DNA from: Acidimicrobiales bacterium
Lineage (GTDB): Bacteria > Actinomycetota > Acidimicrobiia > Acidimicrobiales > SHLQ01
Length of the DNA stretch: 56,113 nucleotides
NCBI GenBank assembly: GCA_020628865.1
Contig: JAHDEJ010000035.1
Coordinates: forward strand, 1 to 56,113
Reading direction: 5' to 3'
Position numbers and translations under genes: made by a program. The notes beneath the pieces are model-generated. The model was not told the origin of the DNA, ran no database searches, and saw only the letters and a list, made by a program, of their open reading frames with translations. Positions within the stretch are counted from its first letter, which is position 1, and every line of letters starts with the position of its first letter. Of this stretch, positions 1 through 56,113 are shown one piece after another.

Positions 1-959
1 GATCGCCGCCGACTCTTCATGGCTTCGTGTGCTTCCATGCTGCCGTCGTGGAACGTGCCAAACCACTTGTCGAGCGGCAGGAGCAGCATCCCGTAGTTCA
101 CCTCGAAGTAGCGGTGGTGCAGGTTGTGGAAGTAGTCGCCGCCGTGGAAGTCCCGATCCTCCCCCATCTTGAATCGATCGAACCCGGAGTGCGAGGGCGA
201 CGGGGACAGCATCAGGTAGACCCCGCAGAAGGTGATCAGGAAGGGGGACCCGGGGAGCAACAGGAACACGAACGGGAGGCTGAAGTAGAGCAGGTGTTCG
301 AGCGGATGCATCGAGATGCCCGACCACGGCCCGGTGTTCACGTTGCGATGGTGAAGTGCGTGTGCCCACTTGTAGAGCGGATCGACGTGAAGGAGCCGAT
401 GGTTCACGTAGAAGTGAACGCTCTCGATCCAGAACACGGCGAAGGTCATCGCCGCGATCGCCCACAGCGACGACAGTTGTGGGATCGCTTCGCCCGCATA
501 CAGGCGGAACATGATCGCCTCGTAGAGGGCGGCGATGGCGCCGCCACTCACCAGTGTCCAGAACATGTTGTCCCGTGTCTGGTTGTTGAAGAGGAACGAC
601 GAGCGATTCGTGGCCAGCCAACGCGATTCGTACTTGAACTCGGTCCCCTGGGCCTTGCGAATGTGGAGCCACCAATGCTGTCCGCCGATGACGACGAGCA
701 TGAGCAGGACGTTCCGACCCCACAGAACGGCGACGTCGTCGACCGAAAGCGATCCGAACCGGTCGAGGCCGGGGGTGCACAGCTGGTAGGTCAGCACGGA
801 GATGCCGATCCACAGCAACGACTGCGGCCACATGTAGGCGGTTACGAGCCATCGCAGCATGGCCACGGGCCGTGATGGCGATTGGAACAGCGGCGGAACG
901 GCCATCGGTTCGGGGTCGTAGCCGCGGGCCCGTTCCATGCGAGTGCGCGTTTCGCTCAT
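1..959 (-). CDS. Fatty acid hydroxylase / sterol desaturase family membrane protein, C-terminus cut by window edge
   Basis: Reading the minus strand from the ATG at 959 gives about 319 open residues running off the left edge. Histidine clusters of the membrane di-iron hydroxylase superfamily are clear: HRLLH at residues 187-191, HALHH at 200-204, HPLEH at 218-222 and HNLHH at 278-282. Hydrophobic stretches around residues 35-60, 83-98, 133-150, 163-180 and 225-252 fit several membrane spans. Family members use a di-iron centre and O2 to hydroxylate or desaturate lipids or sterols in the membrane; the substrate cannot be told here. The conserved clusters are all present, so only the extreme C-terminus is probably missing. 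The next gene on the same strand ends 60 bp upstream. Confidence 0.88.
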   Translation of the reverse strand, partial: MSETRTRMERARGYDPEPMAVPPLFQSPSRPVAMLRWLVTAYMWPQSLLWIGISVLTYQLCTPGLDRFGSLSVDDVAVLWGRNVLLMLVVIGGQHWWLHIRKAQGTEFKYESRWLATNRSSFLFNNQTRDNMFWTLVSGGAIAALYEAIMFRLYAGEAIPQLSSLWAIAAMTFAVFWIESVHFYVNHRLLHVDPLYKWAHALHHRNVNTGPWSGISMHPLEHLLYFSLPFVFLLLPGSPFLITFCGVYLMLSPSPSHSGFDRFKMGEDRDFHGGDYFHNLHHRYFEVNYGMLLLPLDKWFGTFHDGSMEAHEAMKSRRR

Positions 960-1019
960 GCCGCATCTTGACTGAACGAACGTCCAGCGCGCAAGCGAAG
1001 CCGACTGCCGGAGATGCGT

Positions 1020-1880
1020 CTATGCGGCGAGCGTCGCGGACGCCTGCATCGCGAGGCCACCGTCCGGCGTGGCCGCCCAGAGTTCGATCTTGTCGGCGTC
1101 GCGTCGGCCCGAGATGGTGAACGGAGCGTCGTCGAACAACGGTGCCAGACCGCGGAACGAGAACTGTGCGAGTCGACGTCCGGACTCCGCCTCGGCGAGA
1201 CCGGCGAGGAGGGTCGCGGTCAGCGGCCCGTGCACCACCAGATTGGGGTACCCCTCCACCGACCGTGCGTACTCGCGGTCGTAGTGAATGCGATGGCTGT
1301 TGAAGGTGAGGGCCGAGTATCGGAACAACAGCGGAGCGGATGGGGTGATCGTGCGAACGACGTCCGCATCGTCGGGAGCGGGTTTCGGCTGTGGTCGGGG
1401 TGCGTCCGGTGCCGGATCGTCCCGATACACGAGGTCCTGCGATTCGGTGATTCGGAGCTCACCGTCAACCAGCAGGTCATGGCGGACCGTTACGAAGACG
1501 AGGAGGCCCGACCGGCCATCCTTCTGCTCGATGTTCTCGATCGTGGAGTGCCGGGTGAGCGGTTCGCCGAGATGCACGTCGTCGTGAAAGGTGATTCGTC
1601 CACCCGCCCACATCCGGCGTGGAAGGCGCACCGGTGGAAGGAAGCCACCCCGCTTCGGGTGACCGTCCCGGTCAAGTTCCGACAGCATGGCGGCCGGATG
1701 GTGCGAGATGAAGTGCCAAAGCGGCGGAAGCACGTCGCCCGCCGCCAGGACGCCGGGTCGATCGAGGGTCTGATGCAGCTCGTTGCAGCGCTCGACGGAG
1801 ACCGGTTCTGTCCGGGTCTCGGTTCGCCCGATCCACGTTCGCAGCGTCTCGATGTCGTTGGTGTATGAACCGTCGGTCAT
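1020..1880 (-). CDS. MaoC/HTD2-like hot-dog-fold acyl-CoA hydratase (mesaconyl-C4-CoA hydratase family)
   Basis: This 286-residue protein has the layout of FAS1-like dehydratases: an N-terminal MaoC_dehydrat_N-like half and a C-terminal hot-dog half. The C-terminal half carries the hydratase signature around residues 190-230 (TFNSHRIHYD, then EGYPNLVVHGPL), where Asp and His are the expected catalytic residues. Homologues hydrate or dehydrate mesaconyl-C4-CoA or other enoyl-CoA esters. The ATG start is preceded by an AGGAG about 9 bases upstream. It is on the same strand as the alcohol dehydrogenase ending 60 bp upstream. The family is well supported; the substrate is not visible. Confidence 0.8.
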   Translation of the reverse strand: MTDGSYTNDIETLRTWIGRTETRTEPVSVERCNELHQTLDRPGVLAAGDVLPPLWHFISHHPAAMLSELDRDGHPKRGGFLPPVRLPRRMWAGGRITFHDDVHLGEPLTRHSTIENIEQKDGRSGLLVFVTVRHDLLVDGELRITESQDLVYRDDPAPDAPRPQPKPAPDDADVVRTITPSAPLLFRYSALTFNSHRIHYDREYARSVEGYPNLVVHGPLTATLLAGLAEAESGRRLAQFSFRGLAPLFDDAPFTISGRRDADKIELWAATPDGGLAMQASATLAA

Positions 1881-1940
1881 GCAGACGCTCCTCTGTGGGG
1901 TTCCCTCGAGTATCGCAAACAGGCGGAGCTCATCGTTGCC

Positions 1941-3041
1941 TCAGAAGACGACGACGCCGCGACCGCTCTGACCGGAGAGCATGTTGGCGCAGGCCTCGTT
2001 GATGTCGTCGAGTTCGTAGCGAGCGGTGATCAGCTCGTCGATGGGCAGTCGGCCGTCGCGGTGGAGCTTCGCGTAGCGAACGAAGTCCTGGTGGGTGTCG
2101 GCGCTCCCGAAGATGGATCCGGTCAGCACCTTCTCCTCGCGGATGAAGGCCATCGGATCGACGGCCAGGGAGGTACCGCCGGGCGGCATGCCGACGAGGA
2201 CCGCCGTCCCCCGACGGGCAAGACAGTCGTTCAACGACTCGGCAATCCGAGCATTGCCGACGGCGTCGAAGGCGTGGTCGCACCCAACGCCGTCGGTGAT
2301 CTCGCGAATGGCGGCGACCGCGGTCTCCGGTCCGATGAAGTGGGTCGCGCCGAGCCGGCGGGCGAGCGCCTCCTTCTCGGCGTGCAGATCGACGGCAATG
2401 ATCGTCGTGGCCCCCGCTGAGGCGGCTCCCATGATGATGGACAGCCCCACTCCCCCGGCCCCGAACACCACGACCGAGTCGCCGGCGGCCACGCCGGCCC
2501 GATTGATGGCCGCACCCACACCGGTGGTGACGCCACAGCCGATGAGCGCCGAGACCTCGTAGGGGACGTCGGGCATCCGGACACAGCTGATGGCGGGAAC
2601 GACGGCGTGCGTCGCCCAGGTCGACAACGCACTCAGGTGACGAACGGGCTCGCCACTGCCATCGCGGAGGCGAATCGAGCCGTCGAGCATGGTGCCGGCC
2701 CAGAGCGCCTCGAGATGGGTGGCGCACAGATGGCGCAGACCACGCCGACATTCACGACAGCTGCCGCAGTTCGGGATCCAGCTCAGGGCAACGTGGTCGC
2801 CCACCCGAAGGTCGTCCACGCCCTCGCCCAGCGCTGCGACGACGCCGGAGCCTTCATGCCCCAGCACGACGGGAAGGTCCACCTCCGAGTCGCCCGTGAC
2901 GCAATGCCAGTCGCTGTGGCAGACACCGGAGGCGCGCATCTCCACGAGCACCTCACCGGCACGCGGCGGATCGAGCTCGAGCGCTTCTATGGAGAGATCG
3001 GCGTTGAGCGACCGGAGGACGGCCGCACGGATCTCCGTCAG
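1941..3041 (-). CDS. Zinc-dependent alcohol dehydrogenase (MDR family), probable CTG start
   Basis: A 366-residue medium-chain dehydrogenase. Catalytic zinc ligands are Cys41 and His62-Glu63 (in GHEGSG). Structural zinc ligands are Cys92, Cys95, Cys98 and Cys106. The nucleotide-binding glycine motif (VVFGAGGVGLS) follows, near residue 190. Oxidation of an alcohol to an aldehyde with NAD(P) or a similar cofactor is expected. No ATG, GTG or TTG lies in frame between the conserved N-terminus and position 3230, which is deep inside the upstream gene. The best start is a CTG at 3041 whose last two bases are part of the upstream TGA (CTGA), a coupling arrangement like ATGA. The start codon is therefore inferred; the family call is firm. 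Confidence 0.88.
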   Translation of the reverse strand: MTEIRAAVLRSLNADLSIEALELDPPRAGEVLVEMRASGVCHSDWHCVTGDSEVDLPVVLGHEGSGVVAALGEGVDDLRVGDHVALSWIPNCGSCRECRRGLRHLCATHLEALWAGTMLDGSIRLRDGSGEPVRHLSALSTWATHAVVPAISCVRMPDVPYEVSALIGCGVTTGVGAAINRAGVAAGDSVVVFGAGGVGLSIIMGAASAGATTIIAVDLHAEKEALARRLGATHFIGPETAVAAIREITDGVGCDHAFDAVGNARIAESLNDCLARRGTAVLVGMPPGGTSLAVDPMAFIREEKVLTGSIFGSADTHQDFVRYAKLHRDGRLPIDELITARYELDDINEACANMLSGQSGRGVVVF

Positions 3042-3559
3042 GGCTGACGTCCCACGAAGGCGATCAGCTTGTCCTGGGCGCTCGCATCGTCGGCGACGTC
3101 GACTGGCGGGCCGAACATGTTCTCGCTTCGGAGCATCTCGTCGGGGAGGCGCTGCAGGCCCATGAGTGTGGACTCCACCGCGGTGGCGGGCAGCGTGTCG
3201 TCGGCACCGATGGACCGAGCCAGATCCCACGTGTGGACGAGAAGGTCACCGATGACGAGTCCGGCCACGCCCTGCTTCGGCATCCCGCCGAAGGCGTCGG
3301 CGTTGCCTTCGAGATTGGTCGGGTCGCTGAATGCTGCGGCGAGCGCTGGCTGGATCGTCGTCCAATCCTGGCCGGGTTCTGTCCCGGCACCGAGAACGCC
3401 GCCACCCATGGCCTGCCAGTGCATGGCGTGGTCCACGAGGTCCTTCACGTTCCATCCGTCGCACGTCGTGGGCTTCTCCCAGTCGGCTTCGTCGATCTGG
3501 CCGGCCACCTCGGTCCACTTCGCAGCAACCGTGTTCCAGACATCCCCTGGACCGTTCAT
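3038..3559 (-). CDS. TIGR03086-type mycothiol maleylpyruvate isomerase / DinB-like protein
   Basis: A 173-residue protein with the actinobacterial maleylpyruvate isomerase N-terminal (DinB-like four-helix) layout: a CDGW motif near residue 37, His in LVDHAMHWQ near 45-50, and a later LLVHTWDLARSIG segment that supplies the third metal-ligand histidine of the family. Members are mycothiol-dependent or simply metal-binding. The ATG at 3559 is preceded by a good AAGGGGA ribosome site, so the upstream in-frame ATG at 3643 is less likely. Its stop overlaps the CTG start of the alcohol dehydrogenase. Its physiological reaction is unknown. Confidence 0.82.
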   Translation of the reverse strand: MNGPGDVWNTVAAKWTEVAGQIDEADWEKPTTCDGWNVKDLVDHAMHWQAMGGGVLGAGTEPGQDWTTIQPALAAAFSDPTNLEGNADAFGGMPKQGVAGLVIGDLLVHTWDLARSIGADDTLPATAVESTLMGLQRLPDEMLRSENMFGPPVDVADDASAQDKLIAFVGRQP

Positions 3560-3623
3560 GTGATTCCCCTTCGTTGTTGGCGGCCCAAACGTTAGCCGAG
3601 CGCCCGTGGCGATCGCGCCCACA

Positions 3624-3974
3624 TCAGGTTCGCCCCTCGGCATGGTCCATGAGCGCGCCGCCGAGTGCGTTCAGGCTCGTGCGGCACCTGCGGGCGATGT
3701 CCGGATCCACACCAACCTTCGGCTTGCGCGCCGCGTTCAGCAACGACGAGAGCACCGGCATCGCCGCCTGTCCGATCGACCACGTGCGCCGGCTCGGTTC
3801 GCCGGCCGCACACTCGTCGTGCAGCACCTGCAAGCCCGCGATCTGTCGACCGAGCGTCGAACGAAATCCGGGGCGGAGCTGGCTGTCGAGTCCGTCGAGC
3901 GCGATGGCCAACGATCGAAAGTCCCGCAGTGCATCCGCCACCGCCGGTTGCAGGCCCGAGGGCTGGGTGGTCAC
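3624..3974 (-). CDS. Small helical protein of unknown function coupled to the PhyH gene
   Basis: A 116-residue frame starts with a GTG at 3974 that shares bases with the TGA of the upstream PhyH gene (GTGA), so it is probably translated by coupling. The predicted protein is helix-rich and soluble, without signal peptide or membrane span. A central HDECAAGEPSRRTWSIGQA stretch and a C-terminal RRCRTSLNALGGALMDH stretch resemble no family I recognise. The reading frame continues upstream across the PhyH gene only as an antisense-like shadow, which is why the GTG is chosen. Tight coupling suggests a partner or accessory of the oxygenase (inference). Confidence 0.6.
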   Translation of the reverse strand: MTTQPSGLQPAVADALRDFRSLAIALDGLDSQLRPGFRSTLGRQIAGLQVLHDECAAGEPSRRTWSIGQAAMPVLSSLLNAARKPKVGVDPDIARRCRTSLNALGGALMDHAEGRT

Positions 3975-5149
3975 CCGGAGGTCAGCCGCTTCGTTTCCTG
4001 GGCGGACAGCGACTCCTCGAGCTGCTGTTCGGACCATTCGGCGTCGAGCGCGCTCCACACGAGGTCGGCCTGCGACGCGGGCGCCAGGCCGCCGATGGGC
4101 GGATCGCGGTCGAGGTTGGTGGGAAACGGGTAGCCCTCGGCCGCGGCGGCCACCGCTCCGGCGATCGCCGACCGGGACGCTCCAGCCTGCAGACGATTGC
4201 GAAGTTCCGGGTAGAGGACACGGACGATTCGGCTGCGGTCGACCGTCTCCATGGCACGACCGAACGCACTCGACACCTGCAGCAGGTTGGCCATCCGACG
4301 AACGTCGCTCGTGTGGTTGGACCCGGCGGCGTGCAGGACCGCCGGATTGAAGAACATCGCATCCCCGGCTCGCATCTCGTACTGACGATGGTGCGCCTCG
4401 AACAGCTCCATGACCTCGGGCTCCCTCCACGCGAGATAACCGGGGAGGTACTTCTGTGAGTGGGGCAGGTACTTCGTGGGCCCGGACTCGATCGACATGT
4501 CCGCGTGGGCCACCGCTCCCTGAAGCGTGAGTACCGGCGAAAGCCGGTGCACGTGGGCCGGGAAGCGGGCGGCGGCGTCGTTGGTCATGAACCCAAGGTG
4601 GTAATCGCGGTGCGGCGACTGAGCCACGCCTCCCGGGTTCACCACATTCACCTGTGCGGTCATTTGATAGGCGGGCCCGAGCCAGGCTTCCGACGCCAAC
4701 GCAATGGCATCGCTGGCGTAGTAGTCGACGAAGGTGGCCGGGTCGAGCAGCGCGAGCTTCTCGAGCGCGTTCCACACCCGGTTGTTCACGCCGGCCTTGG
4801 CGAAATGGTCGCCGGCGGCCTGACCGGCGGCGAGCTCCGACGCGATCATCGACTCGAACGCCTCGGTGGCGCGGTCGACAACGCTCCGGTCGACGGCACC
4901 GCGGAACGCGATGATGCCGGGTCCGGCCTCGAGCGCGTGAGCGATCTCCTGCGCAACGGCAGAGCGCACGGCTCGGTCCTGCACGAGATCGCCGAGGACG
5001 GCCATGTCGTAGAGAACGACCTCGCCGTCGACGCTCGCAGCGTGCGGATAGTCGCCGGGATCGGTCGAGGTCTGGATCAGGCGGCGCAGCTCCTCGACAT
5101 CGACGTCGTCAAGCGTGAGTTGCCCGGAGAGGGGGACGTGCGTGGTCAT
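3971..5149 (-). CDS. Phytanoyl-CoA dioxygenase (PhyH) family Fe(II)/2-oxoglutarate oxygenase
   Basis: A 392-residue protein with a PhyH core in its C-terminal two thirds. The metal facial triad is readable as His180-x-Asp182 in SPHRDYHLGF and a distal His in AVLHAAGSNHTSDVRR (around residue 270). The Arg just after it is the expected 2-oxoglutarate anchor. Family members hydroxylate small molecules or acyl-CoAs at the cost of 2-oxoglutarate and O2. The first 100 residues form an extension not typical of the minimal domain. The start is an ATG at 5149. The downstream 116-residue gene overlaps it by 4 bp. A 108-bp gap separates it from the DmdA-like gene, and nothing recognisable is seen there. 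Confidence 0.85.
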   Translation of the reverse strand: MTTHVPLSGQLTLDDVDVEELRRLIQTSTDPGDYPHAASVDGEVVLYDMAVLGDLVQDRAVRSAVAQEIAHALEAGPGIIAFRGAVDRSVVDRATEAFESMIASELAAGQAAGDHFAKAGVNNRVWNALEKLALLDPATFVDYYASDAIALASEAWLGPAYQMTAQVNVVNPGGVAQSPHRDYHLGFMTNDAAARFPAHVHRLSPVLTLQGAVAHADMSIESGPTKYLPHSQKYLPGYLAWREPEVMELFEAHHRQYEMRAGDAMFFNPAVLHAAGSNHTSDVRRMANLLQVSSAFGRAMETVDRSRIVRVLYPELRNRLQAGASRSAIAGAVAAAAEGYPFPTNLDRDPPIGGLAPASQADLVWSALDAEWSEQQLEESLSAQETKRLTSG

Positions 5150-5257
5150 GAGATTGAACGTAGAGGACGAACGAGACCCTGACCACTCGCCCCCGACCTC
5201 GCCTCGCCACGACGGAGGGGACGGTGCCGAGCCGTTGGACGATCGATGTCGCGCCGG

Positions 5258-6421
5258 TCAGCCGGCGGCAGCGATGCGCTTCTTCGGGTCGAAGAACGGC
5301 TTCGCGACCACTTCAGCGTTGCGCACCTCGTCCGAGCCCATCCCGACACGAACCGTGGTGCCGATCACGGCCGCCGCATTGTCGACGATCGACAAGGCGA
5401 TGTTCTGCTCGAGCCTCGGCGAATACACGGCCGACGTGACGTACCCGACGGTGTGGCCGTCGTGCTCGACGGACCAGTTCTCGTCGTTCGAGCCGTCGAT
5501 CGGATCGCCGTCGATCACGAGCCCGACGAACTGGCGGCGGACGCCTTCGTCACGAATCCTCCGCAGCGCCGCCCTGCCGATGAAGTCTGCATCCATGTCC
5601 AGGTCGAGCAGGCGTTCCATCCCGAGCTCGAGCGGATTGACGGTGAGGTCCATGTCGGCCTGGTACGAGAGCATGGCGCCCTCGATTCGGCGGATGCTCG
5701 ACGTGTGCCCCGGGTGCAGGCCCATCGGCTGACCGACCGTCATCAGGTGCTCCCAGAGCCGATCGCCGGCACTGCCATCGCGCAGGAAGATCTCGTAGCC
5801 GAGCTCGGAGGACCAGCCCGTGCGCGAGATGATCAGCGGGACGCCGTCCCAGTCCCGTTCGACGAAGCGGTAGTAGCGGAGGTCACGCAGGTCCTCGCCG
5901 AATGCGGCACAGAGGATGTCGCGGGACTTGGGCCCCTGGAGCTGAAGCGGTGACACATCCGGTTCGCGAATCGTCACGTCCATCCCGGAGTTGATGGCGA
6001 CTCCTTTGGCCCAGAGGATCACGTCGCTGTCGGCGATCGACAGCCAGAAGTGGTCTTCGGCCAGCTTGAGCAGGATCGGATCGTTGATCACCCCGCCATC
6101 GCCATCGACGAGGATGACGTACTTGCATTGACCGACTTCGCAGGCACGGAGATCCCGGGGGCAGAGCAATTGGGTGAAGGCCGCGGCGTCCGGGCCGGTG
6201 ATCTCGACCTGACGCTCGACGGCGACGTCGCAGAGGATCGCGTCGTTGACCAGGTTCCAGAAGTTCTGCACGTGATCGCCGAAATCCCGGGGGATGTACA
6301 TGTGGTTGTAGACGGAGAAGCCGGTTGCCCCCCACCGCAGCGCCGCGTCGCTGTACGGCGACTTTCGCACCTGGGTGCCGAAGCTCATCGCCGTGAAATC
6401 CCGTTCGTCCTGTTGTGGCAC
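5258..6421 (-). CDS. dmdA: GcvT-family tetrahydrofolate methyltransferase resembling DMSP demethylase DmdA
   Basis: A 387-residue aminomethyltransferase-fold protein. From memory of the SAR11 DmdA sequence, the resemblance is local and strong: VYNHMYIP, then VERQVEITGPDAA, LLCPRDLRACEVGQC, INDPILLKLAEDHFWLSIAD and a LQLQGPKSRDI segment. DmdA moves a methyl from dimethylsulfoniopropionate to tetrahydrofolate, giving methylmercaptopropionate. Non-DMSP GcvT relatives acting on N-methyl compounds look similar, so the substrate is uncertain. An earlier in-frame GTG exists at 6436, but the GTG at 6421 has an AGGAG seven bases upstream and is preferred. The gene lies downstream of a Dabb / homocysteine methyltransferase pair on the same strand, which fits methyl transfer and C1 metabolism. 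Confidence 0.68.
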   Translation of the reverse strand: MPQQDERDFTAMSFGTQVRKSPYSDAALRWGATGFSVYNHMYIPRDFGDHVQNFWNLVNDAILCDVAVERQVEITGPDAAAFTQLLCPRDLRACEVGQCKYVILVDGDGGVINDPILLKLAEDHFWLSIADSDVILWAKGVAINSGMDVTIREPDVSPLQLQGPKSRDILCAAFGEDLRDLRYYRFVERDWDGVPLIISRTGWSSELGYEIFLRDGSAGDRLWEHLMTVGQPMGLHPGHTSSIRRIEGAMLSYQADMDLTVNPLELGMERLLDLDMDADFIGRAALRRIRDEGVRRQFVGLVIDGDPIDGSNDENWSVEHDGHTVGYVTSAVYSPRLEQNIALSIVDNAAAVIGTTVRVGMGSDEVRNAEVVAKPFFDPKKRIAAAG

Positions 6422-6484
6422 CGCTGTGCTCCTCACTCTCGGCTCGTCGTTGAGCGTCGAGGAAGCCTAGGCCGGTCCGCCGAT

Positions 6485-6519
6485 CTGGGGATGCCTGACC
6501 GGGTGGGTCTGTTCCCCAG
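6485..6519. terminator. Weak stem-loop between the Dabb and DmdA-like genes
   Basis: CTGGGGA at 6485-6491 is exactly complementary in reverse to TCCCCAG at 6513-6519, with a 21-base loop. It lies just past the Dabb stop codon in a 95-bp gap and has no T tract. It could attenuate transcription into the DmdA-like gene, or be chance pairing. Confidence 0.25.
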
Positions 6520-6531
6520 GATCGTGGTCGA

Positions 6532-6840
6532 TCACGACTCCCAGTCGAACACGAGGAGTCCGTCGATGCCCTGCTCCGTCGCCGCGACGAGACGGGCGCC
6601 GGCGGCCTGATGATCCGGGTGGACGAGGTAGGCGTCTCTCGCTGCTGCGTCGACGAAGTCGAGCGTGAACCCGTGGGTCATGCCTCGTTGCATTCCTTCA
6701 GGGCTGCAGTCGGCACCCGACGACGTTGCGAGGATGCCCGGGACGACATCTGCGAGCGCTTCGATGCCCGCAAGAACGTCGGCGATCTCCGCGTCCGAGG
6801 TGCCTGCCTTTCGGCGGAACAGAACGACGTGACGGATCAT
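6532..6840 (-). CDS. Dabb (stress-responsive A/B barrel) domain protein
   Basis: A 102-residue single-domain protein opening with MIRHVVLFRRK, the hallmark N-terminus of Dabb ferredoxin-like barrels, and containing a HGFTLDFVDAAARDAYLVHP strand-helix segment where such proteins place a conserved His and Tyr. Dabb proteins are dimeric barrels; some are small-molecule cyclases or stress proteins, and most are uncharacterised. The ATG at 6840 overlaps the TGA of the homocysteine methyltransferase (ATGA) and has GGAGGAAA just upstream, so the two genes are translationally coupled. Confidence 0.85.
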   Translation of the reverse strand: MIRHVVLFRRKAGTSDAEIADVLAGIEALADVVPGILATSSGADCSPEGMQRGMTHGFTLDFVDAAARDAYLVHPDHQAAGARLVAATEQGIDGLLVFDWES

Positions 6841-7784
6841 GTTTCCTCCCCTGCAAGGTGCTCGGCCACCAGTTCGAGGTGTCTCGGGCCGATGCCACAG
6901 CATCCGCCGAGCATCGTGGCGCCCGCTGCCTGCCAGGCCGGCAGGTACGCCGCGTATTCGTGCGGGGAAAGGACCCCGTCATGGGTGAACACCCCATCGA
7001 TGACGGCCCCGGCATGGGCGTAGGCGCCCAACGGGCCGTCCCACCGCGAACGAACCGAAGCCACGCACCGCTCCACGAGCCGCACGTCGGTGTGCATGAT
7101 GCAGATCGCGTCCACCGCCTCGTGGTTCGCGGCGACGTCGACCGCCTTGGCGAGGCTTCCGCCGTCGCGCAGCTGAATGTCGTCTCCCAGTTCGGAGGGA
7201 TCGTGTCCGAGCTCGTCCCCGACGGAGAAGCCAACCCACATGGGCAGGCCCGCTGCGGCTGCCGCCTCGAGGCTGGTGGTGAACCGTGGGAGGTCGACCA
7301 TCATCTCCAGGCTGAGGAGGTCCGCACCTGCGTCCCGCATGATCATCGCCTGCGCACCGGTGTCGGCTGCAAGCTGTTCGAGCGTCGGATGGTCGCCGGA
7401 GAAGCTCCAGTTGCTGATTCCTCCGGCCACAACCGTGCCCGCCGCTTCGTCGCGACTGTCCCGTGCCTCCACCGCAAGCTCGATGGCCCGCCGGTTGAGA
7501 CGTTCGAAGTCGTCCTCAGCGCCGACGTCCCGGAGGATGTTTGCTCCCGCTGCGAAGGTGTTCGAGGCGATGAGGTCGGCGCCGATGTCGAGGTAGTCCT
7601 CGTGGATCGAGCGGACGATCTCCGGGTGGCTGAGCGCAGCGCCCCCGCTCCAGCCGTTCGTTCGTTCCGGAACGCCCCGCCGCATGCATTCGGAGCCGGT
7701 CGCACCATCGATCAGAACCGGCGCACCGCTGCGGGCTCGTTCCATCAGTGCCTGGTAGCGGGGTGATCCGGCCATGACGAGCAT
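6837..7784 (-). CDS. Homocysteine S-methyltransferase (BHMT/MmuM) family protein
   Basis: A 315-residue TIM-barrel methyltransferase. It has the early ILIDGATGSE-type substrate loop (VLIDGATGSECMRRG, residues 23-37), a SNTFAAGANIL segment near 75-85, and the C-terminal zinc motif GGCCGIGPRH near residues 293-302 that supplies two of the three zinc cysteines. Members transfer a methyl from betaine, S-methylmethionine or DMSP to homocysteine or a related thiol. Here the donor is unknown, but a DmdA-like gene lies downstream. It may start at the ATG at 7784 or a few codons later. It is coupled to the Dabb gene. Confidence 0.82.
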   Translation of the reverse strand: MLVMAGSPRYQALMERARSGAPVLIDGATGSECMRRGVPERTNGWSGGAALSHPEIVRSIHEDYLDIGADLIASNTFAAGANILRDVGAEDDFERLNRRAIELAVEARDSRDEAAGTVVAGGISNWSFSGDHPTLEQLAADTGAQAMIMRDAGADLLSLEMMVDLPRFTTSLEAAAAAGLPMWVGFSVGDELGHDPSELGDDIQLRDGGSLAKAVDVAANHEAVDAICIMHTDVRLVERCVASVRSRWDGPLGAYAHAGAVIDGVFTHDGVLSPHEYAAYLPAWQAAGATMLGGCCGIGPRHLELVAEHLAGEET

Positions 7785-7835
7785 CGTACGTTGGCGGGCC
7801 GCCGCGGACCGGGTCCGCCGCTACGGCTGTATTGC

Positions 7836-8993
7836 TCAGGTGGGTGCGAACGAGCCTGAGCAGGCGTTGTCGTAGATGGCAGCTGCGAGATCGTGGGTGA
7901 ACGGCACCGGGTTGCCACCTGCCGACGGATCGAGGACGGCCGCCGCTGCGATGTCGTCGGTTGCATCGGCGTCAACGCCCAGCTCGACAAGGTCGTTCGG
8001 CACGTCGAATGTCGTGCGTAGCTCGAGCACTCGTTCCAGGAAGCCGTCGAAGCCTCCCTCGATCCCGACGTAGGCCGCGACCCGATCGAGCGTGACCTCC
8101 ACCGCCGGCCGGTTCGCGTGGAGGACGTATGGCATCAGGACGGCATTCGTCATCCCATGGTGGGTGTCGAATCGTGCGCCGATCGGATGTGCGAGCGCAT
8201 GCATCCCGCCCAGCCCCTTCTGGAACGCGACGGCCCCCATCGCCGCAGCCGCCATCATCTGTGTACGACTGTCGAGGTCTCCCGGATCGTCCACCACACG
8301 CGGCAGGTGATCGAGCACGAGCCGCACACCCTCGAGACCGATGCCGTGTGCCATCGGGTGATAGCCGGGAGCGCACAGCGCCTCGAGCGAATGCGACAAC
8401 GCATCCATGCCCGTTCCGACCGTGAGGATGCGGGGCAGTGCGATCGTGAGTTCGGGGTCGCAGAGCACCGCCACCGGGAGCATCTTCGGGTGGAACAGGA
8501 TGACCTTCCGTTGCTCCGACTCATGAGTGACCACGCCCGCCCGACCGACCTCGCTCCCCGTGCCCGCCGTTGTCGGCACGGCGATCACGGGCGCGATTCC
8601 GGCGGGATCCGCACGCGTCCAGTTGTCGCCCACGTCCTCGAACGACCACAGCGGAAGCGTCTGCCCGGCTTGGAAGGCGATCAGCTTTCCGCAGTCGAGC
8701 GCCGAGCCGCCGCCCACGGCAATCACGCCGTCGTGGCTACCGGAGCGAAACGCCTCCACCCCAACCTCGATGTTCTCCCCCATCGGGTTCGGCCGCACGT
8801 CGCTGAACACGGCGACGTGCTCACCGATGGCTCGAAGCACCCGACCGAACGAGTCGAGCTCCCGCATGCCGGGATCGGTGACGATCAGCGGGTTCGTGAT
8901 CCCGTGCCCGGCGCAGGTGGCGGCCAGCTCCTCGATGCAACCGGCCCCAATCCGCATCGCGGTGGGAAACGACCATGTCGTCGAACCTGCCAT
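7836..8993 (-). CDS. Iron-containing (group III) alcohol dehydrogenase
   Basis: A 385-residue protein of the Fe-ADH superfamily. An N-terminal nucleotide-binding half carries GGGSALDCGKLIAF (about residues 95-108). A C-terminal metal half carries HALAHPIGARFDTHHG (about residues 260-275), where two histidines spaced as AHPIGAxFxxxHG and an upstream Asp-x3-His pair bind iron or zinc. Such enzymes reduce aldehydes or oxidise alcohols, including 4-hydroxybutyrate and methanol-type substrates. The ATG at 8993 is preceded by GGGAGGAG; a longer frame to 9038 lacks such a site. The final residues end in NACSGSFAPT. Confidence 0.87.
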   Translation of the reverse strand: MAGSTTWSFPTAMRIGAGCIEELAATCAGHGITNPLIVTDPGMRELDSFGRVLRAIGEHVAVFSDVRPNPMGENIEVGVEAFRSGSHDGVIAVGGGSALDCGKLIAFQAGQTLPLWSFEDVGDNWTRADPAGIAPVIAVPTTAGTGSEVGRAGVVTHESEQRKVILFHPKMLPVAVLCDPELTIALPRILTVGTGMDALSHSLEALCAPGYHPMAHGIGLEGVRLVLDHLPRVVDDPGDLDSRTQMMAAAAMGAVAFQKGLGGMHALAHPIGARFDTHHGMTNAVLMPYVLHANRPAVEVTLDRVAAYVGIEGGFDGFLERVLELRTTFDVPNDLVELGVDADATDDIAAAAVLDPSAGGNPVPFTHDLAAAIYDNACSGSFAPT

Positions 8994-9068
8994 CGCCACT
9001 CCTCCCCGGACGCACCGAGACGATGCGACTGCGGACATGTTGACACGAACTTGCTAGCCTCGGCCGCC

Positions 9069-9836
9069 ATGGAATGGCTCTCTGATCCCGAAGCCTGGAG
9101 CGCGCTCGTCGCCCTCCTGGCACTCGAAATCGTCCTCGGCGTGGACAACGTCGTGTTCATCTCGATCCTGGCGAACAAGCTCCCCGAGGAGGAGCAGGAC
9201 AAGGCCCGTCGCACGGGCATCCTCGCAGCCGGTGGCATGCGCGTCCTCCTGTTGCTCGCGATCGGCTGGATCATCACCCTCGAAGAGGAACTCTTCGAGG
9301 TGTTCGGTAAGGGCTTCAGCGGCAAGGACCTGATCCTGCTCGCCGGTGGCTTCTTCCTGATCTGGAAGGCGACGAAGGAGATCCATCACAAACTCGAGGG
9401 CGAGGACGAACACCAGGAAGCCAAGGTGGCGGCCACGTTCGGTGCCGTCATCGCCCAGGTGATGCTGCTCGACCTCGTGTTCTCGATCGACTCGGTCATC
9501 ACGGCGGTCGGCATGACCGACGTCGTCCCCGTCATGGTGATCGCCATCCTCACCGCCGTCGTGATCATGCTCGTCGCGTCGGGCGGCATCTACCGCTTCG
9601 TGAACAACCATCCGTCGGTCAAGGTGTTGGCGCTCGCCTTCCTCCTGTTGATCGGCGTGACGCTGATCGCCGAGGGCTTCGGCGAGAAGATCCCGAAGGG
9701 CTACGTGTACGCCGCGATGGCGTTCTCGATCTTCGTCGAGGTGCTGAACATCGGCGTCCGTCGCAAGACCAAGGAACCGGTCACGCTCCACGAGAAGATG
9801 ACGCCGGACCCCGATTCGGAGTACGCCAAGTCCTGA
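9069..9836 (+). CDS. terC: TerC family integral membrane protein
   Basis: A 255-residue membrane protein with seven or so hydrophobic segments. It has the TerC signatures: acidic residues embedded in membrane segments, LEIVLGVDNVVFIS near residues 19-32 and LLDLVFSIDSVITAVGMTD near 138-156. TerC proteins are linked to tellurite resistance and, in better-studied cases, to metal (manganese) export or cotranslational metalation of exoenzymes. The ATG at 9069 starts right at the first hydrophobic segment. It is the first plus-strand gene after ten minus-strand genes and converges on the cysteine synthase homologue. Confidence 0.92.
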   Translation: MEWLSDPEAWSALVALLALEIVLGVDNVVFISILANKLPEEEQDKARRTGILAAGGMRVLLLLAIGWIITLEEELFEVFGKGFSGKDLILLAGGFFLIWKATKEIHHKLEGEDEHQEAKVAATFGAVIAQVMLLDLVFSIDSVITAVGMTDVVPVMVIAILTAVVIMLVASGGIYRFVNNHPSVKVLALAFLLLIGVTLIAEGFGEKIPKGYVYAAMAFSIFVEVLNIGVRRKTKEPVTLHEKMTPDPDSEYAKS

Positions 9837-9859
9837 TCCTCCCTCCGGGCAGGATCAGG
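9832..9859. terminator. Bidirectional stem-loop between terC and the cysteine synthase homologue
   Basis: CCTGATCCT (9832-9840) and AGGATCAGG (9851-9859) form a perfect 9-bp stem around a 10-base loop. The stem spans the stop codons of two converging genes, so it can serve both directions. There is no T-rich tail, as is usual in this kind of genome. Confidence 0.55.
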
Positions 9860-10748
9860 TCGCCCCGCAGGCGGCTGGAGCCGCCAGTTCTGCCCACGGC
9901 GCTCCCGACAGATACTTCCAACCGGCGTCCGGCAGCACGGTGACCGCGCGTCCGCCGTGTGCAGACAGATGGTTCACGGCTGCACGGAGGATCGCACCGG
10001 ACGAGGTCCCGACGAAGTGCCCCTCCGTCTGCATGACCTCGTGCACCATCTCGACAGCGTCACCCTTGCGTACCTCGTGGCGATCGGTCACGAGCCCGAA
10101 GTCGGCCACGGGCGGCTGGAAGGGGTCTGACTGGCTGCGCATGCCGCTGATCGGGTCGTCGACGAACTCCTCCACGGAATGCACACGAATGTCGGGATGG
10201 CGCTTTCGCAGCCCCCGGCTGACACCGGTGAGGGTGCCGCCGGTGCCATAGGCACAGAAGACGTGCTCCGGTGGCTCGTCGAGCGGCCAGTCCCGGATGA
10301 TCTCGAGCGCCGTCCCGAACTCATGTGCCTCCGGGTTCCCCGGATTGCCGTACTGGTAACACATGTAGCCCTCGCCGGCATCGACGAGGGACTTCGCCAT
10401 CTCGATCGACTCGTTCGGGCCGCCATCCACCTCGACCAGTTGGGCCCCGTACGCCCGGAGAAGTTGCTTTCGTTCGGGTGTGGAGTTCGCCGGAAGGCAG
10501 ATGGTCATCGGATGTCCGTTGAGCAGTGCGAGGCGGGCGAGTCCGATACCGGTGTTACCGGACGTGGACTCGATCAACGGCATGCCGGCCGTGAGGAGCC
10601 CGGCTTGGCGGGCATTCTGGAACATGAACCACGCAGCCCGGTCCTTGATGGATCCGGTCGGGTTGTGCCATTCGAGTTTCGCGAAGAGCCGGGTACCCGT
10701 CGGCGCCAATGCGTGCAGTTCGACGAGTGGGGTGTTGCCTGGGGTCAT
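9855..10748 (-). CDS. PLP-dependent cysteine synthase family protein
   Basis: A 297-residue fold-type II PLP enzyme. The Schiff-base lysine lies in NPTGSIKDRAAW (about residue 33), the PLP-phosphate/substrate loop is STSGNTGIG (about 60), and the second phosphate loop is the GTGGT of YGTGGTLTG. A GTSSGAIL motif is near 250. O-acetylserine, phosphoserine and sulfhydrylase homologues share this layout, so the sulfur donor and acceptor are open. The ATG at 10748 has a GAGAGG about 10 bases upstream. It stands alone on the minus strand, converging on terC. Confidence 0.82.
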   Translation of the reverse strand: MTPGNTPLVELHALAPTGTRLFAKLEWHNPTGSIKDRAAWFMFQNARQAGLLTAGMPLIESTSGNTGIGLARLALLNGHPMTICLPANSTPERKQLLRAYGAQLVEVDGGPNESIEMAKSLVDAGEGYMCYQYGNPGNPEAHEFGTALEIIRDWPLDEPPEHVFCAYGTGGTLTGVSRGLRKRHPDIRVHSVEEFVDDPISGMRSQSDPFQPPVADFGLVTDRHEVRKGDAVEMVHEVMQTEGHFVGTSSGAILRAAVNHLSAHGGRAVTVLPDAGWKYLSGAPWAELAAPAACGAT

Positions 10749-10875
10749 CGAGTCGTGCCTCTCGTCGCGTGCGTTGCGGCGCAAGGCGCCTGCTCCTGCA
10801 ACCGGGTCGGCCCGGCGTGCATTCCAGCGATCACCGGTTCCCCACAGTGTCGCTGTGTTGGGGATTTGTGGTCGC

Positions 10876-11865
10876 TCAATCGTCGGACTGATTGAGGGCT
10901 GCGGCGTCCTTCATCGCGTCCTCGCCCTTCTTCCACAGGTTGCCCTGCCAGAGCTCCTCGAGGCCGGTCTCGCCGGACGCCCCCGGCGTCGTCAGATAGT
11001 CGTAGTAGGCGGTGGGTTTGCGACCGGTCAGGTTGTAGAAGTCCGGGCTGCACCGGCAGTAGAAGCCGTTGGACAGGTATTCGAAGAACTCGGCCCGAGT
11101 GCTGCCGAAGTCCGCTTCGAAGTCCTCCATGGTCTGCGCCCGGTACTCGAGTTCCTTGCCCATCGCCCGACCGAGGTCGGCGGCGATCTCCGTCATGGTC
11201 TGGGGTTCGGGACCGGTCAGGTCGTAGAACTTGTCGCCGTGCCGTTCGGGTCCTTCGGAGAGGACCACGGCCGCCGCTGCGGCAATGTCTCGGGTGGCGA
11301 CGAAGGAGTTGCGGGCATTGCCGAGTGGGTTGCTGAACCACCCTTCCGAATCGATGGTCTCGCAGTCCGTCTTCAGCAGGTGGTTCATGAAGAAGTTGTT
11401 CCGGAGCACGGTGACCGTGAGCCCGGCGTCGATCAGGGCCTTCTCGCCCCACCAGTAGTGCTGCAACATCAGTGGAATTCCGGCGCCTTCACGGGATGCG
11501 TGCTTCGACGAGTCGTACGAGGCGGTGTTGGTGTCGGCACCCATGCAGCTGACGCGTACGACGTGGTGGATCTGCTCCTTGCGTCGGCCGAGCTCCTCAC
11601 AGAACGCGAGGTGGCCCTCCAACATCGGGTCGAGCGACGCGGAGTAGACGGCGCTGACGCCGTCGAGGGCGGGGCCCCAGGTCTCCGCATCGTGGAGGTC
11701 GAATTGGACGATCTCGTGCGCTCCAAGGGAGCTGAGGGACTCCCGATTGTCCGGATTGAACGAACATGCCCGAACCGTGAACCCGCCGTCTGCGGCCAGC
11801 AGCGCAACGAGTTCCTTTCCGATTCGGCCGGTGGCGGAGGTGATCAGGACAACAGGCTTGGACAC
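10876..11865 (-). CDS. NmrA-like NAD(P)-binding protein
   Basis: A 329-residue atypical short-chain dehydrogenase. The N-terminal strand-turn-helix VVLITSATGRIGKELV has the ATGxxG nucleotide-binding motif of NmrA/quinone oxidoreductase-2 types. The active-site Tyr-x3-Lys of classical SDRs is not evident, although a SYDSSKHASREG segment near residue 120 is positioned like one. Substrate and partner are unknown. The start is a GTG at 11865, 24 bp from the divergent start of the acyl-CoA dehydrogenase, so the two promoters must overlap. Confidence 0.75.
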   Translation of the reverse strand: MSKPVVLITSATGRIGKELVALLAADGGFTVRACSFNPDNRESLSSLGAHEIVQFDLHDAETWGPALDGVSAVYSASLDPMLEGHLAFCEELGRRKEQIHHVVRVSCMGADTNTASYDSSKHASREGAGIPLMLQHYWWGEKALIDAGLTVTVLRNNFFMNHLLKTDCETIDSEGWFSNPLGNARNSFVATRDIAAAAAVVLSEGPERHGDKFYDLTGPEPQTMTEIAADLGRAMGKELEYRAQTMEDFEADFGSTRAEFFEYLSNGFYCRCSPDFYNLTGRKPTAYYDYLTTPGASGETGLEELWQGNLWKKGEDAMKDAAALNQSDD

Positions 11866-11889
11866 GGGGCCGATAGTACTGTCCGGGGC

Positions 11890-13008
11890 GTGGATGCCTT
11901 TCGATCCGAGGTCACCGATTTCCTGGCCCGTTCGATCGACGACGGTGTTGCCTGCCCGGCGTTCGGGGCGATCCTTCCACCGGAGCTTCACGACCGGGCC
12001 CGACGCTGGCAGGCGGAGATCGCCGCGCACGGATTCGCCGGGCTGCACTGGCCCTCCGAGTGCGGCGGGCGTGGCCTCGGTGCGGAGTACACGGCGATCT
12101 GGTTCGAGGAGTGTGCCCGGGCCGATGTGGCTCCGTACCTCAACCTTCAGGGCATCGTTCTCGCCGGCGAGGCGATCCTCCGAGCGGGGACGCCTGCGCA
12201 GAAGGCCGAGCATCTTCACGCCACGCTCACGGGCGAGACGCTGTGGTGCCAGCTGTTCAGCGAGCCCGAGGCGGGATCGGATCTGGCATCGCTTCGCACC
12301 TCGGCTGTGGCCGACGGCGAACGCTTCCTCGTGAACGGCCAGAAGGTGTGGTCGTCGAATGCCCAGTACGCCGACATGGCGATCCTCATGGCGAGAACCG
12401 ACCCGGACGCGCCCCCGCATCGCGGCATCACGTTCTTCCTCCTCGACATGTCGCTCCCGGGCATCGACGTTCGGCCCATCACACAGATGACCGGCGACCA
12501 GGAGTTCTGCGAGGTGTTCCTCACGGACGTCGAGATTCCCGCCGACGCCGTCCTTGGCGGTCGAGAGAACGGCTGGGCCGTCGCCATGAACGTGTTGATC
12601 GACGAGCGCGGTTCGTTCGATGAGGCGGGAGCCATCAGCCTCGAGCGCGAGATCGATGCGCTCAGCAGCCACGACCTCGGTGACGACGCGATCGCCGTCG
12701 ATCACGTGGCCGGCCTCATGGGCGAGGGCCGCGCCCTGATGGCGCTCCTTCAGCGCGTCGGGGCAGACCCGACGATGGCGCCCGCGGCAAAGCTGCTTCG
12801 TACCGAGCTCAGCGTCGACCTTCAGCAGCTGCACGCGTCGGTTCGCGGCGCCGAGGCGATGCTGGCCGGCGACGCAACGACAGCGATGCTCTACGCCGCC
12901 GGTATGCGGCTCGCCGGTGGCACGAGCGAGATCCAGCGGAACATCATCGCCGAACGCCTGCTCGGACTCCCGAAGGAGCCACGGTCGCCCACGAATGGCG
13001 CCGGCTAG
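11890..13008 (+). CDS. Acyl-CoA dehydrogenase family protein
   Basis: A 372-residue flavoprotein. The FAD/substrate middle-domain signature CQLFSEPEAGSDLASLRT is near residues 120-137. It is followed by LVNGQKVWSSNAQYAD and, at the C-terminus, AGGTSEIQRNIIAERLLGLP, which is typical of the family. Members oxidise acyl-CoA to enoyl-CoA and pass electrons to ETF. The C-terminal domain is on the short side and resembles steroid-side-chain and related actinobacterial ACADs that work as heteromers, so activity alone is not certain. The start is a GTG at 11890 with no strong ribosome site. It divides a 24-bp divergent gap with the NmrA gene and overlaps the next, convergent gene by 4 bp. Confidence 0.85.
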   Translation: MDAFRSEVTDFLARSIDDGVACPAFGAILPPELHDRARRWQAEIAAHGFAGLHWPSECGGRGLGAEYTAIWFEECARADVAPYLNLQGIVLAGEAILRAGTPAQKAEHLHATLTGETLWCQLFSEPEAGSDLASLRTSAVADGERFLVNGQKVWSSNAQYADMAILMARTDPDAPPHRGITFFLLDMSLPGIDVRPITQMTGDQEFCEVFLTDVEIPADAVLGGRENGWAVAMNVLIDERGSFDEAGAISLEREIDALSSHDLGDDAIAVDHVAGLMGEGRALMALLQRVGADPTMAPAAKLLRTELSVDLQQLHASVRGAEAMLAGDATTAMLYAAGMRLAGGTSEIQRNIIAERLLGLPKEPRSPTNGAG

Positions 13009-14054
13009 CGGTCGAGTTCGTCGACGACCGTGATGCCCGGCGGCTGACGGCCATCCATTGCGGCCAGCGCGGCGCCCACCTCGGACAGCGGGATTCGACC
13101 GGTCACCAGGCGTCCGGGTTGGAGCTCCCCGCTCGCGACCAGCTGCATCAGCGGCGCAAAGCCCGAGGCATCCAGCCCACGCATGCCATGGATGCTGAGC
13201 TGGCGGGCGTAGACGAGATCGAGCAGCTGGAGAGGAACGGTCGTGTTCGACCCGACCGGCATGCCGACCTGCACGTGGCGTCCGAGCTTTCGGAGGGAAC
13301 GAAGCGAGTTCTCGAACGTCGCCTGCACGCCCAGGGCGTCGAGCGACACGTGCGCACCACCGCCGGTGGCGTCGCGCACCATCTCGGCAACGTCGTCGTA
13401 CTCATTGGCGTCAACCACGACGTCGGCGCCAAGTGGAGCGGCCATCGTGAGCGCGTCCGCGCTCACATCGATCGCCACGGTCCGTGCGCCCAGTGCCCGC
13501 GCGATCATCACCGCAGACAGTCCGACTCCGCCGGCCCCGTGAATGGCCAGCCATTCCCCCTCGCGCACGGCGCCGCGGTCGTGCAGGGCCCGCCACGCGG
13601 TCGTCACCCGGCACCCCATGCCCGCGGCCGAGACGAAGTCCATTTCGTCCGGCAGCGCGACCAGGTTGAAGTCGGCACGAGGCACGGCCACGAACTCGGC
13701 GAAGGCGCCCCACGCCGTGAATCCGATGACCTCCTGTCGATCACAAGCGGTCGCCTGGCCGCCGGTACAAGCGACACACGAACCGCACCCGAGGATGAAC
13801 GGCGCCGTCACCCGGTCACCGATGGTTGCGTGACGACAATCGGGGCCAACCTCGACGACCTCGCCGGCGAGCTCGTGCCCCATCACGTGTGGAAGTTCGA
13901 CGTCCGGGTCCGTGCCCTTCCACGCATGATGGTCCGAGCGGCACACCCCACACGCCCGAACGGCGACGACCACACCATCGGCCGGGCAGGCCGGGTCAGG
14001 CGCGTCGCTCAGCGGAACCGCTCCGTCGTACTCGTGCATCACCGCAGCCTTCAT
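13005..14054 (-). CDS. Zinc-dependent alcohol dehydrogenase (MDR family)
   Basis: A 349-residue medium-chain dehydrogenase. Catalytic zinc residues are Cys38 and His60-Glu61. The structural zinc set is complete at Cys90, Cys93, Cys96 and Cys104 (GCGSCVAC then TAC). The Rossmann motif is HGAGGVGLS. It is distinct in sequence from the other zinc dehydrogenase at 1941-3041 and resembles members that take aliphatic or cyclic alcohols. The ATG at 14054 is preferred to a TTG at 14069 because the family starts MKAAV. It converges with the acyl-CoA dehydrogenase and is divergent from the Rieske gene. Confidence 0.87.
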   Translation of the reverse strand: MKAAVMHEYDGAVPLSDAPDPACPADGVVVAVRACGVCRSDHHAWKGTDPDVELPHVMGHELAGEVVEVGPDCRHATIGDRVTAPFILGCGSCVACTGGQATACDRQEVIGFTAWGAFAEFVAVPRADFNLVALPDEMDFVSAAGMGCRVTTAWRALHDRGAVREGEWLAIHGAGGVGLSAVMIARALGARTVAIDVSADALTMAAPLGADVVVDANEYDDVAEMVRDATGGGAHVSLDALGVQATFENSLRSLRKLGRHVQVGMPVGSNTTVPLQLLDLVYARQLSIHGMRGLDASGFAPLMQLVASGELQPGRLVTGRIPLSEVGAALAAMDGRQPPGITVVDELDR

Positions 14055-14119
14055 GGCCGAAGTATCCAACCAACACGCACGCTCCCGCCAGCCCGGTGAC
14101 CCTCGGGTACTCTGACGCC

Positions 14120-15274
14120 ATGCGGACCACCGAGGAAGAGCGGTCGATCATTCGAGAGGTCTTGGACCTCGTCGCGGCCGGCACCACCCACATGCTGCCG
14201 GAGCCGATCAAGAACCCCGTGTCCAACTACACCGACCCGGAACGGCTCCAGCGAGAGATCGACGTCCTGTTTCGTACGTTCCCGCTTGCGGTCGCCCACA
14301 GCTCCGAGCTCGCCTCACCCGGAGACTTCGTGACGCACGACGACACCGGCGTTCCCATGCTCATCACTCGCGGAGACGACGGAACGGTCCGAGCCTTTCT
14401 GAACGTGTGCCGGCACCGCGGCGCCCGAGTCGAAGACCTGCCCTGCGGCAGCAACCGCCGGTTCACGTGCCCGTATCACGCCTGGACCTACGACCTCGAC
14501 GGCGAGCTGCGGGGCATGCCCCAACCATTCGGGTTCGATGGTGTCGACCGTGAGGACCGCGGACTCGTCGCCCTTCCCGCCTGGGAGCGGTTCGGGCTCG
14601 TTTGGGTGGTGCCGTCACCGCAGGAACGGGAGATCGACATCGATGGCTGGTTGGCACCGATGGCCGAACACCTCGACGGCCTCGATCTCGGCTCACACGT
14701 GGTCTTCCGGAAGTGGGCCTTGCACAAGGACATGAGCTGGCGGTTGGCGCTCGAGGGGTTTCAGGAGTCGTACCACTTCTGTTCCGCCCACCGACACACC
14801 GCCTGTTCCAACTACCTCGACAACCAGAGCCTCTGGCGCAACTACGAGCCCCACGTGCGCCACGCGGTGCCGCTCCCCCGCATCGAACAACTGCGTTCGC
14901 TTCCCGAGGAGGACTGGGACTACCGCTCGAACTTCATGACCCAGAACTACCTCTTTCCGGCCAACTTCGTGCAGGCCATGACGGACCACGTCTACATCCA
15001 CACGATCATTCCGACCGGTCCCGGAACCTGCGCATTCCACTGCACGATGCTGATTCCCGAGGCGCCGGCTACGGAGAAGGCGGAGCGCTACTGGGAGAAG
15101 AATCACGAAGTGGTCCGTGTGGTGTTCGACGAGGACTTCACCATCGGCGAAGGGATCCAGCGAGGCTTCGCCGCCGGCGCCAACGACGAGTTCGTGTTCG
15201 GGCGCTACGAGGTCGGGCTGCACCACGGACAGAAGGCCATCGACGACGCGCTCGCGGGCCGTATCGTCGTCTGA
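14120..15274 (+). CDS. Rieske non-heme iron oxygenase alpha subunit
   Basis: A 384-residue protein. The Rieske [2Fe-2S] ligands are in NVCRHRGARVE (Cys-x-His, about residue 96) and FTCPYHAWTYD (Cys-x2-His, about 116). The mononuclear iron site is EGFQESYHFCSAH near residues 212-224 (His-x4-His). The family hydroxylates or demethylates aromatics, steroids, betaines and carnitine. No reductase or ferredoxin gene is next to it, so electrons must come from elsewhere. The start is the ATG at 14120. It heads a plus-strand trio with a cupin and a P450, 56 and 66 bp apart. Confidence 0.88.
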   Translation: MRTTEEERSIIREVLDLVAAGTTHMLPEPIKNPVSNYTDPERLQREIDVLFRTFPLAVAHSSELASPGDFVTHDDTGVPMLITRGDDGTVRAFLNVCRHRGARVEDLPCGSNRRFTCPYHAWTYDLDGELRGMPQPFGFDGVDREDRGLVALPAWERFGLVWVVPSPQEREIDIDGWLAPMAEHLDGLDLGSHVVFRKWALHKDMSWRLALEGFQESYHFCSAHRHTACSNYLDNQSLWRNYEPHVRHAVPLPRIEQLRSLPEEDWDYRSNFMTQNYLFPANFVQAMTDHVYIHTIIPTGPGTCAFHCTMLIPEAPATEKAERYWEKNHEVVRVVFDEDFTIGEGIQRGFAAGANDEFVFGRYEVGLHHGQKAIDDALAGRIVV

Positions 15275-15330
15275 TCGCTGACCTGCGTTTGCTACGGTCC
15301 GGTTCAGCCGACCGCCCCGGAGCGACGCCC

Positions 15331-15891
15331 ATGCAAACACCTCCCACGCTCGATTCCTTCGTCGAGGCCTGCAAGCCGTTGGCCCGAACGCGGGACCACG
15401 AGGCCGTCTCCCGTCTTCTCGAGGACCTCATCGCAACGGCTGGGTTTGCGGACAGCATCCCGGCGTTCACCGACGTGGAAACATCCCCATTGGGATGGAC
15501 CTTGGGCGGCGAGCACGTGTGCCACAAGTCGGACGAACTGACCGTGATGATTCTCGACACGCTTCCGGGCGTGCTGCAGCCTCCGCACGACCACGAGATG
15601 CACGCCATCATCGGGGTCTTCGAAGGCCGTGAAGACCAGCGGTTCTTTGCCCGCAGCGCCGACGGTGTCACTCCCGCCTCAGGCCGGCCGCTCGAGGCCG
15701 GCGACGTGATGGTTCTGGGCGAACGGGCGATCCATGCCATCAGCTCCCCTGAAGGCCAGCCGGCTCGGGCGATCCATGTCTACTTCGGTGACATCTACGC
15801 GATCGATCGTTCGCTCTTCCACCCGGACACGCTCGAACCGCTGCCGTACACGGCCAGCAACTACGACGAGCTCTGCCGAGCCGACGGCTGA
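15331..15891 (+). CDS. Cysteine/thiol dioxygenase-like cupin
   Basis: A 186-residue single-cupin protein. The first cupin motif is PPHDHEMHAIIGVFEGRED (around residues 87-105) with two His ligands, and the third His is in ERAIHAISS near 140. This is the three-histidine pattern of cysteine- and mercaptopropionate-dioxygenases rather than the three-His-plus-Glu germin pattern. Such enzymes use Fe(II) and O2 to turn a thiol into a sulfinate. The start ATG at 15331 has GGAGCG upstream. The position between a Rieske oxygenase and a P450 suggests a shared pathway, but substrate and order are not readable. Confidence 0.65.
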   Translation: MQTPPTLDSFVEACKPLARTRDHEAVSRLLEDLIATAGFADSIPAFTDVETSPLGWTLGGEHVCHKSDELTVMILDTLPGVLQPPHDHEMHAIIGVFEGREDQRFFARSADGVTPASGRPLEAGDVMVLGERAIHAISSPEGQPARAIHVYFGDIYAIDRSLFHPDTLEPLPYTASNYDELCRADG

Positions 15892-15957
15892 ACCCATCGC
15901 GGTTTTCCGTGGCGACCCCCATGCGCCACACTGGACATACAACGTAAGGGGGCCAGG

Positions 15958-17286
15958 ATGACGGATACGACTGCAGCGAGCGCCGAACCCATGTTCAATC
16001 CGGACATCGTGACGCCGGAGATGGAGATGGCCGAGAAGGGCGCCGGCGTTCCGGCGGCCGCCGACCTTGCGATCGAGGACATCAACCCGGCCAACGCGCA
16101 CCTCATGCGCGAAGACCGCTGGCAGGATCACTTCACCCGACTCCGCGCCGAGGACCCGGTGCATCTGAACGAGTTGGAGACCGCCGGGCGCTACTGGTCG
16201 ATCACGACGTACGACGACGTTCGGGCGATCGACGGCGATTGGGAGACATTCTCTTCCGCCAAGGGCATCACGCTGGGACTGAAGGAGATCGCCCAGAGCG
16301 AAGAAGGCATGCGGAATGCGGCCGTCAACTCGTTCATCTCCATGGATCCTCCAACGCATACCGATCAGCGCAAGACCGTGCGGTCGGTGTCTGCTCCAGC
16401 GAACCTTCGAAACATCGAGCCGATGATCCGCGAGCGCACCGGAGAGCTCCTCGACTCGCTTCCGGAGGGCGAGACGTTCGACTGGGTCGACACGGTTTCG
16501 GTCGAGCTGACGACCCTCATGCTGGCCACCCTGTTCGACTTTCCGATGGACGACCGCCGGAAGCTGACGCGCTGGTCGGACATCGTGTTCGCCATCCCCG
16601 GGCCGGGAGGCATCGTCGAGACCCAGCAGCAGAAGATCGACGAACTCATGGAGTGCGTCGCCTACTTCGAGCGGCTCTGGGCCGAGCGCCAGGAGAATCC
16701 CGGCTTCGATCTCGTCTCCATGCTCGCCAATGGTGAGGCAACACGGGACATGCCGACCATCGAGCACCTCGGAAACCTCTTGCTGTTGATCGTGGGCGGC
16801 AACGACACCACGCGAAACACGATGACGGGGAGCGTCTACGGTCTGAACACGTTCCCGGAGCAGTACGACAAGCTCATGGCGAACCCGGAGCTCATCGAGG
16901 GCTTCGTGCCGGAGGTCATTCGGTGGCAGACGCCGCTGGCCTACATGCGCCGTACGGCAACCCGGGACGTCGAGTTCGGCGGCAAGCAGATCCGGAAGAA
17001 CGACCAGGTGCTCATGTGGTACCTGTCCGCCAATCAGGACACGGACATGTTCGAGGACGCGCACGTGCTCGACATCGAGCGGCCGAACGCCGATCGGCAT
17101 CTCTCGTTCGGCTACGGCATCCATTTCTGCATGGGCAGCCGGGTCGCCGAACTGCAGTTACGCGTCCTCTGGGAGGAGATCCTGCAACGGTTCGAGCGAA
17201 TCGAGATCCAGGACCAGCCGGAGCGGGTGTTCTCCTCGTTCGTACACGGCTATTCGACGCTCCCGGTCCAGGTGACGCGTCGCTGA
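15958..17286 (+). CDS. Cytochrome P450
   Basis: A 442-residue soluble bacterial P450. The I-helix oxygen-activation motif is GGNDTTRN (about residue 280). The K-helix ExxR is EVIR (near 320), and the heme loop is FGYGIHFCMGSRVAELQ (near 380), with the Cys thiolate ligand. An extended acidic N-terminus of about 40 residues precedes the fold. Substrates of this branch are often steroid side chains, terpenes or fatty acids. No ferredoxin or ferredoxin reductase gene is adjacent. The ATG at 15958 follows AGGGGGCC closely. It converges on the DUF4392 gene with a 13-bp gap. Confidence 0.9.
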   Translation: MTDTTAASAEPMFNPDIVTPEMEMAEKGAGVPAAADLAIEDINPANAHLMREDRWQDHFTRLRAEDPVHLNELETAGRYWSITTYDDVRAIDGDWETFSSAKGITLGLKEIAQSEEGMRNAAVNSFISMDPPTHTDQRKTVRSVSAPANLRNIEPMIRERTGELLDSLPEGETFDWVDTVSVELTTLMLATLFDFPMDDRRKLTRWSDIVFAIPGPGGIVETQQQKIDELMECVAYFERLWAERQENPGFDLVSMLANGEATRDMPTIEHLGNLLLLIVGGNDTTRNTMTGSVYGLNTFPEQYDKLMANPELIEGFVPEVIRWQTPLAYMRRTATRDVEFGGKQIRKNDQVLMWYLSANQDTDMFEDAHVLDIERPNADRHLSFGYGIHFCMGSRVAELQLRVLWEEILQRFERIEIQDQPERVFSSFVHGYSTLPVQVTRR

Positions 17287-17299
17287 GAAAGTGCGGGCG

Positions 17300-18316
17300 T
17301 CAGTCCGCGAGTTGCTTGTGAACGATCGCATCGCAGAGTTGTGCGACGGCGATATGCGTTTCGGGGGCCATCCCATCGACGTGATCGTCGATGATTCCGT
17401 GGGTGGAGTTGATCAGCCCCTCGGCGACCATCACGTCGAGCAGTCGGCGTTCGGCGTTCGGACTGTGGAGTAGCCGGGCGTCGCCGGCCCGAACCGCCAT
17501 GGCGGCGGCGATGGCCGTGCAGCCCCAGTTGGACACCGCTGCGGTCACGAGCACGTCAGCCGTGGACACGGCGCCGATACCACCGCCACACGGGCAGCTT
17601 CCGTCCGCTCCGAAGGGCACGTGCGACTTCACCTGGTCGGCAACGTTGCCCATGCCGATCTCGTTGCCCCCGTCGCCGATCGCCACGACGGGAATGCCAC
17701 GCCGTGTGCCCTCGTCGAAGAGGTCGTCGATTCGAGCGCGGCCCATTCCGTAGTCCCGACCGCGCATGTTGTAGTACACGCCGTTGACGTTGCGTCCGAC
17801 GCGTTCGGTCGAGATCAGGAGGTCCGGGTCGAGTTCATCGAGCAGGACGGTCGCAGCCGCCGGCCCCTCGTCATCGGTGAGTGGGAACGACCGCTTGGAA
17901 GCGACGACGAGGCTGCCCTCTGCGTTAGCCCGACGGGCAGCGTCGAGATCGACCATCGAACAACCGGCCGCCTGAAAAACGCGTCCCATCGGGCCGAGGA
18001 GCGCATCTTCGGCCACGAGCACAACGGTCGCGCGTCGCGCGAGGACGAGTGCCCGGGCCAGCGCTGCCGCGCCCGACGGCCCGTCGTTCTCGCCGATCTC
18101 GGCGGAGATCCACGCCCTCGACACCGATCCCGTCGTCAGAACCACGGTTCCTCCCTCGGGGACGCTGAGGAGCGCAGATGCCGCCGCGCCGACGAGCGAA
18201 CCTCCCTGCTGTGCTCTCGCTGCGACGTACAGCGGTTCGATCCCCCGATTGCCGATGTCCAGGTTGACCAGCCGATCGAGCCGGTCGTCCATCTGTGCGA
18301 GCAGTGCATCGTCCAT
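17300..18316 (-). CDS. DUF4392 / D-glutamate-cyclase-type domain protein
   Basis: A 338-residue protein with the DUF4392 signature GDGGNEIGMGN in its centre and a following CPCGGGIGAVSTADVLV segment. In the vertebrate mitochondrial protein DGLUCY this domain interconverts D-glutamate and 5-oxo-D-proline; bacterial members are mostly uncharacterised. The ATG at 18316 has GGAAGGAA eight bases upstream, formed by the end of the previous gene, whose stop lies 2 bp before it. It is the last gene of the eight-gene operon. The domain call is good; the reaction here is inference. Confidence 0.72.
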   Translation of the reverse strand: MDDALLAQMDDRLDRLVNLDIGNRGIEPLYVAARAQQGGSLVGAAASALLSVPEGGTVVLTTGSVSRAWISAEIGENDGPSGAAALARALVLARRATVVLVAEDALLGPMGRVFQAAGCSMVDLDAARRANAEGSLVVASKRSFPLTDDEGPAAATVLLDELDPDLLISTERVGRNVNGVYYNMRGRDYGMGRARIDDLFDEGTRRGIPVVAIGDGGNEIGMGNVADQVKSHVPFGADGSCPCGGGIGAVSTADVLVTAAVSNWGCTAIAAAMAVRAGDARLLHSPNAERRLLDVMVAEGLINSTHGIIDDHVDGMAPETHIAVAQLCDAIVHKQLAD

Positions 18317-18318
18317 GG

Positions 18319-19605
18319 TCAGGTTCCTTCCGAGCCGAAGAGCAGCGCTTCGAACCACGACAGGTCCGACAGTTTGGCGGCAATGGTGTCGATGGCCCCG
18401 TCCACGGCCGCAGCGAGTGCGACCGCCCCACCGACGGCCTCGGCGGCGCCGGCAGTGGGCTTGAGCCGGATCGAAACCCGCCCACCGGGCTGCCCGTGGG
18501 TGTTGACCGTCAGTACGCCATGGTCTCGCAGCAGGAGCATTCCGACCGCTGCGGTGACTTCACAGGGAACGAGGTCGGTGTGATCTGTGCCCCTACGGTC
18601 GAGGGCACGTTGCATGACGACGTCTTCGGCCAGGCTCGGTCCCAGATCCGAGCGGACGAGTCCCTCGTCGCCGAGTCTGGCGACCAACGCGTCGGCGACT
18701 GCGGCGCCGTCTGCGGCCTCCTGCAAAAGGAGCTCCGGAGCGAATCCCTCCAGCGATCGAACGGCCCCGAGAGCGATCGGCGCCCTGGCCTCGATTCCCA
18801 GTTCCGACGCTCGCGCAAGCACGGCGAGAACCGGCCCTTCACGACCCACGAGCACACCGCCACGCGGGCCGCTGAGGCCCGCCTTGTCCGTGTTGGTGAT
18901 GGCCAGGTCGCCACCGAGTTCGAGACTCTTCGCGCCGTCGTGCAGCACCGGCCGCAGCCGTGCCCCATACGCCTCATCCATGAACACGGTTGCACCGTGG
19001 TCATGAGCGGCGGCAACCGCCGATCGCGTCAGGTCGTCCGGCATGCGGACAAGCGTGCTCGTGACCGTCGTGATCACGACGAGTGCCGGGTTCGTCGACT
19101 CGATGACATCTCGTACGGAGCCGCCGCCACCGGTCTCGACCAGTTCCACACCGGCCAACGCACATCCTCGGATGACGGAAGCGTGACTGCGGTCGCCGTC
19201 CGGCACCACGGAAACCACCGGTCGCCCTTCGTAGAGGGCCGAGACGGCGGCGACGATTCCGCCCGAGGTTCGGTTGGTGACCACTGCGACATCGGTTGGC
19301 TGTCCCCCGAGGTGATCGATTGCAACGGCCCGCAACCGGTCTGCGAAGCGACCCGGCCCGATCCACTCCTCGGCGAGCTCCAGGTCGTCGGCCGTCAGCG
19401 GGAACTCGCGTGCGTTGCCGGTGAACACACCGATGGATGCCAAGCCGTGTTCGGCAACTCGTTCGGCGGCGACCATCTGGGCACGGCGCAGCCGGCGGAC
19501 CTCGTCGGCGCTCGACGACAAGAGCTGGCCGCGCGCGTAGCCGACCGTTGGGTCCAGCGGGTTGCCGAACGCGTCGTGTGGCGAAGCGGAGCTGGTGGAG
19601 TTCAC
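18319..19605 (-). CDS. SelA-like fold-type I PLP-dependent enzyme
   Basis: A 428-residue aminotransferase-fold protein in the SelA-like group. PLP contacts are His141 in GDRSHASV, Asp210 in FMDEAYGA and the probable Schiff-base Lys241 in NTDKAGLSGPRGG, followed by the GGxLVG turn of the SelA group. Relatives include selenocysteine synthase and D-glucosaminate-6-phosphate ammonia-lyase, which catalyse beta-elimination or replacement. No selB or tRNA-Sec is seen here, so selenium use is unlikely. The start is a GTG overlapping the stop of the aldehyde dehydrogenase. It is immediately followed by the DUF4392 gene, suggesting a shared substrate. Confidence 0.68.
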   Translation of the reverse strand: MNSTSSASPHDAFGNPLDPTVGYARGQLLSSSADEVRRLRRAQMVAAERVAEHGLASIGVFTGNAREFPLTADDLELAEEWIGPGRFADRLRAVAIDHLGGQPTDVAVVTNRTSGGIVAAVSALYEGRPVVSVVPDGDRSHASVIRGCALAGVELVETGGGGSVRDVIESTNPALVVITTVTSTLVRMPDDLTRSAVAAAHDHGATVFMDEAYGARLRPVLHDGAKSLELGGDLAITNTDKAGLSGPRGGVLVGREGPVLAVLARASELGIEARAPIALGAVRSLEGFAPELLLQEAADGAAVADALVARLGDEGLVRSDLGPSLAEDVVMQRALDRRGTDHTDLVPCEVTAAVGMLLLRDHGVLTVNTHGQPGGRVSIRLKPTAGAAEAVGGAVALAAAVDGAIDTIAAKLSDLSWFEALLFGSEGT

Positions 19606-21086
19606 GTCGCGAGCCGCATGGTGACGGACTTCCTCGACGTGTACGCCTCGAGCGCGCCTTCGATCGAGTATTCACGACCCTGACCGCTCTGTTTCACGCC
19701 ACCGTACGACATTCCGGGGATCTGCCCGCCGCCGTCGTTCACCCAGATCCAACCGGCTTCCAACGCGTCGCTGGTTCGCATGATCGTGTTGACGTCTTGG
19801 CTGAAGATGAAGGCGGCAAGGCCGTAGTGGGTGTCGTTCGCCATCGCGATCACCTCACCCTCATCGGACCAGGGAATGGCCACCATCACGGGCCCGAACA
19901 CCTCTTCGCGGCTGATGCGCCAATCGTTGTCCACACCGGAGAGCACGGTTGGGATGGGCTGAAAGGCGGAAGCATCCTCAACGGGAACGGGCGTGGAGCC
20001 GGTGAGGAACGTGGCGCCCGCCTGCTCAGCTTCGGCGACGTAATTGCGAACCTCCTCGTACCGCTCTGCGTTCACGATCGCGCCGATGTCGGCTGCTTCA
20101 TCGAGCGCATCGCCAACCACCATCCGTTCCGCGATCTCGACGACCTTCGTCATCACCGGCTCCCACACGTCCTCATGAACGAACAGTCGCGAGCCGGCGG
20201 TGCAGGATTGTCCCTGCCGGGCGAAGCGCATCGCGTTGACGATGCCCTGCGCCGTGGCGTCGACGCGGTCCGGCGCTCCGGCATCCGGGAAGACGATGCA
20301 CGGGCTCTTCCCACCGAGTTCGAGCGTCGAGTGGGCCAGCCGTTCAGCCGCCTGCCGGGCGACCGAGAACCCCACCTCCGAGGATCCCGTGAACGACAGC
20401 TTGTCGACATCCGGATGCGCAGCGAGGGCCGCCCCGGCCTCCTCGCCGACGCCGGTGACCACGTTGAACACGCCAGCGGGAAACAGGTCGGCGGCGAGTT
20501 CGGTGAGTCGGAGGATGGCCAGCGGCGCATCCTCGGCCGGTTTCAGGACCAGCGTGTTGCCAGTCGCCAACGCCATGGAGATCTTTCCGCACCCAAGCTG
20601 CAACGGTGAGTTCCACGGGATGATCGACCCGACGACGCCAAGGGGTTCACGGGTCGAATACGAGAAGAGTCCGGGTCCGAACGGGAGCACTTCGCCCTTC
20701 TGCTCGACCGCCACGCCGCCGAAATACGTGAGCACACCTGCCGCGCCGGCGGTCTCGCCGCGGGATTGGGTGCGGATGGCGTTCCCGGTCTCGGCCGCGA
20801 GCAGCCGTGCCACCTCCTCGTGGTTGGCGGAGAGCCGGCGACCGAGCTCGGCGAGGAGCGCACCGCGCTCGCTTGCCGGGCGCGCCCGCCATTCGGGGAG
20901 CGCTCGGCGGGCCGCAGCGACCGCAGTGTCGATCTCGGCTGCGCCGCCCTTGCCGACGGTGGTGATCGTCTCCCGTCGCGACGGATTCTCCACGTCGAGC
21001 GTGTCCGCAGGCCGGTGCCACGCCCCATCGATGAAACAGCCGGCGAGACCGTCGGTTGGCAGGCTGATGGGAAGCAGGTCGGTCAC
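19602..21086 (-). CDS. NAD(P)-dependent aldehyde dehydrogenase
   Basis: A 494-residue ALDH-superfamily enzyme. It carries the Asn-containing oxyanion segment VGSIIPWNSPLQ near residue 155, the general base Glu in LELGGKSP (about 254) and the nucleophilic Cys in GQSCTAGSR (about 288). The closing motif YGGVKQSGQGRE is present. Substrates of similar enzymes include betaine aldehyde, succinate semialdehyde and aminoaldehydes. The start is a GTG at 21086 overlapping the upstream TGA (GTGA), with AGGAGA about eight bases before it, so a longer in-frame extension is rejected. Its place in an amine operon suggests it oxidises the aldehyde left by deamination or demethylation. Confidence 0.9.
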   Translation of the reverse strand: MTDLLPISLPTDGLAGCFIDGAWHRPADTLDVENPSRRETITTVGKGGAAEIDTAVAAARRALPEWRARPASERGALLAELGRRLSANHEEVARLLAAETGNAIRTQSRGETAGAAGVLTYFGGVAVEQKGEVLPFGPGLFSYSTREPLGVVGSIIPWNSPLQLGCGKISMALATGNTLVLKPAEDAPLAILRLTELAADLFPAGVFNVVTGVGEEAGAALAAHPDVDKLSFTGSSEVGFSVARQAAERLAHSTLELGGKSPCIVFPDAGAPDRVDATAQGIVNAMRFARQGQSCTAGSRLFVHEDVWEPVMTKVVEIAERMVVGDALDEAADIGAIVNAERYEEVRNYVAEAEQAGATFLTGSTPVPVEDASAFQPIPTVLSGVDNDWRISREEVFGPVMVAIPWSDEGEVIAMANDTHYGLAAFIFSQDVNTIMRTSDALEAGWIWVNDGGGQIPGMSYGGVKQSGQGREYSIEGALEAYTSRKSVTMRLAT

Positions 21087-21967
21087 GAGTCGTCTCCTGG
21101 AAGCAGTGTGCGATAGAGGGCGGAGTAGTCGAGGTCTCCATTGCCGGCCTCGGCGAATTCGGTGAAGCGCTCTGCCGCTTGGCGGCCGAACGAGGTCTCG
21201 AGTGAGACGGAGGCGGCAGCGGCTTGCGCCAGCCGAAGGTCCTTCGCCATGAGGCGCGCAGCGAAGCCTGGCTCGTAGCCATTGGACGATGGCGCGCCAT
21301 CGACAACGTCGGGAACCGGGCACCGGTTGTCGAGCGTCCAGCACGCGGCGGCCGCGTTCGAACACAGCGCGTGAAACGCGGACGCATCGAGGCCGAGAGC
21401 GTCAGCCAATGCGAACCCCTCGAAGACGGCCAGACCCGTGATGCCCACGATCATGTTGTGACAGGCCTTTGCCGCCTGACCCATTCCAGTGGGGCCGAAC
21501 GTCGTGACACGCGACCCGAGCGTGTCGAGGAGCGGTCGAATGCGTTCGACGGCGTCGTCACGTCCTCCGACCATGAAGCTGAGCGTGCCCGCAGCGGCGC
21601 CCTCGGGTCCGCCCGATACCGGTGCGTCCACGAGCTCGAGGCCTCGTTCGGATGCCGCAGTGTGGAGTGCAGCCGTCGTTTCGACATCGATCGTCGAGCA
21701 GTCCAAAAACACGGTTCCGTCGGCGACGTCCTCACGAACCGACGCGTGGACCGCCGCCACGTGTTCACCTTCGGGAAGCATCGTCAGGACGACGTCAGCG
21801 GTCGAGACGTCCACATCGGTGGGTGGTGGAGCAGCGCCGCCTGCCGCGCCGAAGGCCTCGCGTGCCGCCGCTGAGACGTCGGTGGCCACCAGGTCGATGC
21901 CGGCGTCGAACAGCGTTCGCGCCATCGGCAGCCCCATCGTTCCCAGCCCGAACTGCACCACTCGCAT
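21083..21967 (-). CDS. 3-hydroxyisobutyrate dehydrogenase family (beta-hydroxyacid dehydrogenase)
   Basis: A 294-residue NAD-binding protein of the 6PGDH-like family. The N-terminal Rossmann motif is GLGTMGLPMA (residues 7-16). The substrate loop is DAPVSGGPEGAAAGTL near 120, and the catalytic lysine segment is GQAAKACHNMI near 168. The family interconverts beta-hydroxyacids and semialdehydes such as 3-hydroxyisobutyrate, tartronate and 4-hydroxybutyrate. It starts at the ATG at 21967, 13 bp after the flavoprotein stop, and its stop is shared with the ALDH start. Together with the ALDH it could take a semialdehyde either way. Confidence 0.86.
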   Translation of the reverse strand: MRVVQFGLGTMGLPMARTLFDAGIDLVATDVSAAAREAFGAAGGAAPPPTDVDVSTADVVLTMLPEGEHVAAVHASVREDVADGTVFLDCSTIDVETTAALHTAASERGLELVDAPVSGGPEGAAAGTLSFMVGGRDDAVERIRPLLDTLGSRVTTFGPTGMGQAAKACHNMIVGITGLAVFEGFALADALGLDASAFHALCSNAAAACWTLDNRCPVPDVVDGAPSSNGYEPGFAARLMAKDLRLAQAAAASVSLETSFGRQAAERFTEFAEAGNGDLDYSALYRTLLPGDDS

Positions 21968-21980
21968 CGTCGTCGTCCTC

Positions 21981-24446
21981 TCAGCCTCTCGGGCGCTCGT
22001 GATCCGGATCGTAGATGCCGTGTTCGTGACGCTTGGCGGGGAGGTCCGCTCCGTAGCCGTCGATCGTGAAGCCGTCGACCGTCGATGCATGACGGCCCTC
22101 GACGTAGCCGAGGCAGATGCGTTCGCCTGTACGGAACCCCATCGACGCCGACGTCACGAAACCGACAGCTTCACCGTCGACGCGGATCGGAGCAGACGGC
22201 GGCGGGTCGCCGGCCGGACCGGGCATCGTTGCGGTGTCCACGGTCCAGACGCCGTAGCTCCATCCCGGTGGTTGGTCGGCCATCGCACGCGCAGCGTCGC
22301 GGCCGATGAAGTCCGGCTTGTCGAGGTCGAGGAATCGGTCCAAGCCGACATCGAACGGGGTGTACTCCACGCCGAACTCGCTCCCCCACCCGTGGTAGCC
22401 CTTCTCCACCCGCATGGCGTTCAGCGCATACGAGCCGAAGTCGCGAAGGCCGAGATCGGCCCCTGCTTCCTGGATTGACTGGTAGAGCGGTCCGAGGTCG
22501 GCGTCGTCGACGTGCAGCTCCCAGCCGAGCTCCCCAACGAAGCTGACTCGCAGCGCCGTCACCATCACGCCGGCGATCTCGACCTCGCGCAGCGACATCC
22601 AGGGCGCCGCCTGTTTGGACAGGTCGGCATCGGTGAGACGAGACAGCAGGTCGCGGGACTTCGGCCCCATGACCATCAGCGTCGACGTGCGTTCGGTACC
22701 GATCGACAACCGAACGGAACCGTCGGCAGGAAGATGTTGTTGGAGCCAGTCGAAGTCTCGTTCGCGCGCGGCTGTCGGCCCGAGCCACAGGAAGCGGTCT
22801 TCGGCGAATCGGCCGATCGTGGCTTCGCTCCACACCGTGCCGTTGGGTCGAAGAAGATACGACAGGCGCACCCGTCCGACTCCGGGAAGGCGCGTGCAGA
22901 TCATCTTGTCGAGGAAGTCGGCGGCTCCGGGCCCGGAGATCTCGTAGCGGGTGAAGCCGCCGTGGTCCATCACACCGACGTGGTCACGGACGGCCCGACA
23001 CTCCTCGGCGACGGCGTCGTGCCAGTGCTCGTCCCGGTAGCTGAGGGTCTCGTGGGCGTACTCGTCGGCACCGAACCAGAAGGCCCGTTCCCAGCCGGCG
23101 ATCTGGCCGAATCGTGCGCCCTTCTCGGCGAGCGTGTCGTAGAGGGGCGTTTGCTGCACTGGGCGGGCAGAGGTCCACATGCGATGCGGGAACGGAGCCC
23201 CATATTGATGTTCGTACATCTCGCGGACGCGGGTGTTCGCATACGAGTCCCGACCGCTGCCGGCCAGCGCCCAGCCGCCGAATCGGCGGGGGTCCCATGG
23301 CCAGACGTCCCATTCGGTGTCGCCGCCCGTGATCATTTCCGTCAGTACCTTGCCGGCGGCCGCCGCGTGAGTGATGCCGATCTGCACCCCAACCGCTTGG
23401 TAGAAGCCCTCGACGCCCGGGGCGGGGCCGATCAGCGGGTTCATGTCGGGGGTGTACGTGATCGGTCCGTTGACGAACTCGGCGATGCCGACCTCGCCGA
23501 GAAGCGGCACGTGGGCCATCGCCAACTCGGCGATCTCGGCGATGCCCTCGTCGTCCGGTGCGAACAGCGACGCGTCGAACACGTCGGGTTTGGCGTCCTC
23601 CCAGACCGTGCGCCCTTCGTGGCCGTAATTGCCGAACAGCAGGCGGTCGTTCTCGCGGCGAAGGTAGAACATGATCTCCGGGTCGCGGACGAGCGGGAAG
23701 ACCTCGGTGTTCTCCACCAGTTCGGGAACCGCACCGGTCACCAGGTATTGGTGTTCGAGGACGGCGAGCGGCACCTCGATCCCCGCCATGGCGGAGATTT
23801 CGGCCCCGTAGAACCCGGCCGCGTTGATCACGATATCGCAGTCGATCGTCTCCGTCTGCCCCTTCCGCTCCACGTGGACTCGCCAACGGGCGTCGCCGCC
23901 GTCGACCGGGTCGATGCCGACCACGCGAGTGTGTCGCCACACATCTGCACCCATCGCGCGGGAGCGACGCGCCAACGATTGGGTCAGCCCACTCGGGTCG
24001 ATGTCTCCCTCATACGGGTCGAGTAGGCCGGCGATGACGGTACCGTCATCCGACCAGTACGGGTGCATCGCCTCCATCTCTGCCGGAGACACGATTTCAA
24101 GATCGAAGCCGAGCCCCGTGGCGATCGCCACGAGGTGGTGAAAGTGATCGATCCGGTCGGGGGTGTGGCCCGGCCAGAATGCCTTGGTGTGGCGATACGT
24201 GATCGGATCGTCGGGGTCATCGGCGAGCTTCGAATACGTTTCCCACGCATAGTTGCCCGCCCGCTGGCCGAGCCAGCTGTTCGAGAATGTCGGAACGTTG
24301 CCGGCGGCGTGCCAGGTGGAGCCGGCTGTGAGTTCGTGCTTCTCCACCAGCACCGAATCGGTACGACCGGCCGTGGCGAGGTGCCATTGAATCGACGCGC
24401 CGACGGCACCGCCGCCGATCACCACGATCTCGAACCGTTCACTCAC
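21981..24446 (-). CDS. Dimethylglycine/sarcosine dehydrogenase-like FAD oxidoreductase fused to a GcvT domain
   Basis: An 821-residue two-domain protein. The N-terminal DAO-type flavoprotein has GGGAVG at residues 11-16, and His46 in AGSTWHAAGN sits at the position that covalently holds FAD in dimethylglycine dehydrogenases. The C-terminal half from about residue 430 is a folate-binding GcvT aminomethyltransferase domain (VMDHGGFTRYEISGPGAADFL and later GELGWELHV). Such enzymes oxidatively remove an N-methyl group and pass it to tetrahydrofolate. The start is a GTG overlapping the MttB gene's TGA. The actual N-methyl substrate is unknown, but it must be compatible with the MttB protein encoded just before it. 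Confidence 0.87.
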   Translation of the reverse strand: MSERFEIVVIGGGAVGASIQWHLATAGRTDSVLVEKHELTAGSTWHAAGNVPTFSNSWLGQRAGNYAWETYSKLADDPDDPITYRHTKAFWPGHTPDRIDHFHHLVAIATGLGFDLEIVSPAEMEAMHPYWSDDGTVIAGLLDPYEGDIDPSGLTQSLARRSRAMGADVWRHTRVVGIDPVDGGDARWRVHVERKGQTETIDCDIVINAAGFYGAEISAMAGIEVPLAVLEHQYLVTGAVPELVENTEVFPLVRDPEIMFYLRRENDRLLFGNYGHEGRTVWEDAKPDVFDASLFAPDDEGIAEIAELAMAHVPLLGEVGIAEFVNGPITYTPDMNPLIGPAPGVEGFYQAVGVQIGITHAAAAGKVLTEMITGGDTEWDVWPWDPRRFGGWALAGSGRDSYANTRVREMYEHQYGAPFPHRMWTSARPVQQTPLYDTLAEKGARFGQIAGWERAFWFGADEYAHETLSYRDEHWHDAVAEECRAVRDHVGVMDHGGFTRYEISGPGAADFLDKMICTRLPGVGRVRLSYLLRPNGTVWSEATIGRFAEDRFLWLGPTAARERDFDWLQQHLPADGSVRLSIGTERTSTLMVMGPKSRDLLSRLTDADLSKQAAPWMSLREVEIAGVMVTALRVSFVGELGWELHVDDADLGPLYQSIQEAGADLGLRDFGSYALNAMRVEKGYHGWGSEFGVEYTPFDVGLDRFLDLDKPDFIGRDAARAMADQPPGWSYGVWTVDTATMPGPAGDPPPSAPIRVDGEAVGFVTSASMGFRTGERICLGYVEGRHASTVDGFTIDGYGADLPAKRHEHGIYDPDHERPRG

Positions 24447-25948
24447 GCTGTCTCCTCAAGATGAATCGGGAACGCCGCTCGAATGGCCGCTTCGTTCGCC
24501 GGATCGAGATGGTCTGGCCGTCCGGCGGCGAGGATCTCGTTCACCCGTTGGTGGGCCCGGTCCCAGAGGCTCGGCTCCCCGGCCGACACCCACTCGTCGA
24601 CCGATTGACGGTCGCCGAGTTCGGGGTACACGTACTCGCTGCGCATCAGTTCCAGGGTCTGGGCTGTGCCGAGATAGTGGCCTTCGCCGGAAACGACCTC
24701 TTCGATGATCGCGAGGTCCAGATACGACGTGTCGACCTCAACGCCGCGAACCGATCGAAGGATCGCGCCGCACATGTCGCTGTCGATCACGAGACTCTCG
24801 GGGCTCGCCACCATGATGGAGCCGAGCATGCCGACCGAAAGCTGCACCATGTCCGCACCGGCGTGCGCCGCAAGCGAGACCGTGTACCCCTTCTCGTAGC
24901 CGGCCTGGTTGTCCGCAGCCTTGGCCTCGGTGATGCCGGCGGAGACCGCGTGCGGGATGTTGAGGTCGCTGAGCAGCTGAGCGGCGGCGGCGCTGATGAC
25001 GGCTGCCTCTCCGCTCCCTCCGGTCATCGCTCCGGTGCGAAGGTCGGAGACGAACGGCATGAATGCGTGGATGCAGGGGTGTCCGGGCTTGATGGCGTCG
25101 GCGAGGACGACCCCGGCGAGTATCTCGGCAAGTCCCTGCGCCAGGGAACCGGCGAGCGACGGTGGCGAGGTTGCGCCCGCCTGGCCGGCGGAACACGTCT
25201 GGACGATCATTCCCCGCTGGATGGCCCGCTCCATGATCTCGCACCCCTCGGGAGAGAAGCGCAGCGGTGGTACCACGTGGACGACGACCGCCATGGAGAA
25301 CGGCTGGGCGGCGAACCGGCCCTCCCCTCCGAGCGCTCGGTCGAACATGTCCACGACGGGGTCGACCGTGTCCGCAGAAGTGAAGCTCACGCCGGTGGGC
25401 TTCGCCGTCGCCGCGGTCACGGCGAAGGCGGTGTTCAGGTCGAGTTCCAGCGGGTCTTCGAGGTCGCGGGCCACGAGTGGGCGAAGTCCGTAGTGGATGT
25501 TCGGAAGTTCGTCGAGCACCCGCATCATCGTCCAGAGGTCGTGCAGCTGGGAGTCGCGATACGACCCGGTCGTGGCATCGAGCACGCGGACGGCAGCGCC
25601 ACCGGTGCCGATGTGCACGCCCTTCCCGCCGATCGAGACCCCCCGATCTTCGACGAAGCCCGGGAGTTCGACGGTCGAGGGCGCCCGCTGCAGTGCGGCC
25701 TCGACCATCGGTCGGGGAAGCAGCACGCGTCCGTCGCTCCTCCGCTTGGCGCCGGCCTCCATCAGCAGATCGATGTAGCGCTGGGGAGCGTCGGCCATTC
25801 CGACATGCTCGAGCATGTCGAATGCGTGGTTCGTCAGCGCATCGCGATCGGCGTCGTTCAGTGGACGAAAGGCACCTCCGTCGGGCGCGGGTGTGACAGC
25901 CGGGATCGGAGCGGGTGCGGGTCGGTTGCGATTGCCTCGGCGGGCCAT
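24443..25948 (-). CDS. Trimethylamine methyltransferase (MttB) family protein, non-pyrrolysine type
   Basis: A 501-residue TIM-barrel methyltransferase of the MttB superfamily (conserved GVSFTSADTVDP, CSAGQAGATSPPSLAG, GEAAVISAAAAQLL and DNQAGYEKG segments). No in-frame stop codon interrupts it, so it belongs to the non-pyrrolysine branch that includes glycine betaine methyltransferase MtgB. Characterised relatives pass a methyl to a separate corrinoid protein. No such protein and no reductive activator gene is present in this window. The N-terminal 25 residues are basic and proline-rich. The ATG at 25948 lies 5 bp after the upstream stop. It probably removes the first methyl from a quaternary amine (inference). 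Confidence 0.83.
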   Translation of the reverse strand: MARRGNRNRPAPAPIPAVTPAPDGGAFRPLNDADRDALTNHAFDMLEHVGMADAPQRYIDLLMEAGAKRRSDGRVLLPRPMVEAALQRAPSTVELPGFVEDRGVSIGGKGVHIGTGGAAVRVLDATTGSYRDSQLHDLWTMMRVLDELPNIHYGLRPLVARDLEDPLELDLNTAFAVTAATAKPTGVSFTSADTVDPVVDMFDRALGGEGRFAAQPFSMAVVVHVVPPLRFSPEGCEIMERAIQRGMIVQTCSAGQAGATSPPSLAGSLAQGLAEILAGVVLADAIKPGHPCIHAFMPFVSDLRTGAMTGGSGEAAVISAAAAQLLSDLNIPHAVSAGITEAKAADNQAGYEKGYTVSLAAHAGADMVQLSVGMLGSIMVASPESLVIDSDMCGAILRSVRGVEVDTSYLDLAIIEEVVSGEGHYLGTAQTLELMRSEYVYPELGDRQSVDEWVSAGEPSLWDRAHQRVNEILAAGRPDHLDPANEAAIRAAFPIHLEETA

Positions 25949-25953
25949 GGGCG

Positions 25954-27267
25954 TCAGGAACCGGCCAGCCGGTTGACCGTGGCCAACATCTGCTCGACCT
26001 CGCTGCGGGTGTTGTAATGACTGGCCGACGCACGGACACAGTTCTCGAGGCCGAGCGGCTCGAGAACGCCGGCCGAGTAATAGTCACGCTTTCGCGCATG
26101 CGTTCGAACGCCGTCAGCGTTGAGCTCGTCGACGACGGCCAGGCTGTCGTGACCGTCGATGGTGAACGAGATCATCCCCGATCGATGCTCGCTGTTCGAC
26201 GGGCCGACGACCTGCACGTTGTCGAGCTGGCCGAGCCCCGGAAGTCCACCGGTGCCCCACATCATGGCGTCGACGAGGTCCTGTTCCTGGTCACGGATCA
26301 TCGCGGCCGCCCGCTCGATCAGCTGTCTCGGCGTCAACGCTGTGCGATGTTCGTCGGAGTCGAACTCGTCGGAGTCGAACTCGTCGGAGTCGAACTCGTC
26401 GGAACCCGAAGGGTTCCCGCCGAGCCACTCCAGATATCGGGCCACCTCGGAGAAGGCGGCGTACGCCGAGGTGTCGCGGGTGCCGAGTTCCCAGACGTTC
26501 TCCGGCGCTCCGGCCAGCTGGTCGTGCGGTGTCGTGGCCAGGCGGTCGGACACCCATGCGACGCCGAAGTTGTGCCGGGAGAACAGCTTGTAGCCACTGA
26601 CGACATAGCCATCGACGTCGTAGTGGTCGATGTCCACCCGGCCGTGTGCGGCGTGCTGAATGCCGTCGACGATGATGAAGCAGTTCGGTGCAACCGATCG
26701 GATTTCGGCGGCGATTGCACCGATATCGACGTGCATGCCGGTGACCGGGCTCGCATGGATGATGGTGGCGACGGCGAGGTCCGGCGTGATCGCTGGTCGG
26801 TATTGGTCCACACTGACGACGGTCGTCTCCACGTCGAACGGCACCTGTTCGTAGGTCATCCCGGCGATCGGGGCCCAGCGGCGACAGGGGCTGTAGGTGG
26901 CCGGGTGTTCGAGATGGCTGCCGATGACCAGCGAGCCGGTGCCGGCGAAGATCGCGTTCCGTACGAGGCGGCCGAGGAGTTCGGTCCCGGACTCGCCCAC
27001 GAACACCTCGCCAGTCGACGCGCCGAGCAGCAGTTTCATGTCGGCACGGCCCTGCGCAATGACCTCGACCAGGTACTTGGAGGCCACATTGGTGCGACCC
27101 TGGTTGTCGGGAAACGCCATCAGCTCGGCCGTCCGTTCGACGGCGGCCTTGAGCGTCAGCGAGCCGCCGGCATTCTCGAAGAACGCACGAGGGCCCTGAA
27201 TGGGGCAGGCGTCAGCGTGATGGAATCGGTCTCGGATTTCGGTCAGAAGTGCGGTATCGAAGGTCAC
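25954..27267 (-). CDS. Class V aminotransferase-fold PLP enzyme (cysteine-desulfurase-like) with acidic repeat insert
   Basis: A 437-residue fold-type I PLP enzyme. PLP contacts are Asp201 and His205 in IVDGIQHAAHG and the Schiff-base Lys227 in VVSGYKLFSRHNFG. Relatives are cysteine desulfurases and isopenicillin-N-epimerase-like enzymes. No desulfurase-type catalytic Cys loop is evident near the C-terminus, so sulfur mobilisation is doubtful. Residues 289-306 form an acidic Asp-Glu-Phe-Asp-Ser repeat coded by 15-bp tandem copies, likely a surface loop. The start is a GTG at 27267 overlapping the class III aminotransferase stop (GTGA). Confidence 0.78.
   Translation of the reverse strand: MTFDTALLTEIRDRFHHADACPIQGPRAFFENAGGSLTLKAAVERTAELMAFPDNQGRTNVASKYLVEVIAQGRADMKLLLGASTGEVFVGESGTELLGRLVRNAIFAGTGSLVIGSHLEHPATYSPCRRWAPIAGMTYEQVPFDVETTVVSVDQYRPAITPDLAVATIIHASPVTGMHVDIGAIAAEIRSVAPNCFIIVDGIQHAAHGRVDIDHYDVDGYVVSGYKLFSRHNFGVAWVSDRLATTPHDQLAGAPENVWELGTRDTSAYAAFSEVARYLEWLGGNPSGSDEFDSDEFDSDEFDSDEHRTALTPRQLIERAAAMIRDQEQDLVDAMMWGTGGLPGLGQLDNVQVVGPSNSEHRSGMISFTIDGHDSLAVVDELNADGVRTHARKRDYYSAGVLEPLGLENCVRASASHYNTRSEVEQMLATVNRLAGS
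26351..26403. repeat. 15-bp tandem repeat, about 3.5 copies, inside the class V gene
   Basis: The unit tcgtcggagtcgaac occurs at 26351-26365, 26366-26380 and 26381-26395 without mismatch, then half a copy to 26403. It keeps the reading frame and codes for the acidic five-residue repeat on the minus strand. Perfect identity suggests recent slippage expansion. Confidence 0.95.
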
Positions 27268-28637
27268 GATTGAAGATCCTTCCACGTGTCGTCGAGTGCG
27301 CCACGGAGCCGACGGGTCGCCTCTTCGATTTCTTCGCTGTTGATGATCAGGGGTGGCATGAAGCTGATCCGGTCCGGGGCGATCGCCCGCAGGTACAGGC
27401 CGCGATCGTGGGCATGATCCTGGACGCGTTGTCCCACCTTGAGCGCCGGATCGAAGAGCCGGCGCGACGCCTTGTCGTCCACCAGCTGGATGCCGCAGAA
27501 GAGCCCGACACCGCGTACGTCGCCGACGAGCGGATGATCGAGCAGAGCTTCACAACCGGACAGGAATCCTTCGGACACGCTGCGCACGTGGCCGACCAGA
27601 TCGATCTCGTCGTAGATGTCGAGCGTTTCCATGGCGATTGCAGCGCCGACCGGATGCCCCGAGTAGGTGAAGCCGTGACCGAGCACGCCGATCTCGTCGG
27701 CGTTGGCCTGGAGGTCTTCGTAGAGGTCCTCCTTGAAGAGCAGCGCAGACATCGGGAAGAACCCGGCGGTGAGCGCCTTTGCGCAGCTCACGGTGTCGGG
27801 CTCCAGCCCCCAGGTCTCGCTCCCCCAACGATTGCCGGTACGACCGAATCCGCACACCACTTCGTCGACATGGAAGTGGATGCCGTGCTCGCGGAGAACC
27901 GCCTGCATCCGAGGCCAGTAGCCCTCCGGCGGCTTGATCGCCCCGCCGCCGGACTGCATCGGCTCGGCCGCGAACGCCGCGATCTTGTCCGGTCCGGATT
28001 CGAGGATCACGCGCTCCAGATCGTCGGCCATGCGCTGCGAGAACTCTTCCTCCGTCTCACCATCGATGTGGTTGAGGTAGTAATTCGGGGTTTCGGTCTT
28101 CATGAAGCCGTCGAGCGGAAGCCCGAATTTCGCGTGCATGTGTGGCTGGCCGGACAGGCTGACCGATGCGACGGTGTTGCCGTAGTACCCCCGCCATCGT
28201 GAGATGAAGACCCGACGATCGGGTTCACCCCGAGCGGTGTTGCGAGCCCAGAGGAACTTGATGAGCGTGTCGGTCGCTTCGGAGCCGCTGCATTGGAAGA
28301 TCGCTCGAGACATTTCGCCCGGAGCCAGGTTGACGAGTCGGCCGGCGAGCGCTGCGACGGTCGGATGGGTGCGGCCGTAGAACGTCGGCGCGTAGGGCAG
28401 CGTCGACAGTTGTGCGTGCGCGGCATCGGCGATGCGAGCGTTGTCGTAGCCGAGCGAGGTGCAACCCAGCCCGGAGAAGCCGTCGATGAGTTCGCGACCG
28501 TCTTCGGTCGTGATCCACACGCCCTTGCCGGCCACGGTCATGGCGGTGGGGCCATGCTCGGCGTGGTGACGCAGGTCGGTCTGTCCGTGGACGTGATGGC
28601 GTGCGTCGAGGGCGGCGAGTTCTGAGTCTGTCGACAT
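27264..28637 (-). CDS. Class III (omega) aminotransferase
   Basis: A 457-residue PLP aminotransferase. The substrate loop is IDGFSGLGCTSLGY (residues 51-64), the phosphate site is CSGSEATDT (116-124), the PLP ring contact is DEVVCGFGRTG (258-268) with Asp258, and the Schiff-base Lys287 is in CAKALTAGFFP. Relatives transfer amino groups from beta-alanine, GABA, taurine or diamines to pyruvate or 2-oxoglutarate. It is the first gene of the operon, starting at the ATG at 28637, only 44 bp from the divergent LysR gene. The likely job is removing the amino group of the demethylated substrate (inference). Confidence 0.9.
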   Translation of the reverse strand: MSTDSELAALDARHHVHGQTDLRHHAEHGPTAMTVAGKGVWITTEDGRELIDGFSGLGCTSLGYDNARIADAAHAQLSTLPYAPTFYGRTHPTVAALAGRLVNLAPGEMSRAIFQCSGSEATDTLIKFLWARNTARGEPDRRVFISRWRGYYGNTVASVSLSGQPHMHAKFGLPLDGFMKTETPNYYLNHIDGETEEEFSQRMADDLERVILESGPDKIAAFAAEPMQSGGGAIKPPEGYWPRMQAVLREHGIHFHVDEVVCGFGRTGNRWGSETWGLEPDTVSCAKALTAGFFPMSALLFKEDLYEDLQANADEIGVLGHGFTYSGHPVGAAIAMETLDIYDEIDLVGHVRSVSEGFLSGCEALLDHPLVGDVRGVGLFCGIQLVDDKASRRLFDPALKVGQRVQDHAHDRGLYLRAIAPDRISFMPPLIINSEEIEEATRRLRGALDDTWKDLQS

Positions 28638-28681
28638 CCGCCAATTGTCCTCACAAGATCGATGAGCCACAATCGAAAAGA
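28638..28681. promoter_or_regulatory. Divergent promoter / candidate LysR binding region
   Basis: This 44-bp gap separates the eight-gene operon from the LysR gene. It holds TTGT (28645-28648) and ACAA (28653-28656), an inverted repeat of the T-N-A type bound by LysR proteins. ATTGT at 28644-28648 also has a matching ACAAT further right. It is more AT-rich than its surroundings. Confidence 0.5.
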
Positions 28682-29623
28682 ATGACGGTTTCGATGAATG
28701 CTTCTCATCCGAATGAGCGCCCGACGCTCGAGGTTGCGCATCTTGAGGCGATGCGGGCCATTGCCGACCACGGCCGACTGAGTGACGCAGCCGCTTCGCT
28801 CCACGTGACACCGTCGGCATTGTCGCATCGGATTCGGGAGGCGGAACGACGCCTTGGCATCCCGCTCTACGTGCGGGCACATCGCCGACTCGAGCCGACG
28901 GCAGCGGCCGCCTACCTGACGCAGACCGCCGGCACGATGCTCGACCAGCTCGGTCGGGCCGAGGCCGATGCTCGCCGCATGACAGGGGCCGTCAAGCGTG
29001 TGGTCCGAATTGCGACGGACGTGTACCGGTCCTACTCGTGGTTCCCGGAATTCCTCCAGACGGTTCGGGCCGACCTCCCGGAAGTCACGTTGCAGGTGTC
29101 CTCCAGCGGGTCCGAGGATGCGACGTCGAAGGTGGCGACGGGAGTGCTCGACCTTGCCATCGCCCCCGGAGACCGACCCGACGCCCGCCTCGACGACACC
29201 TACCTCTTCGACGACGAGCTCGTCTTCATCGCTCCGCCCGGGCATCCGCTTGCCGGCCGTGAGCATGTCAGCGGCCCCGACATCGAGGGTGTCGACTTCA
29301 TCACCTACACCCGAACCCCGGAGCCCGATCGCGAGTTCGCTCGCCTCTTCCGACCGACCAATCACTTCCCGGCCTGGGTCGAGACCGTCGAGCTTCCGGA
29401 AGCGATCGTGGACATGGTGGCCGCCGGCGTTGGCACGTCCGTGCTCAGCCGCTGGGCGGTGGCTGATGCAATCGCTCAGAATCGCGTCCATGCGAGCCGA
29501 GTCGGCACCGACGGGATCACCATTCCCTGGCACGCCTTTGTGCGCCCTGATGACACACCCTCGGCCGAGGTTGCCCAGGTGCTTGCAGGATTCTGCGCCT
29601 CGCACGGCGGCCTGAGCGACTGA
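28682..29623 (+). CDS. LysR family transcriptional regulator
   Basis: A 313-residue regulator with an N-terminal winged helix-turn-helix (LEAMRAIADHGRLSDAAASLHVTPSALSHRIREAERRLG, about residues 20-58) and a periplasmic-binding-like effector domain from about residue 95. The effector domain resembles the MetR branch. It is divergent from the amine operon across 44 bp, the classical layout for a LysR regulator that controls its neighbour and itself. The start could also be the ATG at 28694. The effector is probably an intermediate of the pathway (inference). Confidence 0.9.
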   Translation: MTVSMNASHPNERPTLEVAHLEAMRAIADHGRLSDAAASLHVTPSALSHRIREAERRLGIPLYVRAHRRLEPTAAAAYLTQTAGTMLDQLGRAEADARRMTGAVKRVVRIATDVYRSYSWFPEFLQTVRADLPEVTLQVSSSGSEDATSKVATGVLDLAIAPGDRPDARLDDTYLFDDELVFIAPPGHPLAGREHVSGPDIEGVDFITYTRTPEPDREFARLFRPTNHFPAWVETVELPEAIVDMVAAGVGTSVLSRWAVADAIAQNRVHASRVGTDGITIPWHAFVRPDDTPSAEVAQVLAGFCASHGGLSD

Positions 29624-29654
29624 CAACCCTGTCGATGGTGGGATGCAGCGCTCG

Positions 29655-30665
29655 TCAACCGATGGCAGACCCCGTGGTCGGCTCCTCCGGGCACACCTCG
29701 CAGGCACCGTCCACGTCTCGAATCCATGCCCAACAGGACAACCACGGTGTTCCACCGGTTCGGGTTGCATGCACCCGGCCAGGGTCGTTCCAGAGGACCG
29801 AACCGGCGGGACGTACCATCCACTCACCTCCGTCGAACCGCCACTCCGTGGGCCCGGTGAGGTTGAGGTAGAACTCGGGCGCTGGGTGATGGTGGTCCTT
29901 GTAGAGGACGCGCTCCCGAAGCAGGAAGAGCCCCATTGCGAAGTCGTCAGCCTCCAACAGGACGACGTGCATGTTCCCGTTGCGATACCCATCGCCGACG
30001 TCGGCGCCTGGTCGGTAGTAGAGCCCATCGTCCACACGCCATGTCAGCTCACCGTTCGATGAAGCGATCGCTTCGCCGATCGCCGAGAGCCGTCCGTCGC
30101 CCGACTCCCGCGCTTCGGCCAGCGCGGCGTGAAGCGCATCTGGGTGCGGCACTGGGGTGAGGTCGCCCGGAGCGGGTTGTCGTAGGGCGCCCCCGAGCTC
30201 ACCGATGCGCCCGCGGAGCTGCCGAACACCGTCGTCCTCGGGGTACGTGGCAACCAGGTAGCGGAGTACCGCCACCGTGACTTCGCCGAGGGCCTCCACA
30301 ACCACTTCCCGGGTCGGCACGCGGCGCCACACGTAGACGACGCCGACTGCCGCGGTCGCCAGGATCGCAAGGCGAACGACGGGTTGCTCGACGAGGAAGA
30401 CACTGATTGCCGAGAACACGATGATGCACCCGATGGCGAGGAACTTCGCCCGCCGGGGCATCCCGAGGCCGGCTCGATGGTCGGAGACCATCGGTCCGAT
30501 CTGTGGCAGGCCGAGCACCCACGCCTCGAGCCGCGGGCTGGATTTGGAGAAGGCCCAGGCGGCCACGACGAAGAACACGGTCGTCGGGAGCCCGGGCACG
30601 ACGATGCCCACGGCGCCGATGCCCACGCATGCGAGCCCTAGGCACATCCAGAGCAGCCGCATCAT
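29655..30665 (-). CDS. Fusion of DUF454 (YbaN-like) membrane domain with a DMSP-lyase-like cupin
   Basis: A single 336-residue frame. Residues 1-115 are a DUF454/YbaN-type membrane domain: GIGAVGIVVPGLPTTVFF near 15-32, AFSKSSPRLEAWV near 38-50, then two more spans at about 76-92 and 95-113. A helical linker (120-160) leads to a cupin that fits the DMSP lyase group: His258-x-His260-x3-Glu264-x-Tyr266 and a distal His299. In DddQ-type lyases such residues bind the metal, with Tyr as the base that releases dimethyl sulfide and acrylate. I know of no described protein joining these two domains. It is coupled by ATGA to the upstream methyltransferase gene. Lyase activity is inference. Confidence 0.7.
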   Translation of the reverse strand: MMRLLWMCLGLACVGIGAVGIVVPGLPTTVFFVVAAWAFSKSSPRLEAWVLGLPQIGPMVSDHRAGLGMPRRAKFLAIGCIIVFSAISVFLVEQPVVRLAILATAAVGVVYVWRRVPTREVVVEALGEVTVAVLRYLVATYPEDDGVRQLRGRIGELGGALRQPAPGDLTPVPHPDALHAALAEARESGDGRLSAIGEAIASSNGELTWRVDDGLYYRPGADVGDGYRNGNMHVVLLEADDFAMGLFLLRERVLYKDHHHPAPEFYLNLTGPTEWRFDGGEWMVRPAGSVLWNDPGRVHATRTGGTPWLSCWAWIRDVDGACEVCPEEPTTGSAIG

Positions 30666-31423
30666 CCGAGCGCTTCCGGCTCGACGATGAAGAACGCGTA
30701 CGAGTACGCGTGGGAGAAGCGCTGGAACATGTCGATCTCGTGCTGCGCCATCGCTGCGATCTCTGCGGCGAGCGCATCGCCGGGATGACGCTCGAGCATC
30801 TCGTCGATCCGCTGGGCCATCGGGTCGTAGTACTCGACGGTCCACGCAGTCGCCGGCAGCACGAAGTCGGCGACCGTTTCGAAGCCCGCTGCCGCGATGC
30901 GATCCCGAACGGCTTCGAGACCGGACATCGGCGGATACTCGGCCCGCCACCATTCTGCGAGCTCCGTGGCAGGTTCGTCCACGAGCCAGATCGGCTCGGT
31001 GAAGGCGACGCGACCTCCACTGCTGAGCAATGGCTCCCACGCTCGGAGCGCTTTGGTGACGCCCAGGTTGTAGATCGATCCTTCGGCCCAGATCAGGTCC
31101 TGCGTCGCCGGGTCGACGGGCGGCGTGGCCATGTCTCCGCACATGGCCGTGGCACGACCGCTCAGCCCAGCGTCGTTCAGGCGGAGGTTGGCTTCATCGA
31201 CCATCGACGGGAGCAGGTCCAGGGCGAGCACGGTGGCGTCAGGAAGCGCTTCCGCGAGGACGACCGTTTGTTGCCCCGGTCCGCAGCCGAGGTCGAGCAC
31301 GGACTGCGCCGCGTCTCCAGCCAGACCGAGCGCCCGCCGGGTGTGGTCGTCTCCCCCGGGCCCGGCCCGGGGCAGGGTTCCGTAGACCTCGAGGAACAAC
31401 CCGCGTGATCGATCGTCGTCCAC
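30662..31423 (-). CDS. Class I SAM-dependent methyltransferase
   Basis: A 253-residue Rossmann-fold methyltransferase. Motif I is SVLDLGCGPGQQTVVLAE near residues 40-57, the acidic residue ending strand 2 is in VLALDLLPSM, and motif IV is QDLIWAEGSIYNLG. The family methylates small molecules; the substrate is not visible. It is divergent from the SDR gene (54-bp gap) and is followed without a gap by the DUF454-cupin gene, so the two are co-transcribed and may share a substrate. Confidence 0.82.
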   Translation of the reverse strand: MDDDRSRGLFLEVYGTLPRAGPGGDDHTRRALGLAGDAAQSVLDLGCGPGQQTVVLAEALPDATVLALDLLPSMVDEANLRLNDAGLSGRATAMCGDMATPPVDPATQDLIWAEGSIYNLGVTKALRAWEPLLSSGGRVAFTEPIWLVDEPATELAEWWRAEYPPMSGLEAVRDRIAAAGFETVADFVLPATAWTVEYYDPMAQRIDEMLERHPGDALAAEIAAMAQHEIDMFQRFSHAYSYAFFIVEPEALG

Positions 31424-31477
31424 ATCCGAACCCTAGAGCAGATGATCGCCGTCGCCGTGCTGCGTAGGGTGGGCAAC

Positions 31478-32248
31478 ATGAGCCAGCACCTGCCGAGTTT
31501 CGACCTTTCCGACCACGTCGTGGTGGTCACCGGCGCGAGCCGAGGCATCGGACGTGGTCTGGCGGAGGCAGTCGGTGCAGCGGGGGCGACGGTGGCCGTC
31601 ACCGCCCGATCGGAGGACGATGCGGCCCGGGTGGCGGCGGGGATCCACGACGTCGGAGGATCGGCCACGGCGCACGCACTGGACGTCGCCGACGTCGATG
31701 CGAGCCGACGCGTGGTGGATGCGATTGCGGCCGAGCATGGCCGGATCGATGTCGTCGTGCTGAACGCCGGCCTCGGGTTCAACCTGCCGGCGCTCGACGT
31801 GGACGAAGCGCACTGGGACTCGATGATGGACGTCAACCTGAAGGGTGCGTTCTTCACCGCACAGGCGTGCGCTCGGCACATGGTGCAACGAGGTTCCGGT
31901 CGGGTCATCGCCATCAGTTCGCAGGCGTCAACCGTCGGCATCGTCGATCACGTCGCCTACTCGGCGTCGAAAGGTGGCGTCAACCAGATGGTCCGGGTGC
32001 TCGCGCTCGAATGGGGGCCGTTGGGGATCACCGTGAATGCGGTGGCGCCAACCTTCATCTACACACCCGGCACCGCCGAGCGACTCGACGACCCCGCCTA
32101 CCGGGCGAAGGTCGTCGAACGGATCCCCGTCGGTGACGTGGGCACCACAAAGGATGTGGCCGGAGCGGTGGTCTATCTTGCGTCGGAAGCCGGAGGCCTG
32201 GTCAACGGGTCCATCCTGGCCGTCGACGGCGGCTGGACCGCCCAGTAG
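31478..32248 (+). CDS. Short-chain dehydrogenase/reductase (SDR)
   Basis: A 256-residue classical SDR. The cofactor motif is TGASRGIG (residues 19-26), the NAG motif is LNAGLG (about 95), and the catalytic Ser in ISSQAS and Tyr-x3-Lys in YSASKGG are near 145 and 160. The end IPVGDVGTTKDVAGAVVYLASE...VDGGW is typical. It interconverts an alcohol and a ketone with NAD(P). The ATG at 31478 has AGGGTGG upstream and is better placed than an ATG at 31442. It converges on the response regulator gene, 6 bp apart. Confidence 0.88.
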   Translation: MSQHLPSFDLSDHVVVVTGASRGIGRGLAEAVGAAGATVAVTARSEDDAARVAAGIHDVGGSATAHALDVADVDASRRVVDAIAAEHGRIDVVVLNAGLGFNLPALDVDEAHWDSMMDVNLKGAFFTAQACARHMVQRGSGRVIAISSQASTVGIVDHVAYSASKGGVNQMVRVLALEWGPLGITVNAVAPTFIYTPGTAERLDDPAYRAKVVERIPVGDVGTTKDVAGAVVYLASEAGGLVNGSILAVDGGWTAQ

Positions 32249-32254
32249 GTCGGC

Positions 32255-32929
32255 TCAACCGCCCGGGGCGATCAAGCCGGTCTCGTACGCGATCACCACG
32301 AGCTGAGCACGGTCGCGAGCCTCGAGCTTCGCCAGGATTCGGCTGACGTGCGTCTTCACCGTGAGCGGGGAGATGAACAAACGGTCGGCGATCTCGGCAT
32401 TGTTCAGGCCGCGTCCGACCTCGGCGAGGATGCCCTGTTCCCGTTCGGTCAATGAGGTGAGCACGCTGCCGGCCTCACCGGGGTCGGGGCGTGCGGCGAA
32501 CTCCTCGATGAGCCGACGGGTGATCGCCGGTGCGATCAATGCGTCGCCGCCGGCGACGATCCGGATGGCGTCGAGCAACTGTTGAGGAGGCGTGTCCTTG
32601 AGCAGGAAGCCCGACGCGCCGGCGCGTAGTGCGTCGTAGACGTACTGGTCGACGTCGAACGTCGTGAGCATCAGCACACGAGTCCGGTCGAGCCGCTCGT
32701 CTGCGAGTATGCGACGCGTGGCTTCGATGCCGTCCACCTCGGGCATTCGGACGTCCATCAGGATCACGTCCGGCTGCAGGGCGTACGCAGCGTCGATCGC
32801 CTCCGAGCCGTTCGCAGATTGGCCGACGACGTCCATGTCCGGTTCGGGTGCGATCAGCGCGCCAAACCCACGCCGGACCAACTCCTGGTCGTCGACGAGA
32901 AGCACGCGGATGGGCCGGTCCTCGGTCAT
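32255..32929 (-). CDS. NarL/FixJ-type response regulator
   Basis: A 224-residue regulator. The receiver domain has the acidic pair Asp13-Asp14 and the phospho-acceptor Asp59 in ILMDVRMP, then Thr and Lys in LMLTTF and LLKDTP. The C-terminal LuxR-type helix-turn-helix (LTEREQGILAEVGRGLNNAEIADRLF) is at about residues 150-215. It pairs with the sensor kinase encoded just upstream, whose stop overlaps its ATG (ATGA). Its nearest likely targets are the kinase promoter region and the divergent membrane protein at 34202. Confidence 0.93.
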   Translation of the reverse strand: MTEDRPIRVLLVDDQELVRRGFGALIAPEPDMDVVGQSANGSEAIDAAYALQPDVILMDVRMPEVDGIEATRRILADERLDRTRVLMLTTFDVDQYVYDALRAGASGFLLKDTPPQQLLDAIRIVAGGDALIAPAITRRLIEEFAARPDPGEAGSVLTSLTEREQGILAEVGRGLNNAEIADRLFISPLTVKTHVSRILAKLEARDRAQLVVIAYETGLIAPGG

Positions 32930-34071
32930 GCGTGGGACCGTCCGTAGGGAATGCTCGCAGACACGAGGAAGCCTCCGTCTTCCGTCGGACCAGCTTCCAA
33001 CAGCCCACCGACGGACTCCGACCGTTCCTTCATCCCGACGATGCCGACCCCGGTGGAGTCCAGGACTGGAGCGGCCCCGCGACCGGCCTCGTTCCGAATC
33101 GAAACCTGCACGCCTTCCACCCCGTGGCCGAGGGTCAGCATCGCGTCCACCGGGCCGGCATGGCGGGCTACGTTCATCGTTGCTTCCTGGATGATTCGAT
33201 GGACGGCGACGATGACCGCGTCTCTTGTTCCGCCGGGAAACGCTCCCTCCTGTTGGATTCGGACTCGTACTCCCGCTCGCTCGGCACCGGCGACGACATC
33301 GCTGAGGTCGTTCGGGTCCGCCGGAGTGGGGCGGACGTCGGCGGTGTCGGTTGAGCGCAGCGCACCGACCATCGAACGAAGTTCGGCAAGCGACGAACGG
33401 CCCGTCTCGTTGATCACCTCCAACGCCTCCTTGGCCTGATTCGTGTCCCGGTCGACCAGCCGGGCGGCGACCCCCGATTGGATCGCGATGGTCGACAGGC
33501 CATGGGCCACGACGTCGTGCAGATCCCGGGCGATGCGGAGCCGTTCCGCCTGCACACGCGCCTCGGCCTCCGCCTCGATCAGATCTCGAACTCGATCTTC
33601 GCGAGTCCGAACGGCATCACCGATGGCGATCGGTAGGAACGATTGGGCGCCCTCCTCGAGGAGTTCGACCAGATAGGGGTCATCGCCGAAGCCGGCGTTG
33701 ATCAACGCCATGGCTGTCGCACCGCCGCATGCCGTGAGCACACCGGCTCGCCGATCCCCATGGCGCGCCACGGTGTACAGCGCGACTGCGGTGATCGGCA
33801 GCATTGCAAGCCCGGAACCGGTCGACCAGTTGACGAAGAGCCGACCGGCAATCGCCACGACCATCACCAGAACCGGGTGCGATCGCCGCAGGGTCAGCGT
33901 GAAGACGCCGAGCCCGACAACGAGCAGCGCGAGCGGGCCGACGGTCATGTCGCCCTCGAGCACTTCGGCGGCCAGCGCGATGAGTACGAGGACGACGAGC
34001 ACCGTGTTGCCCAGCAACGCCGGCCGAGCACGTCCCAGCTGCACTGCCCTCTCGGCGACCTGTTCCAACAT
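32926..34071 (-). CDS. Sensor histidine kinase, HisKA_3 type, membrane-bound
   Basis: A 381-residue kinase with five or six hydrophobic N-terminal segments (about 20-35, 45-60, 66-80, 88-102, 110-125, 140-155). A HisKA_3 phospho-acceptor follows at His185 in RIARDLHDVVAHG, then a short HATPase_c domain (GVGIVGMKERSESVGG near the end). It resembles kinases of the DesK/NarX-like actinobacterial type with no large extracellular sensor, so it probably senses a membrane condition. The ATG at 34071 is preceded by TGGAGA; a longer frame to 34164 has no such site. Confidence 0.9.
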   Translation of the reverse strand: MLEQVAERAVQLGRARPALLGNTVLVVLVLIALAAEVLEGDMTVGPLALLVVGLGVFTLTLRRSHPVLVMVVAIAGRLFVNWSTGSGLAMLPITAVALYTVARHGDRRAGVLTACGGATAMALINAGFGDDPYLVELLEEGAQSFLPIAIGDAVRTREDRVRDLIEAEAEARVQAERLRIARDLHDVVAHGLSTIAIQSGVAARLVDRDTNQAKEALEVINETGRSSLAELRSMVGALRSTDTADVRPTPADPNDLSDVVAGAERAGVRVRIQQEGAFPGGTRDAVIVAVHRIIQEATMNVARHAGPVDAMLTLGHGVEGVQVSIRNEAGRGAAPVLDSTGVGIVGMKERSESVGGLLEAGPTEDGGFLVSASIPYGRSHA

Positions 34072-34201
34072 GACGTCTCCAGTGTTGCTGGCCGACGGAC
34101 AGCGGACGTACTCCCGGAGATGTATTTGAAGACTCCCATGGGCGGACGACCGGTCTGCACGCACCCGTCAGGCTCAAGCCCATGAACAAACGAGCACTGA
34201 C

Positions 34202-34891
34202 ATGACCGCCACCCTCGACCGACCGACCACGGAACCAGCGCCGTCTCGAAGAGGGTTTCTCCGCGCTGTTCGCACCTGGCTCAGGCAGCCACGATGGAGG
34301 CGATTCACGGCTGCCCAGCTCGCCGTCCTCGGAGCGGCGACCGTCGCTCCGGTGATGATCGTCGGACTGCTGGTTGCCGGGACCACCGGGCTGATGTCCA
34401 TCGAGGCGATGATCGAACTGGCGCTAGCTGCGGGTGAGGAGCCGGGCATGTTCGTCTTCGCCGCGATGTTTCTCGCCTCGCCGGTCCAGTGGCTCACCGG
34501 CCGCACGCAGGTCCGGGTCCGGAAGTACCTCGGAATCGTGTTCTTTCTCCTGGCGCTGAGCAACGGCGCCATGTTCGTGATCGAGACCGGTGTCGGCGCT
34601 GCCTTCAGCGCACCGTTCCTCGTTGCCGGCAGCCTCGCGCTGTTGCTGTCCGTACCACTGTTCCTCACGAGCAGTCGCTGGTCACAGCGGGCCCTGGGAC
34701 TCAGACGATGGCGGCTGCTGCACAAGGCCACCTACGTGATTGCCGTGGCCTTGCTTGTGCACGTCGTGTTGATCGACGGGCCTGGAATCGCGGGCATCGT
34801 CATCCTCGCCGGCTTTCTGGCCCGAGTCTCGCCGGTACGCCGATGGCTCGAACGGCTCGGGAAGCCGACTGCAGTCCCTGCGGCCGTGTGA
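34202..34891 (+). CDS. Ferric-reductase-like (MsrQ/YedZ-type) membrane protein
   Basis: A 229-residue protein with about six hydrophobic spans. The segment LGLRRWRLLHKATYVIAVALLVHVVLI keeps His174 and His187, matching the second heme-ligand helix of MsrQ-type ferric-reductase-like domains. The first helix, where MsrQ has a His after RKYLGI, reads Asn121 instead (LALSNGAMF), so full heme binding is doubtful. It may be a quinone- or heme-dependent electron carrier or a degenerate member. It is divergent from the two-component system across a 130-bp gap and is the obvious target of that system. Confidence 0.55.
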   Translation: MTATLDRPTTEPAPSRRGFLRAVRTWLRQPRWRRFTAAQLAVLGAATVAPVMIVGLLVAGTTGLMSIEAMIELALAAGEEPGMFVFAAMFLASPVQWLTGRTQVRVRKYLGIVFFLLALSNGAMFVIETGVGAAFSAPFLVAGSLALLLSVPLFLTSSRWSQRALGLRRWRLLHKATYVIAVALLVHVVLIDGPGIAGIVILAGFLARVSPVRRWLERLGKPTAVPAAV

Positions 34892-35917
34892 TCAGCCGAG
34901 ATGGGTCGAGAACGCGGTGACGAGCGCATCGGCATCGGCTGGGCCGACGTCGAGGTGCGTCACGATGCGGAACCGGCGCTCGCCGAATGCGCCGATGTCG
35001 ATGCCGTCGTCCGCGCATCGGGCGACCAACTCGGCCGCAGGCAGGGTGTTCGCAGCAAGGTCGCCGATGATGATGTTCGTGTCCACCGGCATGAGGGATT
35101 CCACGCCGGCGAGGACGCCGATTCGCTCAGCGATTGACGTGGCCAGGGCGTGGTCGTCGGCCAGCCGGTCGACGTGGTGATCGAGGGCGTGGAGACACAT
35201 GGAGGCGATGATGCCGGACTGCCGCATGGCTCCGCCGATCTGTTGTTTGATGCGCCACGCACGATCAATGAACTCGGCCGAGCCCGCCAAGGCGGCGCCG
35301 ACAGGCGCTCCGAGGCCCTTTGTGAAGTCGAGCCAGACCGAGTCGTAACCCTTGGCCATCTCGGCCGCCGACACACCCGACTGCACCACGGCATTGAGCA
35401 GCCGGGCGCCGTCCATGTGCGTGGCCAGGCCGGCGTTCTTGGCCACTGCGGCGACGGCGTCGAGCTGCTCGACCGGCCAAACCGCTCCCCCGGCCATGTT
35501 GGCCGTCTGCTCGACGCACACCAGACGACTTCGGGGCGCGTAACGGGACGGCGTTCGAATGGCGGCCGCAACCTGTTCCGGGCGAAGTGTGCCGCCTTCG
35601 CCGTCGAGCGCATGGATCATGGCTCCAGCAAAGGACGCCGGGGCTCCCCCTTCGAAGGCAACGATGTGCGAGGACCGCTCGCAGATCAGCTCGTCGCCGG
35701 GATCGATGTGCACCCGAAGCGCAATTTCGTTGCACATGGTGCCGGACGGAAGGAAGACCGCGGATTCCTTGCCGAGCAGTTCGGCGACACGTCGGCAGAG
35801 GGCCTCGGTGGTCGGGTCTTCGCCCTTCTGCTCGTCGCCCACGACGGCGTCGAGCACTGCGTGGCGCATCTCCGCCGTCGGCTTTGTCTTCGTGTCGGAG
35901 TAGAAGTCGCTTCGCAT
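34892..35917 (-). CDS. ltaE: Low-specificity threonine aldolase (beta-eliminating lyase family)
   Basis: A 341-residue fold-type I PLP enzyme. The N-terminus DFYSDTKTKPTAEMRHA is the family's usual opening. It continues with the SGTMCNEIAL loop, HMDGARLLNA near residue 165 (PLP ring Asp) and the Schiff-base Lys in LDFTKGLGAPVG near 200. The enzyme cleaves threonine or allo-threonine to glycine and acetaldehyde and supplies glycine. It is adjacent tail-to-tail with the ferric-reductase-like gene (no gap). Confidence 0.88.
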   Translation of the reverse strand: MRSDFYSDTKTKPTAEMRHAVLDAVVGDEQKGEDPTTEALCRRVAELLGKESAVFLPSGTMCNEIALRVHIDPGDELICERSSHIVAFEGGAPASFAGAMIHALDGEGGTLRPEQVAAAIRTPSRYAPRSRLVCVEQTANMAGGAVWPVEQLDAVAAVAKNAGLATHMDGARLLNAVVQSGVSAAEMAKGYDSVWLDFTKGLGAPVGAALAGSAEFIDRAWRIKQQIGGAMRQSGIIASMCLHALDHHVDRLADDHALATSIAERIGVLAGVESLMPVDTNIIIGDLAANTLPAAELVARCADDGIDIGAFGERRFRIVTHLDVGPADADALVTAFSTHLG

Positions 35918-35982
35918 GGCACCCGATCTCGTTCGATTGCCGACAGTCTCTCACGACATCGACGGGCCATCGTTCTCCAGCG

Positions 35983-36882
35983 TCAGGTCGCGAGGGAGCT
36001 CCATCGGGCGCAGACACCGGCAGACAGCGAGCGTCCGGCGGGGGCGTCGAGTGCGAGCGGGCGACTGGTCGTGCGGCCACCCCTGGCCGCACCGAGGACA
36101 CTCGTGATCGCATTCTTGGCATCGGAGGCGTCGAAGCCCGGGGCGTGACAGCTGAAGACCAGGAAACGTGACCGGTCCTCGGTGGGTTCAAGCAGCTCGC
36201 TGCAGGCCGCCAGCAGCTCCCAGAGCGAGTCCCGGAACTTGAATGGACGGCCTTTCGGGCCGTGTCCGTAGGTCGGCGGATCGGCGATGATGCCGTCGTA
36301 GCGGTTGCCGCGGCGACACTCGCGGGCCACGAACTTCATGGCGTCCTCCACGAGCCAGCGAACCGGAGCGTCGGCCATCGCTGATGCGTCAGCGTTTCGC
36401 TTCGCCCACGAAACGGTTGGGCCCGATGAGTCAACATGGGTCACTTCGGCCCCTGCGGCGGCAGCGGCCAGCGTCGCCCCTCCCGTGTACGCGAACAGGT
36501 TCAGCACGCGAGGGACACGGTCCTGCATCGTGCTGCGTTGCGTTTCGACCTGCTCAGCGATCCAATCCCAGTTCCGGGCCTGCTCGGGGAAGATCCCGAC
36601 GTTTCCCGATGCGCTCCGTTGCAGCAGGAGCTGCGTCTGCTCGTGGCGCACCGACCACGCGTCGGCCTGGTCGCTGGTGGCCGGCTCCGCCATGTCGATC
36701 CACTGGCCCGATCCGCCCTTGGCAAGGTCGAATCGAGCGGTGGCCGCATGCCAAATCTCGGGATCGGCCGGAGAAACTCGCTCCGCCGCTGGGCTCGGCC
36801 GGTCCAGCACCTGATCACCGAATCGCTCCAGCTTTCGTCCCGATCCGAAGTCGAGCAGTTCGTACTGGTCTGGCGCGAACAC
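35983..36882 (-). CDS. RlmI/YccW-like class I SAM-dependent methyltransferase
   Basis: A 299-residue methyltransferase lacking the N-terminal PUA domain of RlmI. SAM motif I is VLNLFAYTGGATLAAAAAG near residues 125-143. The catalytic NPP-like motif is ADPPTYGHGPKGR near 200-212, as in RNA cytosine or base methylases of this group. The start is a GTG at 36882 that begins MFAPDQYELLDFGSG; an alternative start is possible because no ribosome site is clear. It is on the same strand as the PhyH gene ending 18 bp upstream. RNA modification is the likely role (inference). Confidence 0.78.
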   Translation of the reverse strand: MFAPDQYELLDFGSGRKLERFGDQVLDRPSPAAERVSPADPEIWHAATARFDLAKGGSGQWIDMAEPATSDQADAWSVRHEQTQLLLQRSASGNVGIFPEQARNWDWIAEQVETQRSTMQDRVPRVLNLFAYTGGATLAAAAAGAEVTHVDSSGPTVSWAKRNADASAMADAPVRWLVEDAMKFVARECRRGNRYDGIIADPPTYGHGPKGRPFKFRDSLWELLAACSELLEPTEDRSRFLVFSCHAPGFDASDAKNAITSVLGAARGGRTTSRPLALDAPAGRSLSAGVCARWSSLAT

Positions 36883-36900
36883 GATGAAGGATGCGTACGG

Positions 36901-37782
36901 CTAGGTGGCCGACGCGTCGGCCTTCGCCTGCTGCGCGAAGAACGACGCCTCCTTCGGCACCTCAGGAAACTCCATCTCGTAGCTGCTGCAACGCACCCGG
37001 TTCGTACGCTCGCCCCGAACCACTTCGCCCTCGTGAACGCTGGGCAGATGGTTGACCTGCAGTGGCTTGGCGTCTTCGGCGCGGTACTCGGCGATGAAGA
37101 GCGTCCGCGGATGGTCGGACCGATTCGGAGCCGAACCATGAAGGAGTCGCGTGTGCATGAGACACGCCGAGCCCGCCGGGCCGTGCACCGGGATTGCATC
37201 GCCCACGTGGGCGGCTTCGACCTCGGGGGCGACCGCTCCCGTGTAGATGCCGTCATGCCAGTGATCCCAGAGTTCGTTGCGATGGGTACCCGGCACGACG
37301 TTGAGCGGACCGTTCTCCAGCGTCACATCATCCAGGAAGAACAGGCAGGCAATCAGGTCTTCGTTGGTGTGCGGCTGGAACATGAAGTCCTGGTGGTACT
37401 TGATCTCGGTCGAGGCGCCGGGCTGCTTGGCGTTGATCTTCGAATTGTTGAACTCGACATTGGGCCCGATGAGCTGGGCCACGGCGTCCAACGCTCGATT
37501 GTCCCGCATGGCCCCCAGATAGGCGTCGGACACCTCGACCGGCGACGCCACGCGTCGAAGCCGTGGTGCGTCTTCGCTGTGTTCGGGCGCGAGGTCGAAG
37601 CGGGGACGATGAGCGAGCGTGTCGCCGTAGGGCGCAGTGTGAGCCCGGCTCTCTTCGGTCCACGCGTCGAAGTCGGCGATCAGCTCCGCCAGCTGATCGT
37701 CGGTCAATGCGTTCTCAACGAAGAAGTAGCCGTTCGTCCAGTACGAATCCACCTGGTGCGGTGTGAGGGGCCCCGAAGTCAT
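36901..37782 (-). CDS. Phytanoyl-CoA dioxygenase (PhyH) family oxygenase
   Basis: A 293-residue Fe(II)/2-oxoglutarate oxygenase. The metal triad is His130-x-Asp132 in EIKYHQDF plus the distal His in LLHGSAPNRSDHPR near residue 215, with the conserved Arg after it for 2-oxoglutarate. It is shorter than the homologue at 3971-5149 and fits the canonical PhyH size. The substrate is unknown; many actinobacterial members act on small amines or acyl compounds. It starts at the ATG at 37782, 119 bp from the divergent response regulator gene; the heptamer repeat sits in that gap. Confidence 0.87.
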   Translation of the reverse strand: MTSGPLTPHQVDSYWTNGYFFVENALTDDQLAELIADFDAWTEESRAHTAPYGDTLAHRPRFDLAPEHSEDAPRLRRVASPVEVSDAYLGAMRDNRALDAVAQLIGPNVEFNNSKINAKQPGASTEIKYHQDFMFQPHTNEDLIACLFFLDDVTLENGPLNVVPGTHRNELWDHWHDGIYTGAVAPEVEAAHVGDAIPVHGPAGSACLMHTRLLHGSAPNRSDHPRTLFIAEYRAEDAKPLQVNHLPSVHEGEVVRGERTNRVRCSSYEMEFPEVPKEASFFAQQAKADASAT

Positions 37783-37832
37783 GGGGCGATGGTACGCCCA
37801 TCTCGGGCCCGGATCGACCCTGGGCGGACCGT

Positions 37833-37861
37833 TCTCGGCAAACTCACAGCTTCGGCTGCTC
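37833..37861 (+). promoter_or_regulatory. Candidate response-regulator operator upstream of the OmpR-type gene
   Basis: Heptamers at 11-bp spacing: TCTCGGC (37833-37839) and TCACAGC (37844-37850), each followed by four other bases, then a weaker GCTGCTC (37855-37861). The first two nearly match the pair upstream of the multicopper oxidase. This suggests autoregulation of the two-component genes. Confidence 0.6.
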
Positions 37862-37901
37862 TACTGGGGGCGATGACCATGCAAGAACCGGGGAACCGCA
37901 G

Positions 37902-38585
37902 ATGACCGCCGGACGTCTCCTCGTCGTCGATGACGAGGACAACCTTCGCTCCATGCTCGCAGCGGCACTCGCGCACAACGGATTCGAGGTCGAGACAGCG
38001 TCGGATGGGAACGAAGCGCTCGCCTCACTGTCAGAGCACAACTCCGACCTCGTCGTGCTCGACGTGATGATGCCGGGAATCGACGGTTTCGAGGTCTGCC
38101 GACGCATGCGAGCGAACGCTGACACCACGCCAGTGCTGTTCCTCACCGCCCGAGGTGACACGTCCGACAAGGTTCGCGGCCTCAAGCTGGGCGGCGACGA
38201 CTACCTCGAGAAGCCGTTCAGCCTCGAGGAGCTGACGGCTCGCATCGAAGCCATACTGCGCCGGACCGACGCAGCTGATGCCGCTCCAGCGCTGATGCTG
38301 GGCGACCTCACGCTGGACGAGGATGCGCATCAGGTTGTGAAGGCTGGCGAGCACGTGCATCTCTCCCCGACCGAGTTCCGTCTGCTCCGCTACCTGCTCC
38401 TCAATCAGCGGCGCGTCGTTTCCAAGGCCCAGATCCTCGATGCCGTCTGGGGCTACGACTTCGAGGGTGACGAAGGTGTGGTGGAGACCTACGTCGGCTA
38501 CCTGCGGCGGAAGGTGGACACCTCGGAGCCCCGACTCATCCACACCGTCCGCGGCGCCGGGTACGCAATGCGTTTGCAGCCGTGA
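37902..38585 (+). CDS. OmpR/PhoB-type response regulator
   Basis: A 227-residue regulator. The receiver has acidic residues Asp10-Asp11, phospho-acceptor Asp54 in VVLDVMMPG and the switch Thr/Lys in LFLTARG and LEKPFS. A winged-helix Trans_reg_C domain (LSPTEFRLLRYLLLNQRRVVSKAQILDAVWGYDF, about 150-183, ending YVGYLRRKVD...RGAGYAMRL) follows. It starts with the ATG at 37902 and its stop overlaps the kinase GTG. OmpR-type regulators bind tandem direct repeats at about 11-bp phase. Such repeats lie upstream of this gene, of the multicopper oxidase and of the YHYH lipoprotein, so these are its likely targets. Confidence 0.94.
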   Translation: MTAGRLLVVDDEDNLRSMLAAALAHNGFEVETASDGNEALASLSEHNSDLVVLDVMMPGIDGFEVCRRMRANADTTPVLFLTARGDTSDKVRGLKLGGDDYLEKPFSLEELTARIEAILRRTDAADAAPALMLGDLTLDEDAHQVVKAGEHVHLSPTEFRLLRYLLLNQRRVVSKAQILDAVWGYDFEGDEGVVETYVGYLRRKVDTSEPRLIHTVRGAGYAMRLQP

Positions 38586-39970
38586 ACCTCAGCCTGCGGT
38601 CCCGCCTGCTTCTCGCCGTTCTGGTGATCGCCGTGGTGCAGGTCGTCGCTGCCCTGGCCGTCATCTCCATCACCGGCGACCAGATCCTCGACCAGGTCGA
38701 TGATCGACTTGCAGACGCAGCCGAGGTTGCGGAGGGAACCGGCCGGCAACCGCTGCCGGAGCTCGACGACCTCTATCAGGGCGTGCTCCTGGCCGATTCC
38801 CGCCTCGTCACGTTGAACGAGGTGATCGACCGGGGCAACGCCGCTCGCCCACCGGTCCTCACGGGCGTGGAGAGCGATGCGTTGGGTTCTGGGCCGTTCA
38901 CCGTCGAGGCGGGGCGAAGCGAGGACGAGTATCGGGTGCGGTTGGTGCCGACGGGCGACGGAGCAACGTTCGTCGTGGCAGGGCTCCTCGACGGCTACGA
39001 GTGGACGATCAACCGACTCATTCGGGCCATTGCGATTGCGACCGCAGTGGTGGGGTTGGTCCTTGCCGCCGTGTCCTGGTGGGTGTGGCGGCTGGGAATT
39101 GCCCCCATCAAGCGGATGACGTCCACCGCAGAGGCCATCGCCGCGGGCGACTTGTCGGAGCGCGTCGACACACCCCGCGGCACGGAGGCCGGCCAGCTTG
39201 CCGACGCACTCAACACGATGATGGGGCACATCGAGTCGTCCTTCGCCGAACGCGAAGCCGCCGAGGCTCGTCTTCGCCGGTTCGTGGCAGACGCGTCCCA
39301 TGAGCTGCGTACGCCCGTCGCGACGATCCGTGGCTATGCCGAGCTGTACGAGGCCGGGGGCCTCGCCGACTCCGAAGCGTTGGACGATGCGATGCATCGC
39401 ACACTGCAGGAAAGCGAGCGTATGTCCCGCCTGATCGCCGATCTCCTGCATCTGGCGAAGCTGGACCGTGAACCGGCGATGGAGGCCCGGCAGGTGGACC
39501 TTGCGGCGATTGCCAGTGAGGTCGTGGCGGATGTGTCGGTCACGCATCCGACCCGCATCATCGGCCTCGCGGCTCCACCTGAATCGGCGATGGTGCTCGG
39601 CGATCCGGACCTCCTGCGCCGGGCGCTTCTCAACCTGGTGGACAACGCTGTGCTCCACACCGACGGCGACAGCACGGCGACCGTCACGATCGTCGAAGAG
39701 GCCGCGTCCGTCACCATCCAGGTGGCCGACACCGGGGGCGGAATGGATGCCGAGGTTGCCGCGCGAGCAACCGAACGGTTCTTCCGAGCCGACCCCTCGC
39801 GGAGCGGTCATCAGGGAGGGAGCGGTCTGGGCCTCGCCATCGTCGAAAGCATCGTTGAGACACACCGCGGCGACTTGTGCATCGAGAGCGCCGAAGGAGG
39901 CGGGACGATGGTCACGATTCGGTTCCCTGCGAGCGCTCTCGGTGGTGACTCTCAGCCAACTCACGGCTGA
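38582..39970 (+). CDS. Sensor histidine kinase with HAMP domain
   Basis: A 462-residue kinase. There are two membrane spans (about 9-30 and 148-169) enclosing a roughly 115-residue extracytoplasmic sensor. A HAMP linker (about 170-222), HisKA with His240 in FVADASHELRTP and a HATPase_c domain with N, G1 and G2 boxes (NLVDNAVLH, DTGGGMD, GGSGLGLAIV) follow. The GTG start shares bases with the response regulator stop (GTGA), so the pair is made together. The sensor domain has no recognised fold; metal or envelope stress is inferred from the target genes. Confidence 0.93.
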   Translation: MNLSLRSRLLLAVLVIAVVQVVAALAVISITGDQILDQVDDRLADAAEVAEGTGRQPLPELDDLYQGVLLADSRLVTLNEVIDRGNAARPPVLTGVESDALGSGPFTVEAGRSEDEYRVRLVPTGDGATFVVAGLLDGYEWTINRLIRAIAIATAVVGLVLAAVSWWVWRLGIAPIKRMTSTAEAIAAGDLSERVDTPRGTEAGQLADALNTMMGHIESSFAEREAAEARLRRFVADASHELRTPVATIRGYAELYEAGGLADSEALDDAMHRTLQESERMSRLIADLLHLAKLDREPAMEARQVDLAAIASEVVADVSVTHPTRIIGLAAPPESAMVLGDPDLLRRALLNLVDNAVLHTDGDSTATVTIVEEAASVTIQVADTGGGMDAEVAARATERFFRADPSRSGHQGGSGLGLAIVESIVETHRGDLCIESAEGGGTMVTIRFPASALGGDSQPTHG

Positions 39971-39989
39971 CTCTGGGCTGGCTCTGAGG
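39950..39989 (+). promoter_or_regulatory. Four 11-bp-phased heptamers upstream of the multicopper oxidase
   Basis: TCTCAGC at 39950, TCACGGC at 39961, TCTGGGC at 39972 and TCTGAGG at 39983 each begin exactly 11 bp apart, with four-base spacers. The array overlaps the kinase stop codon. It ends 22 bp before the oxidase GTG, with a plausible -10 (CATACT, 39999-40004) in between, so the message may be leaderless. Confidence 0.72.
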
Positions 39990-40010
39990 TCCGCTCGCCA
40001 TACTCGGACC

Positions 40011-41453
40011 GTGCAACCCAAGACATCCCTCAGACGCATCCGTTGCCGTCGAGCAACGACCGCACTACTCGCTGCGTTCCTCCTCGCCAGTTGTGGCGAT
40101 GGCGGCGGGGGCTTTCAGGCGGACGACGTCCAAGTGAACGCGCTCGACGCTGCCACTGCCGGCACGAACGAGCTCATGATTCCCGATCTCCTCGAACCGA
40201 CGATGGTCGATGGAGTGGCTCGGTACGACCTCTCGATCGCCCCATCGAGTCACGACTTCGGTACCGGCGTCGATGCGGAGACCATCTCGTACAACGACCA
40301 GTCGATCCTCGGTCCGACGCTGCGATGGACGAGCGGTGCTGCCCTGGAGCTGCATGTCACGAACGGCCTCGAGGACGGGACAACCGCGCACTGGCACGGC
40401 GCAGACGTGCCAGCGGAGGACGATGGTGGCCCGCACAGTCTGATCGGCCCGGGTGAAACGTGGACCGCCGACTTCGACGTGATCCAGCCCGCAGCGACGC
40501 TCTGGTATCACCCCCATCTCATGGGAACATCAGCCGAACAGGTCTTCGCCGGAGCTGCCGGGATGATCATCGTTGACGACGACAACCCCAACGCAGCGAC
40601 CATCCCCCAGACCTACGGTGTCGACGACATCCCGGTCATCCTCCAGGACCGGGAGTTCACGGCCGACGGGCAACTGAGCTTCGAGATCGACAACGACGAT
40701 GACGGCGACCTGAACCCGGACCTCACCGTCAACGGCACGCTCGATCCGTACACCACCGTGCCGGCCGGCCCCGTCCGCCTGCGGTTGCTCAACGGCAGCC
40801 AGGCACGCATCTATGAACTGCAGGTGAGCAACGGCTCGATGGTGAAGATCGCATCCGATGGTGGCTACCTCCCGGCTCCAGCGTCCATCGACACGCTCGT
40901 GATGGGCCCCGGCGATCGGGCGGAGATCATCGTCGACACCAGCGCCGGGGAGGTCATGTTGGTCGACGCCAACTTCGGTCGCGTTCTCGAGCTGCGCCCC
41001 GACCCCAACCTTCCCGCTGCGGAACATCCGCCATCAACGCTCGCCGCGATCGACATGATCAGTCCGGATGAGGTGGACGGCGAGCGAACGTTCGTGATGG
41101 ACGAAGTCGGTGACGGTTGGGGCATCAACGGCCAGCGGATGGACATGGCTCGCATCGATCAGACGATCGCCTTCAACGACACGGAGTACTGGACCGTCAC
41201 CGTCGAAGACGGCATCCACACGTTCCATGTTCACCAGACCCAATTCCAGATCGTCTCGATCAACGGGGAGCCCCCGCCTCCCGAGGACGCCGGCTGGGAA
41301 GACACCGTTCTGGTCACGGAGGACCGGGAGGTGGTGATCGCGGCCCGATTCAACAGCTACCCGAACCCGAACATCCCCTACATGTTCCACTGCCACCTTC
41401 TCGACCACGAGGACCTGGGGATGATGGGCCAGTTCCAGGTGATCGAAGGCTGA
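40011..41453 (+). CDS. Multicopper oxidase lipoprotein
   Basis: A 480-residue exported oxidase. The N-terminus is a lipoprotein signal with a lipobox LASC (Cys28). All copper motifs are present: HWHG (127-130), HPH (167-169), HTFHVH (403-408) and HCHLLDHEDLGM (His460, Cys461, His462, His466, axial Met471). Family members such as CueO oxidise Cu(I), Fe(II), Mn(II) or phenols with O2. Here it would be anchored outside the membrane. The GTG start at 40011 sits directly after a likely -10, with no ribosome site. It follows the two-component genes, and the repeats point to control by that system. Confidence 0.9.
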   Translation: MQPKTSLRRIRCRRATTALLAAFLLASCGDGGGGFQADDVQVNALDAATAGTNELMIPDLLEPTMVDGVARYDLSIAPSSHDFGTGVDAETISYNDQSILGPTLRWTSGAALELHVTNGLEDGTTAHWHGADVPAEDDGGPHSLIGPGETWTADFDVIQPAATLWYHPHLMGTSAEQVFAGAAGMIIVDDDNPNAATIPQTYGVDDIPVILQDREFTADGQLSFEIDNDDDGDLNPDLTVNGTLDPYTTVPAGPVRLRLLNGSQARIYELQVSNGSMVKIASDGGYLPAPASIDTLVMGPGDRAEIIVDTSAGEVMLVDANFGRVLELRPDPNLPAAEHPPSTLAAIDMISPDEVDGERTFVMDEVGDGWGINGQRMDMARIDQTIAFNDTEYWTVTVEDGIHTFHVHQTQFQIVSINGEPPPPEDAGWEDTVLVTEDREVVIAARFNSYPNPNIPYMFHCHLLDHEDLGMMGQFQVIEG

Positions 41454-41463
41454 CCGCAGCGGC

Positions 41464-41637
41464 CTATGCGACCGCGTCGTCTCCCACGGAGCGGGTGGTG
41501 CCCGATGCGTGCGCCATCGTGGTGGCGATCATCGCCAGAACTGATGGCACGAACTGCGGCAGACCGCTGGCGATTTCGATCGTGACGGCTGCGGCGATGC
41601 CGGCCACGGCGACGAAGGCAAGGAAGCACATGGCCAC
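41464..41637 (-). CDS. Possible small membrane protein (about 57 residues)
   Basis: A short frame converging on the multicopper oxidase. From the GTG at 41637 (or the ATG at 41631) it codes for about 57 residues, with a strongly hydrophobic stretch (CFLAFVAVAGIAAAVTIEIA), then a second moderately hydrophobic one and a short acidic tail. GGAGA lies 4 bases before the GTG. It could be a genuine small membrane protein or chance coding. No family is recognised. Confidence 0.4.
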   Translation of the reverse strand: MAMCFLAFVAVAGIAAAVTIEIASGLPQFVPSVLAMIATTMAHASGTTRSVGDDAVA

Positions 41638-41736
41638 ACGAAATCTCCACTGTGGATCAGTGATGAGCAGGGACCAGATGGCTCGGCCAATGCTCTTCCT
41701 CGTGCCGTACCCCCTTCCGGGTGCAAGGATGGCGGC

Positions 41737-42111
41737 ATGCACAACCGTCTGACCCACTTCGCAATCAACGCGGACGATGTGGAGGAAACGCAGAGGTTCT
41801 ACGCGTCCGTGTTCGACTGGCAGTTCCGCGCGTACGGGCCGCCCGGATTCGTCCAGATCCTCGACGAGAACGGCACCGAGCCGGTCGGATCGATCCAGCA
41901 ACGACGGGACCTTCTGGACGACGCGCCGACGCGTGGCTTCGAGTGCACGTTCGGTGTTGACGACGTCGAGTCCGTTCGGCGCGACGTGCTCGAGGCCGGC
42001 GGTCGAATCCTGATGGAAATCACCGAGATCCCTCAGGTCGGTCGACTCCTCGCCTTTGCCGATCCTGGCGGCAACCCCGTGCTCGCGATGCAGTACGACC
42101 GAACCGAATGA
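41737..42111 (+). CDS. VOC superfamily (glyoxalase/bleomycin-resistance-like) protein
   Basis: A 124-residue single-domain VOC protein with the usual two beta-alpha-beta3 halves. It begins with NRLTHFAINADDVEETQRFYASVFDWQF, and the second half starts VDDVESVRRDVLEAGG and ends FADPGGNPVLAMQ. The metal site of glyoxalases is His near the start and Glu near the end; here only the His in LTHFAI is evident. Enzymatic activity is therefore unknown. It stands alone and is followed by a minus-strand ASCH gene in convergent orientation. Confidence 0.85.
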   Translation: MHNRLTHFAINADDVEETQRFYASVFDWQFRAYGPPGFVQILDENGTEPVGSIQQRRDLLDDAPTRGFECTFGVDDVESVRRDVLEAGGRILMEITEIPQVGRLLAFADPGGNPVLAMQYDRTE

Positions 42112-42127
42112 GCCAGACCGAGCGGAC

Positions 42128-42151
42128 GCCGACCCACGGCCGTCAGTCGGC
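42128..42151. terminator. Possible convergent stem-loop
   Basis: GCCGAC (42128-42133) and GTCGGC (42146-42151) form a 6-bp stem with a 12-base loop, between the stop codons of the VOC gene and the ASCH gene. There is no T tract. Confidence 0.3.
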
Positions 42152-42634
42152 TTCGCTGTAAAGGACCTCAAAACGCTGGAAGACCGTCTCCATGTCTTCG
42201 GTGAACTCAGCGCCGATTTGGGGCAGGTACCGCTGGAAGAACGTCGTGTGCGCGTCCAGCCAGAAGGACCGAGTTCGATCGCCTTCTCCCTCGTCCCACG
42301 CGAACTGATCATCGACCGATGAGAGCGGGCCGACTCGAACGTCGGTGGCTCGGATGACTGCACGAGGGCGGAGCGAGCCGTCCAGCAGGATCTCGATGTC
42401 GCCGACCTGTGGCAACGGGCTTCCCTCGCGCTCGTATTCGATTGCTGCTCCTGCCGTGGCCCTCTTCCGGCCTTCGAGCACGAGGCCGATCAGTTCCTCG
42501 GCCAGTTCAGCCGTGTCTCCGAATGGCCAAGCGTCAGAGACCGGTTCATCGGGGTTTCGTCCCGTTGCCGCTAGAAAACGGGTCCAGAACGCGGCAACCT
42601 CGTCCGCCTCGGGCTCCGCTCCGCCGTCCAACAC
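42143..42634 (-). CDS. ASCH domain protein
   Basis: A 163-residue protein with the ASCH beta-barrel layout: AFGDTAELAEELIGLVLEGRKRATAG-type opening (here WPFGDTAELAEELIGLVLEGRKRATAGAA, residues 41-69), then PLPQVGDIEILLDGSLRPRAVIRATDVRV. ASCH proteins are PUA-like RNA-binding domains; some act as amidohydrolases on modified nucleosides such as N4-acetylcytidine. The conserved Lys and Thr of the GRKxAT motif are kept. It is followed 9 bp after its start by the acyltransferase stop, but has no obvious link to lipid genes. Confidence 0.82.
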   Translation of the reverse strand: MLDGGAEPEADEVAAFWTRFLAATGRNPDEPVSDAWPFGDTAELAEELIGLVLEGRKRATAGAAIEYEREGSPLPQVGDIEILLDGSLRPRAVIRATDVRVGPLSSVDDQFAWDEGEGDRTRSFWLDAHTTFFQRYLPQIGAEFTEDMETVFQRFEVLYSEAD

Positions 42635-42643
42635 GATGCCGTC

Positions 42644-43441
42644 TCAGCTGGCTGCGGCGGTGAGCTTGGGCGAGCGAGCCCGACCGGGTGGAACGGAAAC
42701 GACGGGCGCCGCCACCTTCGGCTCGACGGTTTCCTCGTCCTCGGCGCCGGCGTACGTGTGGACGTACTTCTGGCCGGAGAGTTGGGCGATTTCGAACATC
42801 ACGGCGTCGGCGAACGGCCGAATCGTGCGTGGATCGTCGGGGTCACCGAAGTCGCGGATGTGCATCGGCTCACCGAAGCGCACGGTCACGGGCAGCCCCG
42901 GCTTCATCACGAACTGGTCCGGAGGCTGCACGTCCAATGTGCCCTCATGGCCGACGGGGATGATGGGAGCGTCGCACCGGACGCTGAGCCGCGCTGCGCC
43001 GGTGCGGGCCTTGTGGAGATTGCCGGAGCGGGAGCGCGTGCCCTCCGGGTAGATCATGAAGAGATGGCCACCATCGAGGACGCGGGCCGCCGTATCGAGC
43101 GCTGCCTGGGCCGCTTCGCCTCCGGAGCGGTCGACCGGGATCATGCCGAAGGCTGGGAAGAGGTGTTTCGTCTTCCAGTCGTCCATGTATTCGCCCTTGC
43201 CGATCGCCCAGACACGCCGACGCAGCGACACCGGCACGAAGACCGAGTCGCAGAAGCTGAGGTGGTTCGGGCAGAGAATGGCCGGACCCTCGCTGGGCAC
43301 GTTCTCCTGCCCTTCGATCGTCAGGTCCCAGAGTTTGTGGACGAGCCGACGAACGGCGCTGAGGCCATAGCGGGACACCCGCTCGGAGCCGGGAAGATCG
43401 GGTGCGGTCTCGAAGGTGAAGTCAGGCAGCGTCGACGTCAT
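42644..43441 (-). CDS. Lysophospholipid acyltransferase (PlsC/LPLAT family)
   Basis: A 265-residue membrane-associated acyltransferase with the HX4D motif NHLSFCDS near residues 58-65, the GMIPVDRSGGEAA segment and the EGTRSRSG motif near 135. Such enzymes transfer an acyl chain from acyl-CoA or acyl-ACP to lysophosphatidate or a related acceptor. Its ATG overlaps the stop of the acyl-CoA synthetase gene (ATGA), so activation of a fatty acid and its use in lipid synthesis are encoded together. An in-frame ATG at 43516 is rejected because it lies inside the synthetase gene. Confidence 0.9.
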   Translation of the reverse strand: MTSTLPDFTFETAPDLPGSERVSRYGLSAVRRLVHKLWDLTIEGQENVPSEGPAILCPNHLSFCDSVFVPVSLRRRVWAIGKGEYMDDWKTKHLFPAFGMIPVDRSGGEAAQAALDTAARVLDGGHLFMIYPEGTRSRSGNLHKARTGAARLSVRCDAPIIPVGHEGTLDVQPPDQFVMKPGLPVTVRFGEPMHIRDFGDPDDPRTIRPFADAVMFEIAQLSGQKYVHTYAGAEDEETVEPKVAAPVVSVPPGRARSPKLTAAAS

Positions 43442-44874
43442 CGCAGCTCCCGCCGAATCTTCTTGCCCGTGGGGGCCACCGGTAGTTCGTCCACCAGGTG
43501 GTACGCCGTCGGACACTTGTAGCGGCTGAGATTCGCTCGAGCGTGCCGGTCGAGTTCGTCGGTGTCCACGTCGCCGGACACGTGAGCGACGACGGCCTCG
43601 CCGGTGTCCAGATGGATGGTGCCGACCACGACGGCGCCGCGCACGTCGGGATGTTCGAGCAGGACGTTCTCGACCTCGGCCGGATACACGTTGAAGCCGG
43701 AGACGATGATGATGTCCTTGATCCGGTCGACGATGTAGAGACGGCCGTCTTCGTCGAGGACACCGACGTCACCGGTCCAGAACCAGCCGTCCGGTGTGAG
43801 CACCGCCTCGGTTGCCTCGGTGTCGTCGAAGTATCCCTGGAAGATCCCGGGTCCTCGAACGACGATCTCGCCGGCGTCGCCGACATCCACCGGGAGTCCG
43901 TCGTCTTCGACGAGCAGCATCTCGATGCCGTCGGCGGCTCGTCCGACGGATCCGGCCTTGGCGTCGCCACGACTACTCGTGACGATGGGAGAGGTTTCGG
44001 TGAGGCCGTAGCCCTCTTCGATCGTGATGCCGTGCCGCTCCTGCATGTCTTCGAACACGCTCACGGGAAGGGCGGCGGCGCCGGAGGCAGCGATGCGCAC
44101 GGTCGAGAACGCATCGGTGGCCGAATCGACGATGCTCCATTGCCGCCACATGGGCGGAGCGCCGCCCAGAACGGTGATGCCGTGCCGTCGGCAGAGGTCG
44201 AGGCTGTCGGCGACATCGAACCGTCGTTGGAGGACGACGCGACCACCCTGGCGAAGCAGCGCCAGCAGAATCACGTTGAGCCCGAAGATGTGCGAGAACG
44301 GGAGAACGGCGAGTGCGACGTCGTCGGGGCCGAGCCCGTCGGGGCTGTCTTCGCATACGGCCGCCTGGGCCCAGGCAAGGTTGGCGTGGCTGAGCATTGC
44401 CACCTTGGCGTCGCCCGACACGCCGCTGGTCAACATCATGATGGCGATGTCGCCAGCCTCGCGTTCGACGATGTCCGGGCTCGTTTCAGCGGTTCTGGGC
44501 ACGGTGCGCAGGTCGACCATCGGAGCGGTGATGCCGTCGGCATGTTCGTGCATCCATGCTGCGTCTTCACCGACGAGGATGAGTTGTGGCCGGATGGACG
44601 CAAGTTTGCGATCCAGCTCTGGGAGCGGGTTCGTCGGCTTCATCGGGATGACGCGTGCGCCGACGCCGAGCGCGCCGAGCGTCGCCGCCACGAATGCCGG
44701 CTCGTTCCCGGCAGGGACGGCCACGCGGTCGTCTGGCCCAATGCCGCGTTCGGTCAGAAGCTGGCGGATGGAGGCCGCCCATGCTCGGAGTTCGCCGTAG
44801 GTGACGCGTTCCTCCCCATCGATGATCGCGACACGGTCGTCCGCATGGTTCTCGATGATGGTCGCGATATTCAC
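43438..44874 (-). CDS. AMP-dependent acyl-CoA synthetase
   Basis: A 478-residue ANL-superfamily enzyme. The P-loop-like motif is MLTSGVSGDAKVAMLSHANL (about 148-167, with Val in place of the usual Thr-Gly step). The A5 motif is EGYGLTETSP, and WFWTGDVGVLDEDGRLYIVDR near 375-395 is the hinge region. The catalytic Lys is in PVAPTGKKIRREL at the end. It activates a carboxylic acid to acyl-AMP and acyl-CoA. The GTG at 44874 has GAGGAG eight bases upstream. It is encoded with a monoacylglycerol lipase and a PlsC-type acyltransferase. Confidence 0.88.
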   Translation of the reverse strand: MNIATIIENHADDRVAIIDGEERVTYGELRAWAASIRQLLTERGIGPDDRVAVPAGNEPAFVAATLGALGVGARVIPMKPTNPLPELDRKLASIRPQLILVGEDAAWMHEHADGITAPMVDLRTVPRTAETSPDIVEREAGDIAIMMLTSGVSGDAKVAMLSHANLAWAQAAVCEDSPDGLGPDDVALAVLPFSHIFGLNVILLALLRQGGRVVLQRRFDVADSLDLCRRHGITVLGGAPPMWRQWSIVDSATDAFSTVRIAASGAAALPVSVFEDMQERHGITIEEGYGLTETSPIVTSSRGDAKAGSVGRAADGIEMLLVEDDGLPVDVGDAGEIVVRGPGIFQGYFDDTEATEAVLTPDGWFWTGDVGVLDEDGRLYIVDRIKDIIIVSGFNVYPAEVENVLLEHPDVRGAVVVGTIHLDTGEAVVAHVSGDVDTDELDRHARANLSRYKCPTAYHLVDELPVAPTGKKIRRELR

Positions 44875-44951
44875 TGGCGGCTCCTCGACGTTCCTGGGAC
44901 CACTGTAGATGAGTTTGCGAAAGCCCTCAGATCGCAGGATCTGCGGGCCTG

Positions 44952-45749
44952 TCAGCCGCCGGCGATACGGCGAACGAAGTTGGCGATCTCCTCGATGACC
45001 TCGTCCCGATTCGTCTCGTTCACGAGTTCGTGGCGTGCACCTTCGTAGACGCGGATGACCTTGTCGGTCGACGGCATGGCCTCCACCGCGGCGAGCGACG
45101 TGCGGTAGTCGACGAAGGGGTCGGCGTCGCCATGGCAGAACAGGACCGGCATCGTCAGCTGGCCGATGTCCTCCTGGAACTGGTCGAGGGCAACCATTTC
45201 GGCTTCGAGCAGCGGACGCTTGTACTTGCCCCGGTAGACGAGCGGATCGGTGGCGTAGCCCTCCACGGCCGCTGCATCTCTGGACATGCCGGAGAAGTCT
45301 GTGGTGGCAGGCGGAAGATCGGGAGCCGCCAGTGCCTCCCGAGCCCAGGTCCAGTCGCCGATGACCGCACCGAGCAGCCCGATGGCCGCCACGTCCGCCG
45401 GTTGGCCCTGCGCGAACCGTGAGGTCAGCAGACCACCCATCGAGTGGCCGATCATGATCAATGGCAGGCCCGGATGGTCGACGTTTGCCCGGTCGACGAG
45501 GGTCCGCAGATCTGCGACGACGTGGCCGAAGTCGGTGATGAGGGCTCGTTCGCCATCGCTGTGCCCGTGGCCCATGTGGTCCTGGCCGTAGACGACGGCC
45601 CCGTCGGCCACGAGCCGCTCGGCCAGGTGGGCGTAGCGCGCCGCGTACTCCGCATAGCCGTGGACGATGACCACGATGCAGTTGGGGGGCGAGTCGCCGG
45701 CCCATCGCTCGTAGTGGATCGACCCGGCAGCTCCGTCGAACGTTGGCAT
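44952..45749 (-). CDS. Monoacylglycerol lipase-type alpha/beta hydrolase
   Basis: A 265-residue hydrolase of the serine-aminopeptidase S33/monoacylglycerol lipase type. The oxyanion strand is IVVIVHGYAEYAARY (25-39), the nucleophile elbow is GHSMGG (about 99-104), the acid is in HGDADPFVDY (about 207), and the catalytic His is in EGARHELVNE (about 240). The protein resembles mycobacterial Rv0183. It would release fatty acids from monoglycerides for the synthetase encoded 77 bp downstream. The ATG at 45749 is preferred to an upstream in-frame start. Confidence 0.88.
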   Translation of the reverse strand: MPTFDGAAGSIHYERWAGDSPPNCIVVIVHGYAEYAARYAHLAERLVADGAVVYGQDHMGHGHSDGERALITDFGHVVADLRTLVDRANVDHPGLPLIMIGHSMGGLLTSRFAQGQPADVAAIGLLGAVIGDWTWAREALAAPDLPPATTDFSGMSRDAAAVEGYATDPLVYRGKYKRPLLEAEMVALDQFQEDIGQLTMPVLFCHGDADPFVDYRTSLAAVEAMPSTDKVIRVYEGARHELVNETNRDEVIEEIANFVRRIAGG

Positions 45750-45847
45750 GACGTGTTGTCTAGCAGCCCGCCGCCTCCGCATCGACCACTCGCCAGTGGG
45801 CACGCCCGATGCGAGCGCGACGGCACGGCAGCTGCGAGACTGCGGGC

Positions 45848-46483
45848 ATGTCGCTGACTCAATACCGAATCAACCGTGACGGCGTCGACCGTCTGCTCTT
45901 TCTGATGCATGGCTACACGGCCGAGCAACACCACCTCGCTTCGTACGTCCCGCTCGTGGACCCGAACGAGCGCTTCACCGCGATCGCGCCGCGCGGCCCG
46001 ATGGACATGCCCGACGGCGACGGCGCCGGTTGGTGGCACATCGACCTCGACACGTTCGAACAGGACCTCTCGCAGTTCATGCCGTCGCTCGACACGCTGG
46101 AAGCCTTCATCGCCGACGAAGCCGACCAGGCCGGCGTGCCCCTCGAACGCTGCGTGATCGGTGGGTTCAGCCAGGGCGGCTACCTGTCGCTCGCTCTGGC
46201 GTCGAAGCCGGACGCACCCCGATACGCCGGAATCTGGGCGATGTGTTGTGGCGTTCCCAAGGTGCCGGGCCTCGAGCTCGACCTGTCCAACGGCGACGGC
46301 CGTCCCGCACTGTTCCAGTGGGGTACGAAGGATGGTTTCATCGGGCCGGACCAGCCCCAGGAGGTCATTGCGGAACTCGACGGCGGCGGTTGGGATCTTC
46401 GGCACCACGCGTACGAGATGGCGCACAGCCAGACCATCGAGATGATGGTCGACGCACGGGAGTGGCTCGAGACCGTTCTCTGA
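45848..46483 (+). CDS. Carboxylesterase/phospholipase-type alpha/beta hydrolase
   Basis: A 211-residue serine hydrolase of the small PhoPA/YpfH esterase type. An FLMHGYTAEQHHLASYVPLVDP opening, the nucleophile elbow GFSQGG near residue 108, acid Asp in WGTKDGFIG near 159 and His in YEMAHSQT near 193 are all present. It hydrolyses short acyl esters or lysophospholipids. It is divergent from the lipase gene across 98 bp and lies upstream of the YHYH lipoprotein. An in-frame ATG at 45809 exists, but the ATG at 45848 better fits family length. Confidence 0.85.
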   Translation: MSLTQYRINRDGVDRLLFLMHGYTAEQHHLASYVPLVDPNERFTAIAPRGPMDMPDGDGAGWWHIDLDTFEQDLSQFMPSLDTLEAFIADEADQAGVPLERCVIGGFSQGGYLSLALASKPDAPRYAGIWAMCCGVPKVPGLELDLSNGDGRPALFQWGTKDGFIGPDQPQEVIAELDGGGWDLRHHAYEMAHSQTIEMMVDAREWLETVL

Positions 46484-46504
46484 CCCGAGGCCGGGCTGCA
46501 GCAC

Positions 46505-46555
46505 CGAGGGCTGACTCACAGGAAGCTCCCAGACAGCTCCAACACCGCTCCCAAG
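46505..46555 (+). promoter_or_regulatory. Five 11-bp-phased heptamers upstream of the YHYH lipoprotein gene
   Basis: CGAGGGC (46505), TCACAGG (46516), TCCCAGA (46527), TCCAACA (46538) and TCCCAAG (46549) begin 11 bp apart. The last ends 22 bp before the ATG, the same distance as at the multicopper oxidase. A TACGTT at 46565-46570 is a plausible -10 for a leaderless message. Confidence 0.68.
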
Positions 46556-46576
46556 GCGGGTTCGTACGTTGCTCAC

Positions 46577-47806
46577 ATGCTGAGACGACGACTCCACAAC
46601 CGATCACCACTGACCGCAGCTGCGCTGTCCGCCGGGCTCCTGCTGGCCGCCTGCGGTTCGACGGAGGCGGACACGGTCGCTTCCGCGACAGACGACCCCG
46701 TCGTCGAGGAATCGACCACGACGGACGCGCCCGAAGAGACCACAACCGAAACGGCGGATGCGCCGGTAGACGCATCGACGACGACCACGACCGAGGGTGT
46801 CGACGCGGACGATGAGAACGCCACAGGCGACGCATCGTCGACCACCTCAACCACGGCGTCGGCCGACCCGGTGGAACCCTCCGCCGGGTGTGAGGCAACC
46901 GCCGCGCTGTTCGTCACGCGTGGATCCGCGAACGCGGATCTTCCGGATCCGGAGGTCGAGGCGACCTGTACCGGTGACACGATCGACGTCGTCTCCAACG
47001 GTGTGCCGGACTACACCTACATCGGCACCTCTCCGGGCGCGCCCGACGGGCGGGAGTTCACCTTCTCCATGCCAGCGGAACCCACCATGGCCGTCGCTCC
47101 CACCGACATTCCCTACATCGGTCCGATCGGGATGACCCTCGGCGGTATCTCGATCTACGGTCCGACCGAAGGCACCGGCGGCGACGTCGACTCCCTCCCC
47201 GGGATCATCTCCGTGTGTGGCAGCCACAACGGCCCCGGCGGCTTCCACACCCACAAGATCCTGGCGAGCGAAGAGACGGACTGCTTCTTCACGCCAGAAG
47301 AGGTTGCTGCAGCCCCACAGCTCGCGGGCTACGCGTTCGACGGATTTCCCATCTATACGGGCGTCGACCAGTTCACCTCGTCGTGGCAGCTGACCGACGA
47401 ATCCCTCTTCGCCTCGGACACGTGGGCTGCCCATACCTATGTCGAAGGCTCGGGCGACCTCGACCAATGCAACGGGCGCTACGACGAGAACGGCGACTAC
47501 GCCTACTACACGACCGAAACGTTCCCCTATCTGCTCGGTTGCTTCATGGGTGAGGTCGAGGTCCAGGAAGCCGGCGGTGGAGGTGGCGATCGCCCGGAGC
47601 CGCCCGAGGGCGGCGATGACGCCGACCGGCCGCAACCGCCCGAAGGCGACGCTGCAGCGGGAGACGAGGACCGCCCTGAACGGCCGGAGCGACCGGAACG
47701 GCCGGAACGGCCGGAAGGTGAAGAGGATGGGGATCGCCCCGCTCCCCCGGACGCTGGCGAAGACGGAGACCGCCCCGCCCCGCCCGACGACGGCGCAGAC
47801 GCGTGA
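46577..47806 (+). CDS. YHYH-domain lipoprotein with Ser/Thr-rich and RPE-rich low-complexity ends
   Basis: A 409-residue exported lipoprotein. The lipobox LAAC gives Cys26 as the lipid anchor. Residues 30-100 are a Thr/Asp-rich linker, probably crossing the cell wall. The core (about 100-330) is YHYH-like, with a GGFHTHKILASEETDCFF segment, paired cysteines and a DGFPIYTGVD strand. Residues 335-409 are a proline- and acid-rich tail, including RPERPERPERPERPE copies. YHYH proteins are secreted and often near copper or heavy-metal genes; the function is unproven. The downstream DUF305 gene overlaps its stop. Confidence 0.82.
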   Translation: MLRRRLHNRSPLTAAALSAGLLLAACGSTEADTVASATDDPVVEESTTTDAPEETTTETADAPVDASTTTTTEGVDADDENATGDASSTTSTTASADPVEPSAGCEATAALFVTRGSANADLPDPEVEATCTGDTIDVVSNGVPDYTYIGTSPGAPDGREFTFSMPAEPTMAVAPTDIPYIGPIGMTLGGISIYGPTEGTGGDVDSLPGIISVCGSHNGPGGFHTHKILASEETDCFFTPEEVAAAPQLAGYAFDGFPIYTGVDQFTSSWQLTDESLFASDTWAAHTYVEGSGDLDQCNGRYDENGDYAYYTTETFPYLLGCFMGEVEVQEAGGGGGDRPEPPEGGDDADRPQPPEGDAAAGDEDRPERPERPERPERPEGEEDGDRPAPPDAGEDGDRPAPPDDGADA

Positions 47807-48435
47807 CCAGCCCAGGATCGCGTCGCAGCTTCCTCCGCACGATGGGCGCCGGAGGTGTCGGCGTTGCCGGTGTCGCCGTTGGTGTTGCCGGGTCGACGGC
47901 GGTCCACGCGGTCGGCCACGCGACCGGCGGCGAAGGCCACGCCATGGTCGATGTCGGGTTCTGCACCGACATGACGGTCCACCATGTTCAGGCGCTCGCC
48001 ATGTGCCAGCGGGTGCTGGGTCGCGACACCGGCGATTCGGTGCAGGCGGCCGCGGCTGAGGTTCTGCAGACGCAATCGATCGAGATCGGGATGATGCGAG
48101 CGTGGTTGACCGACTGGGGTGAATCGACAGCCGAGCCGGAGACGGCCATGGGCTGGATGGACATGGACGGTGGCGGAGCGATTCCGATCTCGGAGATGCC
48201 GGGGCTCGCCAGCGACGACGAGATGCGGGCGCTCTCCATCGCCACCGGCATCGAGCAGGGCCGCTTGTGGCTCGAGCTCATGCGATCCCACCACGTAGGC
48301 GGCGTCGACATGGCAAGTGCCGCAGTGCAGATGGCCGGCACCGAAAAGGTCCGACGCATCGCGCAGGTCCAGATCGATGTGCAGACCTACGAAATCGGGC
48401 TCTACGACATGCTTCTCGCCACCGAATACGCGTAG
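47803..48435 (+). CDS. DUF305 protein with Tat signal
   Basis: A 210-residue secreted protein. The N-terminus SRRSFLRTMGAGGVGVAGVAVGVAG is a twin-arginine signal. Behind it are the DUF305 segments: FCTDMTVHHVQALAMCQ with adjacent His residues near 58-60, MRAWLTDWGE, a DMDGGG loop and LMRSHHVGGVDMA near 160. DUF305 proteins are ferritin-like four-helix bundles rich in His and Met, found with copper- and silver-related genes. The GTG overlaps the YHYH gene stop (GTGA), so both are made together and share its repeat-bearing promoter. Confidence 0.88.
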   Translation: MTSPGSRRSFLRTMGAGGVGVAGVAVGVAGSTAVHAVGHATGGEGHAMVDVGFCTDMTVHHVQALAMCQRVLGRDTGDSVQAAAAEVLQTQSIEIGMMRAWLTDWGESTAEPETAMGWMDMDGGGAIPISEMPGLASDDEMRALSIATGIEQGRLWLELMRSHHVGGVDMASAAVQMAGTEKVRRIAQVQIDVQTYEIGLYDMLLATEYA

Positions 48436-48481
48436 CGGAAGGCCCAAGGTCGGGACGCTAGAGTTCTCCGCGAGGAGTCCC

Positions 48482-49669
48482 GTGTCTGATCTTTTCGAAC
48501 CGCCCCGCTACTTCCGCGAGGTCACCTTCCACAAGCACACCGACCGTACGGTCGGCTTCCTGGAACTGTTCTACGACCTCGTCTACGTCGCCACGCTGAT
48601 CCAGATCGGCAACTTCCTGAGTAGCAATCTGACGTGGCTCGGGTTCGGGCAGTTCCTGGTGCTCATGTTCCTGGTGTGGTGGGCGTGGACCGGCGAGACC
48701 GCGTTCCAGAATCGCTACGTCATCGACGATGTGCCGCATCGCCTGCTCGTGCTGCTCCAGATGTTCGGTGTGGCCGCCATGGGGCTGAGCGTGAGCGAAG
48801 CGTTCGGGGAGCTCTCGGCGCAGTTCGCCCTTTCTTTCGTTCTTGTTCGTTCGCTCCTCGCCGTGATGTGGTTTCGCGCCTATCGGGCCCACCCTCCGAG
48901 CCGAGCGCTGGCCGTTGGCTATCTGCGGGGGTTCATCGGCGGCATCGCCATCTGGCTCGCATCGATCGCGCTGCCAGAGGATGTGCGGTGGATCGCCTGG
49001 CTCGTGGCCATCGTCTTCGAGATCGTCTTCTTCTCACGCCATGCGATGATCGAGGCGATCCGATCGTGGGCTCCCGACGAGCATCACTTCATCGAGCGGT
49101 TCGGCATCTTCACGATCATCGTGTTGGGCGAGGCGTTCGTGAAGGTGCTCGACGATGCGCAGGGAACCAGTCTCGGGATCGAGCAGGTCTTCTCCGGCAT
49201 CGCGCTGCTGACCCTGCTGTTCGGGTTGTGGTGGATCCACTTCTCCGACACCGCCGATGAGATGTACGACCTGAATTCCGACCCGAAGGCACTCGCGTGG
49301 ATCTACGGCCACTTGTTCCTGGCGACATCGCTCGTGATGTACGGCGTCGCCGCGAAGAAGCTGTTCAGCCAGAGCATCTCGTACCCGAAGGAGACGGTCA
49401 CCGATGAGTATCGGGTCCTCCTCACCGGGGCGATCGTCGGGTTCCTCATCTCGCAGACACTGATCAACTTCGGTCTCGATGACTCGGCCACGGCGCGGCC
49501 CATCAACCGAACGCTTCGCCTTTACGTGGTGGGCGCGGTCGTCGTCGGCGCCGTGGGGCTGCTCGCCACCGGCCTGAGCGGCACGCTGATCACGTTCGCC
49601 ATCACCGCAGTGATCCTTGCCCTGGTTATCGATTCGATCATGCAGACGAAACGCCAGCTCGCTCACTGA
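48482..49669 (+). CDS. ltrA: Low temperature requirement protein A (LtrA) family membrane protein
   Basis: A 395-residue membrane protein with about ten hydrophobic spans. The LtrA opening FLELFYDLVYVATLIQIGNFL is at residues 22-42, and ERFGIFTIIVLGEAFVKVL, typical of the family, is near 205-222. The function is unclear; it was named for cold growth in Listeria. The start is a GTG at 48482 with GAGGAG four bases before it. A 46-bp gap follows the DUF305 gene; co-transcription is possible. Confidence 0.9.
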   Translation: MSDLFEPPRYFREVTFHKHTDRTVGFLELFYDLVYVATLIQIGNFLSSNLTWLGFGQFLVLMFLVWWAWTGETAFQNRYVIDDVPHRLLVLLQMFGVAAMGLSVSEAFGELSAQFALSFVLVRSLLAVMWFRAYRAHPPSRALAVGYLRGFIGGIAIWLASIALPEDVRWIAWLVAIVFEIVFFSRHAMIEAIRSWAPDEHHFIERFGIFTIIVLGEAFVKVLDDAQGTSLGIEQVFSGIALLTLLFGLWWIHFSDTADEMYDLNSDPKALAWIYGHLFLATSLVMYGVAAKKLFSQSISYPKETVTDEYRVLLTGAIVGFLISQTLINFGLDDSATARPINRTLRLYVVGAVVVGAVGLLATGLSGTLITFAITAVILALVIDSIMQTKRQLAH

Positions 49670-49691
49670 ACCGCATCGTGGCGTTGGTTGC

Positions 49692-50439
49692 TCACACCAG
49701 ATCGTGCCGCATCCATACGTTCGGCTCGACGTACACGGCAACGTTCTGCTCGGCCATGCAGTAGACCGGGGACAGTCCTCCCGGAATGTGGATGGGACCG
49801 GTCTTGGAGAACTCGACGCCCGTCCACTGATTCCATTGCTCGAGGGTTCCGGTCACTGTCTGGGATGCCGGCGCAACCCGTTCGATCACGCCGCCGAGCC
49901 GGGCATGGACCCGCAACCACGCGTCGGTGGGAAGTCCGTCGCCCGCGGGTGCGGTGTGCGTAGTCCTCCATGTCCGTGTCGGGTTCGAGGCGCTTCTCGC
50001 TCGGCCGTACCGGGGCGAGAAGTTTCTTGTAGCCGGCGGCGCGGGCGGCGTCTCGCATCGCCCCCACCATGAGCTGTGACAGACCGTGGCCACGCCATTC
50101 GGTGTGAATGGAAACCTCGAGGGCACAGGCCGTATCCGGCTCGACCCCGAGAGCAAGATCGCGATGAGCCCAGATGAGTGCTTGGTCCCAGCCCTTGTCA
50201 GGAAGTGTGCGTCGTCCGTCGGTATCGAAACGGAAGGCCATCGCGGTTGCGTGGGCCACAATGTTGTCGTCGGGGTCCGTGGCCACGACGCCAAGGTCGC
50301 GGTACGCCTGCACGACGGGGCCAAACAGGGCCTGGCCAATGGGATCGTGCTCCATGAATTCATCCCAGGCGTCGGGCATGTTCCAGACGTGGCTGATCAG
50401 TTCTGGCCGCTCGGCGAGTGTCGACGTTGTGATGTTCAC
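49692..50439 (-). pseudogene. GNAT-family acetyltransferase-like gene with a +1 frameshift
   Basis: The gene begins with a GTG at 50439 and reads a GNAT-like protein (HTEWRGHGLSQLMVGAMRDAARAAGYKKLLAPVRPSEK in the acetyl-CoA-binding region). At about 49942-49946 the frame shifts. The first frame loses protein-like character after MEDYAHRTR. The continuation GDGLPTDAWLRVHARLGGVIERV through to EPNVWMRHDLV is in the next frame and ends at 49692. Removing one G from the short run there joins the two. It is either a broken gene, a sequencing error or programmed slippage. The intact product would be about 248 residues. Confidence 0.78.
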
Positions 50440-50487
50440 GATTCGGAACCTAGCGGAACGACCTGCGCCGAAGGCCCCGATCGGGCG

Positions 50488-51054
50488 TTAGCCCGCCTCG
50501 AGCGCGGCGATTTCGTCGGCTACTCGTTTCGCTCGGGTGGCTTCGCGCTTCGCTGAGTAGAGGCGGTACAGCACCTGCCGTTTCGCCGAGTCCGACAGCG
50601 CGTCGTAGGCACGCTGGGCAGCGGCGGAGGAGTTCAGAGCGGATTGAAAGTCTGGCGGAACGATGAGGTCGTCGATCGGTTCGAGGAACGCCCATGCACC
50701 ATTCGCCTTGGCCACGTCGATGGCCCGCTGACCTGCTTCCCTCATCCGCCCCAGCTCGGAGAGTTCAGCGACGTGGTTCTTGTTGACCTTTGACCAAACG
50801 CTCTTCGGCTTACGCGGCGTGAAGACCTGCTTGTAGCGCTCGTCGTCGATGGGTTTGACCTTGCTGTCGATCCACCCGAAGCACAGTGCTTCGCGCACCG
50901 CCTCCTCCCAGGTGAGACCGCGCTTTCCGGTTGATGCACGGAAGTACACGAGCCACACCCCAGCGGCGGTCGCGTGGTTCTCCTCCAACCAGGCGCGCCA
51001 ATCGGCGGGGGTCCTCGGATGGATCTCGTTGAGCGCCTCCTCAAAGGATGACAT
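50488..51054 (-). CDS. YdeI/OmpD-associated family protein
   Basis: A 188-residue protein of the bacteriocin-protection YdeI/OmpD-associated type. ADWRAWLEENHATAAGVWLVYFRASTGKRGLTWEEAVREALCFGWIDSKVKPID (residues 17-70) and FTPRKPKSVWSKVNKNHVAELSELGRM are characteristic. It is probably a small soluble protein with an OB-fold-like or helical tail; the biochemical role is unknown. The ATG at 51054 has AGGAGA 10 bases upstream. It follows the phosphatase gene, with a 14-bp gap. Confidence 0.87.
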   Translation of the reverse strand: MSSFEEALNEIHPRTPADWRAWLEENHATAAGVWLVYFRASTGKRGLTWEEAVREALCFGWIDSKVKPIDDERYKQVFTPRKPKSVWSKVNKNHVAELSELGRMREAGQRAIDVAKANGAWAFLEPIDDLIVPPDFQSALNSSAAAQRAYDALSDSAKRQVLYRLYSAKREATRAKRVADEIAALEAG

Positions 51055-51068
51055 CGGACGCTGCTCTC

Positions 51069-51941
51069 CTACCGGCCGGCCGCGAAGGCACGGATCTGCC
51101 GAGCGACGGAATCGTCGGTCGCGTACAGCACGCCGCGGTGGTGCATGAATGTGGAGTCCGCTCGGTTGAGGTCGAGCCGTGCGCCATGAATGTCCGAGGC
51201 GACTGCGCCGGCTTCGTCGAAGAGGCATGCGGTTGCGGCCATGTCCCACAGGCTGCCCCCACCGCTCGGCTTCGGAAACTTGACGTAGCACCCGGGCGGT
51301 CCATCGAGCACGCCCACTGCGTTCATCACGGCTCCACGCGGTTCGCGGACATCGAGACCGTCCAGACCGAGGTTGTCGGCGATGTGGGCCAGTCCGTCGA
51401 GCACGTCGGGGCGATGGTCGCTCGTCAGAAAGCTGTGGTCGACGAAGACGGACAGTTCCCTACCGTGCGCTGCCCGGCTTCTCGCGAATGGTGTGCCGTC
51501 GCGAAATGCGCCGGCCCCGGCAATCGCGTGGAGCAACGTTCCTTCCACCGGGTCGTGAACAACGCCGATGAGCGGTGCACCGTCGCGTCGCACCAGTGCG
51601 ATCGACACCGCATAACCGGGGACGCCCTCCACGAAGGGCAGGGTCCCGTCGAGCGGGTCGATGCACCAGAAGTGATCCGACGTGAGGCGACCGCCATCGT
51701 CGTCGCGCTCTTCGGTGAGCAGCCCGAGCTCGAAGCGTTCGAGGGACGGCGCCAGTGCATCGAGAATCATGTCCTCGCTGCGCCGGTCGATCTCTGTCAC
51801 CACCTGTGACGCAGCGCTGGCTGCGCCCGTCTTGTGTTGTACGTCCAGCGGACGTGACCGGGAGATCATGTCTCCGGCCTCGCCGGCCGCCCGGATGGCC
51901 AGATCGGCCAGCTCGCGGAGGTCGGTGTCGGACAGCCTCAC
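51069..51941 (-). CDS. Inositol monophosphatase / 3'(2'),5'-bisphosphate nucleotidase family phosphatase
   Basis: A 290-residue metal-dependent phosphatase. Motif Glu in TEERDDDG and [14 protein letters not shown] (near residues 78 and 95-108) hold the Mg ions. The C-terminal motif is [19 protein letters not shown]. It removes phosphate from inositol phosphate or PAP-type substrates. The GTG at 51941 is shared with the stop of the upstream kinase gene (GTGA). Coupling to an aminoglycoside-phosphotransferase-fold kinase suggests a joint role in phosphorylated-metabolite turnover (inference). Confidence 0.86.
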
Positions 51942-52924
51942 AGCGACGCGAGGACCTCGCGTGCGAGCCGGGCGCTGTACCTGTGGAGCTTCCAATGGCC
52001 GGGGCTCCATCCCTGCAGAAAGCGGGTGAAGTCGGTCCACGCCAGCGGGTAGAGACTGCGCCATTCGGCCTCCAGCGCATCGACGTCGAGTGACTTGCCG
52101 CAGCGGTCCAACTCGATTCGCAGCAGCTCGAAGTACCGGTCGAGCAGGGCCGGCACCATGGCTTCACTTTCGTCCTCATCGAGGCAGCTGCTGACGAAGT
52201 AGGCGACGTCCTTCATGCCACAGCCGCCACCGACGTACTGGAAATCGACTGCCGCCGCCCGACATCCGTCGGTCTGAAAGCAGAAGTTGGCCAGCTTTGC
52301 GTCGCCGTGCACGAAGGTTTGGAACTGCCCCTCTGCCAATCGCCGGTCGATCGTTGCGGCGGCAGCTTTCAGCGGGCCGTCTTCTAACGCCGCAAGCTCA
52401 TCCGGACGGGTGGCCAGGTGCCAATACGTGCCCGTGGGCCACAGCCCCTCGGGCGTTTCGAGCATGAACGTCGCATGGAACGCGGCCAGCCACGACAGAC
52501 ACGCCTCCAGTTCCGCGTGGCCGACATGCGTTCGTCGACCGGCGAAGCCAGCACCGTCGAGGTCTTCGATCACCATGATGACCTCGTCTGGCTGCGTCTC
52601 GATCGCGAGGCGCTTCGGGACTCGGCACTGATCCGGGCAGCGCTGGGCGTGGTGCTCGTACCAGGCCGTTTCGACTCGGTAGGACTCGACCTTCCGTTCG
52701 TGCGAGATGTCGGTCGTCCACCCGCGTGGGTGGGTTCGATTGCTCGGCCAACGAACGTGCTTCACGATCACGCTCGACAGCGGGGCGCCGTCGAGTTGGC
52801 ACCGAAGGATCTGTCCGTACCCACTCCACAGACTCTGCACGACCTCGACGCCGACGATCGCCCGGGCCTGGGCCGCCGCCAGCACGAATGCCTCGTGCTC
52901 CGGTTCGAGTTGCGTGGCGGTCAC
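51938..52924 (-). CDS. Aminoglycoside phosphotransferase / EcKinase-like kinase
   Basis: A 328-residue protein-kinase-like-fold phosphotransferase. The [11 protein letters not shown]-lysine segment, [15 protein letters not shown], Brenner motif [12 protein letters not shown] near residue 215 and [20 protein letters not shown] near 235 (the DFQ metal Asp) are all present. It resembles ecdysteroid-kinase and CHK-type small-molecule kinases. The substrate is unknown. The start is taken as the GTG at 52924; a TTG at 52978 is an alternative. It heads the kinase / phosphatase / YdeI set. Confidence 0.78.
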
Positions 52925-53030
52925 GCTGGTCCCAGCCGTCGGCAGGGACGGGGAGCCTGTTCCGCGAACATGGTGCAACCTTACGCCGATGCAGTCGGGC
53001 CCAGATGGAGGTCCCCCGACGTCGCGCTGG

Positions 53031-53675
53031 TCAGCCCGCGACCAAACCGGCCTCGACGGCGAAGGGATCCCAGTGCGGATCGTCGTGCCAGTCGTATTCG
53101 CAGCCCGCCGCCATCTCCTCGGCCTCGTCCCGGCCGAACAGCCGCCCGATCACGGCGAGGCTCATGTCCATGCCGGCAGAAACCCCCGATGAGGTGAAGT
53201 ACTTGCCGTCTTCGACCCACCGAGCTTGCCGGATCCACTCGACCTGCGGGGCCAGCCCGATCGTGGCCAGGAAGTCTCGCTTGTTGGTCGTCGCTCGCCG
53301 GCCATCGAGGATGCCGGCGCCCCCGAGCAGAATGCTGCCGGTGCAGACCGAAAGGACGAGCTCTGCGTCGGCCGCAGCGCGACGCAACCAGTCGAGCGAT
53401 CGCTCCCGTTGCAGTACGTCGATCGCCGAATCGCCACCCGGCACCAACAACAGGTCCGGCATTGGGGCATCGTCCACGTCGGCATCAGGTAGCAACCGTT
53501 GGCCTTGCACACTGGCAACGGCCTCACGCGTCTCGGCCACGATCGCCACCTCCACCCGCCCGGGGAGGGATCCCAGCATCTCGAGCGGACCATAGAGGTC
53601 GAGTGTCTCGAAACCGGGAAAGACGAATGCAGCGAGCGTTCGCGGTGTCGGAATGGGAGCTGATGGTTCGGCCAT
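53031..53675 (-). CDS. DJ-1/PfpI family (isonitrile-hydratase-like) protein
   Basis: A 214-residue DJ-1-superfamily protein. [27 protein letters not shown] opening contains the acidic residue pair of this branch. The nucleophile elbow is [17 protein letters not shown] with Cys at about residue 108, and a [10 protein letters not shown] helix follows. Isonitrile hydratase and the effector domains of AraC-type regulators belong to this group. It starts with the ATG at 53675 and is divergent from the ArsR-MOSC gene over 70 bp holding an inverted repeat, so it is the most obvious regulated partner. Confidence 0.85.
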
Positions 53676-53695
53676 GAAAAACAAGCATTGCAGAC

Positions 53696-53715
53696 AGTTG
53701 CGAAACTATGCAACT
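53696..53715. promoter_or_regulatory. Inverted-repeat operator candidate between DJ-1 and ArsR-MOSC genes
   Basis: AGTTGC (53696-53701) and GCAACT (53710-53715) are perfect reverse complements separated by 8 bases. The gap is markedly AT-richer than its surroundings. The spot fits an ArsR-family repressor controlling both divergent genes. Confidence 0.55.
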
Positions 53716-53745
53716 ATGAAGACGACGCCTCCTGGAGATCACTTC

Positions 53746-54576
53746 ATGCCAACGACCGCCACCGAGAACAGCACATGCCAATTGGGATCTGCCGAGCCCC
53801 ATCTCGATGCGGTGAAGCGTTCGATGACCACCCTCGACGAGGCGACGGCGGTGACCGATCTGTTCAAGCTGCTCGGGGATCCAACCCGGCTTCAGATGCT
53901 CTCGGCACTGGTCGAGGCCGGCGAGCTGAACGTCGGCTCACTCGCTGCCGCCGTCGAAACAACCGAGCAGAAGGTCTCCCAGGGTCTTCGACTTCTTCGC
54001 AGCGCTGGCCTCGTCGCCAATCGGCGCGCAGGCCGCACGATCTACTACCGCGTCACCAGTGACGAAGTCCGCCAACTCCTTGGGCTCTCGCTCGACCACA
54101 CGACGCTGCCCACCGATCGCTCGCCGCACATCGGTTCCATCGAGCGCATTTCGTTCGCACCGAACAGCGGCGACCCACTCGTCGTGGTGGACCAGGTGGC
54201 GGTCGAGATCGGCACCGGCATCGAGGGCAACCGGCCGGGCGAGAACTCCGCCCGCCAGGTCTCGATCCAGTCCCGCCAGGAGCTCGACCTTGCGGAGAAA
54301 CGCTTGGGCCGGCCGATCCACGCCGACCAGACTCGCCGCAACATCACGCTCGACGCCGGGGAACTCCCCCGGGTTCGAGGCCAGCGCCTGCTCCTCGGCA
54401 CCGTCGAGCTCGAGGTCTTCTCGGACGCACCGCCATGCGCCACCATGACTCGGATCATCGGCACGGGCGCCCGACCGGCACTCCGCAAGCTCGGCGGCAT
54501 CCACTGCCGGGTGATTCAGGCCGGCACCATCCACGTCGGTGACGACCTCCACCTCGGGCGAGGCCCGCGCGACTGA
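53746..54576 (+). CDS. ArsR-family winged-helix regulator fused to a MOSC domain
   Basis: A 276-residue single-frame fusion. Residues 30-115 are an ArsR/SmtB winged helix (FKLLGDPTRLQMLSALVEAGELNVGSLAAAV, then KVSQGLRLLRSAGLV). The metal-binding Cys pair of the usual ELCVCDL motif is replaced by ELNVGSL. Residues 127-270 are a MOSC domain: IGSIERI, RRNITLDAGEL (197-207) and PPCATMTRI with Cys231, the conserved MOSC cysteine. MOSC domains handle sulfur or molybdenum-cofactor chemistry; ArsR proteins repress genes. The combination suggests a one-component sensor of a MOSC ligand (inference). The ATG at 53746 has TGGAGA upstream; an ATG at 53716 is possible. Confidence 0.8.
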   Translation: MPTTATENSTCQLGSAEPHLDAVKRSMTTLDEATAVTDLFKLLGDPTRLQMLSALVEAGELNVGSLAAAVETTEQKVSQGLRLLRSAGLVANRRAGRTIYYRVTSDEVRQLLGLSLDHTTLPTDRSPHIGSIERISFAPNSGDPLVVVDQVAVEIGTGIEGNRPGENSARQVSIQSRQELDLAEKRLGRPIHADQTRRNITLDAGELPRVRGQRLLLGTVELEVFSDAPPCATMTRIIGTGARPALRKLGGIHCRVIQAGTIHVGDDLHLGRGPRD

Positions 54577-54608
54577 TCTGACACGCTCACCCAGTGCCCA
54601 GCGGGCCG

Positions 54609-54959
54609 TCAGCTCCGCGGCTGAAGGACGCAGAATTCGTTGCCTTCCGGATCGGCCAGAACGACCCAGGACACGTCGCCCTGGCCGACATCGACCAGCG
54701 ATGCACCCATGGCGGTGATTCGTTCGACTTCGGCCGCCTGGTCGTCGGGGCGAAGGTCGATGTGAAGCCGGTTCTTCGACTCTTTGGCATCACCCACGGG
54801 AAGGAACATCATTCCCGGAAACTGATCTGGTTTCGGCTGGATCTCGAACACCGGAGGGGTGTCATCCACCACCACCCAGCCGAGCACACCGCACCACCAT
54901 CGACCGAGCGCCGCCGGGTCATGGGCTGCAACAACGACTTGTTCCCACTCAACTGCCAT
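54609..54959 (-). CDS. VOC superfamily (glyoxalase-like) protein
   Basis: A 116-residue protein of the actinobacterial glyoxalase-like type: VEWEQVVVAAHDPAALGRWWCGVLGW opening, PKPDQFPGMMFLPVGDAKESKNRLHIDLRP mid-segment and VLADPEGNEFCVLQPRS end. The LHIDL motif and the final Glu are positioned as in VOC metal sites. The function is unknown. The ATG at 54959 lies 11 bp inside the 3' end of the upstream DinB-like gene, so the two are co-transcribed. Confidence 0.86.
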   Translation of the reverse strand: MAVEWEQVVVAAHDPAALGRWWCGVLGWVVVDDTPPVFEIQPKPDQFPGMMFLPVGDAKESKNRLHIDLRPDDQAAEVERITAMGASLVDVGQGDVSWVVLADPEGNEFCVLQPRS

Positions 54960-55644
54960 GCGACGACCGTAGTGGCGGTTCGGTGAGATCCCGGTCTTCG
55001 AGTTCCCAGGCGTGGTCCAACATGTGCCAGGCACAACGGCGAATCAGGAATTGGAGCGCCCACCGGCCCGCCGGCTCACCACGCTCGTAGTGGTCGCGGA
55101 TGCCGTCGGCGAACGCCGCACGATAGGCGCGAAGCGCGGCCGGGTCGTCACGGGTTTCCAGCGGCACCCGAACCCCGACCTTCCGAGCGAATTCGTCGAT
55201 CTCGGCGCCGTTCACGTGGCGGATGATTTTGTCCTTCTCCCAACCTCCCCCACGCGGGCCCTTGCGAAGCTCGTCGGAGACTCGGGCAGCCATGTCGTCG
55301 AACGTCGTCCAGGACGCCTGCAACAAGGCGAGCTTCCGCTCGAATTCCGCCTCGGCCAGCGGTTCGAGTTCCGCCGAGGCCGTGCGCCCCGACACGCCGT
55401 AGTAGTCGGTCATGCCGATGCCATCGACCTCCTCGACCACCTCCAGTGCACCGAGTCGGTCGAACGCCTCGCCGTAGCCGGCGAGCGCTGCGACCTTCGC
55501 GAATCGAGGGCGGTAGCGCTCGAGCACTCCGACGGGATCGTCACCCAACTTCGTGCTTCGATCCCAGCCGGGCCAGTCGAAGGCACTCGCAACCACGCGC
55601 TTCTTCTTGCCAGTCTCCACCATGACGCGGATCCGCTCACCCAT
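54949..55644 (-). CDS. DinB-like metal-binding protein
   Basis: A 231-residue protein that reads as a DinB-type four-helix bundle: KIIRHVNGAEIDEFARKVG near residues 143-161 and a C-terminal CAWHMLDHAWELEDRDL with two His residues near 208-213, the typical third and second metal positions. It is longer than minimal DinB proteins, with a 95-residue N-terminal part that carries a GIGMTDYYGVSGRTASAE segment. Actinobacterial relatives use mycothiol. The start is the ATG at 55644. The role is unknown; it overlaps the VOC gene. Confidence 0.68.
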   Translation of the reverse strand: MGERIRVMVETGKKKRVVASAFDWPGWDRSTKLGDDPVGVLERYRPRFAKVAALAGYGEAFDRLGALEVVEEVDGIGMTDYYGVSGRTASAELEPLAEAEFERKLALLQASWTTFDDMAARVSDELRKGPRGGGWEKDKIIRHVNGAEIDEFARKVGVRVPLETRDDPAALRAYRAAFADGIRDHYERGEPAGRWALQFLIRRCAWHMLDHAWELEDRDLTEPPLRSSHGS

Positions 55645-55695
55645 GCCATCACCATAGGTCGACGCGCCGGCCCGGTTCCGAGCGTTCCGCTCGCG

Positions 55696-56113
55696 CTATC
55701 CGAGAGCGAGGTGGTTGTCGATCCCCGGGATTCGATCTTCGAGACGGTGGTTCACGTAGAGGACCGTGGTCTCGCCCGAGCCGCAGATGCGTTCGATCAG
55801 AGCGAGGACCAGCTGGCGGTTCATGTCGTCGAGCCCAAGACAGGGTTCGTCGAGGATCAGCAACGGCGGGTGTTTGACCATGGCCCGTGCGATCAGCGCA
55901 AGGCGCTGCTCACCGAAGGACAGGCTGTTGAACGGCTCGTCGGCGCGGCCGGTCATTCCGAGGAGTGCCAGCCAGTCGTCGGCGATGGCCTTCTGCGTGT
56001 CGCTGCTCCTGGTGTAGAGACCGATGCTGTCGTAGAAGCCCGAGATGATGACGTTCCTCAGGCTGGTGCCGACCCGGTACTCCCATTGCAGCGCCGTGGA
56101 GACGTAGCCGATG
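55696..56113 (-). CDS. modF: ModF-like ABC ATPase, N-terminus cut by window edge
   Basis: 139 residues, open at the right edge, ending at a TAG at 55696. From memory the segment resembles E. coli ModF: IGYVSTALQWEYRVGTSLRNVI, then SGFYDSIGLY, the ABC signature variant SLSFGEQRLALIARAMV, Walker B LLILDEPCLGLD and the H-loop VNHRLEDRI. ModF is a soluble double-ATPase linked to molybdate regulation or transport. Only the C-terminal ATPase half is seen, and no modABC is in view. It lies 1.1 kb from the MOSC fusion regulator, a possible molybdenum theme. Confidence 0.75.
   Translation of the reverse strand, partial: IGYVSTALQWEYRVGTSLRNVIISGFYDSIGLYTRSSDTQKAIADDWLALLGMTGRADEPFNSLSFGEQRLALIARAMVKHPPLLILDEPCLGLDDMNRQLVLALIERICGSGETTVLYVNHRLEDRIPGIDNHLALG

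Follow-up and report, generated by a model that had tools for sequence, protein, structure and literature searches.

The fusion gene and its surroundings

The stretch of DNA analysed here (the window, 56,113 nucleotides from an Acidimicrobiales bacterium) encodes, at 53746-54576 on the forward strand, a protein of 276 amino acids in which an ArsR/SmtB winged helix is followed by a complete MOSC domain that has the invariant cysteine, Cys231. Both domains lie in one forward-strand frame, which is free of stop codons from 53653 to 54576. ATG 53746 is the likely start codon, since a Shine-Dalgarno-like GGAG (53734-53737, forward strand) lies 8 bp upstream of it and the nearest relative (L001, in genome G008) has a GTG start behind a GGAGG at the aligned position. 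Upstream of this ATG there is barely any protein-level alignment with that 95%-identical relative. Counted from this start, the protein contains three cysteines only, at residues 11, 231 and 254. A DJ-1/PfpI-family gene (53031-53675, reverse strand; PF01965, E-value 3.9e-22) lies divergently, with a start at ATG 53675 or possibly at TTG 53684, and the start codons of the two genes are 70 bp apart. Between them lies a perfect 6-bp inverted repeat, AGTTGC-N8-GCAACT (53696-53715), a probable operator.

The ArsR half (residues 37-112, 53854-54081, forward strand) places the protein in the ArsR/SmtB superfamily through winged-helix profiles above their cut-offs: NCBIfam HTH_metalloreg (NF033788; E-value 5.8e-25, 86.9 bits, cut-off 55) and Pfam HTH_5 (E-value 5.2e-9, 36.3 bits, cut-off 22). 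The MOSC half matches PF03473 over residues 169-268 (E-value 2.3e-12, 47.4 bits, cut-off 22.7), and homology to stand-alone MOSC proteins begins at about residue 129 (54130-54549, forward strand). Together with this match, Cys231 assigns it to the MOSC family; the residue lies in a PPC motif (54436-54438, forward strand) and is invariant in 17 of 17 aligned MOSC proteins. A structure prediction built from two sequences reached a pLDDT of only 35.7 and was discarded. The sequence-only reading had proposed a genuine one-frame fusion with an intact MOSC cysteine at residue 231, and it holds on both counts: each half exceeds its profile cut-off, the frame is unbroken, the fusion occurs in four assemblies and the numbering agrees with a start at ATG 53746.

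Conservation and a probable single origin

The same fusion is found in three further assemblies of the same family, which brings the total to four fusions in two genera. Identity to the window protein is 95% in G008, 59% in G017 (another genus) and about 52% in G013, where the copy is partial, with the contig end inside the MOSC domain. A comparison of the window copy with the G008 copy gives dN/dS values of 0.035 for the ArsR half and 0.069 for the MOSC half. Both halves are therefore under strong purifying selection, i.e. they are maintained, and the recurrence of the fusion is not due to chance. The source assemblies are drafts, and one could suspect an assembly artefact or a decaying fusion without function. 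Given four assemblies, two genera, a conserved operator (see below) and purifying selection on both halves, this suspicion is scarcely credible.

In phylogenetic trees, the four ArsR halves form one clade (support 100/100), as do the three MOSC halves (96/91), whose sister is a stand-alone MOSC protein (L044) from another family of the order. Since each half forms a single clade, the distribution appears to need no more than one fusion event and then patchy retention or transfer. No further ArsR-MOSC fusion turned up in three overlapping draws of about 395 genomes (from the order, the class and the phylum) or among 72,556 plasmid records (80% coverage). Short peptide patterns run against 84,980 species genomes, a scan that reaches close relatives only, found none beyond L001. 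Independent, distant fusions of this kind may exist elsewhere.

The ArsR half: a metal-sensor lineage that lost its ligands

The nearest stand-alone relatives of the ArsR half share 41-48% identity with it. They read ELCVCD (one reads ELCVHD) at the metal motif, the CxC pair is present in 10 of the 11 examined, and an N-terminal cysteine is found in nearly all. Where the surroundings were read, most of these repressors adjoin CDF genes (L030, L034, L035) or large P-type-ATPase-like genes (L031, L032, L033), exporter genes that were named by sequence recognition, without profile scans. By this comparison, the ArsR half is a descendant of CadC/ZiaR-like ELCVCD repressors that adjoin metal exporters.

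The four fusions read ELNVGS, ELNVGS, ELSVGS and ELNVGA at this motif (ELNVGS at residues 60-65, 53923-53940, forward strand, in the window). Both cysteines of the CxC are gone in all four, as the sequence-only reading had stated for the window protein, and because the loss is common to all four it is no sequencing error. The N-terminal cysteine is kept in all four as part of a CQ pair; in the window this is Cys11 (53776-53778, forward strand), by position the N-terminal cysteine of the alpha3N site. Of that site (N-terminal cysteine plus ELCVCD), only Cys11 is left in the window protein, and the alpha5 motif DXHX10HXXE/H has become S-D-E-x10-H-T-T-L. These motifs are defined for CadC/ZiaR-type and SmtB/CzrA-type sensors in PMC8960804 and, for the CadC/ZiaR type, also in PMC5658604. 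The alpha5 site is broken in G017 as well, and three-quarters of it is kept in G013 (D-x-H-x10-H). With neither site intact, the window protein is to be placed, as far as motifs tell, within ArsR/SmtB but outside its metal-sensing classes.

How far the fusions have moved away from CadC/ZiaR/AztR-type repressors (e.g. TtSmtB of Thermus) can be seen by setting the two side by side. They share the winged-helix family and the position of the N-terminal cysteine, and two fusions use the same operator as their stand-alone relatives within the order. Unlike those repressors, none of the four fusions has either CxC cysteine, each has a MOSC domain attached, the alpha5 motif of the window protein is broken, and no metal exporter was recognised next to any of the four. 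The lost CxC, the broken alpha5 motif and the lack of a recognised exporter weigh against the idea of a residual metal sensor, in which a metal repressor has diverged and acquired a MOSC domain while its alpha5 site or Cys11 still weakly binds zinc or cadmium. Such a sensor would fit the partly kept alpha5 motif of G013 and the unchanged operator of G013 and G017. On balance, we regard it as quite unlikely.

The retained cysteine raises another alternative. ArsR proteins without metal motifs can act as thiol-redox sensors, e.g. RexT, which works through two cysteines of its winged-helix fold (PMC8960804). In the fusion, oxidation, persulfidation or metallation of Cys11, perhaps together with a MOSC cysteine, might relieve repression, with the MOSC domain as the regulated product. 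That Cys11 persists in all four fusions despite the loss of the other ligand cysteines speaks for such a switch. However, the ArsR half of the window protein has one cysteine where RexT uses two, and the N-terminal stretch is the fastest-evolving part of the fusion protein (dN/dS 0.20, window versus G008). A thiol/redox switch of this kind is thus unlikely.

The operator

Two fusions (G013 and G017) have the sequence TAYCTTCACANNTRTGMAG exactly at their start, and it is also present at 6 of the 11 stand-alone repressors examined; as a consensus, TA(C/T)CTTCACA-NN-T(A/G)TG(C/A)AG stands at or near the start codon of those six. The 19-mer of the G013 fusion is identical to that of the stand-alone repressor L007. 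G013, G017, G015 and G003 each have a single exact match to the 19-bp operator in the genome, in each case at these genes; the control search gave 0 or 1 matches even when two mismatches were allowed. In six stand-alone ELCVCD-type repressors (L006, L007, L009, L010, L012 and L013) we noted a common promoter-operator, often TTGACA followed after about 17 bp by TAYCTTCACANNTRTGMAG. The ATG/GTG start of these genes falls within the operator, a hint that metal-efflux regulators of this order have leaderless mRNAs.

The window and G008 carry a different version. The core of the inverted repeat, TTGC-N8-GCAA (53698-53713), recurs in G008 at an identical offset, -48 from the start codon, though most flanking bases differ, and for this reason the repeat noticed between the fusion and DJ-1 genes in the sequence-only reading is not a chance palindrome. 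In both genomes it is placed between conserved hexamers that sequence comparison suggests to be promoter elements: a -35-like TTGCAG (53688-53693, forward strand; TTGCAA in L001) and, 18 bp from it in both, a -10-like AACTAT (53712-53717, forward strand). The site shares a 16-bp frame with the ancestral operator, and the bases between its half-sites are mostly unconserved. We read it as a derived form of the metal repressors' operator. The recognition-helix region is TEQKVSQG in the window and G008 proteins versus GETKVSQA or SETKVSQA in the rest, a suggestive fit to co-evolution of protein and operator.

The exact TTGC-N8-GCAA pattern was found nowhere else in the window genome or in G008; that is, it occurs only at the promoter of the fusion itself. 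Weaker matches did not rise above a control with the pattern reversed, and those one-mismatch sites that were examined fall within predicted coding frames. The inverted repeat is thus probably the fusion's own autoregulatory operator, inherited from metal-sensing ancestors. The narrowness of this predicted autoregulation comes from pattern searches, which are blind to degenerate sites, and from a G008 assembly that is 67% complete. A two-mismatch site, CTTCACA-CC-TGTG, in G013 and G017 was not counted as a second target because it lies in or near coding sequence. It stands at about position 1501 of L102 and L105 (G017 and G013), at the start of one shared, possibly helicase-like gene, and may be coding or a second target.

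Neighbouring genes

The neighbourhood varies from genome to genome. The upstream or adjacent gene is DJ-1 in the window, MttB-like in G008, SelO-like (upstream) in G017 and exonuclease-like in G013, where all names other than DJ-1 come from sequence recognition. None of the other three fusions has DJ-1 as a neighbour, and the truncated ModF-like ATPase at the end of the window has no counterpart at the corresponding place in G008. Both genes lie where the sequence-only reading had put them; as functional clues they were dropped for want of a conserved neighbourhood. The fusion appears to form a single-gene transcription unit wherever it can be read, since those downstream neighbours that are readable lie on the other strand. 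Between the window (53031-53684) and G008 (L029:1995-3665), the divergent gene is replaced (DJ-1 versus MttB-like) while the downstream genes are unchanged, which places the breakpoint next to the operator.

Could the fusion nonetheless be a pure sensor? In such a design, the MOSC domain would only sense a ligand (molybdenum cofactor, a persulfide or an N-hydroxylated compound), and the regulated genes would be others, e.g. the divergent DJ-1. The operator does lie inside the 70-bp gap between the divergent genes, and the lost metal ligands call for a different signal. Against it stand the changing neighbours of the other three fusions, the lack of a second exact operator copy in the genomes searched and the retention of the MOSC active-site residues (see below), and we find it rather doubtful, if conceivable. 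In the window genome only, DJ-1 may be a second target under the shared operator, since in so short a gap its promoter must overlap the operator region.

The MOSC half and molybdenum cofactor supply

R44, R51, TRRN and PC (alignment positions) are common to the 17 aligned MOSC sequences, among them those of the fusions. The window protein reads GNRP in place of the GDRY/GDRH of its relatives, a change through which its catalysis may be altered. The chain ends about 8 residues after the MOSC match, which leaves no C-terminal 3-alpha bundle of the kind found after the MOSC domain in YiiM (PMC5818509 and the portion of PMC10637980 used here) and sets the protein apart from that subfamily. The MOSC cysteine has been proposed as the reactive residue in YiiM (PMC5818509), and it is described as the molybdenum-coordinating residue of mARC in the portion of PMC10637980 used here. 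Searched against solved structures, the single MOSC sequence gave no match, and the 17-sequence profile gave weak matches to mARC/YuaD (best E-value 0.16).

At L044:1468-1950, in another family, the MOSC half of the fusion has an orthologue that stands alone (209 bits versus about 110 for other MOSC proteins; 52% identity); it adjoins an SRPBCC-like gene and has no ArsR attached. With small stand-alone MOSC proteins (MOSC only, like YuaD; functionally YiiM/YcbX/mARC), the fusion shares a complete MOSC domain, TRRN and the invariant PC. It differs from them in carrying a DNA-binding domain, and it has no electron-transfer domain. To judge from these residues, the MOSC half looks like an intact enzyme-like domain rather than a degraded sensor, and it probably binds molybdenum cofactor.

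The cofactor itself should be available in the hosts, since molybdenum hydroxylases occur in all four genomes and three of them (G000, G017 and G008) have moaA, cut by a contig end in G008, as well as moeA. In G013 (90% complete), no moaA above the cut-off and no MoeA_N match were found. Its many molybdenum hydroxylases led us to set aside an absence of the cofactor there, and the lack of the two genes is probably an assembly gap.

A proposed mode of action

We give about an even chance to the proposal that the fusion is a self-contained, autorepressed MOSC protein, with repressor and effector in one chain and a signal that comes from the MOSC pocket. The ArsR half, once a CadC/ZiaR-type repressor that responded to metal, would have lost its metal ligands but would still bind the operator in its own promoter and so repress the fusion gene. 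The MOSC half would be the effector, reducing N-hydroxylated compounds or transferring sulfur as in its YiiM/mARC relatives. With cofactor or substrate bound in the MOSC pocket, or with the pocket's reactive cysteine modified, the ArsR dimer would come off the operator and synthesis of the protein would increase. An autorepressed MOSC protein is favoured over a DJ-1 sensor because DJ-1 and ModF are not conserved, the fusion is a single-gene unit and the operator lies at its own promoter; the MOSC half would then be the effector most consistently under this operator in the readable genomes.

For the signal, our first choice would be the state of the MOSC pocket (molybdenum cofactor, substrate or modified Cys231), with a Cys11 thiol switch second. 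It is possible that ligand sensing has moved to the MOSC half, which the sequence-only reading had considered probable. The MOSC domain could also be a passenger that does not signal to the ArsR half. The bolder proposal, in which the MOSC domain is the signal receiver, senses molybdenum cofactor or substrate in an enzyme pocket and sets its own level, would make the fusion the first MOSC-based one-component regulator, and we put it forward tentatively as a possibility that falls short of an even chance. If the MOSC domain is the input, nature would have provided a read-out for molybdenum cofactor or for the substrates of small stand-alone MOSC proteins, a group in which function has been assigned for few, and the DNA-binding half could be used as a reporter to screen MOSC substrates.

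Comparison with known fusions

In the open-access literature, we found no description of an ArsR-MOSC fusion or of a MOSC domain fused to any transcription-factor domain. The portion of the mARC review PMC10637980 used here lists a 3-alpha domain, ferredoxin, flavin, NifS, MoaB and XdhC as MOSC fusion partners and names no transcription factor. The present protein resembles these in joining MOSC to another domain and differs from them in the nature of its partner. On its domain content, we rate it as a one-component regulator with a partner domain that we did not find described. It would represent a metal sensor that has been re-purposed, with the ligands erased, the operator retained and an enzyme domain added.

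Autoregulatory or 'trigger' enzymes that bind DNA exist, e.g. PutA. The fusion resembles PutA-type enzymes in having repressor and enzyme in one chain, which would steer its own synthesis. In contrast to them, it is built from different domains, its DNA binding is a prediction, and its target is apparently mainly its own gene.
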